Source: Candidatus Bipolaricaulota bacterium | GTDB lineage: Bacteria > Bipolaricaulota > Bipolaricaulia > UBA7950 > UBA9294 | Length of the DNA: 58,469 nucleotides | Assembly (NCBI GenBank): GCA_026390345.1 | Contig: JAPLGD010000063.1 | Location: 1 to 58,469, forward strand | Direction of reading: 5' to 3' | In this document: positions 1-58,469 of the stretch, piece after piece | Layout of the letters: the number at the start of each line of letters is the position of its first letter | Numbering within the stretch: position 1 is the stretch's first letter | Notes under the pieces: generated by a model | What the model was told of the DNA's origin: nothing | What the model saw: the letters and a program-made list of their open reading frames with translations, nothing else | Database searches by the model: none | Made by a program: the position numbers and the translations under genes

Positions 1-140
1 GCGGCGGCCCGTGGAGCGACAGCGTCCGATACGCCGTACTTGCCTCGGAGTGGCCAACCTCCCAGGCGTCACCCACTGCACCGGCGAGAGAACACCGGGC
101 GTGATCGCAGGCCCTGATCGCCGTCGCCCTTGTCGACAAC

Positions 141-163
141 GTCAAGAAGCAAGACGCGACCCC
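141..163 (+). repeat. CAAGAC-GACCC dispersed repeat, copy 1
   Basis: The motif GTCAAGAAGCAAGACGCGAC followed by CCC sits just past the end of the hicA remnant. Very similar words occur near 681, 2401, 2571 and 2636. Motifs of this kind often flank REP-associated tyrosine transposases in other genomes, but no transposase lies in this window. The rest of 1-197 contains no ORF I can support. Confidence 0.6.
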
Positions 164-197
164 TTCACCGGGTGTGTGTCCCCGATCGCGCGCACGC

Positions 198-338
198 TCA
201 TCCCGAGCGGGCGCAGACCACCACACCTGCGCGACACAAGACTCGATGGGAGCCGTGCAGCTCGCGCTTGATCGACCAGCCTTTGCGGACGAGCGCCGCG
301 AGAACCCGACGAGCCTTCGTTGCCGGCCACTCGCTCAT
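198..338 (-). pseudogene. HicA-like toxin, C-terminally truncated
   Basis: This 46-codon ORF starts with an ATG that overlaps the hicB stop as ATGA. Its first 34 residues look like a HicA mRNA interferase: MSEWPATKARRVLAAL, then KGW and GSHRVL, which contains the Gly-Ser-His of the HicA double-stranded RNA-binding-like fold with its catalytic His. The frame then ends at VVVCARSG instead of giving the usual second half (family length about 60-80 residues). The lost part coincides with a dispersed repeat at 141-163, which suggests an insertion or deletion there. It is not in the supplied ORF track. A functional toxin is unlikely. Confidence 0.6.
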
Positions 339-535
339 CTCTGGACGGCAAACAACTCTTCTAGGTCCGGAACAGACTCCCCGTTGTCAAGCCGGTCGGC
401 GATCACACGCAAAGCCAAAGCCTGTGCCTTGGAGATAGCCGCCACTCGAGTCTGCCCGTACACCAGCACTCCGGGGAGGTCCGGAACCTCGGCAATCCAG
501 TGACCATCCTCTTCCTGCTCGATGTCGATTCGCAT
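335..535 (-). CDS. hicB: HicB-family antitoxin
   Basis: A 66-residue protein, MRIDIEQEEDGHWIAEVPDLPG and onward, showing the HicB partial RNase H-like fold: an N-terminal beta strand, the DGHW-AEVPDLPG signature, then an AxSKAQALALRVIADRL helix. HicB proteins neutralise HicA mRNA interferases and may repress their own promoter. The ATG at 535 was chosen because homology begins there; the ORF track extends to 865 only because the upstream frame is open. The following hicA-like frame overlaps it by 4 nt but is truncated, so the antitoxin may be orphaned. The hicB-before-hicA order is the reverse of the commonest arrangement. Confidence 0.8.
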   Translation of the reverse strand: MRIDIEQEEDGHWIAEVPDLPGVLVYGQTRVAAISKAQALALRVIADRLDNGESVPDLEELFAVQR

Positions 536-571
536 GCTGCCGACCTCCGCCTGCACTCTAGCAGCACCAGA

Positions 572-664
572 GCATGAATGGCAAGGCACTGCGCGTCCGT
601 CGTTCCCGGAAGGGAACAACCCCTGTCTCTCGATGAGCTTCGCGACTTCGTGGGGTGACGCGCC
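572..664 (-). pseudogene. Possible second HicA remnant upstream of hicB
   Basis: In the open frame upstream of hicB the translation contains GASPHEVAKLIERQG and, after a short gap, GRAVPCHS. These resemble the start (PREVxKLIExxG) and the histidine-containing middle (xxVPxHS) of YcfA/HicA toxins, with the GSH segment missing. That would be the usual hicA-hicB order. The match is short and the intervening sequence does not fit, so this is a tentative decayed toxin. Confidence 0.3.
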
Positions 665-680
665 GCGCAAGTGCAGGAAC

Positions 681-702
681 GTCAAGAGACAAGACGCGCC
701 TC
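681..702 (+). repeat. CAAGAC-type dispersed repeat, copy 2 (diverged)
   Basis: GTCAAGAGACAAGACGCGCC matches the copy at 141-163 with a few changes. It lies just upstream of the possible hicA remnant and downstream of phzF, so copies of the repeat flank the HicB/HicA remnant on both sides. Confidence 0.5.
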
Positions 703-714
703 CTCCGCCCAGAC

Positions 715-1611
715 TCACGCCAAGATGTACTCGCCCTCGATGCGAACCGTCGCCGCACCACCGAATAGGATCGTCGGATTCGAAGCACCGCGGGTTGCCA
801 GGCGCACGCAGTTTGGATACTCCCTGCTCGTTCCCTGCTCGATCACCAAGGGCCGACCATCCCATAGCCCCTCGCCCCGCCAGTAGTGCCCCAGCGCCGC
901 ATTGCCGGATCCTGTCGCCGGATCTTCGAGGTAACCGAAGGTCGGCGCAAAGATTCGGGTGTGGAATGCGTGGGCCGGATCGCCGACCTCAGAAGTGAAC
1001 AGCGCAACGATGTCCGCACCGTGGGCCAAGCACGCCTTCTTGAGTTCCTGAAGGTCTGGGGTTACTCCAAGGCAGGCTTCGTACCCGGTCACCGGAACGA
1101 TCAGGGTGTTCAGTCCGGCGTTGACAAGGGCCAGAGGGTATCGGGGATCGATGGTGTCAGGAGAGGTTCGTAGGGCGACCGCAAGCTCTGCGCCCCGAAA
1201 CGCACTCGTTCGGCGAACCGGGGTCGGCGCCTCGATGTAGACCGCATCCTCAGACGCGAGGCGGTTCTCAACTGACAGCGGCCCCATCTTGGTTACGATG
1301 CGAAGCCCCGCTGCCGCCTGAAGCTTGGGGTCACTCTGGATGAGGTCGTAGGTCGCGGCGATGGTCGCGTGGCCGCAGAAGTCGACTTCACGCTCTGCGG
1401 AGTAGTAGGTCAGACGATAATCAATGCCTTCCTTCTGTACCGGCTGAACATAGGCAACCTCGGTAACGAAACCAGCTAGTTCCCGCGCCAGCCGCAGCAT
1501 CTGGCTCTCTTCCAGCTTGTCATCTCGTTCCAGGTAGACCGCACCAGCCGGGTTGCCCCGGGCCCTGCCCTGTGCAAAGGCATCGATCTTCTTGAACCGT
1601 AGACGTCTCAT
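715..1611 (-). CDS. PhzF-family isomerase/epimerase-like protein
   Basis: A 298-residue protein of the PhzF / diaminopimelate epimerase-like fold. It starts MRRLRFKKIDAFA and shows the typical early GNPAGAV (substrate-side loop), E-x-AYV, CGHATIAA in the middle and DPATGSGNAALGHYW near the end. PhzF enzymes isomerise dihydro-hydroxyanthranilate in phenazine synthesis, but most family members have unknown substrates. No phenazine genes are nearby, so the reaction cannot be given. The ATG at 1611 has AGGAGA eight bases upstream; the ORF track start at 1821 is an overextension. Length is normal for the family. Confidence 0.85.
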   Translation of the reverse strand: MRRLRFKKIDAFAQGRARGNPAGAVYLERDDKLEESQMLRLARELAGFVTEVAYVQPVQKEGIDYRLTYYSAEREVDFCGHATIAATYDLIQSDPKLQAAAGLRIVTKMGPLSVENRLASEDAVYIEAPTPVRRTSAFRGAELAVALRTSPDTIDPRYPLALVNAGLNTLIVPVTGYEACLGVTPDLQELKKACLAHGADIVALFTSEVGDPAHAFHTRIFAPTFGYLEDPATGSGNAALGHYWRGEGLWDGRPLVIEQGTSREYPNCVRLATRGASNPTILFGGAATVRIEGEYILA

Positions 1612-1648
1612 CCAAGCTCTCCTAACAACGACTGAAGTGCTAAACGTC

Positions 1649-2215
1649 CTACCCCATTCTGCCTGTGCGTGACTTCGTCCGTCCAATGTTTGGAGTCTCG
1701 GGCGCTGCGCGGCTTGACCGCGCAGCGTCCGGCGAAATGATGGGTTGGGCCGGGACCGCGCGCTGCCACCGAACGGCCCCAATAGACACGAACTTTGATA
1801 TGCCCAGAGCACCGCGCTCATTGCGGGACTTCGACCCCGGCTTGGACAGTGCGGCGACTACTGCCTCACGCGGCGCCTCGTAGATGACTTTGGCCTCGAG
1901 ATTTTCGTCCAGCAGGACAAGCAAGACAGCGTCGAATTCCTTCTTGATGTCGATGGAGCCCATGCGCTGGCCGGGGCTGGCACCTTCGAGCACGCACCGC
2001 CCTTTGATCTGGAGCCGGACGACTTGACCATCACGAACCTCCGTGGCGTCGTAGCCGGCTTGTCTCGCGGGGGCAAGTTCAACCCCGAGAATGCGAGCTG
2101 CTTCGTATTCGGCAACCTCTCCGGTAATGCCCAATGGCTTTCCCGTGAGGGCGCGATAGCGCTGAGCGAGTTTCTTCACCTCAGCCAAGATTGCGAGTAC
2201 CGGTTCAGTGGTCAT
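1649..2215 (-). CDS. Small nuclease-like hypothetical protein (DUF6998-like)
   Basis: A 188-residue protein. Residues about 15-150 match a family I know from restriction-type neighbourhoods (believed to be DUF6998; not checked): GITGEVAEYEAARILG, AGYDAT, LQIKGR, FDAVLLVLLDE and SKPGSKSRNERGAL. The spacing of Asp in AGYDAT and Gln-x-Lys in LQIKG is compatible with a PD-(D/E)XK-type core with Gln in place of Glu, as in Mrr-like nucleases; this is inference. The last 40 residues are Arg/Pro/Ser rich and fall outside the recognisable domain. The ATG at 2215 is preferred to the TTG at 2227 because it matches where the domain begins. It lies downstream of a repeat-rich gap. Confidence 0.6.
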   Translation of the reverse strand: MTTEPVLAILAEVKKLAQRYRALTGKPLGITGEVAEYEAARILGVELAPARQAGYDATEVRDGQVVRLQIKGRCVLEGASPGQRMGSIDIKKEFDAVLLVLLDENLEAKVIYEAPREAVVAALSKPGSKSRNERGALGISKFVSIGAVRWQRAVPAQPIISPDAARSSRAAPETPNIGRTKSRTGRMG

Positions 2216-2400
2216 TGAGAGGCCCAACCATGACTAGCGTGCAACCCCCGCACGCCACCATCATAGGCACTCCTTTGGAGACTGTCCCCTTGGCGGAGGT
2301 TGTTCCCTTGGCATCACTCGTCCCGCCTCCTGTGCTCCCACCAGGTTGCAGCAGACATGCAGGCCTATTGCGGGGACATGTCAGCCAAGCACGCCGAGAC

Positions 2401-2425
2401 GTCAAGAAGCAAGACGAGACCCCCC
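2401..2425 (+). repeat. CAAGAC-GACCC dispersed repeat, copy 3
   Basis: GTCAAGAAGCAAGACGAGAC followed by CCCC is almost identical to the copy at 141-163, about 2.25 kb away in the same orientation. Together with the tandem units at 2537-2661 it fills the 477-base gene-free stretch 2216-2692, where I see no convincing gene. Confidence 0.6.
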
Positions 2426-2536
2426 GCCCACGGTCGCTCCGGAACCACACTGTCTCGGGATGTCGTCTCGATGCCGTCTCAGGAGTTGTCGCGTCGACGC
2501 CCTCTGGCGCGGAATACCCTCGGTCACGGCGCGACG

Positions 2537-2661
2537 GCATCTGGTCAGGAACCTCAACGTGGATGCGGCAATGCAAGACGAGACCCTCACGCCCGGCGCT
2601 GCATCTGGCCAGGAACCTCAACGTGGATGCGGCAGTGCAAGACCAGACCCTCGCGCCCTGC
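2537..2661 (+). repeat. Two tandem ~60-bp units carrying the CAAGAC-GACCC core
   Basis: Two direct copies start at 2537 and 2601, both reading GCATCTGG-CAGGAACCTCAACG and TGGATGCGGCA-TGCAAGAC-AGACCCTC-CGCCC. They differ at only a few positions over about 58 bases. The TGCAAGAC-AGACCCT part is the same core as the dispersed copies at 141, 681 and 2401. This looks like a small non-autonomous repeat family. Confidence 0.75.
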
Positions 2662-2692
2662 TTGACGCCTCTGGTTACTATAGGATCATACC

Positions 2693-3370
2693 ATGGCAAA
2701 GTGGACGATCGAGTCAGCACGCACATGGACGCACGTGGTCGCTGCCCTCGCCAGTGGATTGTCAATCTGGGCGATTGTGCTCGCGTTGGTGCCAAGGTTC
2801 ACGGATCCCGCAGTGAGTCTGACAACGAGTGTCTCACTTGCTTCATCAGTAATCCTTCTTGGGGCTGCCGTGTATGGGATCGGGACATGGCGGGAGCAGG
2901 AACGGCATCGAGCGAGGCACGATATCGCGCTACGAGCAATCGAAGCGACGCTTGAGGCATTGGAAAGACTCGACTACGCAAGGAATGTTCTGACCGATCA
3001 GAGAGAGGCATTCCGAGGTGCAATGGCAAGAGAAGAGCCATGGGAGCCAGAGGACAGGCTGCGACTCATTCAGGATGTTCGCGAGGTCGACGTTGCTCTG
3101 AAGCACTTGAGGACTCTGAGCCATCTCGTTCGCCTGCATCTCGGCGAGAAAGCCAGCATGGCCATGGAAGAACTGGTGGGCCTAACCAGGGAGTTTACAC
3201 GCACGTCGAACCTGCACTTCAATGGAGTCGGTCGCCAGCTTTCCGGGGACGAGTTCAAGCGCACGTACAATGTTCTGTACGGCTACGACGAGAAGAACCC
3301 CTTCACCAAAGAGCTGTTGGCCGCGCGGGACGGCCTCTTCAAGGCACTGGAGCCATTCCTCCTCAGCTAG
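2693..3370 (+). CDS. Two-helix membrane protein of unknown function
   Basis: A 225-residue protein I do not recognise. Two N-terminal hydrophobic stretches (about residues 13-35 and 44-64: HVVAALASGLSIWAIVLALV and SLASSVILLGAAVYGIG) form a helical hairpin, followed by a mostly helical charged cytoplasmic part. No enzymatic motif is visible. The architecture resembles small membrane proteins found in defence islands, and it lies tail to tail with the 584-residue nuclease-like protein (19-bp gap). It could equally be an unrelated hypothetical. No clear Shine-Dalgarno precedes the ATG. Confidence 0.65.
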   Translation: MAKWTIESARTWTHVVAALASGLSIWAIVLALVPRFTDPAVSLTTSVSLASSVILLGAAVYGIGTWREQERHRARHDIALRAIEATLEALERLDYARNVLTDQREAFRGAMAREEPWEPEDRLRLIQDVREVDVALKHLRTLSHLVRLHLGEKASMAMEELVGLTREFTRTSNLHFNGVGRQLSGDEFKRTYNVLYGYDEKNPFTKELLAARDGLFKALEPFLLS

Positions 3371-3389
3371 GAACAGCCATCGCGATAGG

Positions 3390-5144
3390 CTACTCCCTGG
3401 TGGGCTCCCGCCCAAACACGCGGCGGGAGCAATCTTCCAGGAAGCTGGTCGCAGTCTGCGCAAGCGACTGGTTGATTCTCAGTTCCCTCCTGAACTGCTC
3501 TGACGAAGTGACGAAGTCGTGGAGGCTTCCTCTTCGATTCGGGATCGCGGCGGAGAACGCTTCAAGAAGCTCCAGCAGATCTATGCCCGCCGAGCCTCCA
3601 AGATCCTCAAGGTCGTCGATAGTCACGACTGTGAGAGGCGCGAATCGCAGTCCGTCAGTTTGCCACTGCCAGGAACCGGCGACATGTTCGGCTCCAAGCT
3701 CCGCCACAAACAGGTCGGCAAGGAATTCGTTCACGAAAGGCTCTTGCAGGAGCCGGTCGTGCACCACAAGCACTGGATACACAAGTCTGTACGCTGCGCC
3801 AGTGTCCAGACCCTTCCATGCGCCAGATGCAAGCGCCCGAATGGCACGCGCCAATTGCCCGACTCCCACGGGGCGCTCGCCGTAGAGGTACTTCTCCTTG
3901 AGCACCCGTTGGAACTCACGTTCATCGCACTCAACGACGCACCTGTCAGGGATGAACACGGCTTTGGCTTCGACTAGGATGAGTCGGTCGACGTAGTCGA
4001 GACACGCATCGACCTCGAACACCTCCCCCTCGACATCCGGGCAAGGAACCTTGCAGTGGAGAACCTGGTGCAGCCCGGCACCGTCTGGAAACATCTCCGC
4101 CAGGATGTCCAGCGCATACTCTTCGAAAGAACTGCCGAAGGCGCCGAACACCTCGTTCTCATTTCTGACGGAGAGAAGCTGAAACAGCGGCCCAACCATG
4201 TAGCTGTCAGCCAACAGCAGCGCATCAGGAATGGCGCCTCTGCCATCGTCCATCGCAATGATTGGCTTCGTGCGGAACGGCTTGAGGCTGAACCCTGGAG
4301 CCTCCTCAAAGGAGCCTGGCAATTGGGCAGAGGGCCAAAGCTCACGTCGGAGAGACTCGCTGGTCGAGATTTGGTGCGCCTGATAGGCGGCATACACCGC
4401 CGCGTACTCGGTGTCCTGTCCGAGCGTGACTGCATCAGCCATGATCATCGTGTCCGCTAGCTGGAGATGCATGCTGATCAGCGCGCCTGCCGCGGACATG
4501 TACTCCAGCGGGGGTGCTCCCATGGCTTCTCGGAAGTCGTTCTCGAGACCCGGGTAGTACCTGGGCAGATACTCAAGGAAGAGCTTCCGGCCGCGGCCGA
4601 TGACCCTCCACGGATCGACGCCCGACAACCCCGCATCGAGCGCCGTGCGGAAGAACACGAGCGCGATGTCCTTCAAAGCTTCGATGTCGGCGTTGTCGTC
4701 CAGGACCTTGCGGATCTTCGTCTCCGAAGCCCATGAGCAGATCAATGCCGCCTTGGTGAAGAGATCCTTCTCGGCCTGCGTCCATTCGCCTCTAAGTCTT
4801 GGGGTGTCGGGATCGCACAGAAGCAGTGCCCAGCGCACAAGTTCGAGCAGGCCCCTTCGGGTAAGGAATGCCGTCTTCTCGGGGCAGTCCGCATCGCGTC
4901 GCCGCGCGACTTCGTTGAGCCTGGCACCTGTCTCGGCAGTGAGGAATGTGTTGGCAAGACACCGCTGCCGATCGAGCCTGCTCTGCGTTCTAGGTCCGGT
5001 CAACACCTGGTTCGCACGCGCACACATGACGAGAACGAGATCCAGAGGCAGTGGCGAGAGACACTTCCGAAGTGTTTCGAGAGAGCACTGCTCCTCCGGG
5101 AAGATGTCTGTGAGTTCCACGTAGGAACCGACCTCAGCCGCCAA
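3390..5144 (-). CDS. PD-(D/E)XK-like protein, fifth cistron of the type I RM operon
   Basis: A 584-residue protein I cannot assign to a named family. The N-terminal 300 residues are helical and featureless to me. Around residues 340-400 there is a nuclease-like core: SFEEYALDILAEMF (Glu341/342), then FEVDACLDY (Asp379), then ILVEAKA (Glu392-Ala-Lys394). That is the E...D...ExK pattern of PD-(D/E)XK enzymes. It follows hsdS by 32 bp on the same strand and probably belongs to that operon. The TTG start at 5144 has AGAGG about eight bases upstream; a GTG eight codons in is the alternative. The nuclease assignment is inference from the motif only. Confidence 0.6.
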   Translation of the reverse strand: MAAEVGSYVELTDIFPEEQCSLETLRKCLSPLPLDLVLVMCARANQVLTGPRTQSRLDRQRCLANTFLTAETGARLNEVARRRDADCPEKTAFLTRRGLLELVRWALLLCDPDTPRLRGEWTQAEKDLFTKAALICSWASETKIRKVLDDNADIEALKDIALVFFRTALDAGLSGVDPWRVIGRGRKLFLEYLPRYYPGLENDFREAMGAPPLEYMSAAGALISMHLQLADTMIMADAVTLGQDTEYAAVYAAYQAHQISTSESLRRELWPSAQLPGSFEEAPGFSLKPFRTKPIIAMDDGRGAIPDALLLADSYMVGPLFQLLSVRNENEVFGAFGSSFEEYALDILAEMFPDGAGLHQVLHCKVPCPDVEGEVFEVDACLDYVDRLILVEAKAVFIPDRCVVECDEREFQRVLKEKYLYGERPVGVGQLARAIRALASGAWKGLDTGAAYRLVYPVLVVHDRLLQEPFVNEFLADLFVAELGAEHVAGSWQWQTDGLRFAPLTVVTIDDLEDLGGSAGIDLLELLEAFSAAIPNRRGSLHDFVTSSEQFRRELRINQSLAQTATSFLEDCSRRVFGREPTRE

Positions 5145-5176
5145 TGGGGTTCGCCTCTCCCGACCGTCTGAACATG

Positions 5177-6409
5177 CTAGAGTCGCCCTCCGAAGGCACG
5201 TTGTGTGAGAGAGACAAGTAGGGCGTTCTCACCCTCCCGCGCAGTTCCATGTCTTTGACGCAGTTTGCCGATCGTCTCCACCATTCGTGTGAATCGCTCC
5301 TGCTCGCTCACCGGCGGAAGGATCAGCCGCAGGCGCCTCAAGCCCGTTGAGCTGACGTTGTAGTTCCCGGCCGTTGTCCGCGTCTCGCGAACAAGCCTGC
5401 TTCTGTATGTGGGAAAGGAGACCTGCTCACGGACGAAGACCGGCAGCGCTTCTGCATCCTGCCTGAGGCGAGCGCGTATGAGGTATGACGCAAACGCAGT
5501 TGGTTCGTTGCCGCCTTCAAACGCGGCGCAGCGGCCAATGTACTCAGGATTACCGTTCGTCCTTACGAACAGCAGATCCCCGTTCTCCAGCCGAAGCTTA
5601 TCGTGCTCACGGACGTCGAGCACGCAGTACTTGGCGTCATCTGAGGCGGTGATCTCGCCGCCGAGCACATTCGGAATCCGGAGGACCAAGGACGCTCCAA
5701 ACCCACGCTCGGCAACACACTTCTTCGATGTCCCGTAGCTGATGTCGGCCAGCAGCTTGCCGAACTCAACCACCGGCCATCCCTTCGGGTTCGTGACGGG
5801 GTCACCGAACATGTCGCGAAAGGCGGAGCGGAGGAACTGGTCGGCGAGGTCCAGAGTCTGCCGACGCTTGCGGCGAACGGCGTCGGCCTTGTCGAGAATG
5901 GCGGCGATTCGCCGCTGCTCCGGGAGGGAAGGAAGAGGGATCTCCGTCAGGCGGAGCTTGCCGATCGAGAGACTAGCCTGATTGACGCTTGGGTTGACGA
6001 ACCGCAGATACTGCGCCCGACACGCAGGCGACCGTAGGAACCGGAGGAGAAACGCAGGCTCGACAAGTTCCAAGGCCGGGCGGAGCGCAAGCAGATTCAT
6101 CCCGTGGATGAGCGGCGAGGGGAACCCCTTATAAAGCGCGCACTTTCCGATGTGCGGAAGGCTATTGATGTGACTGAACAAGATGTCCCCAGGGCGGAGA
6201 ACCCACTGGTCGAGAGTGCCACTGGCGACGCCTGCGTGGCCGACTCGGGTGGGGTCAATGTCCCCCGTCGATATCGTCTCAATCCGCGTTATCGGGATCC
6301 CTCCCGGAATCTCGCCCTGCTTGATTGAGAGGCCATTGCGGATCGACTCGCAGACGCTTCCGAGCTGGACCTTGGGCCACGTCAGCGCACGGCTACTGTC
6401 GCTCTTCAT
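5177..6409 (-). CDS. hsdS: Type I restriction-modification specificity subunit
   Basis: A 410-residue HsdS with two target-recognition domains: residues about 12-180 (WPKVQLGSVCESIRNG ... LPSLPEQRRIAAILDKADAVRRKRRQ) and about 210-400 (GWPVVEFGKLLADISYG ... LPPVSEQERF). The two LP-x-EQ-RI segments start the conserved helices that set the spacing between half-sites. HsdS decides which sequence HsdM methylates and HsdR cuts. Its ATG overlaps the end of hsdM by 17 nt, indicating translational coupling. Length is normal and the gene appears intact. The recognition sequence cannot be read from sequence alone. Confidence 0.93.
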   Translation of the reverse strand: MKSDSSRALTWPKVQLGSVCESIRNGLSIKQGEIPGGIPITRIETISTGDIDPTRVGHAGVASGTLDQWVLRPGDILFSHINSLPHIGKCALYKGFPSPLIHGMNLLALRPALELVEPAFLLRFLRSPACRAQYLRFVNPSVNQASLSIGKLRLTEIPLPSLPEQRRIAAILDKADAVRRKRRQTLDLADQFLRSAFRDMFGDPVTNPKGWPVVEFGKLLADISYGTSKKCVAERGFGASLVLRIPNVLGGEITASDDAKYCVLDVREHDKLRLENGDLLFVRTNGNPEYIGRCAAFEGGNEPTAFASYLIRARLRQDAEALPVFVREQVSFPTYRSRLVRETRTTAGNYNVSSTGLRRLRLILPPVSEQERFTRMVETIGKLRQRHGTAREGENALLVSLTQRAFGGRL

Positions 6410-7988
6410 CTAGCATCTTCTCCAGCTCGTCGAGATCCTTCCGGATGTCGTCTTCCAGCTCGCGGAGCCGCTGGAGGATGACCTTCGGCGGGTCGTACTC
6501 GACTTCCTCGTACTCCGTCTCCTTGTAGCGGTTGATCGAGAGGTCGTAGCCGTTCGCGACGATCTCCTCGACGGGGACGTAGAAGGCTTTGGCTCTGCGA
6601 TCGGCGAACTGCACCGGCGCGTCGCCCTGGCCATGGTTCCACTCCCGCCACTTCGCGACGATGTCGGAGATGTCGTTCGCCTCGATCTTGTCGCGCTTGT
6701 CGTCGAGTGAGTAGCCGTCGGCGTCCATGTCGTAGAACCAGACGCGCTCGGTCCTCCCACCCTTCACGAACACGATGACGGCCGTGCTGACGCCTGCGTA
6801 CGGCTTGAACACGCCCGACGGCATCGAGACGACGGCCTGCAGCTCGCACTCCTCGAGCAGCATCTTGCGCAGCGCCTTGTGTGCGTTGCTCGATCCGAAG
6901 AGGACGCCGTCCGGGACGATGACGCCGGCGCGGCCGCCGATGCGCAAGAGGTTCATCACGCGGTTGACGAACAGGAGTTCGGTCTTCGTTGTCTTGAGAC
7001 TCAATTCCTCGTGGATGTCGCCCTTGTCGATGCTGCCCTTGAATGGCGGATTGGTGAGAACGACCTGGTACTCGTCTTTCTCGTCGAAGCGCTTGGATAG
7101 CGTGTCGGCGTACTTGAGATTCGGGTGCTCGATGCCGTGCAGGAGCAGGTTCATCGCGCCGATGCGGACCATGGTCGTGTCGAAGTCGAAACCGTAGAGC
7201 GTCTCTTCGCGCAACAGACGCTGGTGCTCGTGGTTCGTCAAGAGGTCGCCGAGCAGGCCGCGTTCGAGGCCGTTCTCGTCAACCTCGCGGTGCTCGGGGC
7301 TCGTGAGCTGGGTGAGGATGTGCTGGTAGGCGCCGAGGAGGAATCCGCCGGTGCCGCAGGCGGGATCGCAGATGCGGTCGCCAAGCTTGGGATCGACGAG
7401 GGCGCAGATCATCTGAATGATGTGGCGCGGGGTGCGGAACTGGCCGTTCTTGCCGGCCGACGCGATCTCAGACAGCAGGTGCTCGTACAGATCGCCTTGC
7501 GTGTCCTGGAACGTCTGCCCCTCGCTCTGTTCGCGGGCAATCTCGGCGTAGATCTCGTCGATGATCCCGACGGCCTCGACGAGGAGCGACGCCTTGGGGA
7601 GGATGAACACGGCGTCCTGCATCGCCTCGGCGAACGGGTTCCCGTCGCCGCCGAGCGACTTGATGAACGGGAAGACGCGGTCGCGGACGTGGGCCAGCAT
7701 CTGCTCGCCCGGCAGGTGGCGGAAATGGCTCCAGCGGAGTTCGCTCTTCGGGATCTCGCGGTTGTCGAGCCCGGTGAAGGTGCCGTCGAACAGGGACGCG
7801 CGCTTCTGCCCGACGAACTGCGCCCGCTTCGCTTGCTCGAGATCGGTCGCGTCGAGCCGGCGCATGAACAGGAGATAGCTGATCTGCTCGATGGCCGTCA
7901 GCGGGTTGGCGATCCCGCCGGACCAGAAGCGGTCCCACAAGGCATCCACTCGAGATCGGATCGTTGGCGACAGCACGCTACCCACCAT
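6393..7988 (-). CDS. hsdM: Type I restriction-modification DNA methyltransferase subunit
   Basis: A 531-residue N6-adenine methyltransferase. It shows the HsdM N-terminal helical domain (NPLTAIEQISYLLFMRRLD), the SAM-binding motif DPACGTGG (residues 208-215) and the catalytic NPPF (313-316). It methylates host sites with HsdS and is the core of the HsdR2M2S complex. The ATG at 7988 was chosen over the tracked 8078 because homology begins at MVGSVLSPTIRSRVDALWDRF; it overlaps the 3' end of fic by 11 nt. Intact by inspection. Confidence 0.93.
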   Translation of the reverse strand: MVGSVLSPTIRSRVDALWDRFWSGGIANPLTAIEQISYLLFMRRLDATDLEQAKRAQFVGQKRASLFDGTFTGLDNREIPKSELRWSHFRHLPGEQMLAHVRDRVFPFIKSLGGDGNPFAEAMQDAVFILPKASLLVEAVGIIDEIYAEIAREQSEGQTFQDTQGDLYEHLLSEIASAGKNGQFRTPRHIIQMICALVDPKLGDRICDPACGTGGFLLGAYQHILTQLTSPEHREVDENGLERGLLGDLLTNHEHQRLLREETLYGFDFDTTMVRIGAMNLLLHGIEHPNLKYADTLSKRFDEKDEYQVVLTNPPFKGSIDKGDIHEELSLKTTKTELLFVNRVMNLLRIGGRAGVIVPDGVLFGSSNAHKALRKMLLEECELQAVVSMPSGVFKPYAGVSTAVIVFVKGGRTERVWFYDMDADGYSLDDKRDKIEANDISDIVAKWREWNHGQGDAPVQFADRRAKAFYVPVEEIVANGYDLSINRYKETEYEEVEYDPPKVILQRLRELEDDIRKDLDELEKMLDEERQ

Positions 7989-8976
7989 CCTTCGCTGCCA
8001 GCTTGCGCCACTTGGCTCCACGTCCTTTGCCTTCCATAGCCACGAGGCCTGCCTCCCGCAACTGGTTGAGCACGACACGGATCATGTCGCGGCTCACTTC
8101 GGGGCAGTCGCGCTCTAAATCCGAGATCGCAAAGGGCGCGATTCTTCGGCGTACGGCCGCCTTGACGAGTTCGGTCTTCGATCCGCGTGCCGTCTGGATC
8201 GTGCCGACTCGATCCTCGAACTCCCGGTACGCTGCGGTGAGCACGCCCCAGAAGTAGTTGAGCCACGGATGCACGTCATGCGTCCCCTCGTGCCATCCTT
8301 GCGAGCTCCGCTCGAGAACCTCGTAGTACGTCTCTTTCGACTGCTCGAAGACTCTTTCCAGGCTGATGAAGCGCCCGACGTCGTACCCGGCGTGGTAGAG
8401 CGTGAGGAGGGTGAGCAGCCTCGAACAGCGGCCGTTCCCGTCAGCGAACGGATGGATGCATAGGAAGTCCAGCACCGCGAGGGGAACTACGAGAAGAGGC
8501 TCTCGCTGATCCTCGTTGATGGCCGCCTCGTAGCGCTCGACGAGTCTCGCCATCGCCCCCGGCGTTTCGGCAGCGGATACGGGGCGAAATCGCACGCGCT
8601 CCGAGCCATCGTCGTGTCGCTCGATGATGAGGTTGTCTTTGGCTTTCCAGTATCCGCCAGCCGAGGCCGAGTAGCGGTTGATCATGGCGTGGCACTGCAG
8701 GATGGTGTTGAGGGCAACGGGCATGTGCTCCGCTTGCTCGTGGATGAGCGCCAGCGCATCTCGATATCCCGCGATTTCTTCTTCGGATCGGTTGGTTGAT
8801 GCCGTGCTCTTCAGGACCAGCGCCTCAATGCGACCCCGGTCGGCCGTGATTCCCTCCAGGCGGTTCGAGGATTCGACAGACTCGATCATCGCGGCGGCTT
8901 TGAGCGTGTCGAGAATCTGCGGCGTCTGGTGGGAGTAGAGCTCCTGCTTCCCGCGGTACTCGCCGAGCGTCGTCAT
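7978..8976 (-). CDS. Fic-domain protein inside the type I RM operon
   Basis: A 332-residue Fic-family protein. The active-site motif HPFADGNGRCSR (His175, Asp179, Asn181, Arg183) is complete, and an N-terminal SSNRLEG (Ser37...Glu41-Gly42) matches the (S/T)xxxE(G/N) inhibitory helix of class II Fic proteins. Such enzymes transfer AMP or other phosphate-linked groups to protein hydroxyls. A winged-helix-like C-terminus (SRDMIRVVLNQLREAGLV) could bind DNA. It sits between hsdR and hsdM, 42 nt after hsdR and overlapping hsdM. Fic genes within RM operons are seen elsewhere; the target is unknown. Confidence 0.9.
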   Translation of the reverse strand: MTTLGEYRGKQELYSHQTPQILDTLKAAAMIESVESSNRLEGITADRGRIEALVLKSTASTNRSEEEIAGYRDALALIHEQAEHMPVALNTILQCHAMINRYSASAGGYWKAKDNLIIERHDDGSERVRFRPVSAAETPGAMARLVERYEAAINEDQREPLLVVPLAVLDFLCIHPFADGNGRCSRLLTLLTLYHAGYDVGRFISLERVFEQSKETYYEVLERSSQGWHEGTHDVHPWLNYFWGVLTAAYREFEDRVGTIQTARGSKTELVKAAVRRRIAPFAISDLERDCPEVSRDMIRVVLNQLREAGLVAMEGKGRGAKWRKLAAKDGG

Positions 8977-9018
8977 CGCCGCGGCTTGCGAGGCCGTGAA
9001 CGTGAGTTAACGACCCGG

Positions 9019-11859
9019 TTACGCATTCTTGCCGCCACCGGCTGGCAGCTCCAGAGCTCCGATCAGGTCGCGAGATAGCGCGAGAATCTCGTCGATCTCG
9101 GCGCTGCCGAACAACCCCTGAATGCCGCTCGGGTGGACGCGCGTGAACGGCTCGTCGACCAGGTCGCGTTTCTCGACGCGACGCGTCTGGAGGATGAATG
9201 TCCGCAGAGTCTGCAGGAAGAGGATCTGGCGGCTCGAAAGGTCGGTGTGGGCGGCGATGAATCCATCGAACCGCGCAGTGACGGTCTCCTCCCACGACGC
9301 GACGCGCTCGAGGCCGAGGACGTGGCGGATGAATTGGAGGAAGTGGGCGGTGCGGTTGTCGTAGACCTGCTGCAGCCGCTCCTCAGTCACGTGCAGCTCG
9401 CTCGATTCGAGGAGCTGAGCCAGGTCGTGGATCTCATCTTTCGTCAGTTCCGCGCCATCCCGCACCTTCTGGAGGACAGGGTTCTCGTCAACGAGGTCGC
9501 GGACGAAGGCCTCGACGCGCTCGCGGTACGCAGCAATGCTCAACCGCCCCAGATCGCCGCCCAGCTCGATCCTCTCTTTGATCAGCGTCATGTCCCTGAG
9601 GTCGAGCCGCATCAACGGCGTCGTCTTCGGCGTCCGGTACGGCATGAGCGGCGCGAGACGCCGCGTCATCTCTCGCAACGCGTCATCCGCAGGATCGACC
9701 CACCACTCGTCTCCGAGAACGCGCTCGATCAGCTCGCGCTCGCGCGCCACGATGTTGACGCCCATCGGCAGCTCGTCGACCTGCGCGCAGAGGCTCTCGC
9801 GAATCGCGTCGGCGCGATCCCGCTCGTCGGCCAGGCGCGCGGTGGCGTACTCGACGGCGTCAACCTCGAACCGCACGCTCTTGAGGTCATCGCCCGTCCG
9901 CGCCCGCAGAACCGGAGCGATCGCCGTTCGCAGGAAGGCAACCTTGTCACCGTCGACGCGCCGCCAGAACTCGCCGTCACGAACGCGCGCCAATTCCGCA
10001 GACGCCTGCTGCACGACGAGGTTCCGCGCGGGGAGCTTGGCGAGGTCGCTTCGCAAGTCGTCGCAGGCGGCTTCGGCCACAGCGGATTGCCCAACGGCGA
10101 GAGCGGCTTCGAGTTTGTCGAGCCGCGCGCGGAAGAGCTTCACGGGGGCAGCCACAAGGGCCTGCGGATCGCGGCCCTCGGGGTGCATGTCGAAGTAGGC
10201 GAAGTTGCCCCAGCAATCGATGATCAGGAAGCGGTCTTTCTCTGGGCACCACGTCTTCCGCTTCGCGGGCTCTTCGAGGACGCGCGTTCCGCGTCCGATC
10301 ATCTGCCAGAACTTGGTGCGCGAGTACACGGGCTTGGCGAACACGAGGTTCACGACTTCGCGGATGTCGACGCCGGTGTCGAGCATGTCGACGGAAATCG
10401 CGACGCGCGGCATGTCCTGGAGCTTGAACTGGTCGAGGAGGCCGCCCTTGTCGTGGACGCGTGAGTCTTCCGACACAAGCACGCGAGCGAGACGTCCCTT
10501 GTGCTCCGGGTAGAACTCGTCGAACAGCTTCTGCAGCCGCCGGGCGTGGTCGATCGAGATGGCGAAGATGATCGTCTTGCCGGGAAGCGTGCCCGACGGG
10601 TCCTTGATCGCTTCCTCCATGAACTCGCGCACGACGAGGCCGTTCGTTCCTGAATTCGTCACCTTGCGCTCGAGTTCGGTGCCTTCGAAGTCGATGTCTT
10701 CGAGATCCTTGCCCTCGGCAATGAGGCGCCGCTGTTCGGCCGGATCAAGCGCGCGGCCGTGGATGCCCTCAAGCTGGAACTTCGACCGAACCTTCAGCAC
10801 CTCGAAGTTGCAGAGGTAGGGCGGCACGTGGGCGATGGCTTCGTCGAACGAGTAGGCGAAGGTCGGATCGCCGTCGGCGCAGTCGAACAGCTCGAACGTA
10901 TCGTGGTCGACGAAGTCGGTGGGCGTCGCCGTCAGTCCCACCTTGATGGCCGAGAAGTAGTCGAGAACGTTCTTGTAGACGTTGTACAGGCTGCGATGGC
11001 TCTCGTCGGCGATCACGATGTCGAAGACGAAGGGCGAGATGTAGGCTTCCGGGGTCGTGCCCTTCTCGATCAGGTTCAGCATCGTGGGGTACGTCGCGAC
11101 GTAGATGCGGCGCTCGCGCGGGAAGCCGCGATCGCCCTTCTCGGGCCACCGCGGCTCGGACGGCAAGTACTCCTTGAACGTGTCGAGGGCCTGTCTGCGC
11201 AACGGGATGCGATCCACGAGGAAGAGCACGCGCTTTGCCCAGCCGGCGCGCTGGAGGACGTCGACGAGCGCCACAGCGGCCCGCGTCTTGCCGGTGCCCG
11301 TGGCCATGACCATCAAGAACTTGCGCCGCTTCTCTTCGATCGCTTCGAGTAGGGTGCGGATCCCTTGGATCTGGTAGTCGCGACCCGCGATGCCGCGGTT
11401 GATCAGCTCGACGGAGAGTGCTCGACGCTGCCGCCGCAGTTTCATCCATTCGAGGTCGTCGCGCGTCGGGAAGCCGACAACTTCTTCCGGTGGGTAGAAG
11501 TCGGACTCCCAGAAGAAGTGCCGTTGGCCGTTCGTGTAGAAGACGAAAGGCAGCTCGACGCCATGATTGCGCTCCAGGTGTTGCGCGTACTGCAACGCCT
11601 GCTCCTGACCGAGCTCGGCGTCACGCGACGTGCGCTTGGCTTCGACGATGGCCGCTGGAAGCCCGTTCAGCAGAAGACCGTAGTCAGAGAACCCACTCCC
11701 AGGACTTGGCTCGCCCGTGGCGCGTTCCCTCGTGAGCGTGTCTGCAAGATGGACTTCCAGCTCCAGAGTGACCTGCGAACGGTCCGTGACGTTCCATCCG
11801 GCAAGAGCAAGACGGGTGTCAATGTGCCGTGCGCGTGTCTCAGCCTCAGAGAGATACAT
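9019..11859 (-). CDS. hsdR: Type I restriction endonuclease subunit R
   Basis: A 946-residue HsdR. The N-terminal nuclease domain shows SDYGLLLNG followed by AAIVEAKRT (Asp59 ... Glu73-Ala-Lys75, the PD-(D/E)XK site). The SF2 translocase follows with ATGTGKT (residues 186-192), VIADESH (motif II) and MIGRGTR (motif VI). It translocates and cleaves unmodified DNA together with HsdM and HsdS. It is the first gene of the minus-strand operon hsdR-fic-hsdM-hsdS-unknown. The ATG at 11859 starts at the family's usual N-terminus (YLSEAETRARHID). Length is in the normal range and no frameshift is seen. Confidence 0.93.
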   Translation of the reverse strand: MYLSEAETRARHIDTRLALAGWNVTDRSQVTLELEVHLADTLTRERATGEPSPGSGFSDYGLLLNGLPAAIVEAKRTSRDAELGQEQALQYAQHLERNHGVELPFVFYTNGQRHFFWESDFYPPEEVVGFPTRDDLEWMKLRRQRRALSVELINRGIAGRDYQIQGIRTLLEAIEEKRRKFLMVMATGTGKTRAAVALVDVLQRAGWAKRVLFLVDRIPLRRQALDTFKEYLPSEPRWPEKGDRGFPRERRIYVATYPTMLNLIEKGTTPEAYISPFVFDIVIADESHRSLYNVYKNVLDYFSAIKVGLTATPTDFVDHDTFELFDCADGDPTFAYSFDEAIAHVPPYLCNFEVLKVRSKFQLEGIHGRALDPAEQRRLIAEGKDLEDIDFEGTELERKVTNSGTNGLVVREFMEEAIKDPSGTLPGKTIIFAISIDHARRLQKLFDEFYPEHKGRLARVLVSEDSRVHDKGGLLDQFKLQDMPRVAISVDMLDTGVDIREVVNLVFAKPVYSRTKFWQMIGRGTRVLEEPAKRKTWCPEKDRFLIIDCWGNFAYFDMHPEGRDPQALVAAPVKLFRARLDKLEAALAVGQSAVAEAACDDLRSDLAKLPARNLVVQQASAELARVRDGEFWRRVDGDKVAFLRTAIAPVLRARTGDDLKSVRFEVDAVEYATARLADERDRADAIRESLCAQVDELPMGVNIVARERELIERVLGDEWWVDPADDALREMTRRLAPLMPYRTPKTTPLMRLDLRDMTLIKERIELGGDLGRLSIAAYRERVEAFVRDLVDENPVLQKVRDGAELTKDEIHDLAQLLESSELHVTEERLQQVYDNRTAHFLQFIRHVLGLERVASWEETVTARFDGFIAAHTDLSSRQILFLQTLRTFILQTRRVEKRDLVDEPFTRVHPSGIQGLFGSAEIDEILALSRDLIGALELPAGGGKNA

Positions 11860-11969
11860 GGCTTGTGAACCAGATCATCTCCTCCAACCGCTTCTACGCG
11901 ATTCTAGCGTAGGCGTGGGGCGGATCCAACCATGGAGGAACTGAGAGAACAAGGCCGGAAGAGCCCGCG

Positions 11970-11996
11970 AACGTCGCAGACAAGCTGCGACGCCAC
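11970..11996. repeat. Palindromic repeat, copy 1 (GTCGCA-ACAAG-TGCGAC family)
   Basis: AACGTCGCAGACAAGCTGCG continuing ACGCCAC contains the inverted repeat GTCGCAG-ACAAG-CTGCGAC. A close relative occurs at 16801-16860 in the next intergenic region on the other side of the ABC operon. It lies in the 239-bp divergent gap between hsdR and tetR. Confidence 0.65.
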
Positions 11997-12030
11997 AGTA
12001 CCTGTGTGCCGTTCCGCGGACTCCGGGCGC

Positions 12031-12059
12031 TTGACAGGAGGAATGTCGCACTGTATCCT
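12031..12059 (+). promoter_or_regulatory. Sigma-70-type promoter for the tetR/ABC operon
   Basis: TTGACA (12031-12036), exactly 17 bp, then TATCCT (12054-12059). The -35 box is a perfect consensus and the -10 box matches at four positions. It is followed 40 bp later by the tetR ATG with AGGGACGG upstream. Confidence 0.65.
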
Positions 12060-12064
12060 TTGTG

Positions 12065-12076
12065 ACCGCGTGCGGT
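12065..12076. promoter_or_regulatory. Putative TetR operator palindrome
   Basis: ACCGC-GT-GCGGT is an inverted repeat just downstream of the -10 box, where a bound regulator would block transcription. Local TetR autorepression is common in this family. No second copy was found, so this is a suggestion only. Confidence 0.35.
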
Positions 12077-12098
12077 TTATATTCGCAGGGACGGAACG

Positions 12099-12857
12099 AT
12101 GCCAAGAGCGTTCACGGAAACGGAGAAAGAGACGATCCGAGGCCGGCTGATCGAGTCGGGGCGGGAGTGCTTCGGCCGCTACGGGCTCGCGAAGACGACA
12201 ATCGAGGACTTGGTGAAGCCGGCGCGCATTGCCAAGGCGAGCTTCTACCTCTTCTACGAGAGCAAGGAAGCCCTCTATGTCGAGACGGTCATCGACGAGA
12301 TCCCGGCGATGATGGAGCGGCTCCTCGATGCGTCGTTCCGCACGACGAACGACACGCGGGACGCGCTCGTCCTCTTGATGAAGGCAATGGTACAGGAGAT
12401 CGAGACGAACCCGATCACGCGCGTTCTGCTCGGCGATCCGAGCGACCTGGATCGCCTCACGGCGTCCCTCGACATTGAGAAGATCCTCAGGCAGGCTAGC
12501 ACGATGTTCGCTCCGCTGATCGATGAGATCCGGAAGGCCCAGGCTCAGGGGGAGATCGTGGCCGGCGATCCGCAGGAGCTCCTGTACACGCTCGGGCTGA
12601 TCAAGATGTACCCGGTCAACAAGCGGCGCGTGCCCGAGCCGATCTACAACACGATGCTCGATCGCTCGGCACGGGTGATCGCCGACGGCCTCACGTGCCC
12701 CGCCAAGGCTGGGCGCGTGGGCCGTCCGACGGCGCGAACAAGCCGGCGCCAGGCGCCGGCTATTCGTAAGGAGAATCCCGTCTCGGAGATGGATTCTCCG
12801 GCGAGAGCGGCGCGAGCGACCAAGCGAGCAGCCCGCAAGAAAGGGAAGGGCCAATGA
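12099..12857 (+). CDS. TetR/AcrR-family transcriptional regulator
   Basis: A 252-residue regulator. The N-terminal helix-turn-helix is typical: RGRLIESGRECFGRYGLAKT followed by TIEDLVKPARIAKASFYLFYESKEALY. The ligand-binding helical domain runs to about residue 205. The final 45 residues are an unusual Arg/Ala/Lys-rich tail encoded by DNA with two hairpins, perhaps added by a repeat insertion. It is first in an operon with two FtsX-type permeases, a LolA-like protein and an ATPase; its stop overlaps the next start as ATGA. It probably represses this exporter operon in response to a lipophilic ligand or stress (inference). Confidence 0.88.
   Translation: MPRAFTETEKETIRGRLIESGRECFGRYGLAKTTIEDLVKPARIAKASFYLFYESKEALYVETVIDEIPAMMERLLDASFRTTNDTRDALVLLMKAMVQEIETNPITRVLLGDPSDLDRLTASLDIEKILRQASTMFAPLIDEIRKAQAQGEIVAGDPQELLYTLGLIKMYPVNKRRVPEPIYNTMLDRSARVIADGLTCPAKAGRVGRPTARTSRRQAPAIRKENPVSEMDSPARAARATKRAARKKGKGQ
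12741..12799. repeat. Two consecutive hairpins in the tail-coding part of tetR
   Basis: AGCCGGCGCC-A-GGCGCCGGCT (12741-12761) is a perfect 10-bp inverted repeat with a one-base centre. Shortly after, GGAGAATCC (12770-12778) and GGATTCTCC (12791-12799) form a second inverted pair. They encode the basic tail of the regulator. This looks like a palindromic element inserted in frame, or an intra-operon RNA structure ahead of the first permease. Confidence 0.6.
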
Positions 12858-14077
12858 ACTCGACAACGATTCGTATGGCGTGGCGGGGGCTCTGGCGGCA
12901 TCCGCAGCGGACGCTCTTGATGATCGCCATGGTCGCTTTCGGCAGCTTCGTGATCCTCTTCCTGTGGGGCGTCACCGACGGGTTCCTGACGACGATGACG
13001 CGCACCCAGGCGGTGGAGAACCAGGGGGCGTTCCAGGTCCGGGCGGTCGGCTACGCCGACGACCCGGCGTCGTCCAACGGCCTGACGCCCGACGACGTCG
13101 CCGCCGCGGAGTCGGCGCTCGCCGGGCTTCGAGCTCAAGCGGTCGCGCCGCGACTGGAGACGTACGGGATGATCCGCAGCGCCTACGGAACGGATGGAGT
13201 GACGATCCGCGGAGTGGACCCGCTCCTGGAGCCGCGGGTGACGGAGCTTCACAACACTCTCACGGCCGGCCGCTACCCGAGCGGGACGGGCGAGGCTCTC
13301 CTCTCGGCTAAGCTCGCATCGGATCTCGACGTGCGGGTCGGCGAGCGCGCCGTGCTCCTTGCGTCGGGCGAGAACGGGACATCGTCGCTGGCGTTCCGGG
13401 CTGTAGGGTTCTTCTCGTCGACGCTCACGGAGCTCGACAAGGTCGTGCTCATTCCGATCGCCGACGCGCGCAGGATGACCGGCTGGGAGGGCGCAACAGC
13501 ACTCGCTGTCTCTCTGCCGCCCGGCGCGTCGACGGATCGCGCCGTGAGCCACGCTCGTGCCCTCCTCGCCGATCGGCCGAGCCTCGAGGTGGCCGACTAC
13601 TTCGCCCTCAACCCGCTCGCGCGGGTCATGATCCAGGGCTCGACGATCAAGATGATCCCATTCGTGATCCTGATCTCGCTCCTTGTCGGGTTCGGCGTTG
13701 CCAACACCACCTTCTACTCGGTCCTCGAGCGTACGCGGGAGTTCGGCGTGATGGCGGCACTCGGCATGAGTCGCCGCCAGCTGGCGAACATGGTGCTCGC
13801 TGAATCGATTCTTGTTTCGTCGGTCGGGTTCGCCGTCGGCGGCAGCCTTGGCTACGGCACGCTCCTGTACATGTCTCGCGTCGGCCTTGACCTCGGATCC
13901 CTGGTCGGCGTCTTCAGTTCCGACTCGGGCATCCCCGCCGTCATCTATGCCTCGGCATCCGGCCTCTACTGGCTGGCCGCGCTCTCCGTCGTGGTGTTCA
14001 CCGCGCTCGCCGCCGCGTGGTACCCGGCCCGCCGCGCGAATCGTCTCGAGCCTGTGACGGCCATCCGGGAAGGCTAG
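12854..14077 (+). CDS. ABC transporter permease, FtsX/MacB/LolC type
   Basis: A 407-residue inner-membrane permease with one N-terminal transmembrane helix (about 17-40), a large periplasmic MacB-PCD-like domain (about 45-255), and three C-terminal helices of the FtsX fold. Diagnostic stretches are ERTREFGVMAALGMSRRQLANMV and the terminal AAWYPARRANRLEPVTAIREG. Such permeases act as mechanotransmitters that push lipoproteins, lipids or peptides from the periplasm rather than forming a pore. It overlaps tetR by 4 nt and pairs with the second permease at 14846 as a heterodimer like LolC/LolE. Confidence 0.88.
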   Translation: MNSTTIRMAWRGLWRHPQRTLLMIAMVAFGSFVILFLWGVTDGFLTTMTRTQAVENQGAFQVRAVGYADDPASSNGLTPDDVAAAESALAGLRAQAVAPRLETYGMIRSAYGTDGVTIRGVDPLLEPRVTELHNTLTAGRYPSGTGEALLSAKLASDLDVRVGERAVLLASGENGTSSLAFRAVGFFSSTLTELDKVVLIPIADARRMTGWEGATALAVSLPPGASTDRAVSHARALLADRPSLEVADYFALNPLARVMIQGSTIKMIPFVILISLLVGFGVANTTFYSVLERTREFGVMAALGMSRRQLANMVLAESILVSSVGFAVGGSLGYGTLLYMSRVGLDLGSLVGVFSSDSGIPAVIYASASGLYWLAALSVVVFTALAAAWYPARRANRLEPVTAIREG

Positions 14078-14090
14078 GAGAGGAGAAACC

Positions 14091-14849
14091 ATGAACCGAC
14101 GTAGCGTCCCCTGTCTGCTGGCTGTCCTCGTCTTCGCCGCGTGCATCGCATGCGCCGCATCCGCTCAGGTCGACGTGCCAACCGGCACACCCGATGCGCG
14201 GGCAATCCTCGACCAGGTTCGCACGACGTGGCAAGGCGACAGCTTCCACGCCGTCGTCCGGCTCGAGATCACCTTCGCCGGCGCGACGAAGCTCCACGTG
14301 CTCGAGGTCTGGACGCTGGGTGAGGACTACGCCCTTCTCCGCGTCCTCGAGCCTGCAGCCGACGTGGGCTCCGGGTACCTCCAGATCGGCGACGACCTGT
14401 GGTACTACTCGCCCACGGCCGGAAAGGCGATCAAGCTTCCATCGATGGCGCTCGGCGATGCCCTGTTCGGCGCGGGACCGTCCCTCTCCGACCTCGCGCT
14501 CGACACGCTCTCCGAGGACTTCGACGCGACGGTGGAGGCGACCGATGGCGGCTACTCTCTCACCCTCGTTCCTCACGCAGACGCACCCGTAGTCTACGGG
14601 AAGCTGGAGCTCACCGTGACGAACGACTACGCGATCGTTCGACTCGTCACCTATGACCAACGCGGCGAAGCCGTCCGAACAGCGACCTTCTCCGAGCTCG
14701 TCGACCTCGGCGGCCGGAAGGTCCCGACCCTGATCGTCCTCGAGGACACGTCGGGCGACCGCACGGTGCAACAGATCACGAACCCTGAGTACAACCTCAA
14801 CCTCGACCCGTCGTTCTTCACACTGGAGCGTCTGGAGGGAGTGGAATGA
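14091..14849 (+). CDS. Outer-membrane lipoprotein-sorting (LolA-like) protein
   Basis: A 252-residue exported protein. It has an N-terminal signal peptide (CLLAVLVFAACIACAASAQ) and a LolA/LppX-type beta-barrel fold: WQGDSFHAVVRLEI, LLRVLEPADVGSGYLQIGDDLWYYSPTAGKA-like strands, then NPEYNLNLDPSFFTLERLE at the end. Proteins of this kind carry lipid or lipoprotein cargo across the periplasm. It lies between the two permease genes and overlaps the second by ATGA, which fits a periplasmic carrier for this exporter. The true cargo is unknown. Confidence 0.82.
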   Translation: MNRRSVPCLLAVLVFAACIACAASAQVDVPTGTPDARAILDQVRTTWQGDSFHAVVRLEITFAGATKLHVLEVWTLGEDYALLRVLEPAADVGSGYLQIGDDLWYYSPTAGKAIKLPSMALGDALFGAGPSLSDLALDTLSEDFDATVEATDGGYSLTLVPHADAPVVYGKLELTVTNDYAIVRLVTYDQRGEAVRTATFSELVDLGGRKVPTLIVLEDTSGDRTVQQITNPEYNLNLDPSFFTLERLEGVE

Positions 14850-16081
14850 AGGCCGCGATCCGCCACCTTATCCGCAACCGCCGCCGCAGCCTGCTGACGC
14901 TGCTCGCCGTGCTATGCCCGGTGTACATACTCGTGATCATGTTCGGCTTTGCGTCGGCAACCATGAACGACATGTTCGACACCGTGACGCGCGTCGACAC
15001 AGGCCATCTCCAGATTCGCCACGTCGAGACGCGGGCGTCCGGCTCGGCGACGCCGTTGATCCAGGATCCGGCCCCCATCCTCGCGGCGCTCGCCGGCACC
15101 GAAGGGATCGAGTGGTCCACGGTCCGCCTCGACCTCCCGGCCTTGGCCAGCGCCGGCGACCGCTCGCGCACGGTCCTCATCCAGGGTGTCGTTCCTGAGG
15201 AAATCGACCCAATCAGCTCGATGCGCAGCCGCATCGTGGAAGGTGCCTACATCACGAGCGACAGCCCTGGCGTGATCGTCGGAAAGGAGTTCGCCGCCCT
15301 CCTTCAGCTCGAGGTCGGCGACGAGTTCGTCCTGCTCGGCGCGCACCCGGAGATCGGCGTCGTCGCGCTTCGCGTCCCGGTGGTGGGCATCGTCGACGTT
15401 CCGATCGCTGAACTCGGACGCTCGGTCGTTCAGGCGCCGCTAGCGCTCGTCCGCGAGTTGGCCCGCAGCCCGTCCGCGGCAACGAGCGTCGTCGTTCGCG
15501 TCGCGGGAGTGACTGGGACATGGGATACAGACACGATCGACGCGGTCGCACAGAACCTCCGCGCTGCCCTGCCCAGCGACTACGAGGTCCTCGACTGGCG
15601 CGACCTCGTTCCGCAGGTCGAGGTCTACATGCGCCTGCTCAACCCCGCCATTGCGATCGTCGCCGCCGTGTTCTTCGCCCTCGGCGCTCTCGTGGTTCTC
15701 AACACCGTCTACTTGTCGGTCATGGAACGCACCAAGGAGCTTGGCCTGATCCTCTCTCTGGGCGCGTCGCGGGGTCACGTGGTGCGGATGATTCTCACCG
15801 AAGCAGCCCTGCTTGCGGCCGTCGGAGCGGCCGGGGGCGCCGTCGCCGGAGTGGCCCTCATCCTCCTCGTTGAAGCCCTCGGTGGGATCCCGCTCTCCGG
15901 CGACTTCCAGTTGTTCGCGAAGGCCATGGGGATGAGCCCGGCCCTCCACCTGCGAGTGGCGGCCTTGCAGACACTTCTTGCGGCATCGGCGATGGCGGCT
16001 GTGGCCCTTCTCGCCGCGTGGTATCCGGCCCGTCGGGCCTCTCATCTCGAGCCCGTGGAGGCGATGCGGTATGTCGAATAG
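14846..16081 (+). CDS. ABC transporter permease, second FtsX-type subunit
   Basis: A 411-residue permease with the same architecture as the protein at 12854: N-terminal helix (LLTLLAVLCPVYILVIMFGF), a periplasmic domain, then C-terminal FtsX helices containing ERTKELGLILSLGASRGHVV and the closing AAWYPARRASHLEPVEAMRYVE. The two subunits are diverged paralogues that probably form the LolC/LolE-like heterodimer. The start overlaps the LolA-like gene by 4 nt and the end overlaps the ATPase gene by 11 nt. Confidence 0.88.
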   Translation: MKAAIRHLIRNRRRSLLTLLAVLCPVYILVIMFGFASATMNDMFDTVTRVDTGHLQIRHVETRASGSATPLIQDPAPILAALAGTEGIEWSTVRLDLPALASAGDRSRTVLIQGVVPEEIDPISSMRSRIVEGAYITSDSPGVIVGKEFAALLQLEVGDEFVLLGAHPEIGVVALRVPVVGIVDVPIAELGRSVVQAPLALVRELARSPSAATSVVVRVAGVTGTWDTDTIDAVAQNLRAALPSDYEVLDWRDLVPQVEVYMRLLNPAIAIVAAVFFALGALVVLNTVYLSVMERTKELGLILSLGASRGHVVRMILTEAALLAAVGAAGGAVAGVALILLVEALGGIPLSGDFQLFAKAMGMSPALHLRVAALQTLLAASAMAAVALLAAWYPARRASHLEPVEAMRYVE

Positions 16082-16772
16082 CCCGCTGATCCAGACGATC
16101 GATCTTCACAAGACGTATGAAACCGGAACCGTCGCCACGCCCGCGCTGCGCGGCGTCGTCCTCGAGTTGCGCGAGAAGGAGTTCACAGCGGTCGCTGGCC
16201 CGTCGGGGTCGGGCAAGTCGACGCTCCTGCACCTGCTTGGCGGCCTCGATCGGCCGACGTCGGGCGAGATCCTCCTCGAGGGCCGGCCGATGTCGACCCT
16301 GTCGAAGGATGCCCTCGCCCGCCTGCGCATGACGAGCATCGGCTTCGTCTTCCAGGCGTACAACCTGATCCCGGTGCTCACCGTGCTCGAGAACACCGCG
16401 TTCGTCCTGGAGCTACAGGGCGTAGCGCGGGCCGAGCGCATCGAGCGGGCGCGGCGGATCCTGAGCGAGTTAGGAATCGACCAGTACGCCGACCAGTTCC
16501 CTCAGCGGATCTCGGGCGGCGAGCAGCAGCGGGTCGCGGTGGCGCGTGCCGTCGTCTCCGAGCCGTCCATCGTGCTCGCCGACGAACCGACGGCGAACCT
16601 AGACACGGTGACGAGCCTCGAGTTGATTGACCTCATGCGACGCCTCAACCGGGACAAGGGAGCCACGTTCCTCTTCGCCACGCACGACGGCCGCTTGCTC
16701 GATCGCGTCAATCGGCTCGTGACGCTGGTGGACGGCCGAATCGCGTCGGACGAGGTCCGCGATTCGGCTTGA
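16071..16772 (+). CDS. ABC transporter ATPase, LolD/MacB type
   Basis: A 233-residue nucleotide-binding subunit. Walker A GPSGSGKST (residues 43-51), a Q-loop in FVFQAYNLIPVLTVLEN, signature ISGGEQQR, Walker B IVLADEPTANLD and the switch His in FATHD are all present. It belongs to the LolD/MacB/FtsE branch that powers mechanotransmission exporters. The ATG at 16071 was chosen because the tracked start lies deep inside the preceding gene. It closes the operon tetR-permease-lolA-like-permease-ATPase. No obvious terminator follows. Confidence 0.92.
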   Translation: MSNSPLIQTIDLHKTYETGTVATPALRGVVLELREKEFTAVAGPSGSGKSTLLHLLGGLDRPTSGEILLEGRPMSTLSKDALARLRMTSIGFVFQAYNLIPVLTVLENTAFVLELQGVARAERIERARRILSELGIDQYADQFPQRISGGEQQRVAVARAVVSEPSIVLADEPTANLDTVTSLELIDLMRRLNRDKGATFLFATHDGRLLDRVNRLVTLVDGRIASDEVRDSA

Positions 16773-16800
16773 GGTCCGCGTCGGCCGGATCGCAAACGAC

Positions 16801-16860
16801 GTAGCGTCGGAGCTTGTCTCCGACGTTCGCGGCAACGTCGCACACAAGGTGCGACGCTAC
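16801..16860. repeat. 60-bp compound palindromic repeat
   Basis: The element begins GTAGCGTCGG and ends GCGACGCTAC. Inside are two small hairpins, GTCGGAG-CTTGT-CTCCGAC and GTCGCAC-ACAAG-GTGCGAC, in opposite orientation, so the whole is itself an imperfect palindrome. The second hairpin with its flanks (AACGTCGCA-ACAAG-TGCGACGC-AC) matches the copy at 11970-11996. The ABC operon is thus bracketed by members of one repeat family. The rest of 16773-17014 holds only the degenerate array described next. Confidence 0.75.
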
Positions 16861-16928
16861 GCCCGTCCCGCGTCGTCGCACGCAGATGGTGGTGCGCTTT
16901 CATGGCAGAACCGAGCGCATAGACGCTA

Positions 16929-17014
16929 CGACGAACTCCGGACTATGACCCGACGAACTCCACGAACTCAAAGAACCCAACGAACCGAACAGACTGCGCA
17001 CCGCGAACTGCGAA
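16929..17014. repeat. Degenerate CGAACTC/GAACCCAA short-motif array
   Basis: The stretch consists largely of variants of a 7-8 base word: CGAACTC, CGAACTCC, GAACTCAAAGAACCCAAC, CGAACCGAAC, CGAACTGCGAACTAG. The same vocabulary recurs at 57960-58138. It gives low-complexity ORFs (RTPRTQRTQRT) that should not be called genes. Confidence 0.6.
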
Positions 17015-17875
17015 CTAGCCCCGCGCTCGTCCCCTGAGCGCTTCCACGACCTCGTACGGCAGTCGAACCTGCCCGAGGGACGGCTTCGATGAGCCGGGCC
17101 CGTGGTCGTCCGAGCCGCCGGAGACGAGGAACCCGTGTTTCGCTGCCTCCGCCGCGAGGCGCTCCGGGGCAATGGATAGGTCGGGCGAGCGCGGGTCCCG
17201 GTACGGGTAGACGCTCTCGATCGCGTCGATGCCCTCCTCCGAGAGGAGGCGGAAGAGCGAGTCCCATTCCGCGACCCGCATCAGGCAGGGGTGGGCCACG
17301 GAGATCGCCGCTCCGGCGGCTCGCAGAGCCTTGACCGCCTCGCGAAGGGTGACCTTCTCGAGCGACACGTAGCACGGCTGCCCGCGGCCGATGAACCGGG
17401 CGAACGCCTCGTCGAACTCGGCGATCGCACCTTTCTCCATGAGAGCACGCGCGAGGTGCGGCCGCCCGACGTTCCCCTCGGCGTGGTTCCGGACGTCATC
17501 CATGTTGAGGTCGACGCCAACCTCACGGCACTTCTCGACCATCTGCTCCATTCGCTTGTTGCGCGCGCGGTCCATCCAATGCAGGAGATCGGCGAGCTCG
17601 CGCGCCGCGGGATCGACGAAGTACCCGAGCAGCTCGCCGCTCACCCCGTCGAAGTCGGCCTTGAGCTCGACACCGGTGATGACCTCAACGCCGCCCATAT
17701 GGGTCACTCGCTCGGTCAAGTCGGGCGACACGGTGTCGTGGTCGGTGACGGCGATACAAGAGAGCGCGGCGGCCTTGGCGCGGCCCACCAACTCGGCGAC
17801 GGTCTGCGTACCGTCCGAGGCCACCGTGTGCAGGTGAAGGTCGGCGTAGCCGGCCGTCGACGGCTTCCGCTTCAT
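17015..17875 (-). CDS. PHP-domain phosphoesterase (RNase AM / YciV type)
   Basis: A 286-residue PHP-domain metal-dependent phosphoesterase. Metal-binding motifs are clear: YADLHLHTVASDGT at the N-terminus, TDHDT, a GVE after ITG, AHP, and SGGSDDHGPGS near the end. The family includes the 3',5'-nucleoside bisphosphate phosphatase and 5'-end RNA exonuclease RNase AM. Its ATG overlaps the end of the folD fragment by 4 nt, so it is last in the efp-asp23-nusB-folD transcript. Substrate choice within the family cannot be told from sequence. Confidence 0.87.
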   Translation of the reverse strand: MKRKPSTAGYADLHLHTVASDGTQTVAELVGRAKAAALSCIAVTDHDTVSPDLTERVTHMGGVEVITGVELKADFDGVSGELLGYFVDPAARELADLLHWMDRARNKRMEQMVEKCREVGVDLNMDDVRNHAEGNVGRPHLARALMEKGAIAEFDEAFARFIGRGQPCYVSLEKVTLREAVKALRAAGAAISVAHPCLMRVAEWDSLFRLLSEEGIDAIESVYPYRDPRSPDLSIAPERLAAEAAKHGFLVSGGSDDHGPGSSKPSLGQVRLPYEVVEALRGRARG

Positions 17876-18504
17876 CTCAGGCTCGTTTCCGCGGCCTGCA
17901 CGACGTTCTCCATCAGGAGCACGGTGGTGAGCGGCCCGACGCCGCCGGGGACTGGACTGATCCAGGCCGCAACCTCGGAGACAGCGGCGAAGTCGACGTC
18001 TCCAACAAGGGCGTCACCGACGGCGTTGGTCCCGACGTCGACCACGACGGCCCCAGGACGGACCGCATCGGCGCGGAGGAAGCGGGGCTTCCCGACCGCG
18101 ACGCAGACGACGTCGCCCGCTCGCGTCTGCAGAGCCAGGTTCCTTGTCTGTGAGTGGCAGGTGGTCACCGTCGCTCCGCGAGCAAGCAAGAGCTGGCCGA
18201 GCGGCCGCCCGACGACGAGGCTCCGCCCGACGACGACCGCGTGGACGCCGCGAAGTTCGATCTTGTGCCCGTCGAGGAGGGCCATCACCGCCGCCGCGGT
18301 CGCCGGAACGAAGCCGGGCTGTCCGGCGAAGAGCCTTCCAAGCGACAGCGTGCTCGCCCCGTCGACGTCCTTCTCGGCTGGAATCGCGTCCTGCACGGCG
18401 CGGAGGTCAACGTTCGCCGGAAGAGGGGCCTCGATCATGATGCCGTGCACCGATGGGTCGGCGGCGAGCTTGCGGACGGAGTCGACAAGGCGCTCGGTCG
18501 TCGC
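17872..18504 (-). pseudogene. folD: FolD, N-terminally truncated at a junction with nusB
   Basis: This frame encodes the C-terminal two thirds of methylene-THF dehydrogenase/cyclohydrolase: ATTERLVDSVRKLAADPSVHG, EKDVDG, the Rossmann signature VVGRSLVVGRPLGQLLL, and PVPGGVGPLTTVLLMENV. The first 65 or so residues, which contain the catalytic Tyr-x3-Lys, are absent; upstream the frame runs directly into the end of nusB. The conserved Gln of VQLPLP is Glu here (MIEAPLP). The first usable start is the GTG at 18450, inside the domain. It is a pseudogene, a reduced Rossmann protein or an assembly error. Neighbours nusB and the PHP gene are otherwise in normal order. Confidence 0.75.
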
Positions 18505-18857
18505 CCGTTGATGAATCCGCGGGCCTGTTCCGTCCCGTACGCCTTCGCCAGCTCGACCGCCTCGTCGAGGGCGACCTCGGGCGGCACTTCCTCCGAGTAG
18601 AGGAGTTCGTAGACGCCGATTCGGAGGATGTTGCGGTCGAGGAGCGCCAGCCGGTCGAACCGCCAGCCCACCGTCCGCTCGCCGATGAGCCGGTCGATCT
18701 CGTCGCGCTGGGCGACGATGCCGTTGTAGACGCTCTCGATGTACGGCCGCTGGTCGCCGGGGTCCTCGTCCTCGCAGATCTCGTCGAGAATCACGGGGAG
18801 GAACTCCGCGCGGTACAACGCGAACAGTACCAACTCACGGGCTCGCGATCGCTGCAT
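18435..18857 (-). CDS. nusB: Transcription antitermination factor NusB, 3' end altered
   Basis: A 140-residue frame. Residues 1-114 look like NusB: RARELVLFALYRAEF at the start, WRFDRLALLDRNILRIGVYELLY in the middle and ALDEAVELAKAYGTEQARGFING at the end of the conserved helical domain. NusB binds boxA RNA with NusE (S10) and supports rRNA antitermination. After FING a normal NusB would close within about 10 residues. Here the frame continues through 26 residues (RRPSALSTP and onward) encoded by folD sequence in another frame. The fold should be essentially complete, so function is plausible. A repeat-rich 250-bp gap separates it from asp23. Confidence 0.8.
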   Translation of the reverse strand: MQRSRARELVLFALYRAEFLPVILDEICEDEDPGDQRPYIESVYNGIVAQRDEIDRLIGERTVGWRFDRLALLDRNILRIGVYELLYSEEVPPEVALDEAVELAKAYGTEQARGFINGRRPSALSTPSASSPPTHRCTAS

Positions 18858-18932
18858 CGCTCAGGCTCCCCGCCCTGCGCGTGTGCGGCCCCCCCGCCGG
18901 GGTTGCTTGCGCCCCCGCCCGCCGTCCCGCCG

Positions 18933-19108
18933 GCGGCCCTCCGTCCGCGCTTGCCGCTTCGCACGCGTTTGCGCCGCGGCCGGCGGCCCACCGTCCACGT
19001 TTGCCGCCCGCGGCCCTTCGTACGCGTTTGCCGCTCGCGGCCCTCCGTACGCGTTTGCCGCTCCGTACGCGCTTGCAGCCTGCCCATCGTACGCGCTTGC
19101 AGCCTGCA
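18933..19108. repeat. Tandem array, ~27-bp GC-rich units
   Basis: Variants of TACGCGTTTGCCGCTCGCGG followed by CCCTCCG are repeated about six times, with copies from 18 to 33 bp. The clearest pair is at 19021-19068. It fills most of the gene-free gap between asp23 and nusB. Three overlapping minus-strand ORFs here are Arg/Ala-rich translations of the repeat and are not credible genes. A leader or attenuator role within the operon is possible but unsupported. Confidence 0.7.
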
Positions 19109-19501
19109 CTAGACCTCGCTCGTGTCGTCCCATTCGTCCGCGCTCTCCCGCGTGCTCTCCTCGCCCTGCTCGTCACCCTTGACGACCCGCTGGACGTCGA
19201 CGTTCACGGCGCTGACGCGGAGCCCCGTCATTCGTTCGATCTCCGCCTTGATGCGCGCCTGGACCAGCTTCGCAACCTTGCGAATGGGAACCCCGTAGAC
19301 GACGGTGATTCGCACCGTCACGGTGACGACGTCGCCGTCAACCGTCGTGTCGACGTACCGCTTCATCCCTTCACCGCGACGGAAGACGCTGTCCCCGGGG
19401 CGGAGGTTGGCGATCCCGCCGATCTCCGAGACGGCAATGCCGGCGATGGCCGTGACGACATCCTTCGAGATGCCTACACTTCCCTTGTCCGCGTCGACCA
19501 T
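19109..19501 (-). CDS. Asp23/Gls24-family protein (second copy in operon)
   Basis: A 130-residue Asp23/Gls24 protein: VGISKDVVTAIAGIAVSEI-GI at the N-terminus, VTVTVRITVVYGVPIRKVAKLVQ in the middle and GLRVSAVNVDVQRVV near the end, with an acidic tail. The family is linked to envelope stress and often lies in nusB clusters. AGGAGG lies five bases before the ATG. It follows the first Asp23 gene by 10 nt. The two copies differ in their tails (acidic here, His/Lys there). AmaP, which tethers Asp23 in staphylococci, is not present nearby. Confidence 0.88.
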   Translation of the reverse strand: MVDADKGSVGISKDVVTAIAGIAVSEIGGIANLRPGDSVFRRGEGMKRYVDTTVDGDVVTVTVRITVVYGVPIRKVAKLVQARIKAEIERMTGLRVSAVNVDVQRVVKGDEQGEESTRESADEWDDTSEV

Positions 19502-19511
19502 CCCGGCCTCC

Positions 19512-19892
19512 TCACTTCTTCCCCGCGTCGTGCGAGTGCGGGGGAACGACCTTCTTCACGTTGACGTCGACGGACGAGACCGAGAGGCCGACCAGCCGCT
19601 CGATGTCGCGCTCGACGTTCTGCTGGACGCCGCGGGCGACGGCGTGGACCGGATACCCGTACTCGACGGCGATTTTGAGTTCGAGACGAACTTGCTCGTT
19701 GACCAGTTCCGTCTTGATCGTGGGAGCCACGTCCTCGACGCCGAAGATGCTCATCAGGCCTCCGGGCGAGCCGGTGGAGTGGCCGACTCCGTCGACCTTC
19801 TCCGCGGCAATGCGGGCGATGGAGGCGATGACCTCTTCGGCCATCGTGATCCGCCCGTCGTCATCGACGATCTCGATCCTCCTCTCCGCCAT
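19512..19892 (-). CDS. Asp23/Gls24-family protein (first copy in operon)
   Basis: A 126-residue paralogue: GRITMAEEVIASIARIAAEKVDGV, VRLELKIAVEYGYPVHAVARGVQ, GLSVSSVDVNVKKVV, ending in HSHDAGKK. AGGAGG precedes the ATG. It lies 20 nt after efp and 10 nt before the second copy, giving the order efp-asp23-asp23-nusB-folD that is well known from Firmicutes-like genomes. A role at the membrane or in envelope stress is inferred from the family. Confidence 0.88.
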   Translation of the reverse strand: MAERRIEIVDDDGRITMAEEVIASIARIAAEKVDGVGHSTGSPGGLMSIFGVEDVAPTIKTELVNEQVRLELKIAVEYGYPVHAVARGVQQNVERDIERLVGLSVSSVDVNVKKVVPPHSHDAGKK

Positions 19893-19912
19893 CGCTCCTC
19901 CTCGCTAAACCG

Positions 19913-20473
19913 CTAGACTCGCTCGACGTACGCCCCCGAGCGCGTGTCGATCTTCAGGTGGTCGCCCTCCTTCACGAACAGCGGTACCCGGACGACCACC
20001 CCCGTCTCGAGGGTGGCCGGCTTGTCGACGTTGGAGACGGTGTCTCCGCGAACGCCGGGCTCGGTGCGGGTCACCCTGAGCGTCGTGAAGTTCGGGATGT
20101 CAACCTTGACCATCTCGGACTTGTAGTAGTAGCCGATCACGACCGTCCCCTCGACGAGGAACTCGGCCTGCGGTCCGAGCATCTCCTTCGGGATCGGGAA
20201 CTGATCGAACGTCGCGACGTTCATGAAGTTGTAGTTGTCGCCGTCGTGGAACAGGTACTGCAGCTCGTGCGACTCGAGGAACACAGCCGAGGTGTCCTCG
20301 AAGCCCCGGAAGGTCTCGCTCGTGACCTTGCCCGTCTTCAAATGCTTCAGCTTCGTCGAGGCGACGGCGCTTCCACGGCCGCGCTTGTTGTGCTCGTACT
20401 CGAACACCTCGTAGAGCTCGCCTTGGTACAGGATGATCATGCCCTTCCGCAGATCGCTGATCGAAAGACCCAT
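19913..20473 (-). CDS. efp: Elongation factor P
   Basis: A 186-residue EF-P with the KOW-like N-terminal domain (SISDLRKGMIILYQGELYEV), the OB domain, and the C-terminal signature TNPATLETG-like VDKPATLETGVVVRVPLFV ending GAYVERV. EF-P relieves ribosome stalling at polyproline. The loop reads HNKRGRGS, so Arg33 lies where most EF-Ps have the Lys that EpmA or similar enzymes modify; no modification enzyme is visible here. The ATG at 20473 was chosen over the tracked 20668 by homology, with AAGGAAGGGAG upstream. It heads the minus-strand operon running to the PHP gene. Confidence 0.92.
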   Translation of the reverse strand: MGLSISDLRKGMIILYQGELYEVFEYEHNKRGRGSAVASTKLKHLKTGKVTSETFRGFEDTSAVFLESHELQYLFHDGDNYNFMNVATFDQFPIPKEMLGPQAEFLVEGTVVIGYYYKSEMVKVDIPNFTTLRVTRTEPGVRGDTVSNVDKPATLETGVVVRVPLFVKEGDHLKIDTRSGAYVERV

Positions 20474-20609
20474 GGTGATTGACTCCCTTCCTTCCGTGGC
20501 ACGCGCCGCCAAGACGCGCTCTATCTCTATGATATCCCGAGACAGCTGTACGTCGCCAACAGAGCCCCTCGGCAACGGGTCCCCGCACCACCCGAAGGAC
20601 GACCGCGGT

Positions 20610-21095
20610 TCAGCGTCGTCGACCGTGTCCGCCGTGCTTCGCCGCCGTTTGGATTGCATCCGCCGCAATGTGCGTCATATTCGGGAGGTACAGGCCGAGG
20701 GCGATTGCCGCAAGGACCTCCTTGTTCGGAAGCCGAATCCGGAAGTCGTGGGCTCCGACCCCGCCGACGGCAATCCCGACGACGACAACCCACGCGAGGA
20801 CGTAGCCCACGCGCGTGAGCGGGCCAAAGAACCACTGGTGCGAGAGCTTCCGATGCCGGAAGACCGCTGCGTACGGCCACCAGAGAACCCGTAGTGGCCC
20901 CCAACGCTTAAACGGCCGGCTCCCAACGAGATCCAGGTCCGGGCTCAGAAGGGCTATCGACGCCACGTAGCAGGCGCCGAAGATTGCCACCGCGGGCCAG
21001 GTGACCCAGCCCTCCAGGATCAAGTAAGCTCCCAAGGCGCTCCAGACAGCGAGAAGTAGAAGCTCGATTCGGAGATGGGCTTTCCCGGACGGCAT
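20610..21095 (-). CDS. DUF2227-like metal-binding membrane protein
   Basis: A 161-residue protein starting MPSGKAHLRIELLLLAVWSA. Three hydrophobic helices, the LSPDLDL segment, KRWGPLRVLWWPY, the HRKLSH motif and a late NMTHIAADA match a family of predicted metal-binding membrane proteins (DUF2227 as I know it). The His and Asp residues could form a metal site as in membrane hydrolases, but function is unproven. The start at 21095 agrees with family N-termini; the tracked extension covers the groES promoter region. It is divergent from groES. Confidence 0.75.
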   Translation of the reverse strand: MPSGKAHLRIELLLLAVWSALGAYLILEGWVTWPAVAIFGACYVASIALLSPDLDLVGSRPFKRWGPLRVLWWPYAAVFRHRKLSHQWFFGPLTRVGYVLAWVVVVGIAVGGVGAHDFRIRLPNKEVLAAIALGLYLPNMTHIAADAIQTAAKHGGHGRRR

Positions 21096-21143
21096 GTCGG
21101 AGACTATGCTGGAGGCCGATGTTCCCGACAAGCGCGCCGTTCC

Positions 21144-21172
21144 TTGACGGGAATGGAGGGCTCCGTTACAAT
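21144..21172 (+). promoter_or_regulatory. Sigma-70 promoter of groESL
   Basis: TTGACG (21144-21149), 17 bp, TACAAT (21167-21172). Both boxes match consensus at five of six positions with optimal spacing, immediately upstream of the CIRCE operator. Confidence 0.85.
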
Positions 21173-21175
21173 GAG

Positions 21176-21202
21176 TTAGCAAACTCGTCAATCAAGTGCT
21201 AA
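21176..21202. promoter_or_regulatory. CIRCE operator (HrcA binding site)
   Basis: TTAGCAAAC-N9-AAGTGCTAA matches the CIRCE consensus TTAGCACTC-N9-GAGTGCTAA at 15 of 18 arm positions with exact spacing. It lies between the -10 box and groES, so HrcA would block initiation and release it on heat shock. No hrcA gene is in the window. Confidence 0.9.
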
Positions 21203-21228
21203 CCATCAGTTAGAAGGAGGAGATACGG

Positions 21229-21522
21229 ATGGCGACCAAGGCATTGGGAAAGCGGGTCAAGCCCCTAGGAAAGAGGATCCTGGCGAAGAAGCTTGAGACC
21301 GAGGGCCGGACCTCCGCAGGGGGAATCGTCCTTCCCGACTCCGTGAAGAACGAGAAGACGATTCGCGCCGAAGTGGTGGCAATCGGGACCGACGAGAAGT
21401 TCGAGGTCAAGGTCGGCGATCAGATCCTCGTGGCCAGCTTCTCCGGCACGGAGATCGAAGAGGGCGAAGACAAGTACATCCTCGTCGAGGAGTCGAAGGT
21501 CCTCGCCATCGTCAAGGAGTAG
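21229..21522 (+). CDS. groES: Co-chaperonin GroES
   Basis: A 97-residue Hsp10 subunit. It starts MATKALGKRVKPLGKRILAK, has the mobile-loop region ETEGRTSAGGIVLPDS with the IVL hydrophobic contact to GroEL, and ends YILVEESKVLAIVKE. It caps the GroEL cavity during ATP-driven folding in the cytoplasm. AGGAGG lies eight bases before the ATG. It is first in a bicistronic groESL operon under a consensus promoter and CIRCE. It has an N-terminal extension of a few residues compared with E. coli GroES. Confidence 0.96.
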   Translation: MATKALGKRVKPLGKRILAKKLETEGRTSAGGIVLPDSVKNEKTIRAEVVAIGTDEKFEVKVGDQILVASFSGTEIEEGEDKYILVEESKVLAIVKE

Positions 21523-21543
21523 CTCACAAAGGGGGAAACCAAG

Positions 21544-23163
21544 ATGGCGAAGGAAGTCATTTTCGGTGACGAAGCACGCCGCAGGATGAAGGTCGGCATC
21601 GACAAGCTCGCCGACGCGGTGCGGATCACGCTCGGCCCGCGGGGCCGGAACGTCATCATCGACAAGAAGTTCGGCACGCCCGACATCACGAACGACGGCG
21701 TGACCATCGCGCAGGAGCAGGAGTACAAGGACGTCTTCGAGAACATGGGCGCGCAGCTCGTCAAGGAAGTCGCGTCAAAGACGAACGACAACGTCGGCGA
21801 CGGCACGACCACGGCCACCGTTCTCGCCCACGCCATGATCGAAGAGGGATTCAAGAACCTCGCCGCGGGCGCGAATCCGATGGAGATGAAGCGCGGACTC
21901 GAAAAGGGCTCGACGTCCATCGTCGATGAGCTGAAGAAGATGAGCCGCAAGCTCAAATCGAAGGAAGAGACGGCTCAGGTCGGCGCGAACTCCGCGAAGG
22001 ACGAGTCGATCGGGAAGATCATTGCCGACGCCATGGAGGCCGTGGGCGAGGACGGCGTCATCACCGTCGAGGACTCGGACACCATCGAGACCTACTACGA
22101 GGTCGTCGAGGGAATGCAGTTCGATCGTGAGTACACCTCGCCGTACTTCGTCACCGACCCGAAGAAGATGGAAGTTCTCCTCGAGAAGCCGCTCATCCTG
22201 GTCACCGACCTTGAGCTGAAGAGCGCGACGGACCTTGTCCCGATGCTCGAGAAGGTCGTTCAGGCCGGCAGGCCGATTCTCCTCATCGCGAAGGATGTGA
22301 CCGGCGAGGCGCTAACGACCCTCGTGCTCAACAAGCTGAAGGGAACGCTCTCCAGCTGCGCGGTCAAGGCCCCCGGCTTCGGCGACCGTCGCAAGGCCAT
22401 GCTCGAAGACATCGCGGTCCTGACCGGCGCGACCGTCGTCGCTGAGGACGCCGGAATGCAGATCAAGGACACGACCCTCGACATGCTGGGCTCGGCCGAG
22501 CGGATCAAGGTCGATAGCGCGAACACGACGATCATCGGCGGCAAGGGCAAGGCCGCGGCGATCCAGGGCCGAATCGAGCAGATCGAGGCCCAGATCGAGA
22601 CCACGGACTCCGAGTACGACCGCGAGAAGCTGGAGGAGCGGAAGGCGAAGCTCGCCGGCGGCGTCGCGGTGATCAAGGTTGGCGCTCCCACCGAAACGGA
22701 GCTGTCCGAGAAGAAGCATCGCATGGAAGACGCGCTCGAGGCCACGAAGGCGGCCGTCGATGAGGGCGTTCTCCCCGGAGGCGGCGTCGCGCTGATCAAC
22801 GCGTCGAAGGTCCTCGCCAAGATCGAGGTTGAGGGCGACGAGGCGGTCGGCATCCGCATCCTGGCCCGGGCTCTCGAGGCCCCGATGCGCCAACTCGCCC
22901 AGAACGCCGGGTTCGAAGGCGGGATCGTCGTTGGCAAGGTCCGCGAGCAGAAGAAGGGCGTCGGCTTCGACGTGATCAAGGAGGAGTACTGCGACATGTT
23001 CGAGGCCGGAATCATCGACCCGACCAAGGTCACTCGGTCCGCCTTGCAGAACGCTGTGTCGATCGCCGGGATGCTCCTCACGACCGATGCCCTGGTGGGC
23101 GAAGTCAAGGAGAAGGAAGAGAACCCGATGTCGCAGATGCCGGGCGGCATGCCCCCGTACTAG
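21544..23163 (+). CDS. groEL: Chaperonin GroEL
   Basis: A 539-residue Hsp60 subunit with all expected hallmarks: [15 protein letters not shown], the ATP-site GPRGRNV and [18 protein letters not shown] with the catalytic Asp, the [14 protein letters not shown]-like [13 protein letters not shown], and a short Gly/Met tail ending PGGMPPY. It folds cytosolic proteins with GroES. It follows groES by 21 nt with GGGGGAAA upstream, and is followed by a rho-independent terminator. Length and motifs are normal and no damage is seen. Confidence 0.97.
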
Positions 23164-23182
23164 TCTTCACTGGTTGTCTACA

Positions 23183-23226
23183 CCCCTTCCGCTCGACTAC
23201 GATCGGGCGGAAGGGGTTTCTTCTTT
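23183..23226 (+). terminator. Rho-independent terminator after groEL
   Basis: CCCCTTCCGC and GCGGAAGGGG form a perfect 10-bp stem around a 14-base loop, followed by TTTCTTCTTT. It ends the groESL transcript. The patatin ATG lies two bases later, so that gene would be left with almost no leader. Confidence 0.85.
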
Positions 23227-23227
23227 C

Positions 23228-24127
23228 ATGGAGCGGAAGATTGGTCTTGCACTCGGAGGCGGCGGCGCGCGCGGCCTCGCCCACCTCGGGGTCCTGATTG
23301 GCCTCGAGGAGGCGGGGATCCCGATCTACGCCATCGCCGGGACGAGCATGGGGGCGGCGCTCGCCGCGACGAAGGCCCTCGGCATGGACCTCCACAGGCT
23401 CGAGAAGCTCCTCTGCACGCTCAACCTCAACACCATGCTCCAGGTGAGCGACAACACGCTCCGCGAAGTGCAACGAATCATCGGGCGGAGCGTGATGGAG
23501 TACTTCCGCGGGTCGACGTGGAAGGAGGAGGCCGCGTCGCCCCCCGAGCTGGCGCGGCTCCACGAGTTGTTCTCGCTACTGACGGCACGAAAAGGGTTTG
23601 CGGACACTCTGATTCCCTTCGCCGTCGTCGCCGCCGACGTCGAGACCGGACAGCGGGTCGTCCTGCGCGAGGGGAAGATCGGCCCCGCGGTCACCGCGAG
23701 CACCGCCGTGCCCGGCATCTTCTCGCCCGTGGCGTATGGCGGACGCTACCTTATCGACGGCGGGATCGTCGACAAGCTCCCCGTGGACGTCGCGGTCGAA
23801 CTCGGCGCCGATTCGGTCATCGCCGTGGACACGGGAGCGCCACTCACCCGCAGGGTCGAGACGTACTTGGAGGCGATCCTGCAAGCACAACGGGCGACGT
23901 CGAAACACCTGACCCAACTGCAGCTCGAGCGCTCCCAGGAGCGCCTGAGTGGTCGCCTCGTGGTCCTGCGTCCGGACGTCGGATGGATCCGCATGTTCGG
24001 CTTCGAGTACACCGAAGAGGCCATCCAGGCGGGCAAAGCCTCCGTCTCCGCCCACCTGGATGAGCTCTACGAGCTGGCCGGGATTCCGGCCGCTGCCGCG
24101 GCAACTACGGAGTCGGCGCTAGCGTAA
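23228..24127 (+). CDS. Patatin-like phospholipase (RssA/YchK type)
   Basis: A 299-residue patatin-family hydrolase. It begins MERKIGLALGGGGARGLAHL with the oxyanion-hole GGGGARG, the nucleophile elbow GTSMG (Ser40) and the DGG of the Ser-Asp dyad in YLIDGGIVD (Asp177). Family members hydrolyse acyl esters of phospholipids; small cytosolic ones like this have poorly known roles. The ATG at 23228 is where homology starts, but no Shine-Dalgarno precedes it, only the U-tract of the groEL terminator, so expression may depend on read-through or leaderless initiation. Its last 23 bases overlap the convergent lamin-tail gene. Confidence 0.88.
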   Translation: MERKIGLALGGGGARGLAHLGVLIGLEEAGIPIYAIAGTSMGAALAATKALGMDLHRLEKLLCTLNLNTMLQVSDNTLREVQRIIGRSVMEYFRGSTWKEEAASPPELARLHELFSLLTARKGFADTLIPFAVVAADVETGQRVVLREGKIGPAVTASTAVPGIFSPVAYGGRYLIDGGIVDKLPVDVAVELGADSVIAVDTGAPLTRRVETYLEAILQAQRATSKHLTQLQLERSQERLSGRLVVLRPDVGWIRMFGFEYTEEAIQAGKASVSAHLDELYELAGIPAAAAATTESALA

Positions 24128-25025
24128 GCGGGCCGGCCACCGCCGTCCCCGTCAACCCGTTCGGATCGGTTGCCACGACGCGAAGGAAGACCTCGCTTGC
24201 ACCGGCGTAGGGCGCCACGTCCCAAAGGAAGCTGCCCTGGTTCGTCAGGTTCTCCACGACGACGCGGCAGCTCTCACCCGCCGCGTCGCAGAGGAAGAGG
24301 GAGATCCCAAGCGCCATCGAGCTGCCGTCTGGATCACTCGCCGTCCAGCGCACCACGACGCTGCCGGAGAGCGTTCCGGAGGGAGGGTCCACCAGCGCGA
24401 CTCGGGGAACGGTTCGGAAATCAAGAGTCGCGGAGTTCTCCGCTCCCGGAGTGCCCGAGACCGGAGCGCCCTTTGCGTCCAGCCCCGATGCGGCGCGCCC
24501 GTTGTTCGTCGCCCACTGCGCCGGGAACGTCCCCGAGTCGATCCGCTCCATCGACGCGTACGGGCGCGATCCTTCGCTTCCCGTTCCCGCCGCCCATCCG
24601 CCCTGTTCACAGAGAACTTCGTCCGCCGTCGCTCCGGTCACATCGAGCAACCGAAGATCCACGCCGGCGTTCGAGAGCGTCCCTTTGAAGAGCACATCGG
24701 CCGTCACGTCCGCCACTGTCTGATCGTCGGTTCGCTCGAGAACGAAGTAGCCGTGCGGCGCGATGCTCGTCCGCCTCACCTCGACCGTGCCCTCCCCGAC
24801 CGCGCCGAGCGGCACTCTTGTTTCCCCGACGACGAGCACCCAGCCGGCCAGGTCGACGGCCGTGTCGCCCGCGTTGTAGAGCTCGATCCACTCGTCGTTC
24901 GCCGACGCTGCGGTGCCTCCCCAGGCCACTTCATTGATCACCACGGAGCCGCTCGCAAGAAGCGCCGTCACGAGGAGCGCGATTCCGAAGGCCGAGAGTC
25001 CGAATCCTGCTCGCCACCTTGGCAT
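24105..25025 (-). CDS. Secreted lamin-tail-domain protein
   Basis: A 306-residue exported protein. It has an N-terminal signal peptide (FGLSAFGIALLVTALLASGS) and then a lamin-tail domain (SVVINEVAWGGTAASANDEW, IELYNAGDTAVDLAGWVLV, YFVLERTDD), ending with an Ig-like region (VALVDPPSGTLSGSVVVRWTASDPDG). Lamin-tail domains are common in exported bacterial proteins, often beside nucleases or surface hydrolases. AGGGAGGAAGGT directly precedes the ATG at 25025. It is divergent from the M1 peptidase gene. Function is probably adhesive or structural (inference). Confidence 0.82.
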   Translation of the reverse strand: MPRWRAGFGLSAFGIALLVTALLASGSVVINEVAWGGTAASANDEWIELYNAGDTAVDLAGWVLVVGETRVPLGAVGEGTVEVRRTSIAPHGYFVLERTDDQTVADVTADVLFKGTLSNAGVDLRLLDVTGATADEVLCEQGGWAAGTGSEGSRPYASMERIDSGTFPAQWATNNGRAASGLDAKGAPVSGTPGAENSATLDFRTVPRVALVDPPSGTLSGSVVVRWTASDPDGSSMALGISLFLCDAAGESCRVVVENLTNQGSFLWDVAPYAGASEVFLRVVATDPNGLTGTAVAGPLTLAPTP

Positions 25026-25198
25026 ACCTTCCTCCCTTTCTTGTCCTTGATGTAGGTAGCTGATCATACTATACAGGATTCTTGCCCATCCGTCCTGGCG
25101 CCGCGCAACCACCCCGTCCGTGGCCTCTCGCCTTGCCGCAGCTTGTTTCTCTCGGTCGCGGCGCGTTCGTATACTCATTTCGCCACTCAAGGAGGCCC

Positions 25199-26620
25199 AT
25201 GGCACGTCCCGTATTGGGTGCACGTGTTGTCTCGCTTCTCGCCCTTCTCGTCTTGTGGGTGTCCGCCTCGACCTTCGCGGAGACGCACTACATCCTGTCG
25301 CTCGACGTGGACTACAACTCCGGAACCTACGAGGGGACTCTCGCCGTCACGTACGGAAACCCGGCCCCTGAACCTCTCGCAGAGCTCTTCTTCCGGCTCT
25401 ACCCGAACGCAGCGACCCTCTACTCGGGGTCGTCGGTCGAGATCCTCGACGCACGCGTCGGGGACACTCCGGTTGAGACGGCGCTCTACGTCGACGACAC
25501 CGTGCTCATGGTGCCGCTGCCCAAACCTCTCCCTCCCACGCAGACGACGTCCGTGACCCTCACCTTCCGCGGTCGGGCGTCTCTCCGCCTCGACGCCAAT
25601 CCCCCGGTCACGCACGAGTACGGAATCCTTACGAAGACGCCGTACGCGCTTGTCCTGACGTCGTTCTATCCGCTCCTTGCCCCGTACCTCGACGAGGGAT
25701 GGGCTCTCGACCCGGTTGGCGGAATCGGAGACGCGCTCTTCTCCGAGGCGTCCTCCTACGACGTCACGGTCCGCGTCGATCGGCTCCCGACGCCGATCGC
25801 GTCGGGGTTCCTCGTCGACGCCGTCCAGGACGGAGACGCGGTCATCTACCGCTTCGCCGCCGACCACGCGCGCGATTTCTCGCTTGTCCTCGTGAGTGAC
25901 GGGCGCATCCCGCGCCGCGCCTCGGTCGACGATCTCAGCGTTCGCGTTTGGTTCGGGCCGGACCACGCGACGGCCGCGAACCGAGCCCTGGAGAAAGCCC
26001 GTGCCGCCGTGACGCTTTACCAGGGCCTCATCGGCCCCCTCCCGTACGATGAGATCGACATCGTGGAGGTTCCCCTCCAACACATCGGCGGCGTGGAGCT
26101 CACCGGGCTCGTTCTTCTCTCGGAAACCTACACGACGGATCCCTACGACCTCTTCTTCGACATCCTCGTCTCGCACGAGCTCGCACATGAGTGGTTCTAC
26201 GCCGCAGTCGGCAACGACCCGGTGGAGACGCCTTGGTTGGACGAAGGGTTGGCGACCTACCTCTCGAACGTCTTCCTCGCGGAAGCGGACTCGCCCGACA
26301 TCGCCGCCGGCGAGCGCGACCGCTGGGCGCGCTCCGCGGAGCTTGCTCGGAGCGCCCACCCGGAGATTCCCGTGACGGCTCCCTTGTACGATTTCCCGGA
26401 CAGCAGCACGTACAGCGCCCTCGCCTACTCGGGGGTCGCCTTCGAGCTCGGGGCTATCCGAGAGCGCATCGGCGACGACGCGTTCTTCGCCGCTCTCTCC
26501 GACTACTACCGAACGTCCCTCTTCTCCATTGCCACTCCCCTTGACCTGCGCCGCTCGTTCGAAGCCGCCTGCGGATGTGCGATCGACGGAGCCTTGTTCC
26601 CCGGCACGGGGACTCCCTGA
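25199..26620 (+). CDS. Exported M1-family metallopeptidase
   Basis: A 473-residue peptidase with a signal peptide (VVSLLALLVLWVSASTFA), an N-terminal beta domain typical of M1 aminopeptidases, and a gluzincin site HELAH (326-330) with the third zinc ligand Glu349 in WLDEG, an HEXXH-x18-E arrangement. The usual GxMEN exopeptidase motif appears as IGGVELTGL, so the N-terminus-binding Glu may be kept while the Met and Asn are not. AAGGAGG lies just before the ATG; a TATACT box is at 25170-25175. It starts a run of exported proteins on this strand. Confidence 0.86.
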   Translation: MARPVLGARVVSLLALLVLWVSASTFAETHYILSLDVDYNSGTYEGTLAVTYGNPAPEPLAELFFRLYPNAATLYSGSSVEILDARVGDTPVETALYVDDTVLMVPLPKPLPPTQTTSVTLTFRGRASLRLDANPPVTHEYGILTKTPYALVLTSFYPLLAPYLDEGWALDPVGGIGDALFSEASSYDVTVRVDRLPTPIASGFLVDAVQDGDAVIYRFAADHARDFSLVLVSDGRIPRRASVDDLSVRVWFGPDHATAANRALEKARAAVTLYQGLIGPLPYDEIDIVEVPLQHIGGVELTGLVLLSETYTTDPYDLFFDILVSHELAHEWFYAAVGNDPVETPWLDEGLATYLSNVFLAEADSPDIAAGERDRWARSAELARSAHPEIPVTAPLYDFPDSSTYSALAYSGVAFELGAIRERIGDDAFFAALSDYYRTSLFSIATPLDLRRSFEAACGCAIDGALFPGTGTP

Positions 26621-26706
26621 GGCGCAACGCGACAGAAACTCGGTTGCCTACCGGGGGTATGTACGACGTACTTGTCTAGTTGATATGTCGGATGAAGGAG
26701 GCAGAG

Positions 26707-27501
26707 ATGAGAAGAAGGGTTAGCGCGCTGAAGTGGGCCGCGACGTGCGTCGCGGTCGTCTGCTCCGCGGTGGCCGTCGCCGGAAGCCCCACGGTTCTCT
26801 CCCCATCGCTCTACTACCTGTTCCCCGCCGAAGGCGTCCGGACGGACGTCCAGACGCTCAGTCAGGCCGCGCAGTCGGCGGGATACGTCGTGATCACTTT
26901 CTCCGGCGACACCGCGACGGCGTTCCGAGACTCGAAACCGGCCGAGGGTGACATCGCCGCTCTCCTGGGTGAGGCGCACGTCCTGGTCCTTGACGGAGAT
27001 CGCTTCCTTCTCCACTCCGAGCTCTCCGGGATCTCGTACTCGCTCCGCCCTGCCGCTAAGGGCATGGAGCTGGTCATCTCGACGGAGCAGGACACAACAG
27101 TGTTCGACGCCCTCGCGGCCATCTTCGGGGAGCTTCAGGACCTCGGCGTCCTCGGAATGAACATCGACCTCGAGGCCGCACAGTCCTTCTCCGCGACGAG
27201 CCTGAAAGGACCCGTCGCTCCCCCGGGTGTTGCGCTCGACTCGGCTCTCTACGACCTGGTCGTCGCCCGGGACTGGTTCTCGTATGCAACCGACAAAGGT
27301 GTCCCACTCTCGGGCCTCCGCATCGAAGTCGTGGCGGAGCTCGCCGCGGGAGCCACGTTCCCTGAGGCGTTCGCGCCGTACGTTGTCTCGGAGACCGACC
27401 GACTGATGAAGCTCGTCCTTCCGATCGACCAGTTGGTTCCGCTCGCCAAGGAGGGCGCCATCGGGTACGTGCGGCTTCCGCTGCACCCGGTCGCGCCGTA
27501 G
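26707..27501 (+). CDS. Secreted protein sharing a domain with the adjacent subtilase
   Basis: A 264-residue protein with a signal peptide (LKWAATCVAVVCSAVAVAGS). No named family is recognised. Its last 65 residues, with LMKLVLPIDQLVPLA and YVRLPLHPVAP, align with residues about 225-300 of the following subtilase (LIKITVPIGQLAALA ... FIRPPYTPYAL). In the subtilase that segment directly precedes the catalytic domain, where a pro-region would lie. This protein may therefore be a stand-alone pro-region, inhibitor or chaperone for the protease (inference). GGAGG lies six bases before the ATG at 26707. It ends 8 nt before the subtilase gene. Confidence 0.7.
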   Translation: MRRRVSALKWAATCVAVVCSAVAVAGSPTVLSPSLYYLFPAEGVRTDVQTLSQAAQSAGYVVITFSGDTATAFRDSKPAEGDIAALLGEAHVLVLDGDRFLLHSELSGISYSLRPAAKGMELVISTEQDTTVFDALAAIFGELQDLGVLGMNIDLEAAQSFSATSLKGPVAPPGVALDSALYDLVVARDWFSYATDKGVPLSGLRIEVVAELAAGATFPEAFAPYVVSETDRLMKLVLPIDQLVPLAKEGAIGYVRLPLHPVAP

Positions 27502-27509
27502 GGGGAGTC

Positions 27510-30500
27510 ATGAAGCGCATCGTTCTTCTCGCCGTCTTCTTCGTTGCGACCTTCGCGCTCGGCGCGTGGTCGGCGAACCCGTTCGTCGTCGGAGTCGAGC
27601 AGTCCACCAAGGACGCGTGGAAGACCGTCACGTCGCAGTTTGAGGCGGCCACGGGTGTCCCCGTGACGATTCAGCCGATCGCCCTCAACTCGATCGCACA
27701 GCAGATTCTCCAGTCGGCCGCGAAGTCGACCAAGCTCCAGTTCGTTATGATCCAGACGAGCTGGACGTCGTACCTCGCGCGCTACCTTCAGGACCTGACG
27801 GAAGTCGATTCCCAGTTGCGCGCCGCGGGGATCGCCCCGGTGGTCGATGCCGGTCGCACTCTCGGCGTTCCGATTCCGTTCGCCGAGGGCTGGATCCTCT
27901 CCGTCCTCGTGTGGCCCGACGATCGCGCGTCCGCGGTCCAGTTCCTGATCGCCGCCGGCGGCGGCACGCCCACGGCGACCGCACCCGTGACGACCAAGGA
28001 GACCACGACGAAGGCCATCCCGCCCGGGAAGTTGGCCGTCGCCCAGCACAACCCCAAGGTCGACGGAGCGCTCGAAAGCCTCATCGCTGCCGCGCAATCC
28101 GCGTTGACGACCGCTGCTGTTTCGGCCCTCTCCGCGCTTCCGGCCACCGCTAGGGCGGGCGTCGACCGCGTTGCCAAAGCGCTCGGCGTTCCGTTCTCAG
28201 CAGAGAGCGCCACGGTGACGGTGGTCCTCGAGTCGCGCCCAGGTCGATCCAGCTCGTCGAACGTCGCGGCGCTGTCGGCGCTCGGCGTGAGCGGCTCGTC
28301 CGTCGAGGCGTCGTCCTCCTTGATCAAGATCACGGTTCCGATCGGACAACTCGCAGCACTCGCCTCGCAACTGACAGGCGTCTCGTTCATCCGCCCGCCG
28401 TACACGCCCTACGCCCTCGGCACGGCAAGCCAAGGCGTCGCCGCCATCAACGCGACGGCATACCACACCGCGGGCTTCCGCGGGGCAGGGACCAAGGTCG
28501 CCGTCATCGACCTCGGCTTCTCCGGCCTCTCCGCAGCGCAGTCGCGTGGCGACCTGCCGGCCGGCGCCGTGCAGAATGACTTGACGGGAACCGGAATCCA
28601 GAGTGGCATCTCGCACGGGACCGCTGTAGCGGAAATCGTGTACGACATCGCTCCCGACGCGCAGCTCTACCTGCTCAAGATCGCCGACGAGGTCGACCTC
28701 GACGCCGCGGTCACGTACTGCCTCGACAACGGGATCGACATCATCAACCACTCCCTCGGCTGGTACAACACGAACAACTACGACGGCACGGGAACCATCT
28801 GCGACATCGCCCGCCGGGCGACGAACGGCGGCATCCTCTGGGTGAACGCCGCCGGTAACGAGGCGCAGAGCCACTGGGAAGGCGCATTCGTCGACGGGAA
28901 TAGCGACGGGTGGAACGACCAAGAGATCACCCTCTACGTCTCAAGCGGATCCCCGATCATCCTCTACATGACGTGGAATGATTGGCCGCAGTCGGCGACC
29001 GACTACGACCTTTACCTGTACGATCCGTCCGGGACCCTCGCGGCGTCTTCGACCAAGAACCAGACGGGGACCGAAGAGCCGACCGAGTCGATCCAAACCA
29101 CGGCAACTCAGAGTGGCACCTATCGAATCCGATTCCAGGGCGCGGGCTCGAAGAGCCTAGAGATCTACAGCCTCTACCAGGGGCTCACGCCCTACGTCTC
29201 GAGCAGCTCGCTCCTCGCCCCCGCCGACCTCGCGGAGGCCGTCACGGTGGCGGCCATCAACTACGCGAGCTACGCGACAGGGCCCCAGGAGCCGTACAGC
29301 TCTCAAGGGCCCACGAACGACGGACGGACGAAGCCCGATCTCGCCTGTCCGGACAATGTCACGACGGGAACGGCTCCGTTCACGACGTTCCCCGGCACCT
29401 CGGGTGCCGCGCCGCACGCGGCCGGAGCTGCGGCGCTCCTCCTGTCTCGGCAGCCGACCCTCTCCGGGACCGCCCTTCGCGCTCAGCTCCTCGCGAACAC
29501 CGTCGCCATGGGAAGCGCGAATATCTACGGGCAGGGCCGCCTCGTCTTGCAGACACCCAGTGCGCCGAATCAGGCGCCGACCGCATCCTTCACGTACTCG
29601 CCATCTGCGCCGGCCATCGGAACAACCGTGTCGTTCAACGCCTCGGCTTCGTCCGATTCGGACGGGTCCATCGTCGCCTACACGTGGAGCTTCGGGGATG
29701 GTGTGACCGGCTCCGGAGTCACCGCATCCCACGCGTACGCCGCCGCAGGCGCCTACACCGTCGGACTGACCGTGCAGGATGACGATGGCGCCACAAACTC
29801 GACGACCCGCACCGTCACCGTCGCAGCGATTCCAAATCAAGCGCCGACCGCATCCTTCACGTTCTCACCGTCCGCGCCCTCTGTCGGCACGGGCGTGTCG
29901 TTCAACGCGTCGGCCTCGACCGATCCGGACGGGTCGATCGTCGCCTACATGTGGAGCTTCGGGGATGGTGTGACCGGCTCCGGTGTCACCCCGTCGCACG
30001 CCTATGCCGCCGCCGGCACCTACACCGTCGGACTGACCGTGCAGGACGACGACGGCGCGACAAACTCGACGACCCGCACTGTGAGCGTCGCAGCGATTCC
30101 AAATCAAGCGCCGACCGCATCCTTCACGTTCTCGCCGTCCGCACCCGCGGTCGGAACAGTCGTGTCGTTCAACGCGTCGGCTTCGTCCGATTCGGACGGG
30201 GCCATCGTCGCCTACACGTGGAGCTTCGGAGACGGCGCGACCGGCTCCGGGGTCACCGCATCCCACGCATACGCAGCCGCCGGCACATACACCGCCGGAC
30301 TGACTGTGCAGGACGACGACGGCGCGACAAACTCGACAACCCGCGCGGTCCCAGTTCAGACCCCGGCGATGTCGGACCTGGTGGTCACGGGCCTCTCCTA
30401 CGCGCCCACAAACCCGACGCTCGGCCAGCAGGTCTCGTTCACGGTCAGCGTCGCGAACCAAGGGACCGCAGCCGCCGGGCAGTTCCGCGTTCTCCTCGAC

Positions 30501-32561
30501 GGCGGGCTCTCCTCCAGTTCCACCTACGTGGCGCAGCTCGCGGCGGGAGCCACCAAGTCCCTCACGTTCTCTCTGCAACTCGGGTCAAGCCCGCAGACGT
30601 TCACGGCCCGCGCGGACGATCTCGGCCAGATGGCGGAGTCGAACGAGTCGAACAACACGCGCACCGTCACGATTAGCGCGGTAACACCTCCGCCGACCGC
30701 GGAGGCCGGAGGTCCCTACATCGGGAATGCGGGAGCTCCGATCGCGTTCAACGGCTCCGCCTCGAGCGGATCCATCACGACCTACTCCTGGTCGTTCGGC
30801 GACGGGACCGCGGCCCAAGGTGTTGCACCAAGCCACGCCTACGCCGCTCCCGGCACGTATACCGTGACGTTGACCGTCGCGGGCCCCGGCGGCCAGTCGT
30901 CGGACACGGCCCCCGCCTCGGTCAGTGCGATCACGCCTCCTCCGACCGCCGAGGCCGGTGGCCCGTACGCAGGCACCGTCGGAGTCCCGATCGTTCTCAA
31001 CGGGTCCGCGTCGAGCGGATCCATCACGACCTACTCCTGGTCGTTCGGCGACGGGACGACGGCCCAAGGTGTTGCACCAAGCCACGCCTACGCCGCTCCC
31101 AGCGCGTACACGGCGACCCTGACGGTCTACGGTCCGGGAGGGCCATCGTCGGACTCGGCCAACGTTTCGGTCGTCGCCGCTCAGCCCGCCCTCGCCGCGA
31201 GCGTGGCGGTCTCCAAGTCCACGTATCAGGTCGGCGAGTCGATGTCGCTCTCGATCACGACGAACCGCACGGCGTACCTCTACCTCTGTGAGGTCCGCGC
31301 CGACCAGCGTGTTCTCCTCATCTACCCGAACCGCTACCAGCCGAACAACCTCCAGGGCGCGGGAACTCTAGCGATCCCCGGGCCCGGATACTCGCTCCGC
31401 GTGGCGGAGCCGGTGGGCAACGAAGCGTTCTACTTGTTCGCCGCGACGGCGCCGATCCCGGGATTCCCCACGTCGTTCGGGTCGGACTTCCCGGTCCTCA
31501 GCACGTCACCCGATGCGTTCCGCAACAACGTGCTCGCCACGATGCAGTCTCTCGTCCCGAGCGCTGACCGGACCTTCGCCTCTCAGGCGTTCTCCGTTGT
31601 CGCGGCACCCCCCTCCGGGGGAACGTTGCGTGTCGTGACGACGCCGGCCGGGGCAACGGTCCGAGTTGACGGATCCTCCATCGGAACGGCTCCCGTTGAA
31701 CGAACCAACGTCGCCGCGGGTTTGCACACGGTGCAGCTCTCCCTGTCGGGATACCAGGTGGAGACGCGTCAAGTGTCGATCCAAGCAGGGGCGACGACGA
31801 CTCTGACGGTCACCCTCACTCCGCTGCCGACGAACCAACCGCCGACGGCCTCGTTCTCGTTCACGCCAGCCTCCCCGCTCGCCGGGCAGCCGGTGACGTT
31901 CGACGCTTCTGCGTCGTCTGATCCCGACGGATCGATCGGCTCGTACGCGTGGGACTTCGGAGATGGGACGGGCGCGACGGGGGTCTCTCCGTCGCACGCC
32001 TACGCCGCGACGGGGAACTTCACCGTCGTCCTCACCGTCACCGACAACGGAGGGCTGTCCGGCTCGACGTCTAGGTCGGTGGCCGTCGCCTCGGTGCCGG
32101 TCATCGAGGACGCCGCTTGGGTCTTCCCCGTCCTCCCGACGACAGCGTCCGAGGGATGGAGCGACGCGGCGCTCGCGATCGACGGCAATCTTACGACGGG
32201 GGCCAAGCACGCAGAGACGAAGACCAGCTGGACGAAGGACATCACGTTCGTCGCTCCCGGCGGGGGACTCTTCTGCGACGGCATCCGGTTCCGCGCCTCG
32301 TTCCCTGAGCCGGGACACATCGTCTCGCCGGGGGGCGCCGCCGGCCAGACCTACGAGCTCAGCCTAACGTGGCAAGTCGAGGTGAGGACGGCGACGGGAT
32401 GGTCCAAGGTCTACGAGGGTCCGTCCGTGCGGGGCCAATGGATCGACACCCGCTTCGCTGCGCAGACCGTCCTCGAGATCCGACTTCGGGCTCGTGCGGA
32501 CCGGTACAACGGCCTCCAGCCGGTCCTCCTGGAGGTCAATCTCCACAACGCGTCTTCGTAG
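27510..32561 (+). CDS. Giant exported S8 subtilase with PKD, CARDB, DUF4384 and PEGA domains
   Basis: A 1683-residue exported protein. Order: signal peptide (1-21); a region like an ABC solute-binding protein (about 22-150); a low-complexity linker; a pro-like segment (about 225-300); the S8 catalytic domain with Asp334 (VAVIDLG), His369 (SHGTAVAE) and Ser631 (GTSGAAPHAAG); three PKD repeats (687-953); a CARDB-like domain (about 954-1058); two PKD repeats (1059-1223); a DUF4384-like domain (about 1224-1366); a PEGA domain (about 1368-1443); a sixth PKD repeat (about 1445-1530); and a beta-rich C-terminal domain. The catalytic triad is complete. It is probably a surface or secreted protease for large substrates. 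No anchor motif is seen. Confidence 0.85.
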   Translation: MKRIVLLAVFFVATFALGAWSANPFVVGVEQSTKDAWKTVTSQFEAATGVPVTIQPIALNSIAQQILQSAAKSTKLQFVMIQTSWTSYLARYLQDLTEVDSQLRAAGIAPVVDAGRTLGVPIPFAEGWILSVLVWPDDRASAVQFLIAAGGGTPTATAPVTTKETTTKAIPPGKLAVAQHNPKVDGALESLIAAAQSALTTAAVSALSALPATARAGVDRVAKALGVPFSAESATVTVVLESRPGRSSSSNVAALSALGVSGSSVEASSSLIKITVPIGQLAALASQLTGVSFIRPPYTPYALGTASQGVAAINATAYHTAGFRGAGTKVAVIDLGFSGLSAAQSRGDLPAGAVQNDLTGTGIQSGISHGTAVAEIVYDIAPDAQLYLLKIADEVDLDAAVTYCLDNGIDIINHSLGWYNTNNYDGTGTICDIARRATNGGILWVNAAGNEAQSHWEGAFVDGNSDGWNDQEITLYVSSGSPIILYMTWNDWPQSATDYDLYLYDPSGTLAASSTKNQTGTEEPTESIQTTATQSGTYRIRFQGAGSKSLEIYSLYQGLTPYVSSSSLLAPADLAEAVTVAAINYASYATGPQEPYSSQGPTNDGRTKPDLACPDNVTTGTAPFTTFPGTSGAAPHAAGAAALLLSRQPTLSGTALRAQLLANTVAMGSANIYGQGRLVLQTPSAPNQAPTASFTYSPSAPAIGTTVSFNASASSDSDGSIVAYTWSFGDGVTGSGVTASHAYAAAGAYTVGLTVQDDDGATNSTTRTVTVAAIPNQAPTASFTFSPSAPSVGTGVSFNASASTDPDGSIVAYMWSFGDGVTGSGVTPSHAYAAAGTYTVGLTVQDDDGATNSTTRTVSVAAIPNQAPTASFTFSPSAPAVGTVVSFNASASSDSDGAIVAYTWSFGDGATGSGVTASHAYAAAGTYTAGLTVQDDDGATNSTTRAVPVQTPAMSDLVVTGLSYAPTNPTLGQQVSFTVSVANQGTAAAGQFRVLLDGGLSSSSTYVAQLAAGATKSLTFSLQLGSSPQTFTARADDLGQMAESNESNNTRTVTISAVTPPPTAEAGGPYIGNAGAPIAFNGSASSGSITTYSWSFGDGTAAQGVAPSHAYAAPGTYTVTLTVAGPGGQSSDTAPASVSAITPPPTAEAGGPYAGTVGVPIVLNGSASSGSITTYSWSFGDGTTAQGVAPSHAYAAPSAYTATLTVYGPGGPSSDSANVSVVAAQPALAASVAVSKSTYQVGESMSLSITTNRTAYLYLCEVRADQRVLLIYPNRYQPNNLQGAGTLAIPGPGYSLRVAEPVGNEAFYLFAATAPIPGFPTSFGSDFPVLSTSPDAFRNNVLATMQSLVPSADRTFASQAFSVVAAPPSGGTLRVVTTPAGATVRVDGSSIGTAPVERTNVAAGLHTVQLSLSGYQVETRQVSIQAGATTTLTVTLTPLPTNQPPTASFSFTPASPLAGQPVTFDASASSDPDGSIGSYAWDFGDGTGATGVSPSHAYAATGNFTVVLTVTDNGGLSGSTSRSVAVASVPVIEDAAWVFPVLPTTASEGWSDAALAIDGNLTTGAKHAETKTSWTKDITFVAPGGGLFCDGIRFRASFPEPGHIVSPGGAAGQTYELSLTWQVEVRTATGWSKVYEGPSVRGQWIDTRFAAQTVLEIRLRARADRYNGLQPVLLEVNLHNASS
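29568..30362 (+). repeat. Three tandem 267-bp PKD-coding repeats
   Basis: Near-identical units begin at 29568, 29835 and 30102, each encoding an 89-residue PKD domain from NQAPTASFT to the next NQAPTASFT. The exact period and high DNA identity point to recent duplication and a recombination-prone region. A second pair of PKD units, 249 bp apart, starts at 30684 and 30933. Confidence 0.85.
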
Positions 32562-32710
32562 AGCTGACGCCATGGCGGCGAGGGGGCCTCGTGCTCTCTC
32601 GCCGCCTCTCTTCCCTCCGACGGCCTCGGATTGACGCTCCTGCCTTGCCCGTGCCAGTATCTGTCTACACTTCGACGGAAGGCGGAGACGCCGGTTGCAG
32701 GGAGGAATGG

Positions 32711-33898
32711 GTGGCACGCGGGGTCATGATTGTCGTCGCGCTTCTGGTTCTCGACGTGACGTGCACGGCGACTCAGGCTCCCTCCCCGTGGCTCTGGAGC
32801 CCGTACCTCGGCGCCGTCGGGGCCGACTTCGTCGCCATCTCGTGGAAGACGGCCCGCCCCGTCACCATCGACGTTCGCTACGCTCGGGTCGCGGAGGGAT
32901 CCGCGGCGGAGCCTTGGGACGAGACGCTGACCTTCGAACGGCAACAGGGAATCGGCGAGATCTGGCTTCGCGGCCTCGTCCCCGGCTCGACGTATCGCTA
33001 CCAAGTCACAGCGTACGAAGGGGCGGCGACCTATCCCACGGCGCTCGGGACGTTCCACATCCCGGCTGAGGATCCCTCCGCTTTCACGTTCCTGTCGTAC
33101 GGGGAGACGCGCCTCCTGGCCGATCGACACAAGCTGGTCGCGGACGCCATGGCAGAAGATGAGCCCGAGGCGGCGTTCGTCGTTCACGTCGGAGGCCTCG
33201 TCGAGTCGCCTGACACCGCGCAGTACACGAACCTCTTCTGGGCCATCGGCATGCTCGCCGGCTCCCACCCGTACCTCCCCGTTCACGACGAGGCCCGCCT
33301 CGTCGGAGAGGAGTACTTCAGAACGTTCGCTCTTCCTGTCGGCGGCGGCGAAAGCGCCGAGCAGTGGTGGTCGCTCGACTACGGCGCTGTCCACGTCGTT
33401 GGCCTCGACTCGACTCTCGTCGGGTCGGAGTCGGAGTCGGAGGCCGCCATGCGAGAAGAGATCGCGTGGCTGAGCGAGGATCTGGCTCGGTCCGCCCCGA
33501 CCGGTCGCTTCCTCGTCGTCTTCTGCAGTGCCCCCCTCTACAGCGCCTGCCCCCGCGCCGCCTCCCAGACCCTGCGAGACGCCTGGGAGGCTCTCTTCCT
33601 CGAGTACGGCGTGGACGTTGTCGTCTCCGGCGGTGGAAGCGGCTACGAGCACATCTTCCGGAACGGGATCCACTACGTGGTCACGGCAGGCGGCGGCGGG
33701 CCGTTGGAGCCGACGACCTGCGACTCCACCCCGGGTACGGTCTCCCGACGTGCGAATGTGCTGCACTACCTTCGCTTTGCGGTTTCGGATGGCATACTGC
33801 GCGTCGAGGCCGTCCCGGTTGCGTGGGTCACCGACGACGATGCGCTCCCGACACCGAACGCAGAGCCTATGGACTCGTTCGTCGTGGGAGAAAGCTAG
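32711..33898 (+). CDS. Purple-acid-phosphatase-like protein lacking metal ligands
   Basis: A 395-residue exported protein with a signal peptide-like N-terminus, a fibronectin-like domain (WLWSPYLGAVGADFVAISWKT ... GLVPGSTYRYQVTAY) and a calcineurin-like domain recognisable by FVVHVG, LPVHDEA, WWSLDYGAVHVVGLD, VVVSGGGSGYEH and YVVTAGGGGPLEP. All usual metal-binding motifs are changed: GD-x to GET, GDLV to GGLV, GNHE to VHDE, the His-Pro loop to SAP, and GHxH to GGGS. The fold is likely kept but not catalysis. The GTG start at 32711 has GGGAGGA seven bases upstream and gives a compact signal peptide. It follows the subtilase by about 150 bp. Confidence 0.78.
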   Translation: MARGVMIVVALLVLDVTCTATQAPSPWLWSPYLGAVGADFVAISWKTARPVTIDVRYARVAEGSAAEPWDETLTFERQQGIGEIWLRGLVPGSTYRYQVTAYEGAATYPTALGTFHIPAEDPSAFTFLSYGETRLLADRHKLVADAMAEDEPEAAFVVHVGGLVESPDTAQYTNLFWAIGMLAGSHPYLPVHDEARLVGEEYFRTFALPVGGGESAEQWWSLDYGAVHVVGLDSTLVGSESESEAAMREEIAWLSEDLARSAPTGRFLVVFCSAPLYSACPRAASQTLRDAWEALFLEYGVDVVVSGGGSGYEHIFRNGIHYVVTAGGGGPLEPTTCDSTPGTVSRRANVLHYLRFAVSDGILRVEAVPVAWVTDDDALPTPNAEPMDSFVVGES

Positions 33899-33906
33899 CG
33901 GAGAAG

Positions 33907-33927
33907 ATCCCGCCGACACCGCGGGAT
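33907..33927. terminator. Possible bidirectional hairpin between the phosphatase-like gene and tRNA-Pro
   Basis: ATCCCGC and GCGGGAT pair around a seven-base loop. Neither side has a good T-run (CTTCTCC on the minus side), so termination would be weak. Confidence 0.4.
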
Positions 33928-33931
33928 TGGC

Positions 33932-34008
33932 TGGTCGGGACGCCGGGATTTGAACCCGGGACCTCTTGCACCCCAAGCAAGCACGCTACCAGGCTGCGCC
34001 ACGTCCCG
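33932..34008 (-). tRNA. tRNA-Pro (GGG anticodon)
   Basis: The minus strand reads a full cloverleaf: acceptor CGGGACG pairing with CGTCCCG, D-arm GGCGCAGCCTGGTAGC, anticodon stem-loop CTTGC-TTGGGGT-GCAAG giving anticodon GGG, T-arm CCGGGTTCAAATCCCGG, discriminator A and an encoded CCA (33932-33934). Length is 77 nt with CCA. It decodes CCC and stands alone between the secreted-protein cluster and the ECF operon. Confidence 0.95.
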
Positions 34009-34081
34009 TTCGGATCTATGGTATCCCGCGCGGTCGGCCCCGACAAACCCCGTCCTCGCGGCAGCGCACGGCCCGGCCGGC

Positions 34082-34318
34082 CTAGTCCGAATCGTCGCCG
34101 CGCCGCACGTCCCGCCGGAATAGCCCGGTGATCGAGATCCCTTGGGCGTACTGCTCCGTCAAGTCGTCCGCGTCCCTCTCCGAGAGCCCCGCACGCCGCA
34201 GCTCGAGGTAGAACCGGCGGACGGCACGGCGGCTCATGCACGCCGTTCCGATCGCTACACCCCCCACGGACCCGACGAGACGGGCAATCGAGCCCGCAGC
34301 GCACACGCCGGAGATCAC
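34082..34318 (-). CDS. Small helical protein, last gene of the ECF operon
   Basis: A 78-residue protein of unknown function. Its GTG start overlaps the preceding stop as GTGA, which favours it over the TTG at 34327 or the ATG at 34237. It has a hydrophobic N-terminal half (GSIARLVGSVGGVAIGTAC), which may insert in a membrane, and then FYLELRRAGLSERDADDLTE. That segment resembles FYKKLVDAGIPREDAMDMAR of the gene before it. The pair therefore look like relatives, with different N-termini. Confidence 0.65.
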   Translation of the reverse strand: MISGVCAAGSIARLVGSVGGVAIGTACMSRRAVRRFYLELRRAGLSERDADDLTEQYAQGISITGLFRRDVRRGDDSD

Positions 34319-34635
34319 TCGTCGCAACTCGACTCACGCTCCCGCTCTCTTCTGACGACGCCGCCGAGGTCGATCCCTTTTCCCCGCATGAGGTCGCGGA
34401 GGTTGATCATGTATCCCCGCGCCATGTCCATCGCGTCTTCGCGCGGGATCCCGGCGTCGACGAGCTTCTTGTAGAAGGTCGCCACCGCGCCCGCCATTCC
34501 TTCGGCCGCCTCGGTCGAGTAGAGGACATCGCGCAGCCCGCGCAGCAGGCCCGGCACCTTCTCCGCCACGACGCCGAGAACCTCCCTCAGATCGTCGACG
34601 TCCCTCACTAGATCGTCCGAACCGTCTCTGCTCAT
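34315..34635 (-). CDS. Small helical protein, third gene of the ECF operon
   Basis: A 106-residue, probably all-helical protein of unknown function. It begins with ATG overlapping the anti-sigma stop (ATGA). Residues about 15-50 (VDDLREVLGVVAEKVPGLLRGL) could form amphipathic helices. Residues about 68-95 contain the FYKKLVDAGIPREDAMDMAR motif shared with the next gene. The C-terminus is very charged. The strict coupling suggests a product made in step with the sigma/anti-sigma pair, perhaps a sensor or target of the regulon (inference). Confidence 0.7.
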   Translation of the reverse strand: MSRDGSDDLVRDVDDLREVLGVVAEKVPGLLRGLRDVLYSTEAAEGMAGAVATFYKKLVDAGIPREDAMDMARGYMINLRDLMRGKGIDLGGVVRRERERESSCDE

Positions 34636-35009
34636 CGCGATCCTCCTTTTCGCCTTTCAAACAACTTGATGTTCCGACCCAAGACCTGCAGGTCGCCGCG
34701 CATTGGAATCCATCCACGCACGATCGACGCGCCGAGGCGGAACCCGAGCAGGAAGGAGCCGACGTCGAGTTGCGCGATTCGCCGTCCCCCCGCGCGCTCG
34801 TGCACTCGATTCCAAACCCCCTCCGAGAGCCGGGGCAACCCGTCGAGCGCCTGGCGGACCTCCGTACGAAGCCGCACCGCCTCCGCCACTTCAAGGACGC
34901 ACGCCTCGCACGCCGCGACGTGGCTCGCCACGTCGCGAGCTTCCTCCGCATCCAGCGTCCCCTCGACGTACCACGGGATCAGCTCGCGCACCTCGTCGCA
35001 CGGTTTCAT
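34632..35009 (-). CDS. Zinc-finger anti-sigma factor
   Basis: A 125-residue protein starting MKPCDEVRELIPWYVEGTLDAEE and HVAACEACVLE, a ZAS/zf-HC2 domain with Cys4, His30, Cys34 and Cys37 as likely zinc ligands. Such proteins hold ECF sigma factors inactive and release them on redox or envelope signals. No long transmembrane helix is seen in the C-terminal half (SFLLGFRLGASIVRGW is only moderately hydrophobic), so it may be soluble or peripherally bound. Its ATG overlaps the sigma stop as ATGA, the usual sigma-anti-sigma pairing. Confidence 0.85.
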   Translation of the reverse strand: MKPCDEVRELIPWYVEGTLDAEEARDVASHVAACEACVLEVAEAVRLRTEVRQALDGLPRLSEGVWNRVHERAGGRRIAQLDVGSFLLGFRLGASIVRGWIPMRGDLQVLGRNIKLFERRKGGSR

Positions 35010-35548
35010 GTCAGCGCCTCCGCAAGTTTCCTCTTCGCGTGGTACATCCTGGACTTGACCGTCCCTTCGGGAATCTCCAGCGCCGCCGCGATCTCCTTGT
35101 ACGACAGTCCCTCGTAGAATGTGAGGAAGACCACCTCACGCTGGTCATCAGGAAGGCCTGACAACGCAGAGACAACGTGCTCCCTCCGCTCCACGGACGG
35201 CGCCGGGTCGGGAATTGTCAAGACGACGTCCGGAACGCGCTCCCCCCGAATCTCCCGCCGCAAGAGGTCCATCGCGCGGTGGCGAGCGATCCCGAAGATC
35301 CAGGTCGACACCTTGGAACGGCCGCCGAACCGGCCGGCTCCATTCCAAACCGCCACCATCGTCTCCTGAACGACCTCTTCGGCGAGATGCCGGTTGTGAA
35401 GAAGCGTGTAGGCGTACCGCAGGATCCGCTCGGCAAACCGGTCGTAGAGAGCGCGAAGGCAGTCCTCGTCTCCTCGAGCCACGCGCTCGAGAAAGCGCCG
35501 ATCGTCAAGCTCCTCTGCCCCTGCGCCGTCGTCGTTCCAGGCCGCCAC
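35006..35548 (-). CDS. ECF-type RNA polymerase sigma factor
   Basis: A 180-residue ECF sigma factor. Region 2 contains LRALYDRFAERILRYAYTLL, EEVVQETMVAVWNGAGRF and WIFGIARHRAMDLLRRE. Region 4 has LPDDQREVVFLTFYEGLSYK and EIAAALEIPEGTVKSRMYHA. The GTG at 35548 (GGAG four bases upstream) is preferred to the tracked TTG at 35599, because the predicted promoter would start transcription at about 35600. It is the first of four genes with 4-nt overlaps. It should direct polymerase to its own promoter and an unknown regulon. Confidence 0.87.
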   Translation of the reverse strand: MAAWNDDGAGAEELDDRRFLERVARGDEDCLRALYDRFAERILRYAYTLLHNRHLAEEVVQETMVAVWNGAGRFGGRSKVSTWIFGIARHRAMDLLRREIRGERVPDVVLTIPDPAPSVERREHVVSALSGLPDDQREVVFLTFYEGLSYKEIAAALEIPEGTVKSRMYHAKRKLAEALT

Positions 35549-35606
35549 GTTCTCCGCTGCCCCCTGTTGCTGAACCCGTTCGGGACTTCCGTCCCTCAAC
35601 TCGTCT

Positions 35607-35631
35607 GTCGGAGAATCGGGGCGAACGGTTC
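35607..35631 (-). promoter_or_regulatory. Putative autoregulatory ECF promoter
   Basis: On the minus strand GAACC (35631-35627), 16 bp, then CGAC (35610-35607). This resembles the common ECF pattern GGAACC-N15/16-CGTC, placed directly ahead of the ECF gene. It suggests autoregulation. Confidence 0.5.
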
Positions 35632-35707
35632 AACGCGCAACTCCTCGCCCGCAGGGGTGGAATCCCGTCTGCCAAGACCCCGGGCGGCCCTCGGGCGCGC
35701 AACCGGC

Positions 35708-36298
35708 CTACGGCTCAAGCCGCTCGACCGCTCCAGTCGCGACGTCGTAGTACGCGCCGACGATCGCCAACCGTCCGGTTTCGGCTCGCCTACGCAGAGC
35801 GAGAGACCGAGCGGGAAGCTCGGCGGCGAGCCGCCGCGCGTGCTCCCTCGCCGCGTTCGCCGCTCGGTCCCCTCGCAGTGCGGCCGTCGCCTCGATGGCG
35901 GGCCGGAGTGCGACAAGGATCCCGTTGAGGTGGGGGGATCCGGACTCGCCGCGGAGGGCTGCGCCGATCGCGCCGCAGCGGCTGTGCCCGAGCACGACGA
36001 TGACCGGGACTTCCAGGTGCTCGGCCGCGTACTCCAGGCTTCCCAGCGCATCCCCGCCGATGACGTTTCCGGCGACGCGCACAACAAACAGGTCGCCCAG
36101 ACCCTGGTCGAAGAGGAGTTCGGGAGGCACGCGCGAGTCTGAACATGCCACGACGGCGGCACAAGGCGTCTGGCCGTCCGCGACCGACGCGCGCCGCGCT
36201 CCGTCGCGCCGCGGCCCGACGGCCTCGTCGCGCTGGAACCGGCGGTTTCCCTCCCACAGCTCGCTCATCACCTGCTCCGCCGTTCGCTTGGCCGTCAC
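35708..36298 (-). CDS. Beta-class carbonic anhydrase
   Basis: A 196-residue beta-carbonic anhydrase. The zinc and catalytic residues are in place: VVACSDSRVPPE (Cys52, Asp54, Arg56) and VLGHSRCGA (His105, Cys108). It interconverts CO2 and bicarbonate in the cytoplasm. The GTG at 36298 gives the usual 15 residues before EGNRRF and has GGGAGAA upstream; a GTG at 36319 is the alternative. It follows the TlpA-like gene by 14-34 nt, probably as one transcript. Confidence 0.88.
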   Translation of the reverse strand: MTAKRTAEQVMSELWEGNRRFQRDEAVGPRRDGARRASVADGQTPCAAVVACSDSRVPPELLFDQGLGDLFVVRVAGNVIGGDALGSLEYAAEHLEVPVIVVLGHSRCGAIGAALRGESGSPHLNGILVALRPAIEATAALRGDRAANAAREHARRLAAELPARSLALRRRAETGRLAIVGAYYDVATGAVERLEP

Positions 36299-36332
36299 GC
36301 GTTCTCCCGCACGTTCCACCGCGCGCGCGCTC

Positions 36333-36827
36333 CTACAGCCACGGCGCCAGATCCTCCTCGCCCAACCGCTCTGGGTGTCCTGAGTAGCGCATCTGCCCTT
36401 CGCGATCGATCAGGACCGTGTGCGGGATGCCGCCGACCTTGTAGGCGTTTTTCACGGCGCGGGCCGCGTCCAGCGACCCATAGAGCACGAACTCCGCCGC
36501 GAATCCGTGCTCCTCCATGTACGTTCGAGCCGCTTCGGGATTCCGATCCAGATCCACGACGAGGAGAACCAGCCCCTCGTCGGCGTGACGTGCCGCCAGC
36601 GCCTGCACGTCGGGGAACGTCGACCGACACGGTCCGCACCAGCTGGCCCAGAAGTCGACGAGGATCACCTTGCCCCGCAGCTCAACGAGCGTGACCGTTC
36701 TGCCGTCAAGGTTCTCGAGCGAGAACTCCGGGGCGGGACCGAGCGGTCCACGGCTTCCTGGAAACCACGAGACGAAGCTCCAAACGACAAGCAACGCCAA
36801 GCCAATCGCGATCCAGTACGTCTTCAT
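36333..36827 (-). CDS. TlpA/ResA-type membrane-anchored thioredoxin
   Basis: A 164-residue thiol-disulfide oxidoreductase. One N-terminal helix (residues about 4-21) anchors it, followed by the TlpA fold: APEFSLENLDGRTVTLVELRGK, ILVDFWASWCGPCR (active-site Cys64 and Cys67) and VGGIPHTVLIDREG with the cis-Pro. It faces the periplasm and typically reduces apocytochromes or other disulfides. The TPEVQALAARH-like insert and length are normal. It precedes the carbonic anhydrase gene. Confidence 0.88.
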   Translation of the reverse strand: MKTYWIAIGLALLVVWSFVSWFPGSRGPLGPAPEFSLENLDGRTVTLVELRGKVILVDFWASWCGPCRSTFPDVQALAARHADEGLVLLVVDLDRNPEAARTYMEEHGFAAEFVLYGSLDAARAVKNAYKVGGIPHTVLIDREGQMRYSGHPERLGEEDLAPWL

Positions 36828-36893
36828 GGGTTTGTCACGAACGACCGCCGGAACAACCCCGGCCGACGACGTCCTCGCGCGAGGGAGAGGAGA

Positions 36894-37100
36894 CTACGGA
36901 CTGCGCCGCGATTCCTGCTCCGTCCGGGACGCCGCGCGGGCGATGCACCCCGCGGTCTGCCGAACCGGCAGCTGTTCTGCAACGTAGGCCTGCACGGCTC
37001 GGTTCAGCTCCTCGACCAGCGACCGATCGTTTGCCGCCGCGATCAGCGCCAGGGTCTCCAACATCGACGCGTCAATGACCTCTTCATGTCCCGACCGCAT
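36894..37100 (-). CDS. Small ribbon-helix-helix-like protein
   Basis: A 68-residue protein beginning MRSGHEEVIDASMLETLALI, with AANDRSLVEELNRAVQAYVAEQ. A short strand followed by two helices fits an Arc/MetJ-type fold, as in antitoxins and small repressors, but the similarity is weak. The ATG at 37100 has a strong GAGGAGG six bases upstream. A promoter-like pair lies at 37130-37159. No toxin partner is beside it. The cytochrome-like or structural alternatives have no support. Confidence 0.55.
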   Translation of the reverse strand: MRSGHEEVIDASMLETLALIAAANDRSLVEELNRAVQAYVAEQLPVRQTAGCIARAASRTEQESRRSP

Positions 37101-37129
37101 CCCGACCCTCCTCGTAGAATAACCCATCA

Positions 37130-37159
37130 CTGATAGCCGACGGCCGTCACTCCCGTCAA
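37130..37159 (-). promoter_or_regulatory. Sigma-70-like promoter for the small RHH-like gene
   Basis: On the minus strand TTGACG (37159-37154), 18 bp, TATCAG (37135-37130), about 30 bases before the ATG. The remainder of the 325-base gap 37101-37425 shows only a TATACT box at 37390-37395 ahead of the plus-strand gene. Confidence 0.45.
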
Positions 37160-37425
37160 GTAAGAGTCCGTCCGACGCGCCGGTCGACTCGCCGGGCGGC
37201 TAACCCGCAAACTCCTGTCGGTTCAACACCACATCGCGCGGACCGTCAACCTCCGAAAGCCGTTCTCTACGGGGCTCCGACACCGCACTGGACGTTCGTC
37301 ACCCAGACGGGGTTCCCGGTCTGCGGAATGCCGTGTGACCCATAGAACGCTGGGGCGACTGGCCAAGCGCGGCCTTGCCTTCCCCTCGGTATACTGAGCC
37401 CAACAAACACGAAGGGCGGAACCTC

Positions 37426-38589
37426 ATGTCGAATCCTACGGTCTCGGTAGCACGGTCCGTCAGCGAACGCGCCAGTGACCTCGTCGCCTTCGAGGCGACT
37501 GAGACGATCCAGGCAGGCCCGATCGAAACGACCGCCCGCATCCGGTTCCGGAAGCCGGACCACGTCGTCGTCGAGTACTCGGCCTACAAGAACCCCATTG
37601 CGGAGGCCGACGAGCTGCTCGGCGGAGACATCGAGTTCGCCTCCGACGATCTCCTAGCCATGACGCTCACCTACGACGGCGCTCACACATGGCACTCGAG
37701 CGCACGTTCCGGCTTTCCGTTGAAGAGAATCGGGCGCACGCTGTACGAGCCCTTGCCGGGGTACGACGCCCTCGCCGAGCTCGGCTTTCTCGCCGACCTC
37801 ACGCACGATTTCCTGATCCGGGACGAAGGGTCCACGAACGAGCTTGGACGTCCCGCTTTGGCGCTCGGACTCAAGCCCAAGCGGGCAAGGGAGAGCCTCC
37901 TCCTCAAGTCGGTGTCGTACCCCTTCGAGCGTGCGATCCTCGACGTGGATGCCGAGTCTCTGTTCCCGGTTCGCATCCGCTTTCGGCCGCCCGCTCGATC
38001 CACGCTCGCCTCGATCCTCGAACCCGGCGCGTGGGTCACCATCCGCTATACGAACCCCCGCCTCGGGGAACCGGGCGCCGACGCCTTCGCGCTCGCGACG
38101 CCGGGCGATGCCCGTCTGCTCGAGGAAGCCTTCGTTCGGACGGCGGACTTGCCGAACCTCCTCCCCATTCCCCTTCGGCTCGACGCACTGACCGCCGCCG
38201 GGTTCGAGATTCTCGAACCGTGCTCAGCGGCCGTCGATCGATCGCACGAGCGCGGCTACGCGGCGGTCGGGCTCGGGCGGCGCAGCACCGAGGAAGCGCC
38301 GGACGGTGCGTTCCTCACTCTACGCGTTGGCAACTACCTGTCGCGTCACATGGCTCGCCGTCGGGCACTCATCTCGGAACGGGGGGAGGAGCTGTCGCTT
38401 GGCGAACGCAACGCCCGCTTCCTCGACCGCCGCGTCCTGTTCGAGAAGGACGGTGCACCGCCGTCGTCGCTGGCCTTCTTGCTCGAGGTTTCGTGGGAGC
38501 AGGACGGCGTCTTCGCGATCCTCACCGGCGACGGGCTTTCGGGACCTGAGCTGATCGAGCTGGCTTCTCGGCTCGCCGCTCCCCGCTAG
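37426..38589 (+). CDS. Cytoplasmic LolA/RseB-like protein of unknown function
   Basis: A 387-residue protein. The first 230 residues resemble the LolA/RseB-type sheet that wraps lipid or peptide: ETIQAGPIETTARIRFRKPD, VVVEYSAYKNP, MTLTYDGAHTWH and FPVRIRFRP. The last third is separate (LPNLLPIPLRLDALTAAGFE ... LELASRLAAPR) and recalls DUF4367-like domains that occur behind anti-sigma proteins. No signal peptide is seen, which is odd for a LolA-like protein. The ATG at 37426 follows AGGGCGGA. Its end overlaps the convergent GAF gene by 4 nt. Function unknown. Confidence 0.65.
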   Translation: MSNPTVSVARSVSERASDLVAFEATETIQAGPIETTARIRFRKPDHVVVEYSAYKNPIAEADELLGGDIEFASDDLLAMTLTYDGAHTWHSSARSGFPLKRIGRTLYEPLPGYDALAELGFLADLTHDFLIRDEGSTNELGRPALALGLKPKRARESLLLKSVSYPFERAILDVDAESLFPVRIRFRPPARSTLASILEPGAWVTIRYTNPRLGEPGADAFALATPGDARLLEEAFVRTADLPNLLPIPLRLDALTAAGFEILEPCSAAVDRSHERGYAAVGLGRRSTEEAPDGAFLTLRVGNYLSRHMARRRALISERGEELSLGERNARFLDRRVLFEKDGAPPSSLAFLLEVSWEQDGVFAILTGDGLSGPELIELASRLAAPR

Positions 38590-39275
38590 CCCGCGCCAAC
38601 CTCATCGCGGGCCACCCTGCCTCGCAGGCTGATGGCCATCCGCTCGATGTCGTCCATCAGTCGCGCGATCCGCTTCGCTTGCCGGTCCGAGGTCGCCGCC
38701 AAGTCCTGCTGGTTGCAGAGGAGCGTGACGCACAGCGAGACCAGCTCCGCACCCGCGACATCCTCCTGGGCAATCGGGCGAGTATCGGGGTATGTACAGA
38801 CGAGCGCGCCGATCCGCTCCGCACCCACCCGAAGCGGGACGGAAACCGCGCTCGCAAGCACCCTGGGGTCGCGGGCCGCGCGGACTCTTCCCTCCGACTG
38901 AAGGGCGAAGACCGGGGCATCCGCAAGCGCGAACGCCCACTCACACCGGCCCTCCGAGAGGAGGCGCTCAAGCTCCACACCCTCCCACGAGCCGAAGACG
39001 CCGAGCGGACGTCCAGCATCGATGAGCGGGTCCCAACGAACGACGGCGGTGCCGGCGCTGCCGAGGAGCAAGGCAATCCGCCGACAGAGAGTGTCCCATC
39101 CTTCGACTTCGTGAACCGCCCCGGCGAACGCGCGGATCTGCTCCACCGATCCCGTCCACGTCCCCGCTGCAGCCGGCAACTCGCCGCGGCCCAACCCAGG
39201 GCTACGCGCCCTGGCTGGGGCCAGCCGTGCGAGGAGCCGCGTCCAAGGGCGCTCTTTCCGTTTCATCCTCCGCAC
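38586..39275 (-). CDS. GAF-domain protein
   Basis: A 229-residue protein. After a basic N-terminal 35 residues comes one GAF-like sensory domain: LCRRIALLLGSAGTAVVRW, LASAVSVPLRVGAERIGALV and DVAGAELVSLCVTLLCNQQ. The C-terminus is a coiled-coil-like helix (DRQAKRIARLMDDIERMAI). No output domain is present, so it may bind a small ligand and act through partner contacts. The start is uncertain: GTG at 39275 (GGGAG upstream) or ATG at 39266. Confidence 0.7.
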   Translation of the reverse strand: MRRMKRKERPWTRLLARLAPARARSPGLGRGELPAAAGTWTGSVEQIRAFAGAVHEVEGWDTLCRRIALLLGSAGTAVVRWDPLIDAGRPLGVFGSWEGVELERLLSEGRCEWAFALADAPVFALQSEGRVRAARDPRVLASAVSVPLRVGAERIGALVCTYPDTRPIAQEDVAGAELVSLCVTLLCNQQDLAATSDRQAKRIARLMDDIERMAISLRGRVARDEVGAG

Positions 39276-39334
39276 AGACTCCCTCAGCCGGCACCGTCAG
39301 GTGACTGCGTAATCATGGATTCATCGGAGTATAA

Positions 39335-42507
<3,173 letters not shown>

Positions 42508-42518
<11 letters not shown>

Positions 42519-43389
42519 GCAGGCCTTTGTACATCTCGAGCGCCCGTTCTCCCCAGCGCTCGCTGACCCGGTTCATCCCTTCCTGAACCAGCTGTCTCGC
42601 CCGCTCGCGGCTCACTTTCATGATCCGTCCAACGTCGGCGAAGTTGTACGGGCACCCGTCCTCGATGCCGTAGTGGAGGCGAATCGCAAAGGCCTGCCGT
42701 GCCGGCAATCCGGCCAGCACTCCCTCGAGCTCGTCGCGGAACAGGAGCCGGAGGGCTTCTTGTTCGAGCGAGAGCCCGGTCTCGTCGGCGATGCGCTCCT
42801 CCAGCGGCTCTTCGCCGTCGCCCGAGGCAACGACCCGATCGAGGGAGACGATCTCGTTGACCTGCGCCTCGACCTGCCGCAGGCGGTCCACGGACATACC
42901 GAGCACCTCGTTGACCTCGGTCTCGTTGATCACATCCTGCTCCGCCATCGATCGGATCTGCGCCATCCGGCGGACCGCGCGGAATAGGTAGTCGGGGATC
43001 CGGATCATGCGTGTGTACCCGCCGATCGCGGCGAGCATCGCGCGGCGAATCCACCACGCGGCGTACGTGCTCAACCGATAGCCGCGCTCGGGATCGAACC
43101 GATCGACCGCCTCGATCAGACCGATGTTCCCCTCCTGGATGAGGTCGATGAGCGGCATCCCCGTTTCGGCGTACTCCTGGGCGATCTTCGCGACCAACCG
43201 CAGGTTGGAGACGATCAGCCGGTCCCGCGTACCGTCGACGCCCGCCGCCATGTCCCGCGCTACCTTCTGCTCCTCTTCGCGGGAAAGGACGGGGAACCGC
43301 GCGATGTCGCGGAAGTAGAGCGTCAGCACCGACGGGCCGGACGATTCCCGCTCCGCCCCAACCTCAAGGTCTTCCCGTTCTTCGGCCAT
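42508..43389 (-). CDS. Group 2/primary-like sigma-70 factor
   Basis: A 293-residue sigma factor without a long region 1.1. Region 1.2 begins DLEVGA...LTLYFRDIARFPVLSREEE. Region 2 has NLRLVAKIAQEYAETGMPLI, DLIQEGNIGLIEAVDRFDP and YRLSTYAAWWIRRAM. Region 4.2 reads FADVGRIMKVSRERARQLVQ. Region 2.4 looks able to read a TATAAT-like box. It could be the housekeeping factor or a stress paralogue; I cannot decide. The ATG at 43389 has GGAG six bases upstream. It is last in the lhr-pus10-sigma operon, 16 nt after pus10. Confidence 0.88.
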
Positions 43390-43405
43390 ACCCTTCTCCG
43401 GCACT

Positions 43406-44692
43406 CTACGCCACGCCGGCGTCTTCGTCCATGGAAGCGTCCTCCCCGTCAGGGAATTCGCTCGATGTAATGCGCATTACGTCCAGCTCGGCCACGACCG
43501 CCGAAACCCCCAGAACTTCTGCCAAGCTCGGGTGAGTCCGCCCCTCGTCTCCCGAGACAAGCTCTTTCACGTAGAGGCCGCCGTCGGTCAAGAGCTCGAT
43601 CTCCGCCTCACTCGGTCCCGTCACGTGACCGCGAATCTCGTGCAGCCGACGCTCGCGAACGAGGTCGGCGCGCCGGTGCGCCACGCGCCGAGGCGTGCGC
43701 TGCTTGATATTCCCAACGAGACTCTCGAGCGCCCGCTCAAGCACGGACTCCTCGATCGGCCCACCAAACGCCACGCGGGCGACGTAGCGCTTCGTGGCGC
43801 GCGTCTCCTTCACCTGCGCCACGGCCTCCCGGTTCGTCCAACGAAGCTCTGAGATCTCCACACGTCCAGCCGCCTCACGAGCGAGGACGCCTCCGATCGC
43901 GCCCAGCTCGAGCGATCGGACTTGCGGGGCCACGATCTCCAATACAAACGGACGTCCGGTCCCGAGCATCCGCGCGTCGATGTCTTCCCGCCCCGCCCCG
44001 TGCAGGTGGGCACCCTTCGCCCGCGCCGCCTCCACGAACGGGCGAGCCACGATCTCCTCCACCGACTCCGCATACTGCTTGCCCGTCCCTCCGCAACCTT
44101 CGCACCCGCGGCCGCCGCAGCGGCGGCACGGCCAGTGCGTCTGCGGGATTCCGCGGACGAGCTTCCGGTATCGGCCGTAGAGGAAGAGCGAAGCGACCCT
44201 CAGCGCCACCGTTCGCCTTCCGAGGTCGACCGTGAACACGACGTGAGGGTCGCGGAAGTCGACCGTCCCGCGGCCCACGAGCGCCTCGAACGCCTTCCCG
44301 ACGGAGCGGTTGAACGCGTGCTTCAGCGGCTCCGCGGCACCCGTTGGAAACCGTTCCTGGAAGTACGCCTCAACCTCAATCAACCTCGGCGTCGGCCGCA
44401 TGCCGAACAGGTAGGTGTCGAACTCAGTCTCCGGCACGCGTTCGGCCGCGCGCCTCGCCCATTCGCCGACCTCGTCGAACAGGCCGCCGCACACCCAGCA
44501 CGCGCCACGATCGGCATCGTCTCCCGTCGGAGCAAGAAGCGACCGCAGGGCTCGTCCTCGATCCGCGTTCGACAACCCCCGGCCGAGTTGGCCGAAGGCC
44601 CCGCCTAGGCATGCGTCGCAGATCGGGCCGGTGGCAACGATCTCCCGAGCCAAGGGGAGCACGCTCTGCGCGTCGAAACGCTCGTCGGTCAT
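43406..44692 (-). CDS. pus10: tRNA pseudouridine synthase Pus10, archaeal type
   Basis: A 428-residue Pus10. The N-terminal zinc domain has CDAC and CWVC (Cys25, 28, 65, 68). Then comes RGIPQTHWPCRRC-GRGC-GC-GTGK, a second Cys cluster as in archaeal Pus10, and SVEEIVARPF. The catalytic stretch is GAGREDIDARMLGTGRPFVL, with the active Asp in the RED-x-D segment, followed by KQRTPRRVAHRRADL and YVKELVSGDEGRTHPSLAEV. Pus10 makes pseudouridine 54 and/or 55 in tRNA of archaea and eukaryotes; bacteria normally use TruB for 55. The ATG at 44692 overlaps the lhr stop as ATGA. The tracked 754-residue ORF is an upstream overextension. Confidence 0.93.
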   Translation of the reverse strand: MTDERFDAQSVLPLAREIVATGPICDACLGGAFGQLGRGLSNADRGRALRSLLAPTGDDADRGACWVCGGLFDEVGEWARRAAERVPETEFDTYLFGMRPTPRLIEVEAYFQERFPTGAAEPLKHAFNRSVGKAFEALVGRGTVDFRDPHVVFTVDLGRRTVALRVASLFLYGRYRKLVRGIPQTHWPCRRCGGRGCEGCGGTGKQYAESVEEIVARPFVEAARAKGAHLHGAGREDIDARMLGTGRPFVLEIVAPQVRSLELGAIGGVLAREAAGRVEISELRWTNREAVAQVKETRATKRYVARVAFGGPIEESVLERALESLVGNIKQRTPRRVAHRRADLVRERRLHEIRGHVTGPSEAEIELLTDGGLYVKELVSGDEGRTHPSLAEVLGVSAVVAELDVMRITSSEFPDGEDASMDEDAGVA

Positions 44693-47600
44693 CGGCCCAT
44701 CCCGAAGTCGCGGTAGAGGATCATGGCCTGATCTTCGCGAATGAACCCGACAGACGCCAGATCCTCGACCGCGGGAGTGTCGCCCACAGGCACCCCGTCC
44801 CACGTTTCGGCGCGGACCGCCGCGCGCTGCCCCGCGTGACGTACGAGGCGAGCGAGCAGGGAGAAGGCCGATCTCCGCTCCGCGGTATCGAGATCGGCGA
44901 GAGGCACCAGGCGCGCGCCGTGCGCCTCGACCGCCAGGATCGGTACGCCTGCCCGGAAGACGAGGTAGTTTCCGGGGAGCCGCCGCACGACGTAGCGCTC
45001 TCCGCTCGGGCGAACGACCGGAAACGCCTCTCCGCACAGGTTGGCCGGGTCGCACGTTCCCAACAGGACGGGACCATCCTCGCCGTGTTCCCCCACCAGC
45101 TCCGCGCCCCCGCCCGGCGCGGTGAACTGCGGTCCCGAGAGACCTGATACGAAGACGCCGCGGTCCACTTCGCCCCGCCATTCCATCCGGGACAAGAGTC
45201 CGTAGGCCTCGCTCCACCGCACACCGACGGGGTCCCGCTCGAGAGTCTCGCGGCACAGAACACGCGTCCGGGAGAGAACGAGCCGCAGCAGCCGGACAAC
45301 ATCCTCCTCGCTGCGCTCCACGGGGTCTGCTACAACCGACCACCGCCCCGCCACGGCAGGGTGTCCCGCCGCACGAGCCGACGCCGTCAGGGGTTTCGGA
45401 CGAAGGCGAACCGCCGCAACGAGCGAATCGTTCGTGACGCGGCCAAGCCACGTCAGCTCCCACAGCGCCTCGTCGACCTTCCACGACGCCTCTCCGAGCG
45501 ACGCCGCGATCGTCGTGAGAAACGACGCCCCCTGCGTCCGCAGGATACCGAGGACGCGGCTGGCAAGATCGGACGGCGCTCTGGACATCGGGGCGGGCAG
45601 CAGGACCCCCGCCGCCTCCAGTCCGGAGAACGCGACGCTCCGACTCCCGCCGGCTCGAACCCCACGCCACACGATTCCGCCGGACCGCACGAGGGCCTCG
45701 AGGTCACTCACGCGGAAGCCGGTTACGCGCGCACGCAGAACCTCGTGCCAGAGCGGCATCGGAAGCACCCAACCGGCGAGCTGGTCAAGGACCTCCCGCA
45801 GCCCTTCCGCGCCCGCCGTCGGCGCCGTGACGTGCTGCCGTCGCAGCACGGCGGAAGACAGCCGATCGGGAGAGACGGGGGCAGGCCCCCTCCGTCGCGC
45901 CGCGAGCGTCAACCGCCGCATCCCGAGAAGGACGTCGCGGTCGACGAACGCCCCCGACCGCCCCGGAAGGTCGGCCGTCACGATGCGCCCCGACGCGAGC
46001 GCCGAAGCAAGGGCCGAGGCCGCGGCCTCCTCCGCACCCGGGAAGCGCGCGAGCACCTCGTCCCTCGTTCGGCCGGCGTGCCCTTCGAGGTACCGCACCA
46101 CCAGGCTTCGGACTCCCTCTGACTCGCTCCCCTCGTACAGGGACGCGTCTTCCGCGGACACGAGGAGGTCTCCGCCGAGACCCGGGACGGCGGCAATGCG
46201 CCCGCTCTCCCGGAGCATTGGCACCGCAGCCGCTGCGCCGGACTCGCACCGCTCGATCAACTCCGGCTCCGTCAGGCCACCGAGCCTGCGGAGAAGCTCG
46301 ACCGCCTCGGCGCCGTCCCTCGCCCGGTGGAACGGCGACAGCCCCTGCAAGCGCTCCTCCATCGTCTGCGCCGCCTCTGCGCTCACGAGCGGAGCGCCCG
46401 CCGGCGCGGCGGCAAGCAGCTCTGTGACCGCGTCGCGCTCGACGGTCTCGACCGCTCGGCTCGCCGACCTGCGCGCGGGTTCGTCGGCCTCGTAGAGGTA
46501 CTTGCCGACGAAATCGAACACCAGGGACGCCGCGAACGGCGTCGGAGCGCGCCCGCGGCGCACCGCGAAGTCGGCCTCGCCCGAGCGAACGCGCTCGAGG
46601 AATCGCTCGAGCGCCTCGATCGGAAGGTCGTCCTCGACGATCTCCCGGTGGGTCTCCGCCACGAGCGGGAAGCGGGGGTGCTGGCTTGCGTACTCGAGCA
46701 GGTCGTGGGACCGCAGCCGCTGAAGCCAGAGGGGAATGCGCTTTCCCGGACGCGATCGCGGCAACAGGAGCGCACGCGCCGCGTTGCGTCGGAAGCGCAG
46801 AGCGAAGTATGGGGTGGTCTCCGTCTCCTCGACAATCGACCGATCCACGTCCACGTTCGCGAGGGATTGGAGCGCGTCGAGGATCGCCTCCACGCCAAGC
46901 GCGCCGGGGCGGACGAGGATGCCGGAGTTCGAGAAGACCGCCTCCGGCGGTTCGTCTCCCGCCGCGCGGATGGCCCTCCGAAGGACAAGCCACAAAGCGA
47001 GGTGGAAGCTCCGCCCAAACGGCGAAAGAACCGCGATCCTCGGATCTCCTACCTCGTTCCGAAACACATCGACGAGGACGGTCCGATCGCTCGGCAGCGG
47101 GCCTTCGGCAAGCTGGTCGCGCACGTAGCGACTCAGGTTCTCCGCCGCCGAGGCATCGAGGGCGCACTCGGCCATCAGCCAGCCGACAAGGTCCCTCGCG
47201 GCGTCGTGCGCTTCGCATTCCCGCGTGAAGCCGCCCAGCCGTTCCCCGAACTCGGCGTCATGCCCGAGCCCCTCGCCCTTCCAGAACGGCATCTGCGCCT
47301 CGGCCTCGTCCGACGGCCGGACGACGACCCGATCGTGTCGGATCTCAAGGATCCTCCAGCGCCCGGTCCCCAGCACGAGGGCGTCGCCGACCCGCCGCTC
47401 GAACACGAACTCCTCGTCGAGTTCGCCGAGGCGCGTTCCGTCCTCAAGAACCATCGGGTACTGCGCGGTGTCGGGAATCGTTCCCCCGGAGAGGATCGCT
47501 ACGTGCCGCGCACCGGGCAGAGCGCGAAGCGCGTTCGTCGCCCGTTCCCACGATACGCGGGCGCGGAGTCCGGGGAAGAGTGGAGAACTGTACCGTCCGG

Positions 47601-48990
47601 AGACCATCTCCAGAACGCCCTCGTAGCTCTCCCGCGGCAGACCACAGAACGGCTCCGCGCGCCGCATCCGTGCGAACAGGGCGTCCGCATCCCAGTCGTC
47701 CATGGCGACCATCGCGACGACCTGCTGAGCGAGAACGTCGAGCGGGTTCCGCGGGATCGTAGCTTCCGACACCTCGCCGCGGCGCATCGATCGCGCCATG
47801 GCGGCCATCCTCCACAAGTCCTCGCGCGTCTTCGGCAGCATTCGGCCTACGCTCGTCTCGCGGTACACGTGACCCGCTCGCCCGACCCGCTGCAGAGCGC
47901 TCGCCACGGATGGCGGGGTCTCCACCTGGCAGACGAGATCGATCGCTCCCATGTCGATCCCGAGCTCGAGCGAACTCGTCGCAACGAGCGCCGGGAGGCG
48001 CCCCGCCTTCAGGTCATTCTCGATCTCCTGCCGATAGACCTTCGACACGCTGCCGTGGTGCGCGCGCACCGCGTCGTGGCCGATCCGTCGGTTCATCTCC
48101 GCGGCGATTCGCTCGACCGTGCGCCGGTTGTTGGCGAACACAAGGGTCGAGGAGTGCTCATCGACCCAGTCCACGAGGCGGTCGAAGATCGCCGGCCAGA
48201 TCGACGGTTGCTCTCCCTCTCCCGTCGGCAGCTGCGTCATGTCCGGAACGGGGGACACGACGGCAAGGTCAAGTTCCTTCCGCATCCCGGCATCCACGAC
48301 CGCCACAGGACGGGGCGCACCGCCCTCGTCGCGACCGCCAAGGAAGCGGGCGATTCGGTCGAGAGGCTTCTGTGTCGCCGAGAGTCCGATCCGCACCGGG
48401 GGTGTGGAGGCCAATGCCTCGACCCGCTCCAGAAGAAGCGCCAGGAAGCTGCCGCGCTTGCTCGTCGACACCGCGTGGATCTCGTCGACAATCACGTATC
48501 GCACCGTGCGCAGCATCTCCCTCGCCCGAACCGACGTGAGCAGGAGATGCAGAGACTCCGGCGTCGTGATCAGCACGTCCGGCGGCTTCCGGACCATCCG
48601 CTGCCGCTCCGCGGCCGGCGTGTCTCCGGTCCGCACGGCCACGTGGATGTCGCCCACATCGATGCCCATCTCCACCCCGCACTCGCGGATGCCGCGCAGC
48701 GGGGTGTCGAGGTTCCGTTCGATGTCCGCCGCGAGGGCACGAAGGGGCGAGACGTAGAGGGTGTGGACTCCCGAACGCCCTCCCGAGCGCCCCGCGCCTT
48801 CTGCAACGAGTTCGTTCAGCGCGTAGAGGAACGCGGCCAGCGTCTTCCCGGACCCGGTCGGCGCCAGGATCAGCGTGTGCTCGCCCTTGGCGATTCGCGG
48901 CCACCCCAGGCGTTGCGCGGGAGTGGGCTCCGCGAAGTTCTCGGCGAACCAGCGGGCGACAACAGGTTGAAACAGGGAAAGAGCATCCAT
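44689..48990 (-). CDS. lhr: Long Lhr-family SF2 helicase
   Basis: A 1433-residue Lhr. Motif I is APTGSGKTLAA, motif II VDEIH, with GLSATQ (III) and QRVGRAGH (VI) following. Behind the helicase core come the winged-helix and Lhr beta-domains, then a long C-terminal extension, as in the long Lhr of enterobacteria and actinobacteria. Lhr is a 3'-5' DNA translocase linked to repair. The ATG at 48990 follows AAGGAG and starts at the family's N-terminus (MDALSLFQPVVARWFAENF). It begins the operon with pus10 and the sigma factor, and is divergent from the riboswitch promoter. The antisense 941-residue ORF is a shadow. Confidence 0.93.
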   Translation of the reverse strand: MDALSLFQPVVARWFAENFAEPTPAQRLGWPRIAKGEHTLILAPTGSGKTLAAFLYALNELVAEGAGRSGGRSGVHTLYVSPLRALAADIERNLDTPLRGIRECGVEMGIDVGDIHVAVRTGDTPAAERQRMVRKPPDVLITTPESLHLLLTSVRAREMLRTVRYVIVDEIHAVSTSKRGSFLALLLERVEALASTPPVRIGLSATQKPLDRIARFLGGRDEGGAPRPVAVVDAGMRKELDLAVVSPVPDMTQLPTGEGEQPSIWPAIFDRLVDWVDEHSSTLVFANNRRTVERIAAEMNRRIGHDAVRAHHGSVSKVYRQEIENDLKAGRLPALVATSSLELGIDMGAIDLVCQVETPPSVASALQRVGRAGHVYRETSVGRMLPKTREDLWRMAAMARSMRRGEVSEATIPRNPLDVLAQQVVAMVAMDDWDADALFARMRRAEPFCGLPRESYEGVLEMVSGRYSSPLFPGLRARVSWERATNALRALPGARHVAILSGGTIPDTAQYPMVLEDGTRLGELDEEFVFERRVGDALVLGTGRWRILEIRHDRVVVRPSDEAEAQMPFWKGEGLGHDAEFGERLGGFTRECEAHDAARDLVGWLMAECALDASAAENLSRYVRDQLAEGPLPSDRTVLVDVFRNEVGDPRIAVLSPFGRSFHLALWLVLRRAIRAAGDEPPEAVFSNSGILVRPGALGVEAILDALQSLANVDVDRSIVEETETTPYFALRFRRNAARALLLPRSRPGKRIPLWLQRLRSHDLLEYASQHPRFPLVAETHREIVEDDLPIEALERFLERVRSGEADFAVRRGRAPTPFAASLVFDFVGKYLYEADEPARRSASRAVETVERDAVTELLAAAPAGAPLVSAEAAQTMEERLQGLSPFHRARDGAEAVELLRRLGGLTEPELIERCESGAAAAVPMLRESGRIAAVPGLGGDLLVSAEDASLYEGSESEGVRSLVVRYLEGHAGRTRDEVLARFPGAEEAAASALASALASGRIVTADLPGRSGAFVDRDVLLGMRRLTLAARRRGPAPVSPDRLSSAVLRRQHVTAPTAGAEGLREVLDQLAGWVLPMPLWHEVLRARVTGFRVSDLEALVRSGGIVWRGVRAGGSRSVAFSGLEAAGVLLPAPMSRAPSDLASRVLGILRTQGASFLTTIAASLGEASWKVDEALWELTWLGRVTNDSLVAAVRLRPKPLTASARAAGHPAVAGRWSVVADPVERSEEDVVRLLRLVLSRTRVLCRETLERDPVGVRWSEAYGLLSRMEWRGEVDRGVFVSGLSGPQFTAPGGGAELVGEHGEDGPVLLGTCDPANLCGEAFPVVRPSGERYVVRRLPGNYLVFRAGVPILAVEAHGARLVPLADLDTAERRSAFSLLARLVRHAGQRAAVRAETWDGVPVGDTPAVEDLASVGFIREDQAMILYRDFGMGR

Positions 48991-49061
48991 GATCTCCTTC
49001 GATTCTGCCGAACTGGACGGCCACGTCAACTCCCCATTTTCGGGAAGCTGATGCAATGCCC

Positions 49062-49091
49062 TTGTTTTTTCCCTATGATGCGTTGTATAGT
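49062..49091 (+). promoter_or_regulatory. Promoter of the riboswitch leader
   Basis: TTGTTT (49062-49067), 18 bp, TATAGT (49086-49091). Transcription would start near 49098, right where the riboswitch begins. Confidence 0.6.
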
Positions 49092-49099
49092 TGAGCAAG

Positions 49100-49186
49100 T
49101 ACCCGAAACGGCAAACCCGCCGAAAGACGGGGACGCAAAGCTACGGGCCTAACGGAGCAATCCCATGGCCGCCGAGCCGCCGAAGG
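49100..49186 (+). ncRNA. Cyclic di-GMP-I riboswitch (GEMM-I)
   Basis: The sequence contains the conserved GEMM-I core: ACGGCAAACCCG, a GAAA tetraloop in CCGAAAGACGG, GGGACGCAAAGC, and ACGGGCCTAACGG for the second helix with its tetraloop receptor, closing with GCCGAGCCGCCG. The core words GGCAAACC, GAAAG, GGGACGCAAAGC and CGGG-CTAA match the class I c-di-GMP aptamer. The aptamer binds c-di-GMP in a nascent leader and switches downstream expression. No clear switching terminator is seen directly after it. It is followed 11 nt later by a 33-codon ORF. Confidence 0.9.
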
Positions 49187-49197
49187 AGCTGAGGTTC

Positions 49198-49299
49198 ATG
49201 GTTGGTTGTTTTGACCTAGATGGTCTTCGCGCATTCCTTCCTTCGAGCGCACAATGCGTTCTCTTCGGTTTGCGGGAACTGCCTTCGGCTGAAGCCTGA
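49198..49299 (+). CDS. 33-residue ORF behind the c-di-GMP riboswitch
   Basis: A 33-residue peptide starting MVGCFDLDGLRAFLPSSAQ and ending PSAEA. AAGGAG lies nine bases before its ATG, and this ribosome-binding site is immediately 3' of the aptamer, a good place for c-di-GMP control of translation. It is too short for the ORF track. No similarity is recognised. It could be a real small protein, a leader peptide, or a chance ORF. Confidence 0.4.
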   Translation: MVGCFDLDGLRAFLPSSAQCVLFGLRELPSAEA

Positions 49300-49374
49300 A
49301 AGCTACGAGAGCTCGTGGGCCTTCTCCGGGAGGCTACACGAACGAGAGGGGCAGCACTAGCCTCCTTCCGCAGG

Positions 49375-49405
49375 CCGAGGCCGCGGCCGGACACCGCGGC
49401 CTCGG
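49375..49405. terminator. Strong GC-rich hairpin in the riboswitch leader
   Basis: CCGAGGCCGCGG-CCGGACA-CCGCGGCCTCGG forms a perfect 12-bp stem. It is followed by ATCATTCT, not by a clean U-tract, so intrinsic termination is uncertain. It overlaps the first unit of the tandem repeats downstream. Confidence 0.45.
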
Positions 49406-49530
49406 ATCATTCTAGCGCCTCGTCCGAGCGGCCTCGGGCTATTCTTGCACCTCATTCGAGCGGCCTCGGATCATCGCGCCTCGTCCGAGCGGCCTCGGGC
49501 TATTCTCACACCTCGTCCGAGCGGCCTCCG
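49397..49530. repeat. Four ~32-bp tandem repeats
   Basis: Units beginning CGGCCTCGG and ending CTCGTCCGAG start at 49397, 49429, 49461 and 49490, with periods of 32, 32 and 29, plus a partial fifth. GATCAT and GCTATT alternate in the middle. They fill the space between the riboswitch leader and the MBL gene. Without variable spacers this is not a CRISPR array. Confidence 0.8.
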
Positions 49531-49636
49531 GTCTTTCCTCGAGTCCGCGTGAGGCGCCCCCCGTCTGTCCATGAGGGGCTCGGACAGCGAGAACGTTCGC
49601 CCGTCGTCGTGGCCTGCTGTAAGCTCTAGAGAACCC

Positions 49637-50500
49637 ATGACCCGTCTATCACGTCCTCATCTTGAGACGCTCGACGTCGACCAGTTCGGCGAACCCGGCA
49701 CCGGCGCTGCGTACCTCCTGCGCGGGGAGCGAACCGCCCTGGTCGACGCCGGAACCGCCCGCAATGCTCCTCGGCTCTCCGCCGCGCTTCACCGCACACG
49801 GCTCGACTGGATCCTCATCACCCACGCGCACCTCGATCACGCGGGAGGAGCCGGCATTCTGGCCGCCGATCACCCCGAGGCGACCGTCGTCGCCCATCCG
49901 CGCGCGCTCCCGCACTTGACGGACCCGACACGGCTCGAGGAGGGCGTGAGGGCGGCGAGCCCCGACCTCTCTCCTTTGTACGGAAGCCCAACGGCGATCC
50001 CCGAGGCCCGGCTGCGCGCTTGCGCGGACGGCGAGACGCTCGACCTGGGACGAGGTGTCGTGGTCGACGCGGTCTACTCCCCTGGACACGCCCCCCACCA
50101 CGTTTGCTGGTTCGAGCGCGGAGGACGAGTCCTGTTCGCAGGAGACGCCGTCGGACATCACAACGTTCCGGTCGATTTGCCGCTGACGGTCCCGCCCCGC
50201 TTTGACCTGGAGAAGGGCCTTGCCACGCTCGCGGTTCTACGAGCCCTCGAACCGCAGACGATCGCGTTCGCCCACTTCGGACTCGCCGACCGCGCCGCCG
50301 CCCGCCTCACTGAGTACGCGACCACCCTCGAGCGGTGGCTCGAGCGAGTCGCCACCCTGCGGTCCCGCATGACGAACCCCGAGGTCGTCGAGTGCATCCT
50401 CTCGGAGTCGCCGTACGGCGCGATGTCCTTCGTGAGCCGGCACGTCGCCCGCCTCTGCATCGCGGGAGCGCTTGCGTCGCTGCCGATCGAGGCCCCGTGA
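49637..50500 (+). CDS. Metallo-beta-lactamase-fold hydrolase
   Basis: A 287-residue MBL-fold protein. Metal ligands are visible in LITHAHLDHAGG (HxHxDH), in SPGHAPHH, in LFAGDAVG and in FAHFG. It is a glyoxalase II/RNase Z-like hydrolase whose substrate cannot be named. The ATG at 49637 fits the domain start; the tracked ORF begins in the repeat region. Its stop overlaps the priA start as GTGA, so both are co-transcribed, perhaps from the riboswitch promoter 540 bp upstream. Confidence 0.86.
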   Translation: MTRLSRPHLETLDVDQFGEPGTGAAYLLRGERTALVDAGTARNAPRLSAALHRTRLDWILITHAHLDHAGGAGILAADHPEATVVAHPRALPHLTDPTRLEEGVRAASPDLSPLYGSPTAIPEARLRACADGETLDLGRGVVVDAVYSPGHAPHHVCWFERGGRVLFAGDAVGHHNVPVDLPLTVPPRFDLEKGLATLAVLRALEPQTIAFAHFGLADRAAARLTEYATTLERWLERVATLRSRMTNPEVVECILSESPYGAMSFVSRHVARLCIAGALASLPIEAP

Positions 50501-52515
50501 TCCTGTCGGTCGCTCTTCCCATCCCCGTCGAGTCCAGCTTCGACTTCGTCCTCCGCGACGACCTTCCTCCCGAGGCCGTCGTCGGCCATCGTGTGCGAGT
50601 CCGTCTCTCCGGGAAGGAGATGTGGGGCGTCGCCGTGGCCGTCCGCGCGGAGGCTTCGGAGGCCGAGTCCCTGGAGCCGATCCTCGAGGTGGCTCCGCCT
50701 CCAGCCTACCCGCCCGACGTGCTCGGCTTCTGCGCCGCGATCTGCCGCGACACCTGCGCGCCGCTCGGTATCCTCCTCAACCGCACCCTTCCCCGCGTCA
50801 CCCGGCGAGCCCCGGCGCCACGCCGGATCGCCCTCGCCGCATCCCTCCCCGACGTGCTGTCCTACATCGAGCGAATGCAGCGTCGTGCGCCCCGCCAGGT
50901 CGCGGCGCTGCGCCACCTCCTCGCCGTCGACGGTCCCCTACCCGAAGCCGAGCTCGGCCTTCCCCACGCCTCCGTCGACCGCTTGATCGCGGGAGGACTC
51001 CTCATCATGGAGGTTTCGCATGCCCCCCGCGCCGGCGGCGCATGGCCGGCGAGCTGGCCACGACGCGGACAGGTCCTCCTCCAGGGCGAAGACCGGGTCA
51101 CGGAGTACGGCCGCTTGCTCGACGGGGTCATCGCGGAGGGCCGACAAGCCCTCGTTCTCGTCCCGGAGATCCTTCTCGCCCATCGAATCCACCGCCGGCT
51201 CTCCCTCCATCGCCCGGGCGGTGTCCTCTACCACAGCGGACTCGCCGAGGGCACGCGCGGGACCACCTGGGAACGCGTCGCCGACGGCTCCGTCCCGTGG
51301 GTGGTGAGCACGCGGTCCGGGGTCTTCCTCCCGTTCCGCGACCTCGCCCTCGTCATCGTGGATGAGGAACAGGATCCGTCGCACAAGCAGTCCGACATGC
51401 TTCCCTACTTCCACGCCCGTCGCGCCGCCGAGATCCGCATGGCTGACGGTCTCGTCGTGCTCGGGAGCGCGGCGCCGTCTGTCGAGACGGCGCGCGCCGT
51501 CGACCGCGGCACAATCGCCCGCATGCCGTCGGACACCCCGCCCCGCCTCCGAGCCTGGGAGTTCCTAGTTCCGGAATCCCCGACGCGGCTGCTTTCGACC
51601 GACCTGCTCGACGACGTCGCCAAGACCCTCGCAAGCGGTCGCCGCGTCGTGGTCGGAGTTCCGCGGCGGGGCTACTTCCCCGCCGTGGTCTGCCGCGCGT
51701 GTCGGCGGCCCGTTCGCTGCGACGCGTGCGGCACGAACCTCACGGTCGGCGAGCGAGGGCACGGAGCCGCCTGCCCGGTCTGCGGGCGCGTCCCCGCTCC
51801 GCTCCGTTGCGGCCACTGCGCGTCGACGGACATCGCCTTCGTCGGCTTTGGGACGCTTCGCATCGAGGAGGAACTGAAGGTCCGATTTGCAGAGGCGAGG
51901 ATCCTACGGATTGATGCCGACGTTGGCGCCGCGCGGAAGCTCAACGACGATCTTCTCGTTCGACTCGAAGATACGGCCGACATCGTCCTTGGCACAGCGA
52001 TGCTGGTGAAGGGCCCGCCGCTCACCCGCGTCGGTCTCGTTCTCGTCCTCGACGTCGATCGACGCCTGGCCGTCCCCGACTTCCGTGCTCGCGAGCGGAC
52101 GTTCCAGTACCTGGCGAACGTCGCGGCCCTCGGCGGGGAAGCCCGCGTCGTCGTCGTAACGCAAGCCCCCGACCGGTCCGTCTTCCGGTATCTCCGATCC
52201 AGCGACTACGACGGCTTCGTGCACTCGGAGCTCGCCGATCGAGAGGCGTTCTCGTACCCGCCCTTTGCTTACCTCGCGCGCGTCGTCGTCACGCGCGCCG
52301 ACCGCGGGCGCCGCGAAGCCGACATCCTGCGGGTCCGCCAGGAGTTGGCAGCCTCCCCGGTCCGCGTCCTCGGCCCCACCCAGGACACGAAGGACGCCCG
52401 CCGCGCCGTCTTCCTCCTGAAGGCGGAGAGCCGAGGCCTGATCCTGGACGCGTGTCGGCGCCTTCTCGGGACGGACCTGCCCGTCCAGGTCGACGTGGAT
52501 CCCGAGCGCCTCTAG
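50497..52515 (+). CDS. priA: PriA-like replication restart protein lacking Walker A
   Basis: A 672-residue PriA. The 3'-DNA-binding domain (LPIPVESSFDFVLRDDLP ... VGHRVRVRLSGKE) and the zinc module with eight Cys (CRACRRPVRCDACG ... CPVCGRVPAPLRCGHC) are normal. The helicase domain is not: the GxTGSGKTEVY loop is replaced by GEDRVTEY, and DEEH reads DEEQ. ATP hydrolysis is therefore unlikely. Actinobacterial PriA proteins are known to lack these motifs too. It would still bind forks and recruit partners. The GTG start at 50497 overlaps the MBL stop. Confidence 0.9.
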   Translation: MILSVALPIPVESSFDFVLRDDLPPEAVVGHRVRVRLSGKEMWGVAVAVRAEASEAESLEPILEVAPPPAYPPDVLGFCAAICRDTCAPLGILLNRTLPRVTRRAPAPRRIALAASLPDVLSYIERMQRRAPRQVAALRHLLAVDGPLPEAELGLPHASVDRLIAGGLLIMEVSHAPRAGGAWPASWPRRGQVLLQGEDRVTEYGRLLDGVIAEGRQALVLVPEILLAHRIHRRLSLHRPGGVLYHSGLAEGTRGTTWERVADGSVPWVVSTRSGVFLPFRDLALVIVDEEQDPSHKQSDMLPYFHARRAAEIRMADGLVVLGSAAPSVETARAVDRGTIARMPSDTPPRLRAWEFLVPESPTRLLSTDLLDDVAKTLASGRRVVVGVPRRGYFPAVVCRACRRPVRCDACGTNLTVGERGHGAACPVCGRVPAPLRCGHCASTDIAFVGFGTLRIEEELKVRFAEARILRIDADVGAARKLNDDLLVRLEDTADIVLGTAMLVKGPPLTRVGLVLVLDVDRRLAVPDFRARERTFQYLANVAALGGEARVVVVTQAPDRSVFRYLRSSDYDGFVHSELADREAFSYPPFAYLARVVVTRADRGRREADILRVRQELAASPVRVLGPTQDTKDARRAVFLLKAESRGLILDACRRLLGTDLPVQVDVDPERL

Positions 52516-52544
52516 ACTCCCACACTGGCAGCCGACTACCGCAG

Positions 52545-52695
52545 AGGTCGCGGAGTGCGCAGAGGTAGATCAGGCCGCCCGGCACCGATAGAGCGGTTCT
52601 CACGGAGCTTCGGGAAGCACCCCTGTCTCGCCTGAGAAGCCTCCATCCCGAGTGCGCATCTCCTCTGCGGCGCTCTGCGCTCTCTGCGGTGAGAT
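52545..52695. repeat. Inverted CGCAGAG short-motif repeats
   Basis: CGCAGAGGTCGCGGAGTGCG and CAGAGG at about 52549-52574 face CTCCTCTGCGGCGCTCTGCG and CTCTCTGCGG at about 52659-52692. The two blocks are reverse complements built from CGCAGAG words, so the 232-base gap between priA and the GTPase gene could fold into a long hairpin. No gene is seen in the gap. Confidence 0.55.
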
Positions 52696-52747
52696 CCACT
52701 TGGCGTTCGCAGTCTAGGGCCGCTTGCGCCTCCAAGACCGAATGCTT

Positions 52748-53719
52748 CTAGCCTACGTGGATTTCGATGATGTCGCCGTCGGCGAGCCGGTAATCGGAAG
52801 GAACCTGCTGGCCGTCGAATCGCCCCGATCCCCAGACCCGCACGTACTTCAGGTGGTCTGCGAAGTCGCGGTGCACTGTGCGTACCGCGTCGAGCACGGT
52901 GGCTCCTGCGGGGAGCGTGTACGGCTCCGCGAGGTCGGGCTTGCGTCCCGGCAGCTTGGTGTACACGCGCAGCACGTGGAGCGCGTCGAAGATCATCCGT
53001 CGGAAGTCGTCGAGCCCCTCCCCGGAGGCGACCGACGTCACGACCCCGGGGAACGGCAGCTCCGCGAGGAGTTCGGCCGCACCCGGCAGCGCATCGGCCT
53101 TCGTGAGCGCGATCCGCGTCGGAAGGATCCGAACGCGCTCCTCGCCGACGGCCGCCTCCGTCGCAAGCTCGAGGTGCCGCTCCGAGAGCATGCGCCGTAG
53201 GTCCCCGAGGTACTCGTCGAGAAGGTCGATCTCATCGAGCGACAGGACGAGGATCACGATGTCGGCCGCGCGGATGAGGTTGTAGACCCACGGCTCGGTG
53301 TACTCGTCCGACAAGGGGGGAAGGTCGACCAGCTGGATCCCCACGTCCTCGAACTTCATCATGCCCGGAATCGGGACCAGCGTTGAGAAGGGATACTCGG
53401 CCACCTCCGGCTTCGCGTTCGTGAGCGCGGCGACGAGGCTCGACTTCCCGCTGTTCGGAGGGCCGACGAGGACCGCCTGCCCGGCGCCCTCCTTGGGAAT
53501 GTTGTCGTGCCCGGAGCTGTGCCCCTTCTTGGCGCGGATGTCGGCGTCGCCGAGGCGGGCGATCTTCCGCTTGATGTCGGCCCGCATCTTCTCGGTCCCC
53601 TTGTGCTTGGGGATCGTCGACTGCATGTCCTCGAGCGCGGCCAGTTTCTCCTCGGTCGTGGTCGCTTTGAAGAAGCGCGCGCGCGCCTTGATGAACTCGG
53701 GGGTCAGGTTCGCCGGCAT
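52748..53719 (-). CDS. DRG/Obg-like GTPase with TGS domain
   Basis: A 323-residue GTPase. An N-terminal helical part (PEFIKARARFFKATTTEEKLA) precedes the G domain with G1 GPPNSGKSS (residues 86-94), a switch region ending VDLPP and G4 ALTKAD. A C-terminal TGS domain follows (LPAGATVLDAVRTVHRDFAD ... LADGDIIEIHVG). The layout resembles the archaeal/eukaryotic DRG family that acts with ribosomes, though related bacterial TGS GTPases exist. The ATG at 53719 has GGAGGAGA upstream. It is divergent from nothing nearby and follows the kinase-like gene by 58 nt on the same strand. Confidence 0.87.
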   Translation of the reverse strand: MPANLTPEFIKARARFFKATTTEEKLAALEDMQSTIPKHKGTEKMRADIKRKIARLGDADIRAKKGHSSGHDNIPKEGAGQAVLVGPPNSGKSSLVAALTNAKPEVAEYPFSTLVPIPGMMKFEDVGIQLVDLPPLSDEYTEPWVYNLIRAADIVILVLSLDEIDLLDEYLGDLRRMLSERHLELATEAAVGEERVRILPTRIALTKADALPGAAELLAELPFPGVVTSVASGEGLDDFRRMIFDALHVLRVYTKLPGRKPDLAEPYTLPAGATVLDAVRTVHRDFADHLKYVRVWGSGRFDGQQVPSDYRLADGDIIEIHVG

Positions 53720-53777
53720 CGTCCGTGTCTCCTCCGGTCTAGGGTAAGCGCGGGGGCGCCGAGCTTCAACGGACCGG

Positions 53778-55265
53778 CTACTCGTTGTGCGGGATCGAGA
53801 TCGTGCTCCCGCCGATGAACTCACGCACGACGGCGTCACCCGGAATCAGGGACAGGTCGCGCGCCTGCGCGAGCGTCAATCCCTGCACCGAGTCGAGCAG
53901 GTGCGTCACGCGCCGGTGGCGGATTTGCGCGTCGAGGAAGGACGGGTAGGCCTTCAGGTCGCCCACCGTCGGCCAGATCCCGTCATCGCCGACAAAGAAC
54001 GGCTTCAGCGCCGGAAGGTCGAACGGCATTCCGCCGTTCAGCGCGCAATCAGCCATTCCTTTGAGCGGGATGATCGAGAAGAGCTCGCCCGCCCGCACGT
54101 AGTGCCAGTGCAGGAGCGTCGCGAGCGGCGGGTGATTGCGGTGGTTCACGTCGCGCAGCATCCGGCGAAGCAGCCGCACGTCCTCGAACCGTGTGAGCCG
54201 TCGGTCGCTGCGGTCGCCGTGATAGAGGGGCATCATCGGGTTCGGCTCGTAGAGCGGGTTCATTGCCTCGATGTAGACGCGGAAGATGACCTTCGGATCG
54301 ATCCCCGCGGTGATCGGCGGGTAGAACCCGTGCAGGCAGTCGAGGAGCAGAATCTGGTCCCGCTCCCGGCGAACCGGCTTGAGCGCCGTGCGGCGCCCCT
54401 CCTTGAAGCTGTACACCGGCTTCTCGATGGCCTTCCCTTCGAGCAGCGCGCGCAGGTGCTCGTTCATCAGCTGGATGTCGAGCGCCTCGGGGGTCTCGAA
54501 GTTCCGGTCGTCGATCCAGTCCGTCGGGTGCTCGATGAGCGACCAGAAATAGTCGTCGAGGTTCAGCATGAGGAACCGCAGTCCGGCCTTCTCGAGCCGC
54601 TGGGTGAGCTTCACCGTGGTCGTCGTCTTCCCCGACGACGAAGGTCCGCTGACCCAGATCATCTTGAGGGCGTCGCCCTTCTCAATGCGGGCAACCACCT
54701 TCTTCGCGGCCTCGTCGAGAGACGCCTCGTAGCGCTCGAGCGAATCCGAGACGAGCCGCGCGAGGCGTCCTCCGCTGACGATGTCGTTCAGCCCCTCGAC
54801 GGTGTCGCAGTCGTGTTCGCGATTCCAGGCGACCCACGGCTCCATCTGCTCGGGCGGATACCCGTTGCGGACGAACTGCTCTTCGGTGATCGCTCCCTCT
54901 CGCACCCAGTGGTGGCCCCAGCGGAAGCACGTGTACGTGTCGGCGACCTTCGTGAAGCCGTTGCTACTGAGCACGTGGAGGACGACATTCTGGATCTCTT
55001 CGACCGTCGGTGGGAAGTTCGACACGTGGTGCCGCTCGTCGGCATTGAGGCAGACGACAACCAGGTCCGAGAGAAACTGGGCGATCCCCTCGTCCGTTTC
55101 GCCGGCCGCGAAGATGCGGTCGTTGATCCCGGGCAGGTAGTCCTGCTCGAAGCCCCCGACCGACGTCGAGGCGCGGAGGATCACGCGGACGATGCGATCC
55201 TGGTCGAAGGCAACCAACGCGTGGTTCCTCTTGCGGATCTTGCCGATCTTGTTGACGACGGCCAT
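53778..55265 (-). CDS. ATP-cone plus uridine-kinase-like P-loop protein
   Basis: A 495-residue protein. Residues about 8-100 form an ATP-cone (KRNHALVAFDQDRIVRVILRA), the nucleotide-sensing module of ribonucleotide reductases and NrdR. Residues about 195-400 form a uridine kinase/phosphoribulokinase-like domain with Walker A GPSSSGKTT (207-215), a LNLDDYFW segment and ILLLDCLHGFYP. It probably phosphorylates a nucleoside or sugar under nucleotide control (inference). A deoxynucleoside kinase lies 600 bp away on the same strand. The ATG at 55265 is supported by homology from the first residues. Confidence 0.78.
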   Translation of the reverse strand: MAVVNKIGKIRKRNHALVAFDQDRIVRVILRASTSVGGFEQDYLPGINDRIFAAGETDEGIAQFLSDLVVVCLNADERHHVSNFPPTVEEIQNVVLHVLSSNGFTKVADTYTCFRWGHHWVREGAITEEQFVRNGYPPEQMEPWVAWNREHDCDTVEGLNDIVSGGRLARLVSDSLERYEASLDEAAKKVVARIEKGDALKMIWVSGPSSSGKTTTTVKLTQRLEKAGLRFLMLNLDDYFWSLIEHPTDWIDDRNFETPEALDIQLMNEHLRALLEGKAIEKPVYSFKEGRRTALKPVRRERDQILLLDCLHGFYPPITAGIDPKVIFRVYIEAMNPLYEPNPMMPLYHGDRSDRRLTRFEDVRLLRRMLRDVNHRNHPPLATLLHWHYVRAGELFSIIPLKGMADCALNGGMPFDLPALKPFFVGDDGIWPTVGDLKAYPSFLDAQIRHRRVTHLLDSVQGLTLAQARDLSLIPGDAVVREFIGGSTISIPHNE

Positions 55266-55346
55266 GGCGTCGCCATTATACCGGCGATCGGCTTCCGATC
55301 GAAGATGTCGCGCTCTCCCTCGTCAGAGCGTAAGGCACGAACGCAA

Positions 55347-55724
55347 CTAGAGGACGCCCGAGATGAGGAAGAGGGCTCCCACCGCGGCTTCGATCCACGG
55401 GCAGAGCCGCATCGGCAGCGACTTCGTCCGCGCCTTGGTGAACGCGCCGAGAATCGCGCTTGCGAATAGGAAACCAACACAGGCGTCGACCAGGACCGAC
55501 TCGAGCCTCCCGCCAAACGATCCGTAGTAGGTCACCAGCCCCACCAGCGCCCCGACGAACAGAAGCGCCATCCCCTCGAAGATCCACGTGGCCACCACGA
55601 TCAGCCGGTTGTCCTTCGAGGTCTCCCCGAACCCTCGGACGATCGACCGCACCGGCACGAGATGAGCGATCCCCCAGACGAGAAGCACCAGACACCCGGC
55701 AACCCGTAGGATGAGCGGCAGCAT
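55347..55724 (-). CDS. Small four-helix membrane protein
   Basis: A 125-residue protein with about four hydrophobic helices (LPLILRVAGCLVLLVWGIAH, VVATWIFEGMALLFVGALVG, DACVGFLFASAILGAF and PWIEAAVGALFLISG). No family or catalytic motif is recognised. AAGGAGG lies four bases before the ATG. It stands between the deoxynucleoside kinase and the ATP-cone kinase genes on the same strand. An inner-membrane location is clear; function is unknown. Confidence 0.75.
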   Translation of the reverse strand: MLPLILRVAGCLVLLVWGIAHLVPVRSIVRGFGETSKDNRLIVVATWIFEGMALLFVGALVGLVTYYGSFGGRLESVLVDACVGFLFASAILGAFTKARTKSLPMRLCPWIEAAVGALFLISGVL

Positions 55725-55854
55725 GGGGCCTCCTTCCGACGGCGTTCACGACGCCGACGCGCTCCACCCTACAGGATCAGGACGCACGAAAAGAAGACGG
55801 ACGCGCGCCCAGCGGCGCACGCCCGCCACGTCTCTCCAAAACACTCGATGACCT

Positions 55855-56502
55855 CTACTTCACACGAGTCGCAACGGCCGCCTTTCGCCCTCCCAACGGG
55901 ACTCCCGCCGCCTTCAAGATGTCGTAGATCTCCTGCGCCTGCCACTGCCGGCAGCCGTCGAGGATCACGGCTCTCGGGTTCTCGAGCAGCCATTCGTCGT
56001 GCAGCGCCTCGAGGTCCCTCAGGTACTCAACCGGAATCGCTGTCTCCTCGTTCCGCCCGCGGCACGTGATCCGATCGTGGCAGACGTCGGCCGGGGTTCG
56101 CAGGTAGACGATCTTGTCCGGTTCGGCGCACCAGTTCTTCTGCAGCCAGTCCCACAGCTTGCAGTACAGCTGCCACTCCGTCTTCGACATGAGCCCCGTC
56201 TGGAAGCAGTTCTTGGCGAAGACGTAGCGGTCGCAGTAGATCGATCGCTCGAGAACCACGTCTGAATGATCGGTCATCGCAAGAACCTCCGTCCACGTCT
56301 TGGCCCGCGTCGTGAACGCCGCGAGCTGGAACGTGAACGCCCATCGATGGCCGTCCCGATAGAACAGGTCGAGGAGGTTCTCGTCGAACTCCTGTTGCCA
56401 GGCGCCGACTGGCTCCTCGATGAACCCGAACAAACCCGATTCTGCCAGTCTTCGCCCCACTGTGCTCTTGCCCGCCGCGATGTTGCCTTCGAAGAGAATC
56501 AT
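55855..56502 (-). CDS. Deoxynucleoside kinase family protein
   Basis: A 215-residue kinase of the dCK/dGK/dAK family. The P-loop is FEGNIAAGKST at the N-terminus, followed by EEPVGAWQ (substrate-binding Glu), VVLERSIYCDRYVFA with the ERS catalytic motif, and the LID region DRITCRGRNEE. It phosphorylates a deoxynucleoside in salvage. The ATG at 56502 is placed by the P-loop position; the tracked extension has no homology. GGAG lies nine bases upstream. The base preference cannot be read. Confidence 0.87.
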   Translation of the reverse strand: MILFEGNIAAGKSTVGRRLAESGLFGFIEEPVGAWQQEFDENLLDLFYRDGHRWAFTFQLAAFTTRAKTWTEVLAMTDHSDVVLERSIYCDRYVFAKNCFQTGLMSKTEWQLYCKLWDWLQKNWCAEPDKIVYLRTPADVCHDRITCRGRNEETAIPVEYLRDLEALHDEWLLENPRAVILDGCRQWQAQEIYDILKAAGVPLGGRKAAVATRVK

Positions 56503-56810
56503 GGTTTGCTGCTCCCGCACACGCCCCCCCTTGTGGACGAACCCGTCTTCGTTCACCCGAATGGCCCGGAACTTCCCCTCGCGCGCGGTGGCGGGATCCC
56601 CTCGTAGATCTCCCACCCGTGCGACCATCCTACACCTCCCGGCTTCCCGGTTGAAAGTCGCGCATCCCCCGCGGAGCCAGGCGAATCAAGCATCGCGAGG
56701 CCGTTCCCGGAGCGTCCCTCGATGGGACCCGACAGATGTCCCAGGTGAGTGGTGTCTCCCTGCAATCCCGGACCCTCGCCGGACGGCAAGCTCCGGACAC
56801 GTGTCGCACA

Positions 56811-56838
56811 TGGACTTCGGCGACGGCCGCCCTACAAT
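56811..56838 (+). promoter_or_regulatory. Promoter of the radical SAM gene
   Basis: TGGACT (56811-56816), 16 bp, TACAAT (56833-56838), about 32 bases before the GTG start. Nothing else is recognised in the 368-base divergent gap 56503-56870. Confidence 0.5.
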
Positions 56839-56870
56839 CCGCCTACCCAAGGAACTCGAAGAAGGAACCC

Positions 56871-57953
56871 GTGAACAGGGACCAAGGAAAGGACGACCCA
56901 GCGTTCGACGCTTCGATTCTCGACGTACTCCGCACCGGTATCCGAATCACCCGCGGCAACCCGCGCCTCGCGCTACGCGAAGTCCGTCTGCTCCGCGGCC
57001 AGCAACACGCCGCCCGCCGCCGCGACCTCGAGGAGAGGCGAGGGCTCCATGTGCCTCCGTTCGTGATCTTCAGCGTCACGGGAGCCTGCAACCTCACCTG
57101 CGCCGGCTGCTATGCGAGCATCCTCCATCGCGCCGCTCGTTCGGAGATGAGCGACGAGCGCGTAGGGGCTCTCTTCCGCGAGGCGCGAGACCTCGGCGTC
57201 TCCGTCATGCTCCTCGCCGGGGGAGAGCCGCTCCTGCGTCGCGAGCTCCTCGCCGACGTGCTCGCCGTGCCTGAGATCCTTTTCCTGCTCTTTACGAACG
57301 GATTACTCCTCGACGACGAGGTCATCCAAACCCTGCGATTCGCCTCCCACGTCATCCCTGTTCTGAGCGTCGAGGGAGGAGAGGACGAGACCGACGCACG
57401 CCGCGGCGCGGGAGCGTACGAGCGCGTCACAGCGGCCATGGAGAAGCTGCACGCCCGCCGCGTCGTCTTCGGAACCTCGACGACGCTCACCCGCTCCAAC
57501 TTCGAGAAAGCGACCGGCGAGGCGTACGTGCGCGACCTCGCCCGTCGCGGCTGCCGGCTCCTTTACTACATCAACTACGTCCCTGTCCAGCCGGGGACTG
57601 ACGAGCTGCAGCTCACGACGGATCAGGTCGCCGAGCTCGGGCGCCGACTGACGCGGTATCGCCGGACGATGCCCGCCCTATTCATCGCCTTCCCAAACGA
57701 CGAGATGGCGTTCGGCGGCTGCCTCGCTGCGGGGAAGGGGTTCCTTCATATCAACGCCTACGGCGACGTCGAACCCTGCCCGTTCTCTCCCTACTCCGAC
57801 TCGAACCTCCTCGAGGTCTCCTTCCGCGAGGCGCTTGCCTCACCCCTCTTCCGCAAGATACGCGCGGAAGAGATCACGCTGGACGAGACGGACGGACGCT
57901 GCGCGCTGTGGAAGCGACAAGAGTGGGTCAAGGGGCTTGTCGGGCGGCCGTAG
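56871..57953 (+). CDS. Radical SAM protein with SPASM-like C-terminus
   Basis: A 360-residue radical SAM enzyme. The cluster motif is CNLTCAGC (Cys73, 77, 80) after FVIFSVTGA. LLAGGEPLLRRE is the glycine-rich SAM loop. The C-terminal part has GGCLAAG and EPCPFSPYSD, a SPASM/twitch-like Cys pattern for an auxiliary cluster. Such proteins often modify peptides or act in cofactor pathways; no precursor peptide is seen next to it. The GTG start at 56871 has GAAGGAA four bases upstream; the tracked start at 56736 lies before the promoter. Confidence 0.85.
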   Translation: MNRDQGKDDPAFDASILDVLRTGIRITRGNPRLALREVRLLRGQQHAARRRDLEERRGLHVPPFVIFSVTGACNLTCAGCYASILHRAARSEMSDERVGALFREARDLGVSVMLLAGGEPLLRRELLADVLAVPEILFLLFTNGLLLDDEVIQTLRFASHVIPVLSVEGGEDETDARRGAGAYERVTAAMEKLHARRVVFGTSTTLTRSNFEKATGEAYVRDLARRGCRLLYYINYVPVQPGTDELQLTTDQVAELGRRLTRYRRTMPALFIAFPNDEMAFGGCLAAGKGFLHINAYGDVEPCPFSPYSDSNLLEVSFREALASPLFRKIRAEEITLDETDGRCALWKRQEWVKGLVGRP

Positions 57954-57959
57954 GCCACG

Positions 57960-58138
57960 CGGGGTCTTTGGGGCCATAGAGTTCGTTGGGTCCGTAGGGT
58001 TCGTCGAGTTCGTTGAGTTCATCGGGTTCGTTGAGTTCGTAGGCTTCAGTGCACGTTGGCGATCCAGGTGTGCAGTAGCCCAATGAACCCACGTACTTCC
58101 GAAACCCAAAGAACCCCATGAACTCAACGAACCGATGA
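57960..58138. repeat. Degenerate GAGTTCGTTGG/GAACCCAAAG array with inverted halves
   Basis: The left half (57960-58050) is built from GAGTTCGTTGGGTCC-like words, and the right half (58078-58138) from GAACCCAAAGAACCCC and GAACTCAACGAACC, their reverse complement. The vocabulary equals the array at 16929-17014. It yields the spurious protein FVEFVEFIGFVEFVGF. No gene is supported in 57954-58194. Confidence 0.6.
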
Positions 58139-58194
58139 GCAACCTCGGATGAAAGAAGGCGCCTGTGCATGGCTCCATCGAAGAAAGGCAAGAA

Positions 58195-58431
58195 GCGCTT
58201 CGCGAGTAGACAGCTCAGGCCAAGTAGACCTCTAACACCCGCAGAGGCCAGCTTACCGCTGCTCCCTTCCGGGCCTGACGGGGTTCGCCGACATGCGCCG
58301 CAGAGGGCTCGACCGTCAACGCCACTTGCTCGTGGACGGACCCTCCAGCCTTTCCCCTCCGGAAACCCTTCGGTTCCACTAGAGCGGGTTGTGGATGTAG
58401 GGGACCGCTAGCCCCCCACCTAGCACAGGCG
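58195..58431 (-). ncRNA. ffs: Signal recognition particle RNA, large bacterial type
   Basis: The minus strand contains the SRP domain IV signature GTCAGGCCCGGAAGGGAGCA followed by GCGGTAAGC, and near the 5' end TGCTAGGTGGGGGGCTAGCG and AACCCGCTCTAGTGGAACCG, as in the Bacillus-type RNA with an Alu domain. About 235 nt fits the large form. It binds Ffh and directs membrane-protein targeting. The ends are approximate; a GAAGC-GCTTC palindrome with a T-rich tail after the 3' end may terminate it. It follows the tRNA-Ser directly. Confidence 0.92.
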
Positions 58432-58432
58432 T

Positions 58433-58469
58433 TGGCGGAGGGGGCGGGATTTGAACCCGCGGTACCCAC
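58433..58469 (-). tRNA. tRNA 3' part, probably tRNA-Ser (cut by window edge)
   Basis: The minus strand reads a T-arm GCGGGTTCAAATCCCGC, the acceptor strand CCCCTCC, discriminator G and an encoded CCA. G discriminator, a CTCCG end and a variable-arm-like GGGTACC before the T stem fit tRNA-Ser. The anticodon is outside the window. A tRNA-Ser next to the SRP RNA gene is a common bacterial arrangement. Confidence 0.75.

Follow-up and report, generated by a model that had tools for sequence, protein, structure and literature searches.

The window, the whole stretch of 58,469 nucleotides analysed here, contains five minus-strand genes in the order hsdR-fic-hsdM-hsdS-X (Table 1). The last of them, X, encodes a protein that the earlier note had described as a 584-residue product of the fifth cistron of a type I RM-Fic operon, 32 bp after hsdS and on the same strand. 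The length, the gene order and the distance were all recovered: hsdS ends at 5177, and positions 5145-5176 form the spacer before X. Co-transcription of X with the hsd genes is presumed. The GC content of X per codon position (0.66/0.43/0.71) follows a coding pattern shared with the hsd genes. Its TTG start codon matches the starts of full-length homologues, whose N-termini align with that of X (MAAEVGSYVELTDIFPEEQ / MNNVKILVLVKDFFPNEQ). X is therefore a real gene. The plus strand of 3390-5144 is not an open frame. For hsdM, comparison with orthologues, which align from residue 35, indicates that the true start is probably near 7976, where they begin.

Table 1. Features of the hsdR-fic-hsdM-hsdS-X operon and of protein X
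Feature	Position	Strand	Basis
hsdR, type I restriction subunit, 946 aa	9019..11859	minus	
Fic protein; HPFADGNGR active motif and SNRLEG inhibitory-type motif both intact	7978..8976	minus	
hsdM, type I N6-adenine methyltransferase	6393..8078	minus	
hsdS, type I specificity subunit, 410 aa	5177..6409	minus	
Shine-Dalgarno-like GGGAGAGG, 9 nt upstream of the TTG of X	5154..5161	minus	
X, GapS1-like PD-(D/E)XK protein, 584 aa	3390..5144	minus	ORF; NCBIfam GapS1 E=5.5e-8; hhalign 97.9 (E 3.3e-13); motif conservation
N-terminal region of X, residues 1-285, predicted helical; proposed (putative) sensor/regulatory part	4290..5144	minus	AlphaFold secondary structure, pLDDT mostly <50
Predicted PD-(D/E)XK core of X, residues 329-461	3762..4160	minus	H329-351, E359-367, E375-383, E387-393, helices 400-440, E454-461 (AlphaFold2)
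E341 codon, in helix FGSSFEEY	4122..4124	minus	E in 17/20 homologues, D in 1
D379 codon, predicted metal-binding Asp	4008..4010	minus	D in 20/20; aligns with Can2 Asp278
E392-A393-K394 codons, (D/E)XK motif	3963..3971	minus	E or D at 392 in 20/20, K394 in 19/20
Q430 codon, QLA motif of the helix after the core	3855..3857	minus	Kept in 18/20

Several further features were observed near the operon. A 192-residue ORF on the minus strand (1649-2227) matches Pfam DUF6998 (1.1e-8) and the PADLOC model PDLC03209, "type II methyl-directed restriction enzyme" (2.8e-53), and is possibly a further restriction gene by the operon. Between this gene and X, two non-coding 61-nt direct repeats, 92% identical and 64 nt apart, are present at 2537-2661. 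A 225-residue ORF on the plus strand (2693-3370) converges on X and shows weak membrane-protein similarity only (HlyIII 0.0077, SLATT_1 0.2). A dispersed motif, GTCAAGAAGCAAGACGCGACCC, was found between genes at window positions 139-163, 679-703, and 2399-2423, and in the genome on C38, C76, and C39; two copies were counted in the window versus none in shuffles, and six in the genome (<=3 mismatches) versus none for the reversed control.

Nuclease site and fold of X

The spacing E...D...EAK had been read in the earlier note as typical of PD-(D/E)XK enzymes. Conservation agrees with this reading: since E341...D379...E392-A-K394 is maintained across 20 homologues with only ~12-26% identity to X (Table 1), the motif is not a chance occurrence. 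The restriction-endonuclease-like core on which the earlier note had made its case depend is present in the predicted structure. With a three-sequence alignment, AlphaFold2 reached a mean pLDDT of 48.6 over full-length X and of 64.0 over residues 285-584 (pTM 0.66). Within the core, where pLDDT is only ~65-80, the predicted order is helix, three strands, helices, strand, the canonical alpha-beta-beta-beta-alpha-beta arrangement of PD-(D/E)XK proteins. The top Foldseek matches were the R.BspD6I small subunit, Can2, and McrC (E 0.002-0.02, none reaching 0.001), a ranking of the predicted model that supports this fold but does not prove it.

Searches of PDB sequences by phmmer with X alone or with a five-sequence profile returned no match. 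With a 12-sequence family profile, Can2 (7bdv, E 0.0017) was the only solved protein to fall under E 0.01, the match lying at its nuclease core. When residues are counted along the profile alignment, D379 of X falls on Asp278 of Can2 and E377 on Glu276; D379 is conserved across the family, but E377 is not. It has been shown that the E276A/D278A change abolishes Can2 activity (PMC7969007). The Gxx FE helix and the E-L-D ... E-C-K motif of Can2 also align with X. Can2 and Card1 are CRISPR ancillary nucleases that share the PD-(D/E)XK core with X, Can2 being the best-ranked solved fold; however, only the core is common: X has no detected CARF domain, and its neighbours include no type III CRISPR genes. 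Taken together, the sequence comparisons and the predicted fold leave little doubt that X carries a PD-(D/E)XK nuclease domain. Its activity would be expected to be metal-dependent cleavage of nucleic acid, either DNA or RNA.

Relationship of X to GapS1

The earlier note could not place X in a known family, and no model in Pfam, PADLOC, or PHROGs matches it. Among the 18,950 models of NCBIfam, the sole match is GapS1 (NF047931), a Gamma-Mobile-Trio-encoded anti-phage protein, over residues 201-421 with 32.1 bits (E 5.5e-8). This is ten-fold under the curated cut-off of 320 bits, so that X does not reach the threshold of the family proper. Run against the same model as a control, Klebsiella phage ST437-OXA245phi4.1 gp49 (L011), which has been described as GAPS1-like (PMC12774648), scored 393 bits. 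Six of the 12 members of the X family match GapS1 and nothing else in NCBIfam. Profile-profile comparison by hhalign of five X-type proteins, without any GapS1, against seven GapS1-type proteins gave an alignment of 324 columns (probability 97.9, E 3.3e-13) in which the nuclease motifs coincide (FGSSFEEY, VDA, and EAK of X on FGSIFENL, VDF, and DAK). Because this homology covers the nuclease and the flanking regions, and because half of the members match GapS1 themselves, X is assigned to a wider GapS1-like superfamily.

In a 20-protein tree, GapS1 proper formed its own clade (100/99) without X, and X grouped with the homologue of genome G201 (89/85). The AU test disfavours a clade of X with GapS1 proper alone (p 0.021), in a tree whose branches are long, and the placement of X inside the superfamily is uncertain. 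As judged from these comparisons, X is a divergent relative of GapS1 that lies outside GapS1 proper. GapS1, which is homologous to X residues 179-539, likewise has a helical N-terminal half, an FG(S)xFE helix followed by D and (D/E)xK, and a C-terminal alpha/beta tail, and both are often found on mobile elements. X differs in being ~70 residues longer, in its ~16% identity to the Klebsiella phage member, and in having E in the motif where GapS1 commonly has D; it is located in a type I operon, whereas GapS1 stands alone. Given the ten-fold shortfall in score and the result of the AU test, the trigger and outcome of GapS1 may not carry over to X.

Genomic settings of X and its homologues

The earlier note had seen in X an extra nuclease-like component beside R, M and S; membership of X in the type I enzyme itself is not supported. 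Three further genomes of the family share the hsdR-fic-hsdM order (identity 71-74, 58-59, and 82-83%), and Fic thus seems to be a stable part of the operon. The comparison of whole operons rests on a single complete one, in genome G029 (locus L082), where orthologous R-Fic-M-S genes (73/59/82/36% identity) are present without X. Its hsdS encodes 693 residues, longer than that of the window, with an additional C-terminal part of ~280 residues. In this stretch (L082 825-6465, minus strand), hsdS is followed by a DUF3800 gene, an unassigned 312-residue ORF, and an SLFN AlbA_2/HATPase_c_4 gene, possibly another accessory cassette. None of the 32 other searched genomes of the family contains X either. 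A role as core type I subunit was rejected in view of the G029 operon and of the fact that most homologues have no adjoining hsd genes. Missing from this operon and from the 32 other family genomes, X is an optional extra at a 3' position whose content varies. Type I operons with other extras were also seen: hsdR-fic-hsdM-hsdS is kept in other genomes of the family, and a RhuM gene is present at a type I locus of genome G410. The operon of X differs from these by its GapS1-like extra cistron. Relatives of Fic on plasmids also carrying X-type genes were not seen in the four records checked.

Genes of the X type are sporadic, occurring in ~2-4% of diverse genomes. Homologues with ~25% identity were found on Hymenobacter plasmids and in genomes G201 and G147; remoter ones are in G410, G298, G187, G332, and G115. 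Scans of viral contigs with X, alignments, and two homologues as queries revealed no relatives, tblastn of phages with X gave no match, and one scan of a genome collection returned only the G201 homologue that was already known. The carriers of GapS1 proper are phages, an ICE, and plasmids, and in P2-like phages of Klebsiella the gene adjoins the integrase.

The G410 locus carries hsdS, PDDEXK_3, hsdR, RadC, the X homologue, and RhuM on one strand. In G298 the homologue adjoins a HEPN gene, a D12 methylase, and a PDDEXK_11 nuclease. In G187 (L015 308-7099) it overlaps a DUF4209/DUF7380 gene (PADLOC PDC-S39) beside a UG21-like defence reverse transcriptase (DRT). In Hymenobacter sp. PAMC 26628 the homologue follows an integrase and lies opposite a class II pAgo and a type IIG MmeI-like enzyme, and in H. 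tibetensis it comes after MmeI. DUF4209 is also annotated by the H. tibetensis homologue (L034), making it a possible recurrent partner of GapS1-like genes. On other Hymenobacter plasmids the homologue stands alone, with copper genes, AbiEii/AbiGii, HigB, or a gene annotated as restriction endonuclease in the vicinity. Five lineages (G201, two in G147, G332, and G115) have no obvious defence neighbour, as judged mostly by eye. About half of the ten independent lineages are therefore in clear defence settings, and the homologues do not show the pattern that the earlier note had named as speaking against a defence nuclease, a location mostly outside defence contexts. Of the candidate new defence nuclease proposed there, the PD-(D/E)XK nuclease, its position as fifth cistron and the frequent location of homologues in defence loci are retained, while the failure to place X in a known family gives way to GapS1-like identity.

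Linkage to type I systems was observed in two lineages only, those of X and G410. The AU test disfavours the two as sisters (p 0.0255), hinting at repeated recruitment of GapS1-like genes by type I loci; two lineages do not suffice for claiming a statistical link to such systems.

Proposed role of X

We consider it fairly likely that X is a stand-alone GapS1-like anti-phage effector that a type I R-M/Fic operon has acquired at its variable 3' end, and that it acts as a latent, infection-triggered nuclease. By homology, its helical N-terminal half would keep the protein silent and recognize a signal of infection. The trigger would most likely be a phage protein, by analogy with GapS1. GapS1 is reported (Mahata et al. 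2024) to be triggered by a phage capsid protein and to induce dormancy. The C-terminal half, with E341, D379, E392-A-K394, and Q430, would provide the metal-dependent PD-(D/E)XK nuclease. In an infection that escapes restriction, cleavage of nucleic acid by X would halt either the cell or the phage, with dormancy or abortive infection as the presumed outcome. It could thus form a second layer behind HsdRMS against phages that evade restriction. X is probably a back-up anti-virus nuclease, not a new kind of system.

The main rival to this proposal is guarding of the kind known for EcoprrI, where PrrC provides the precedent of a latent nuclease encoded as an extra cistron in a type IC operon (PMC3874165). 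Here the HsdRMS complex of the operon itself would keep X silent and free it when a phage inhibits restriction, the type I enzyme being the sensor and X the executioner. The position of X as fifth cistron, 32 bp past hsdS, is consistent with such a role, as is the GapS1-like gene beside hsdS and hsdR in G410, which is disfavoured as a sister of X. However, most homologues live without hsd genes, and the orthologous G029 operon does without X. PrrC is an ABC-type anticodon nuclease, and X has no detectable similarity to it: a test for PrrC/RloC in Pfam, PADLOC, and NCBIfam revealed neither an ABC-ATPase domain nor a PrrC match in X. We regard guarding by the type I enzyme as doubtful. Equally doubtful is the corollary that a GapS1-like nuclease came under the control of the type I enzyme, and perhaps also of Fic, forming a guard that acts like PrrC but derives from an unrelated nuclease, and that this happened at least twice.

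It is unlikely that X is a direct restriction DNase, attacking incoming phage DNA, perhaps by reading the HsdM methylation mark, with no abortive outcome. R.BspD6I and McrC are among the nearest solved relatives of the predicted fold, and methylases are linked to the homologue in several loci, which would fit such an activity. X nevertheless has no detected recognition or ATPase domain of its own, and there are plasmid homologues without a nearby methylase, so that distinction of self from non-self via the HsdM mark cannot be general. A housekeeping or mobile-element nuclease that merely follows hsdS would agree with the five lineages without an obvious defence neighbour, but it is very improbable in view of the sporadic occurrence of X-type genes, the absence of X from the 32 other family genomes, and plasmids and phages as carriers, about half of the lineages having defence neighbours.

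GapS1 proteins, the fold of the nuclease, and type I operons with additional genes were each known already. A literature search limited to open-licence articles revealed neither the GapS1-like identity of X, far under the curated threshold, nor its position in a type I/Fic operon, nor any other description of a GapS1-like cistron in such an operon. X extends the GapS1 anti-phage family far beyond its curated boundary: members that score under the threshold occur on plasmids, in MAGs from several phyla, and in type I operons. The conserved residues of X are candidates for mutation. In this type I R-M/Fic operon, the 3' end behaves as a site where extra effectors are exchanged. If X does answer to the failure of restriction, it would be a second, unrelated case of the PrrC principle.
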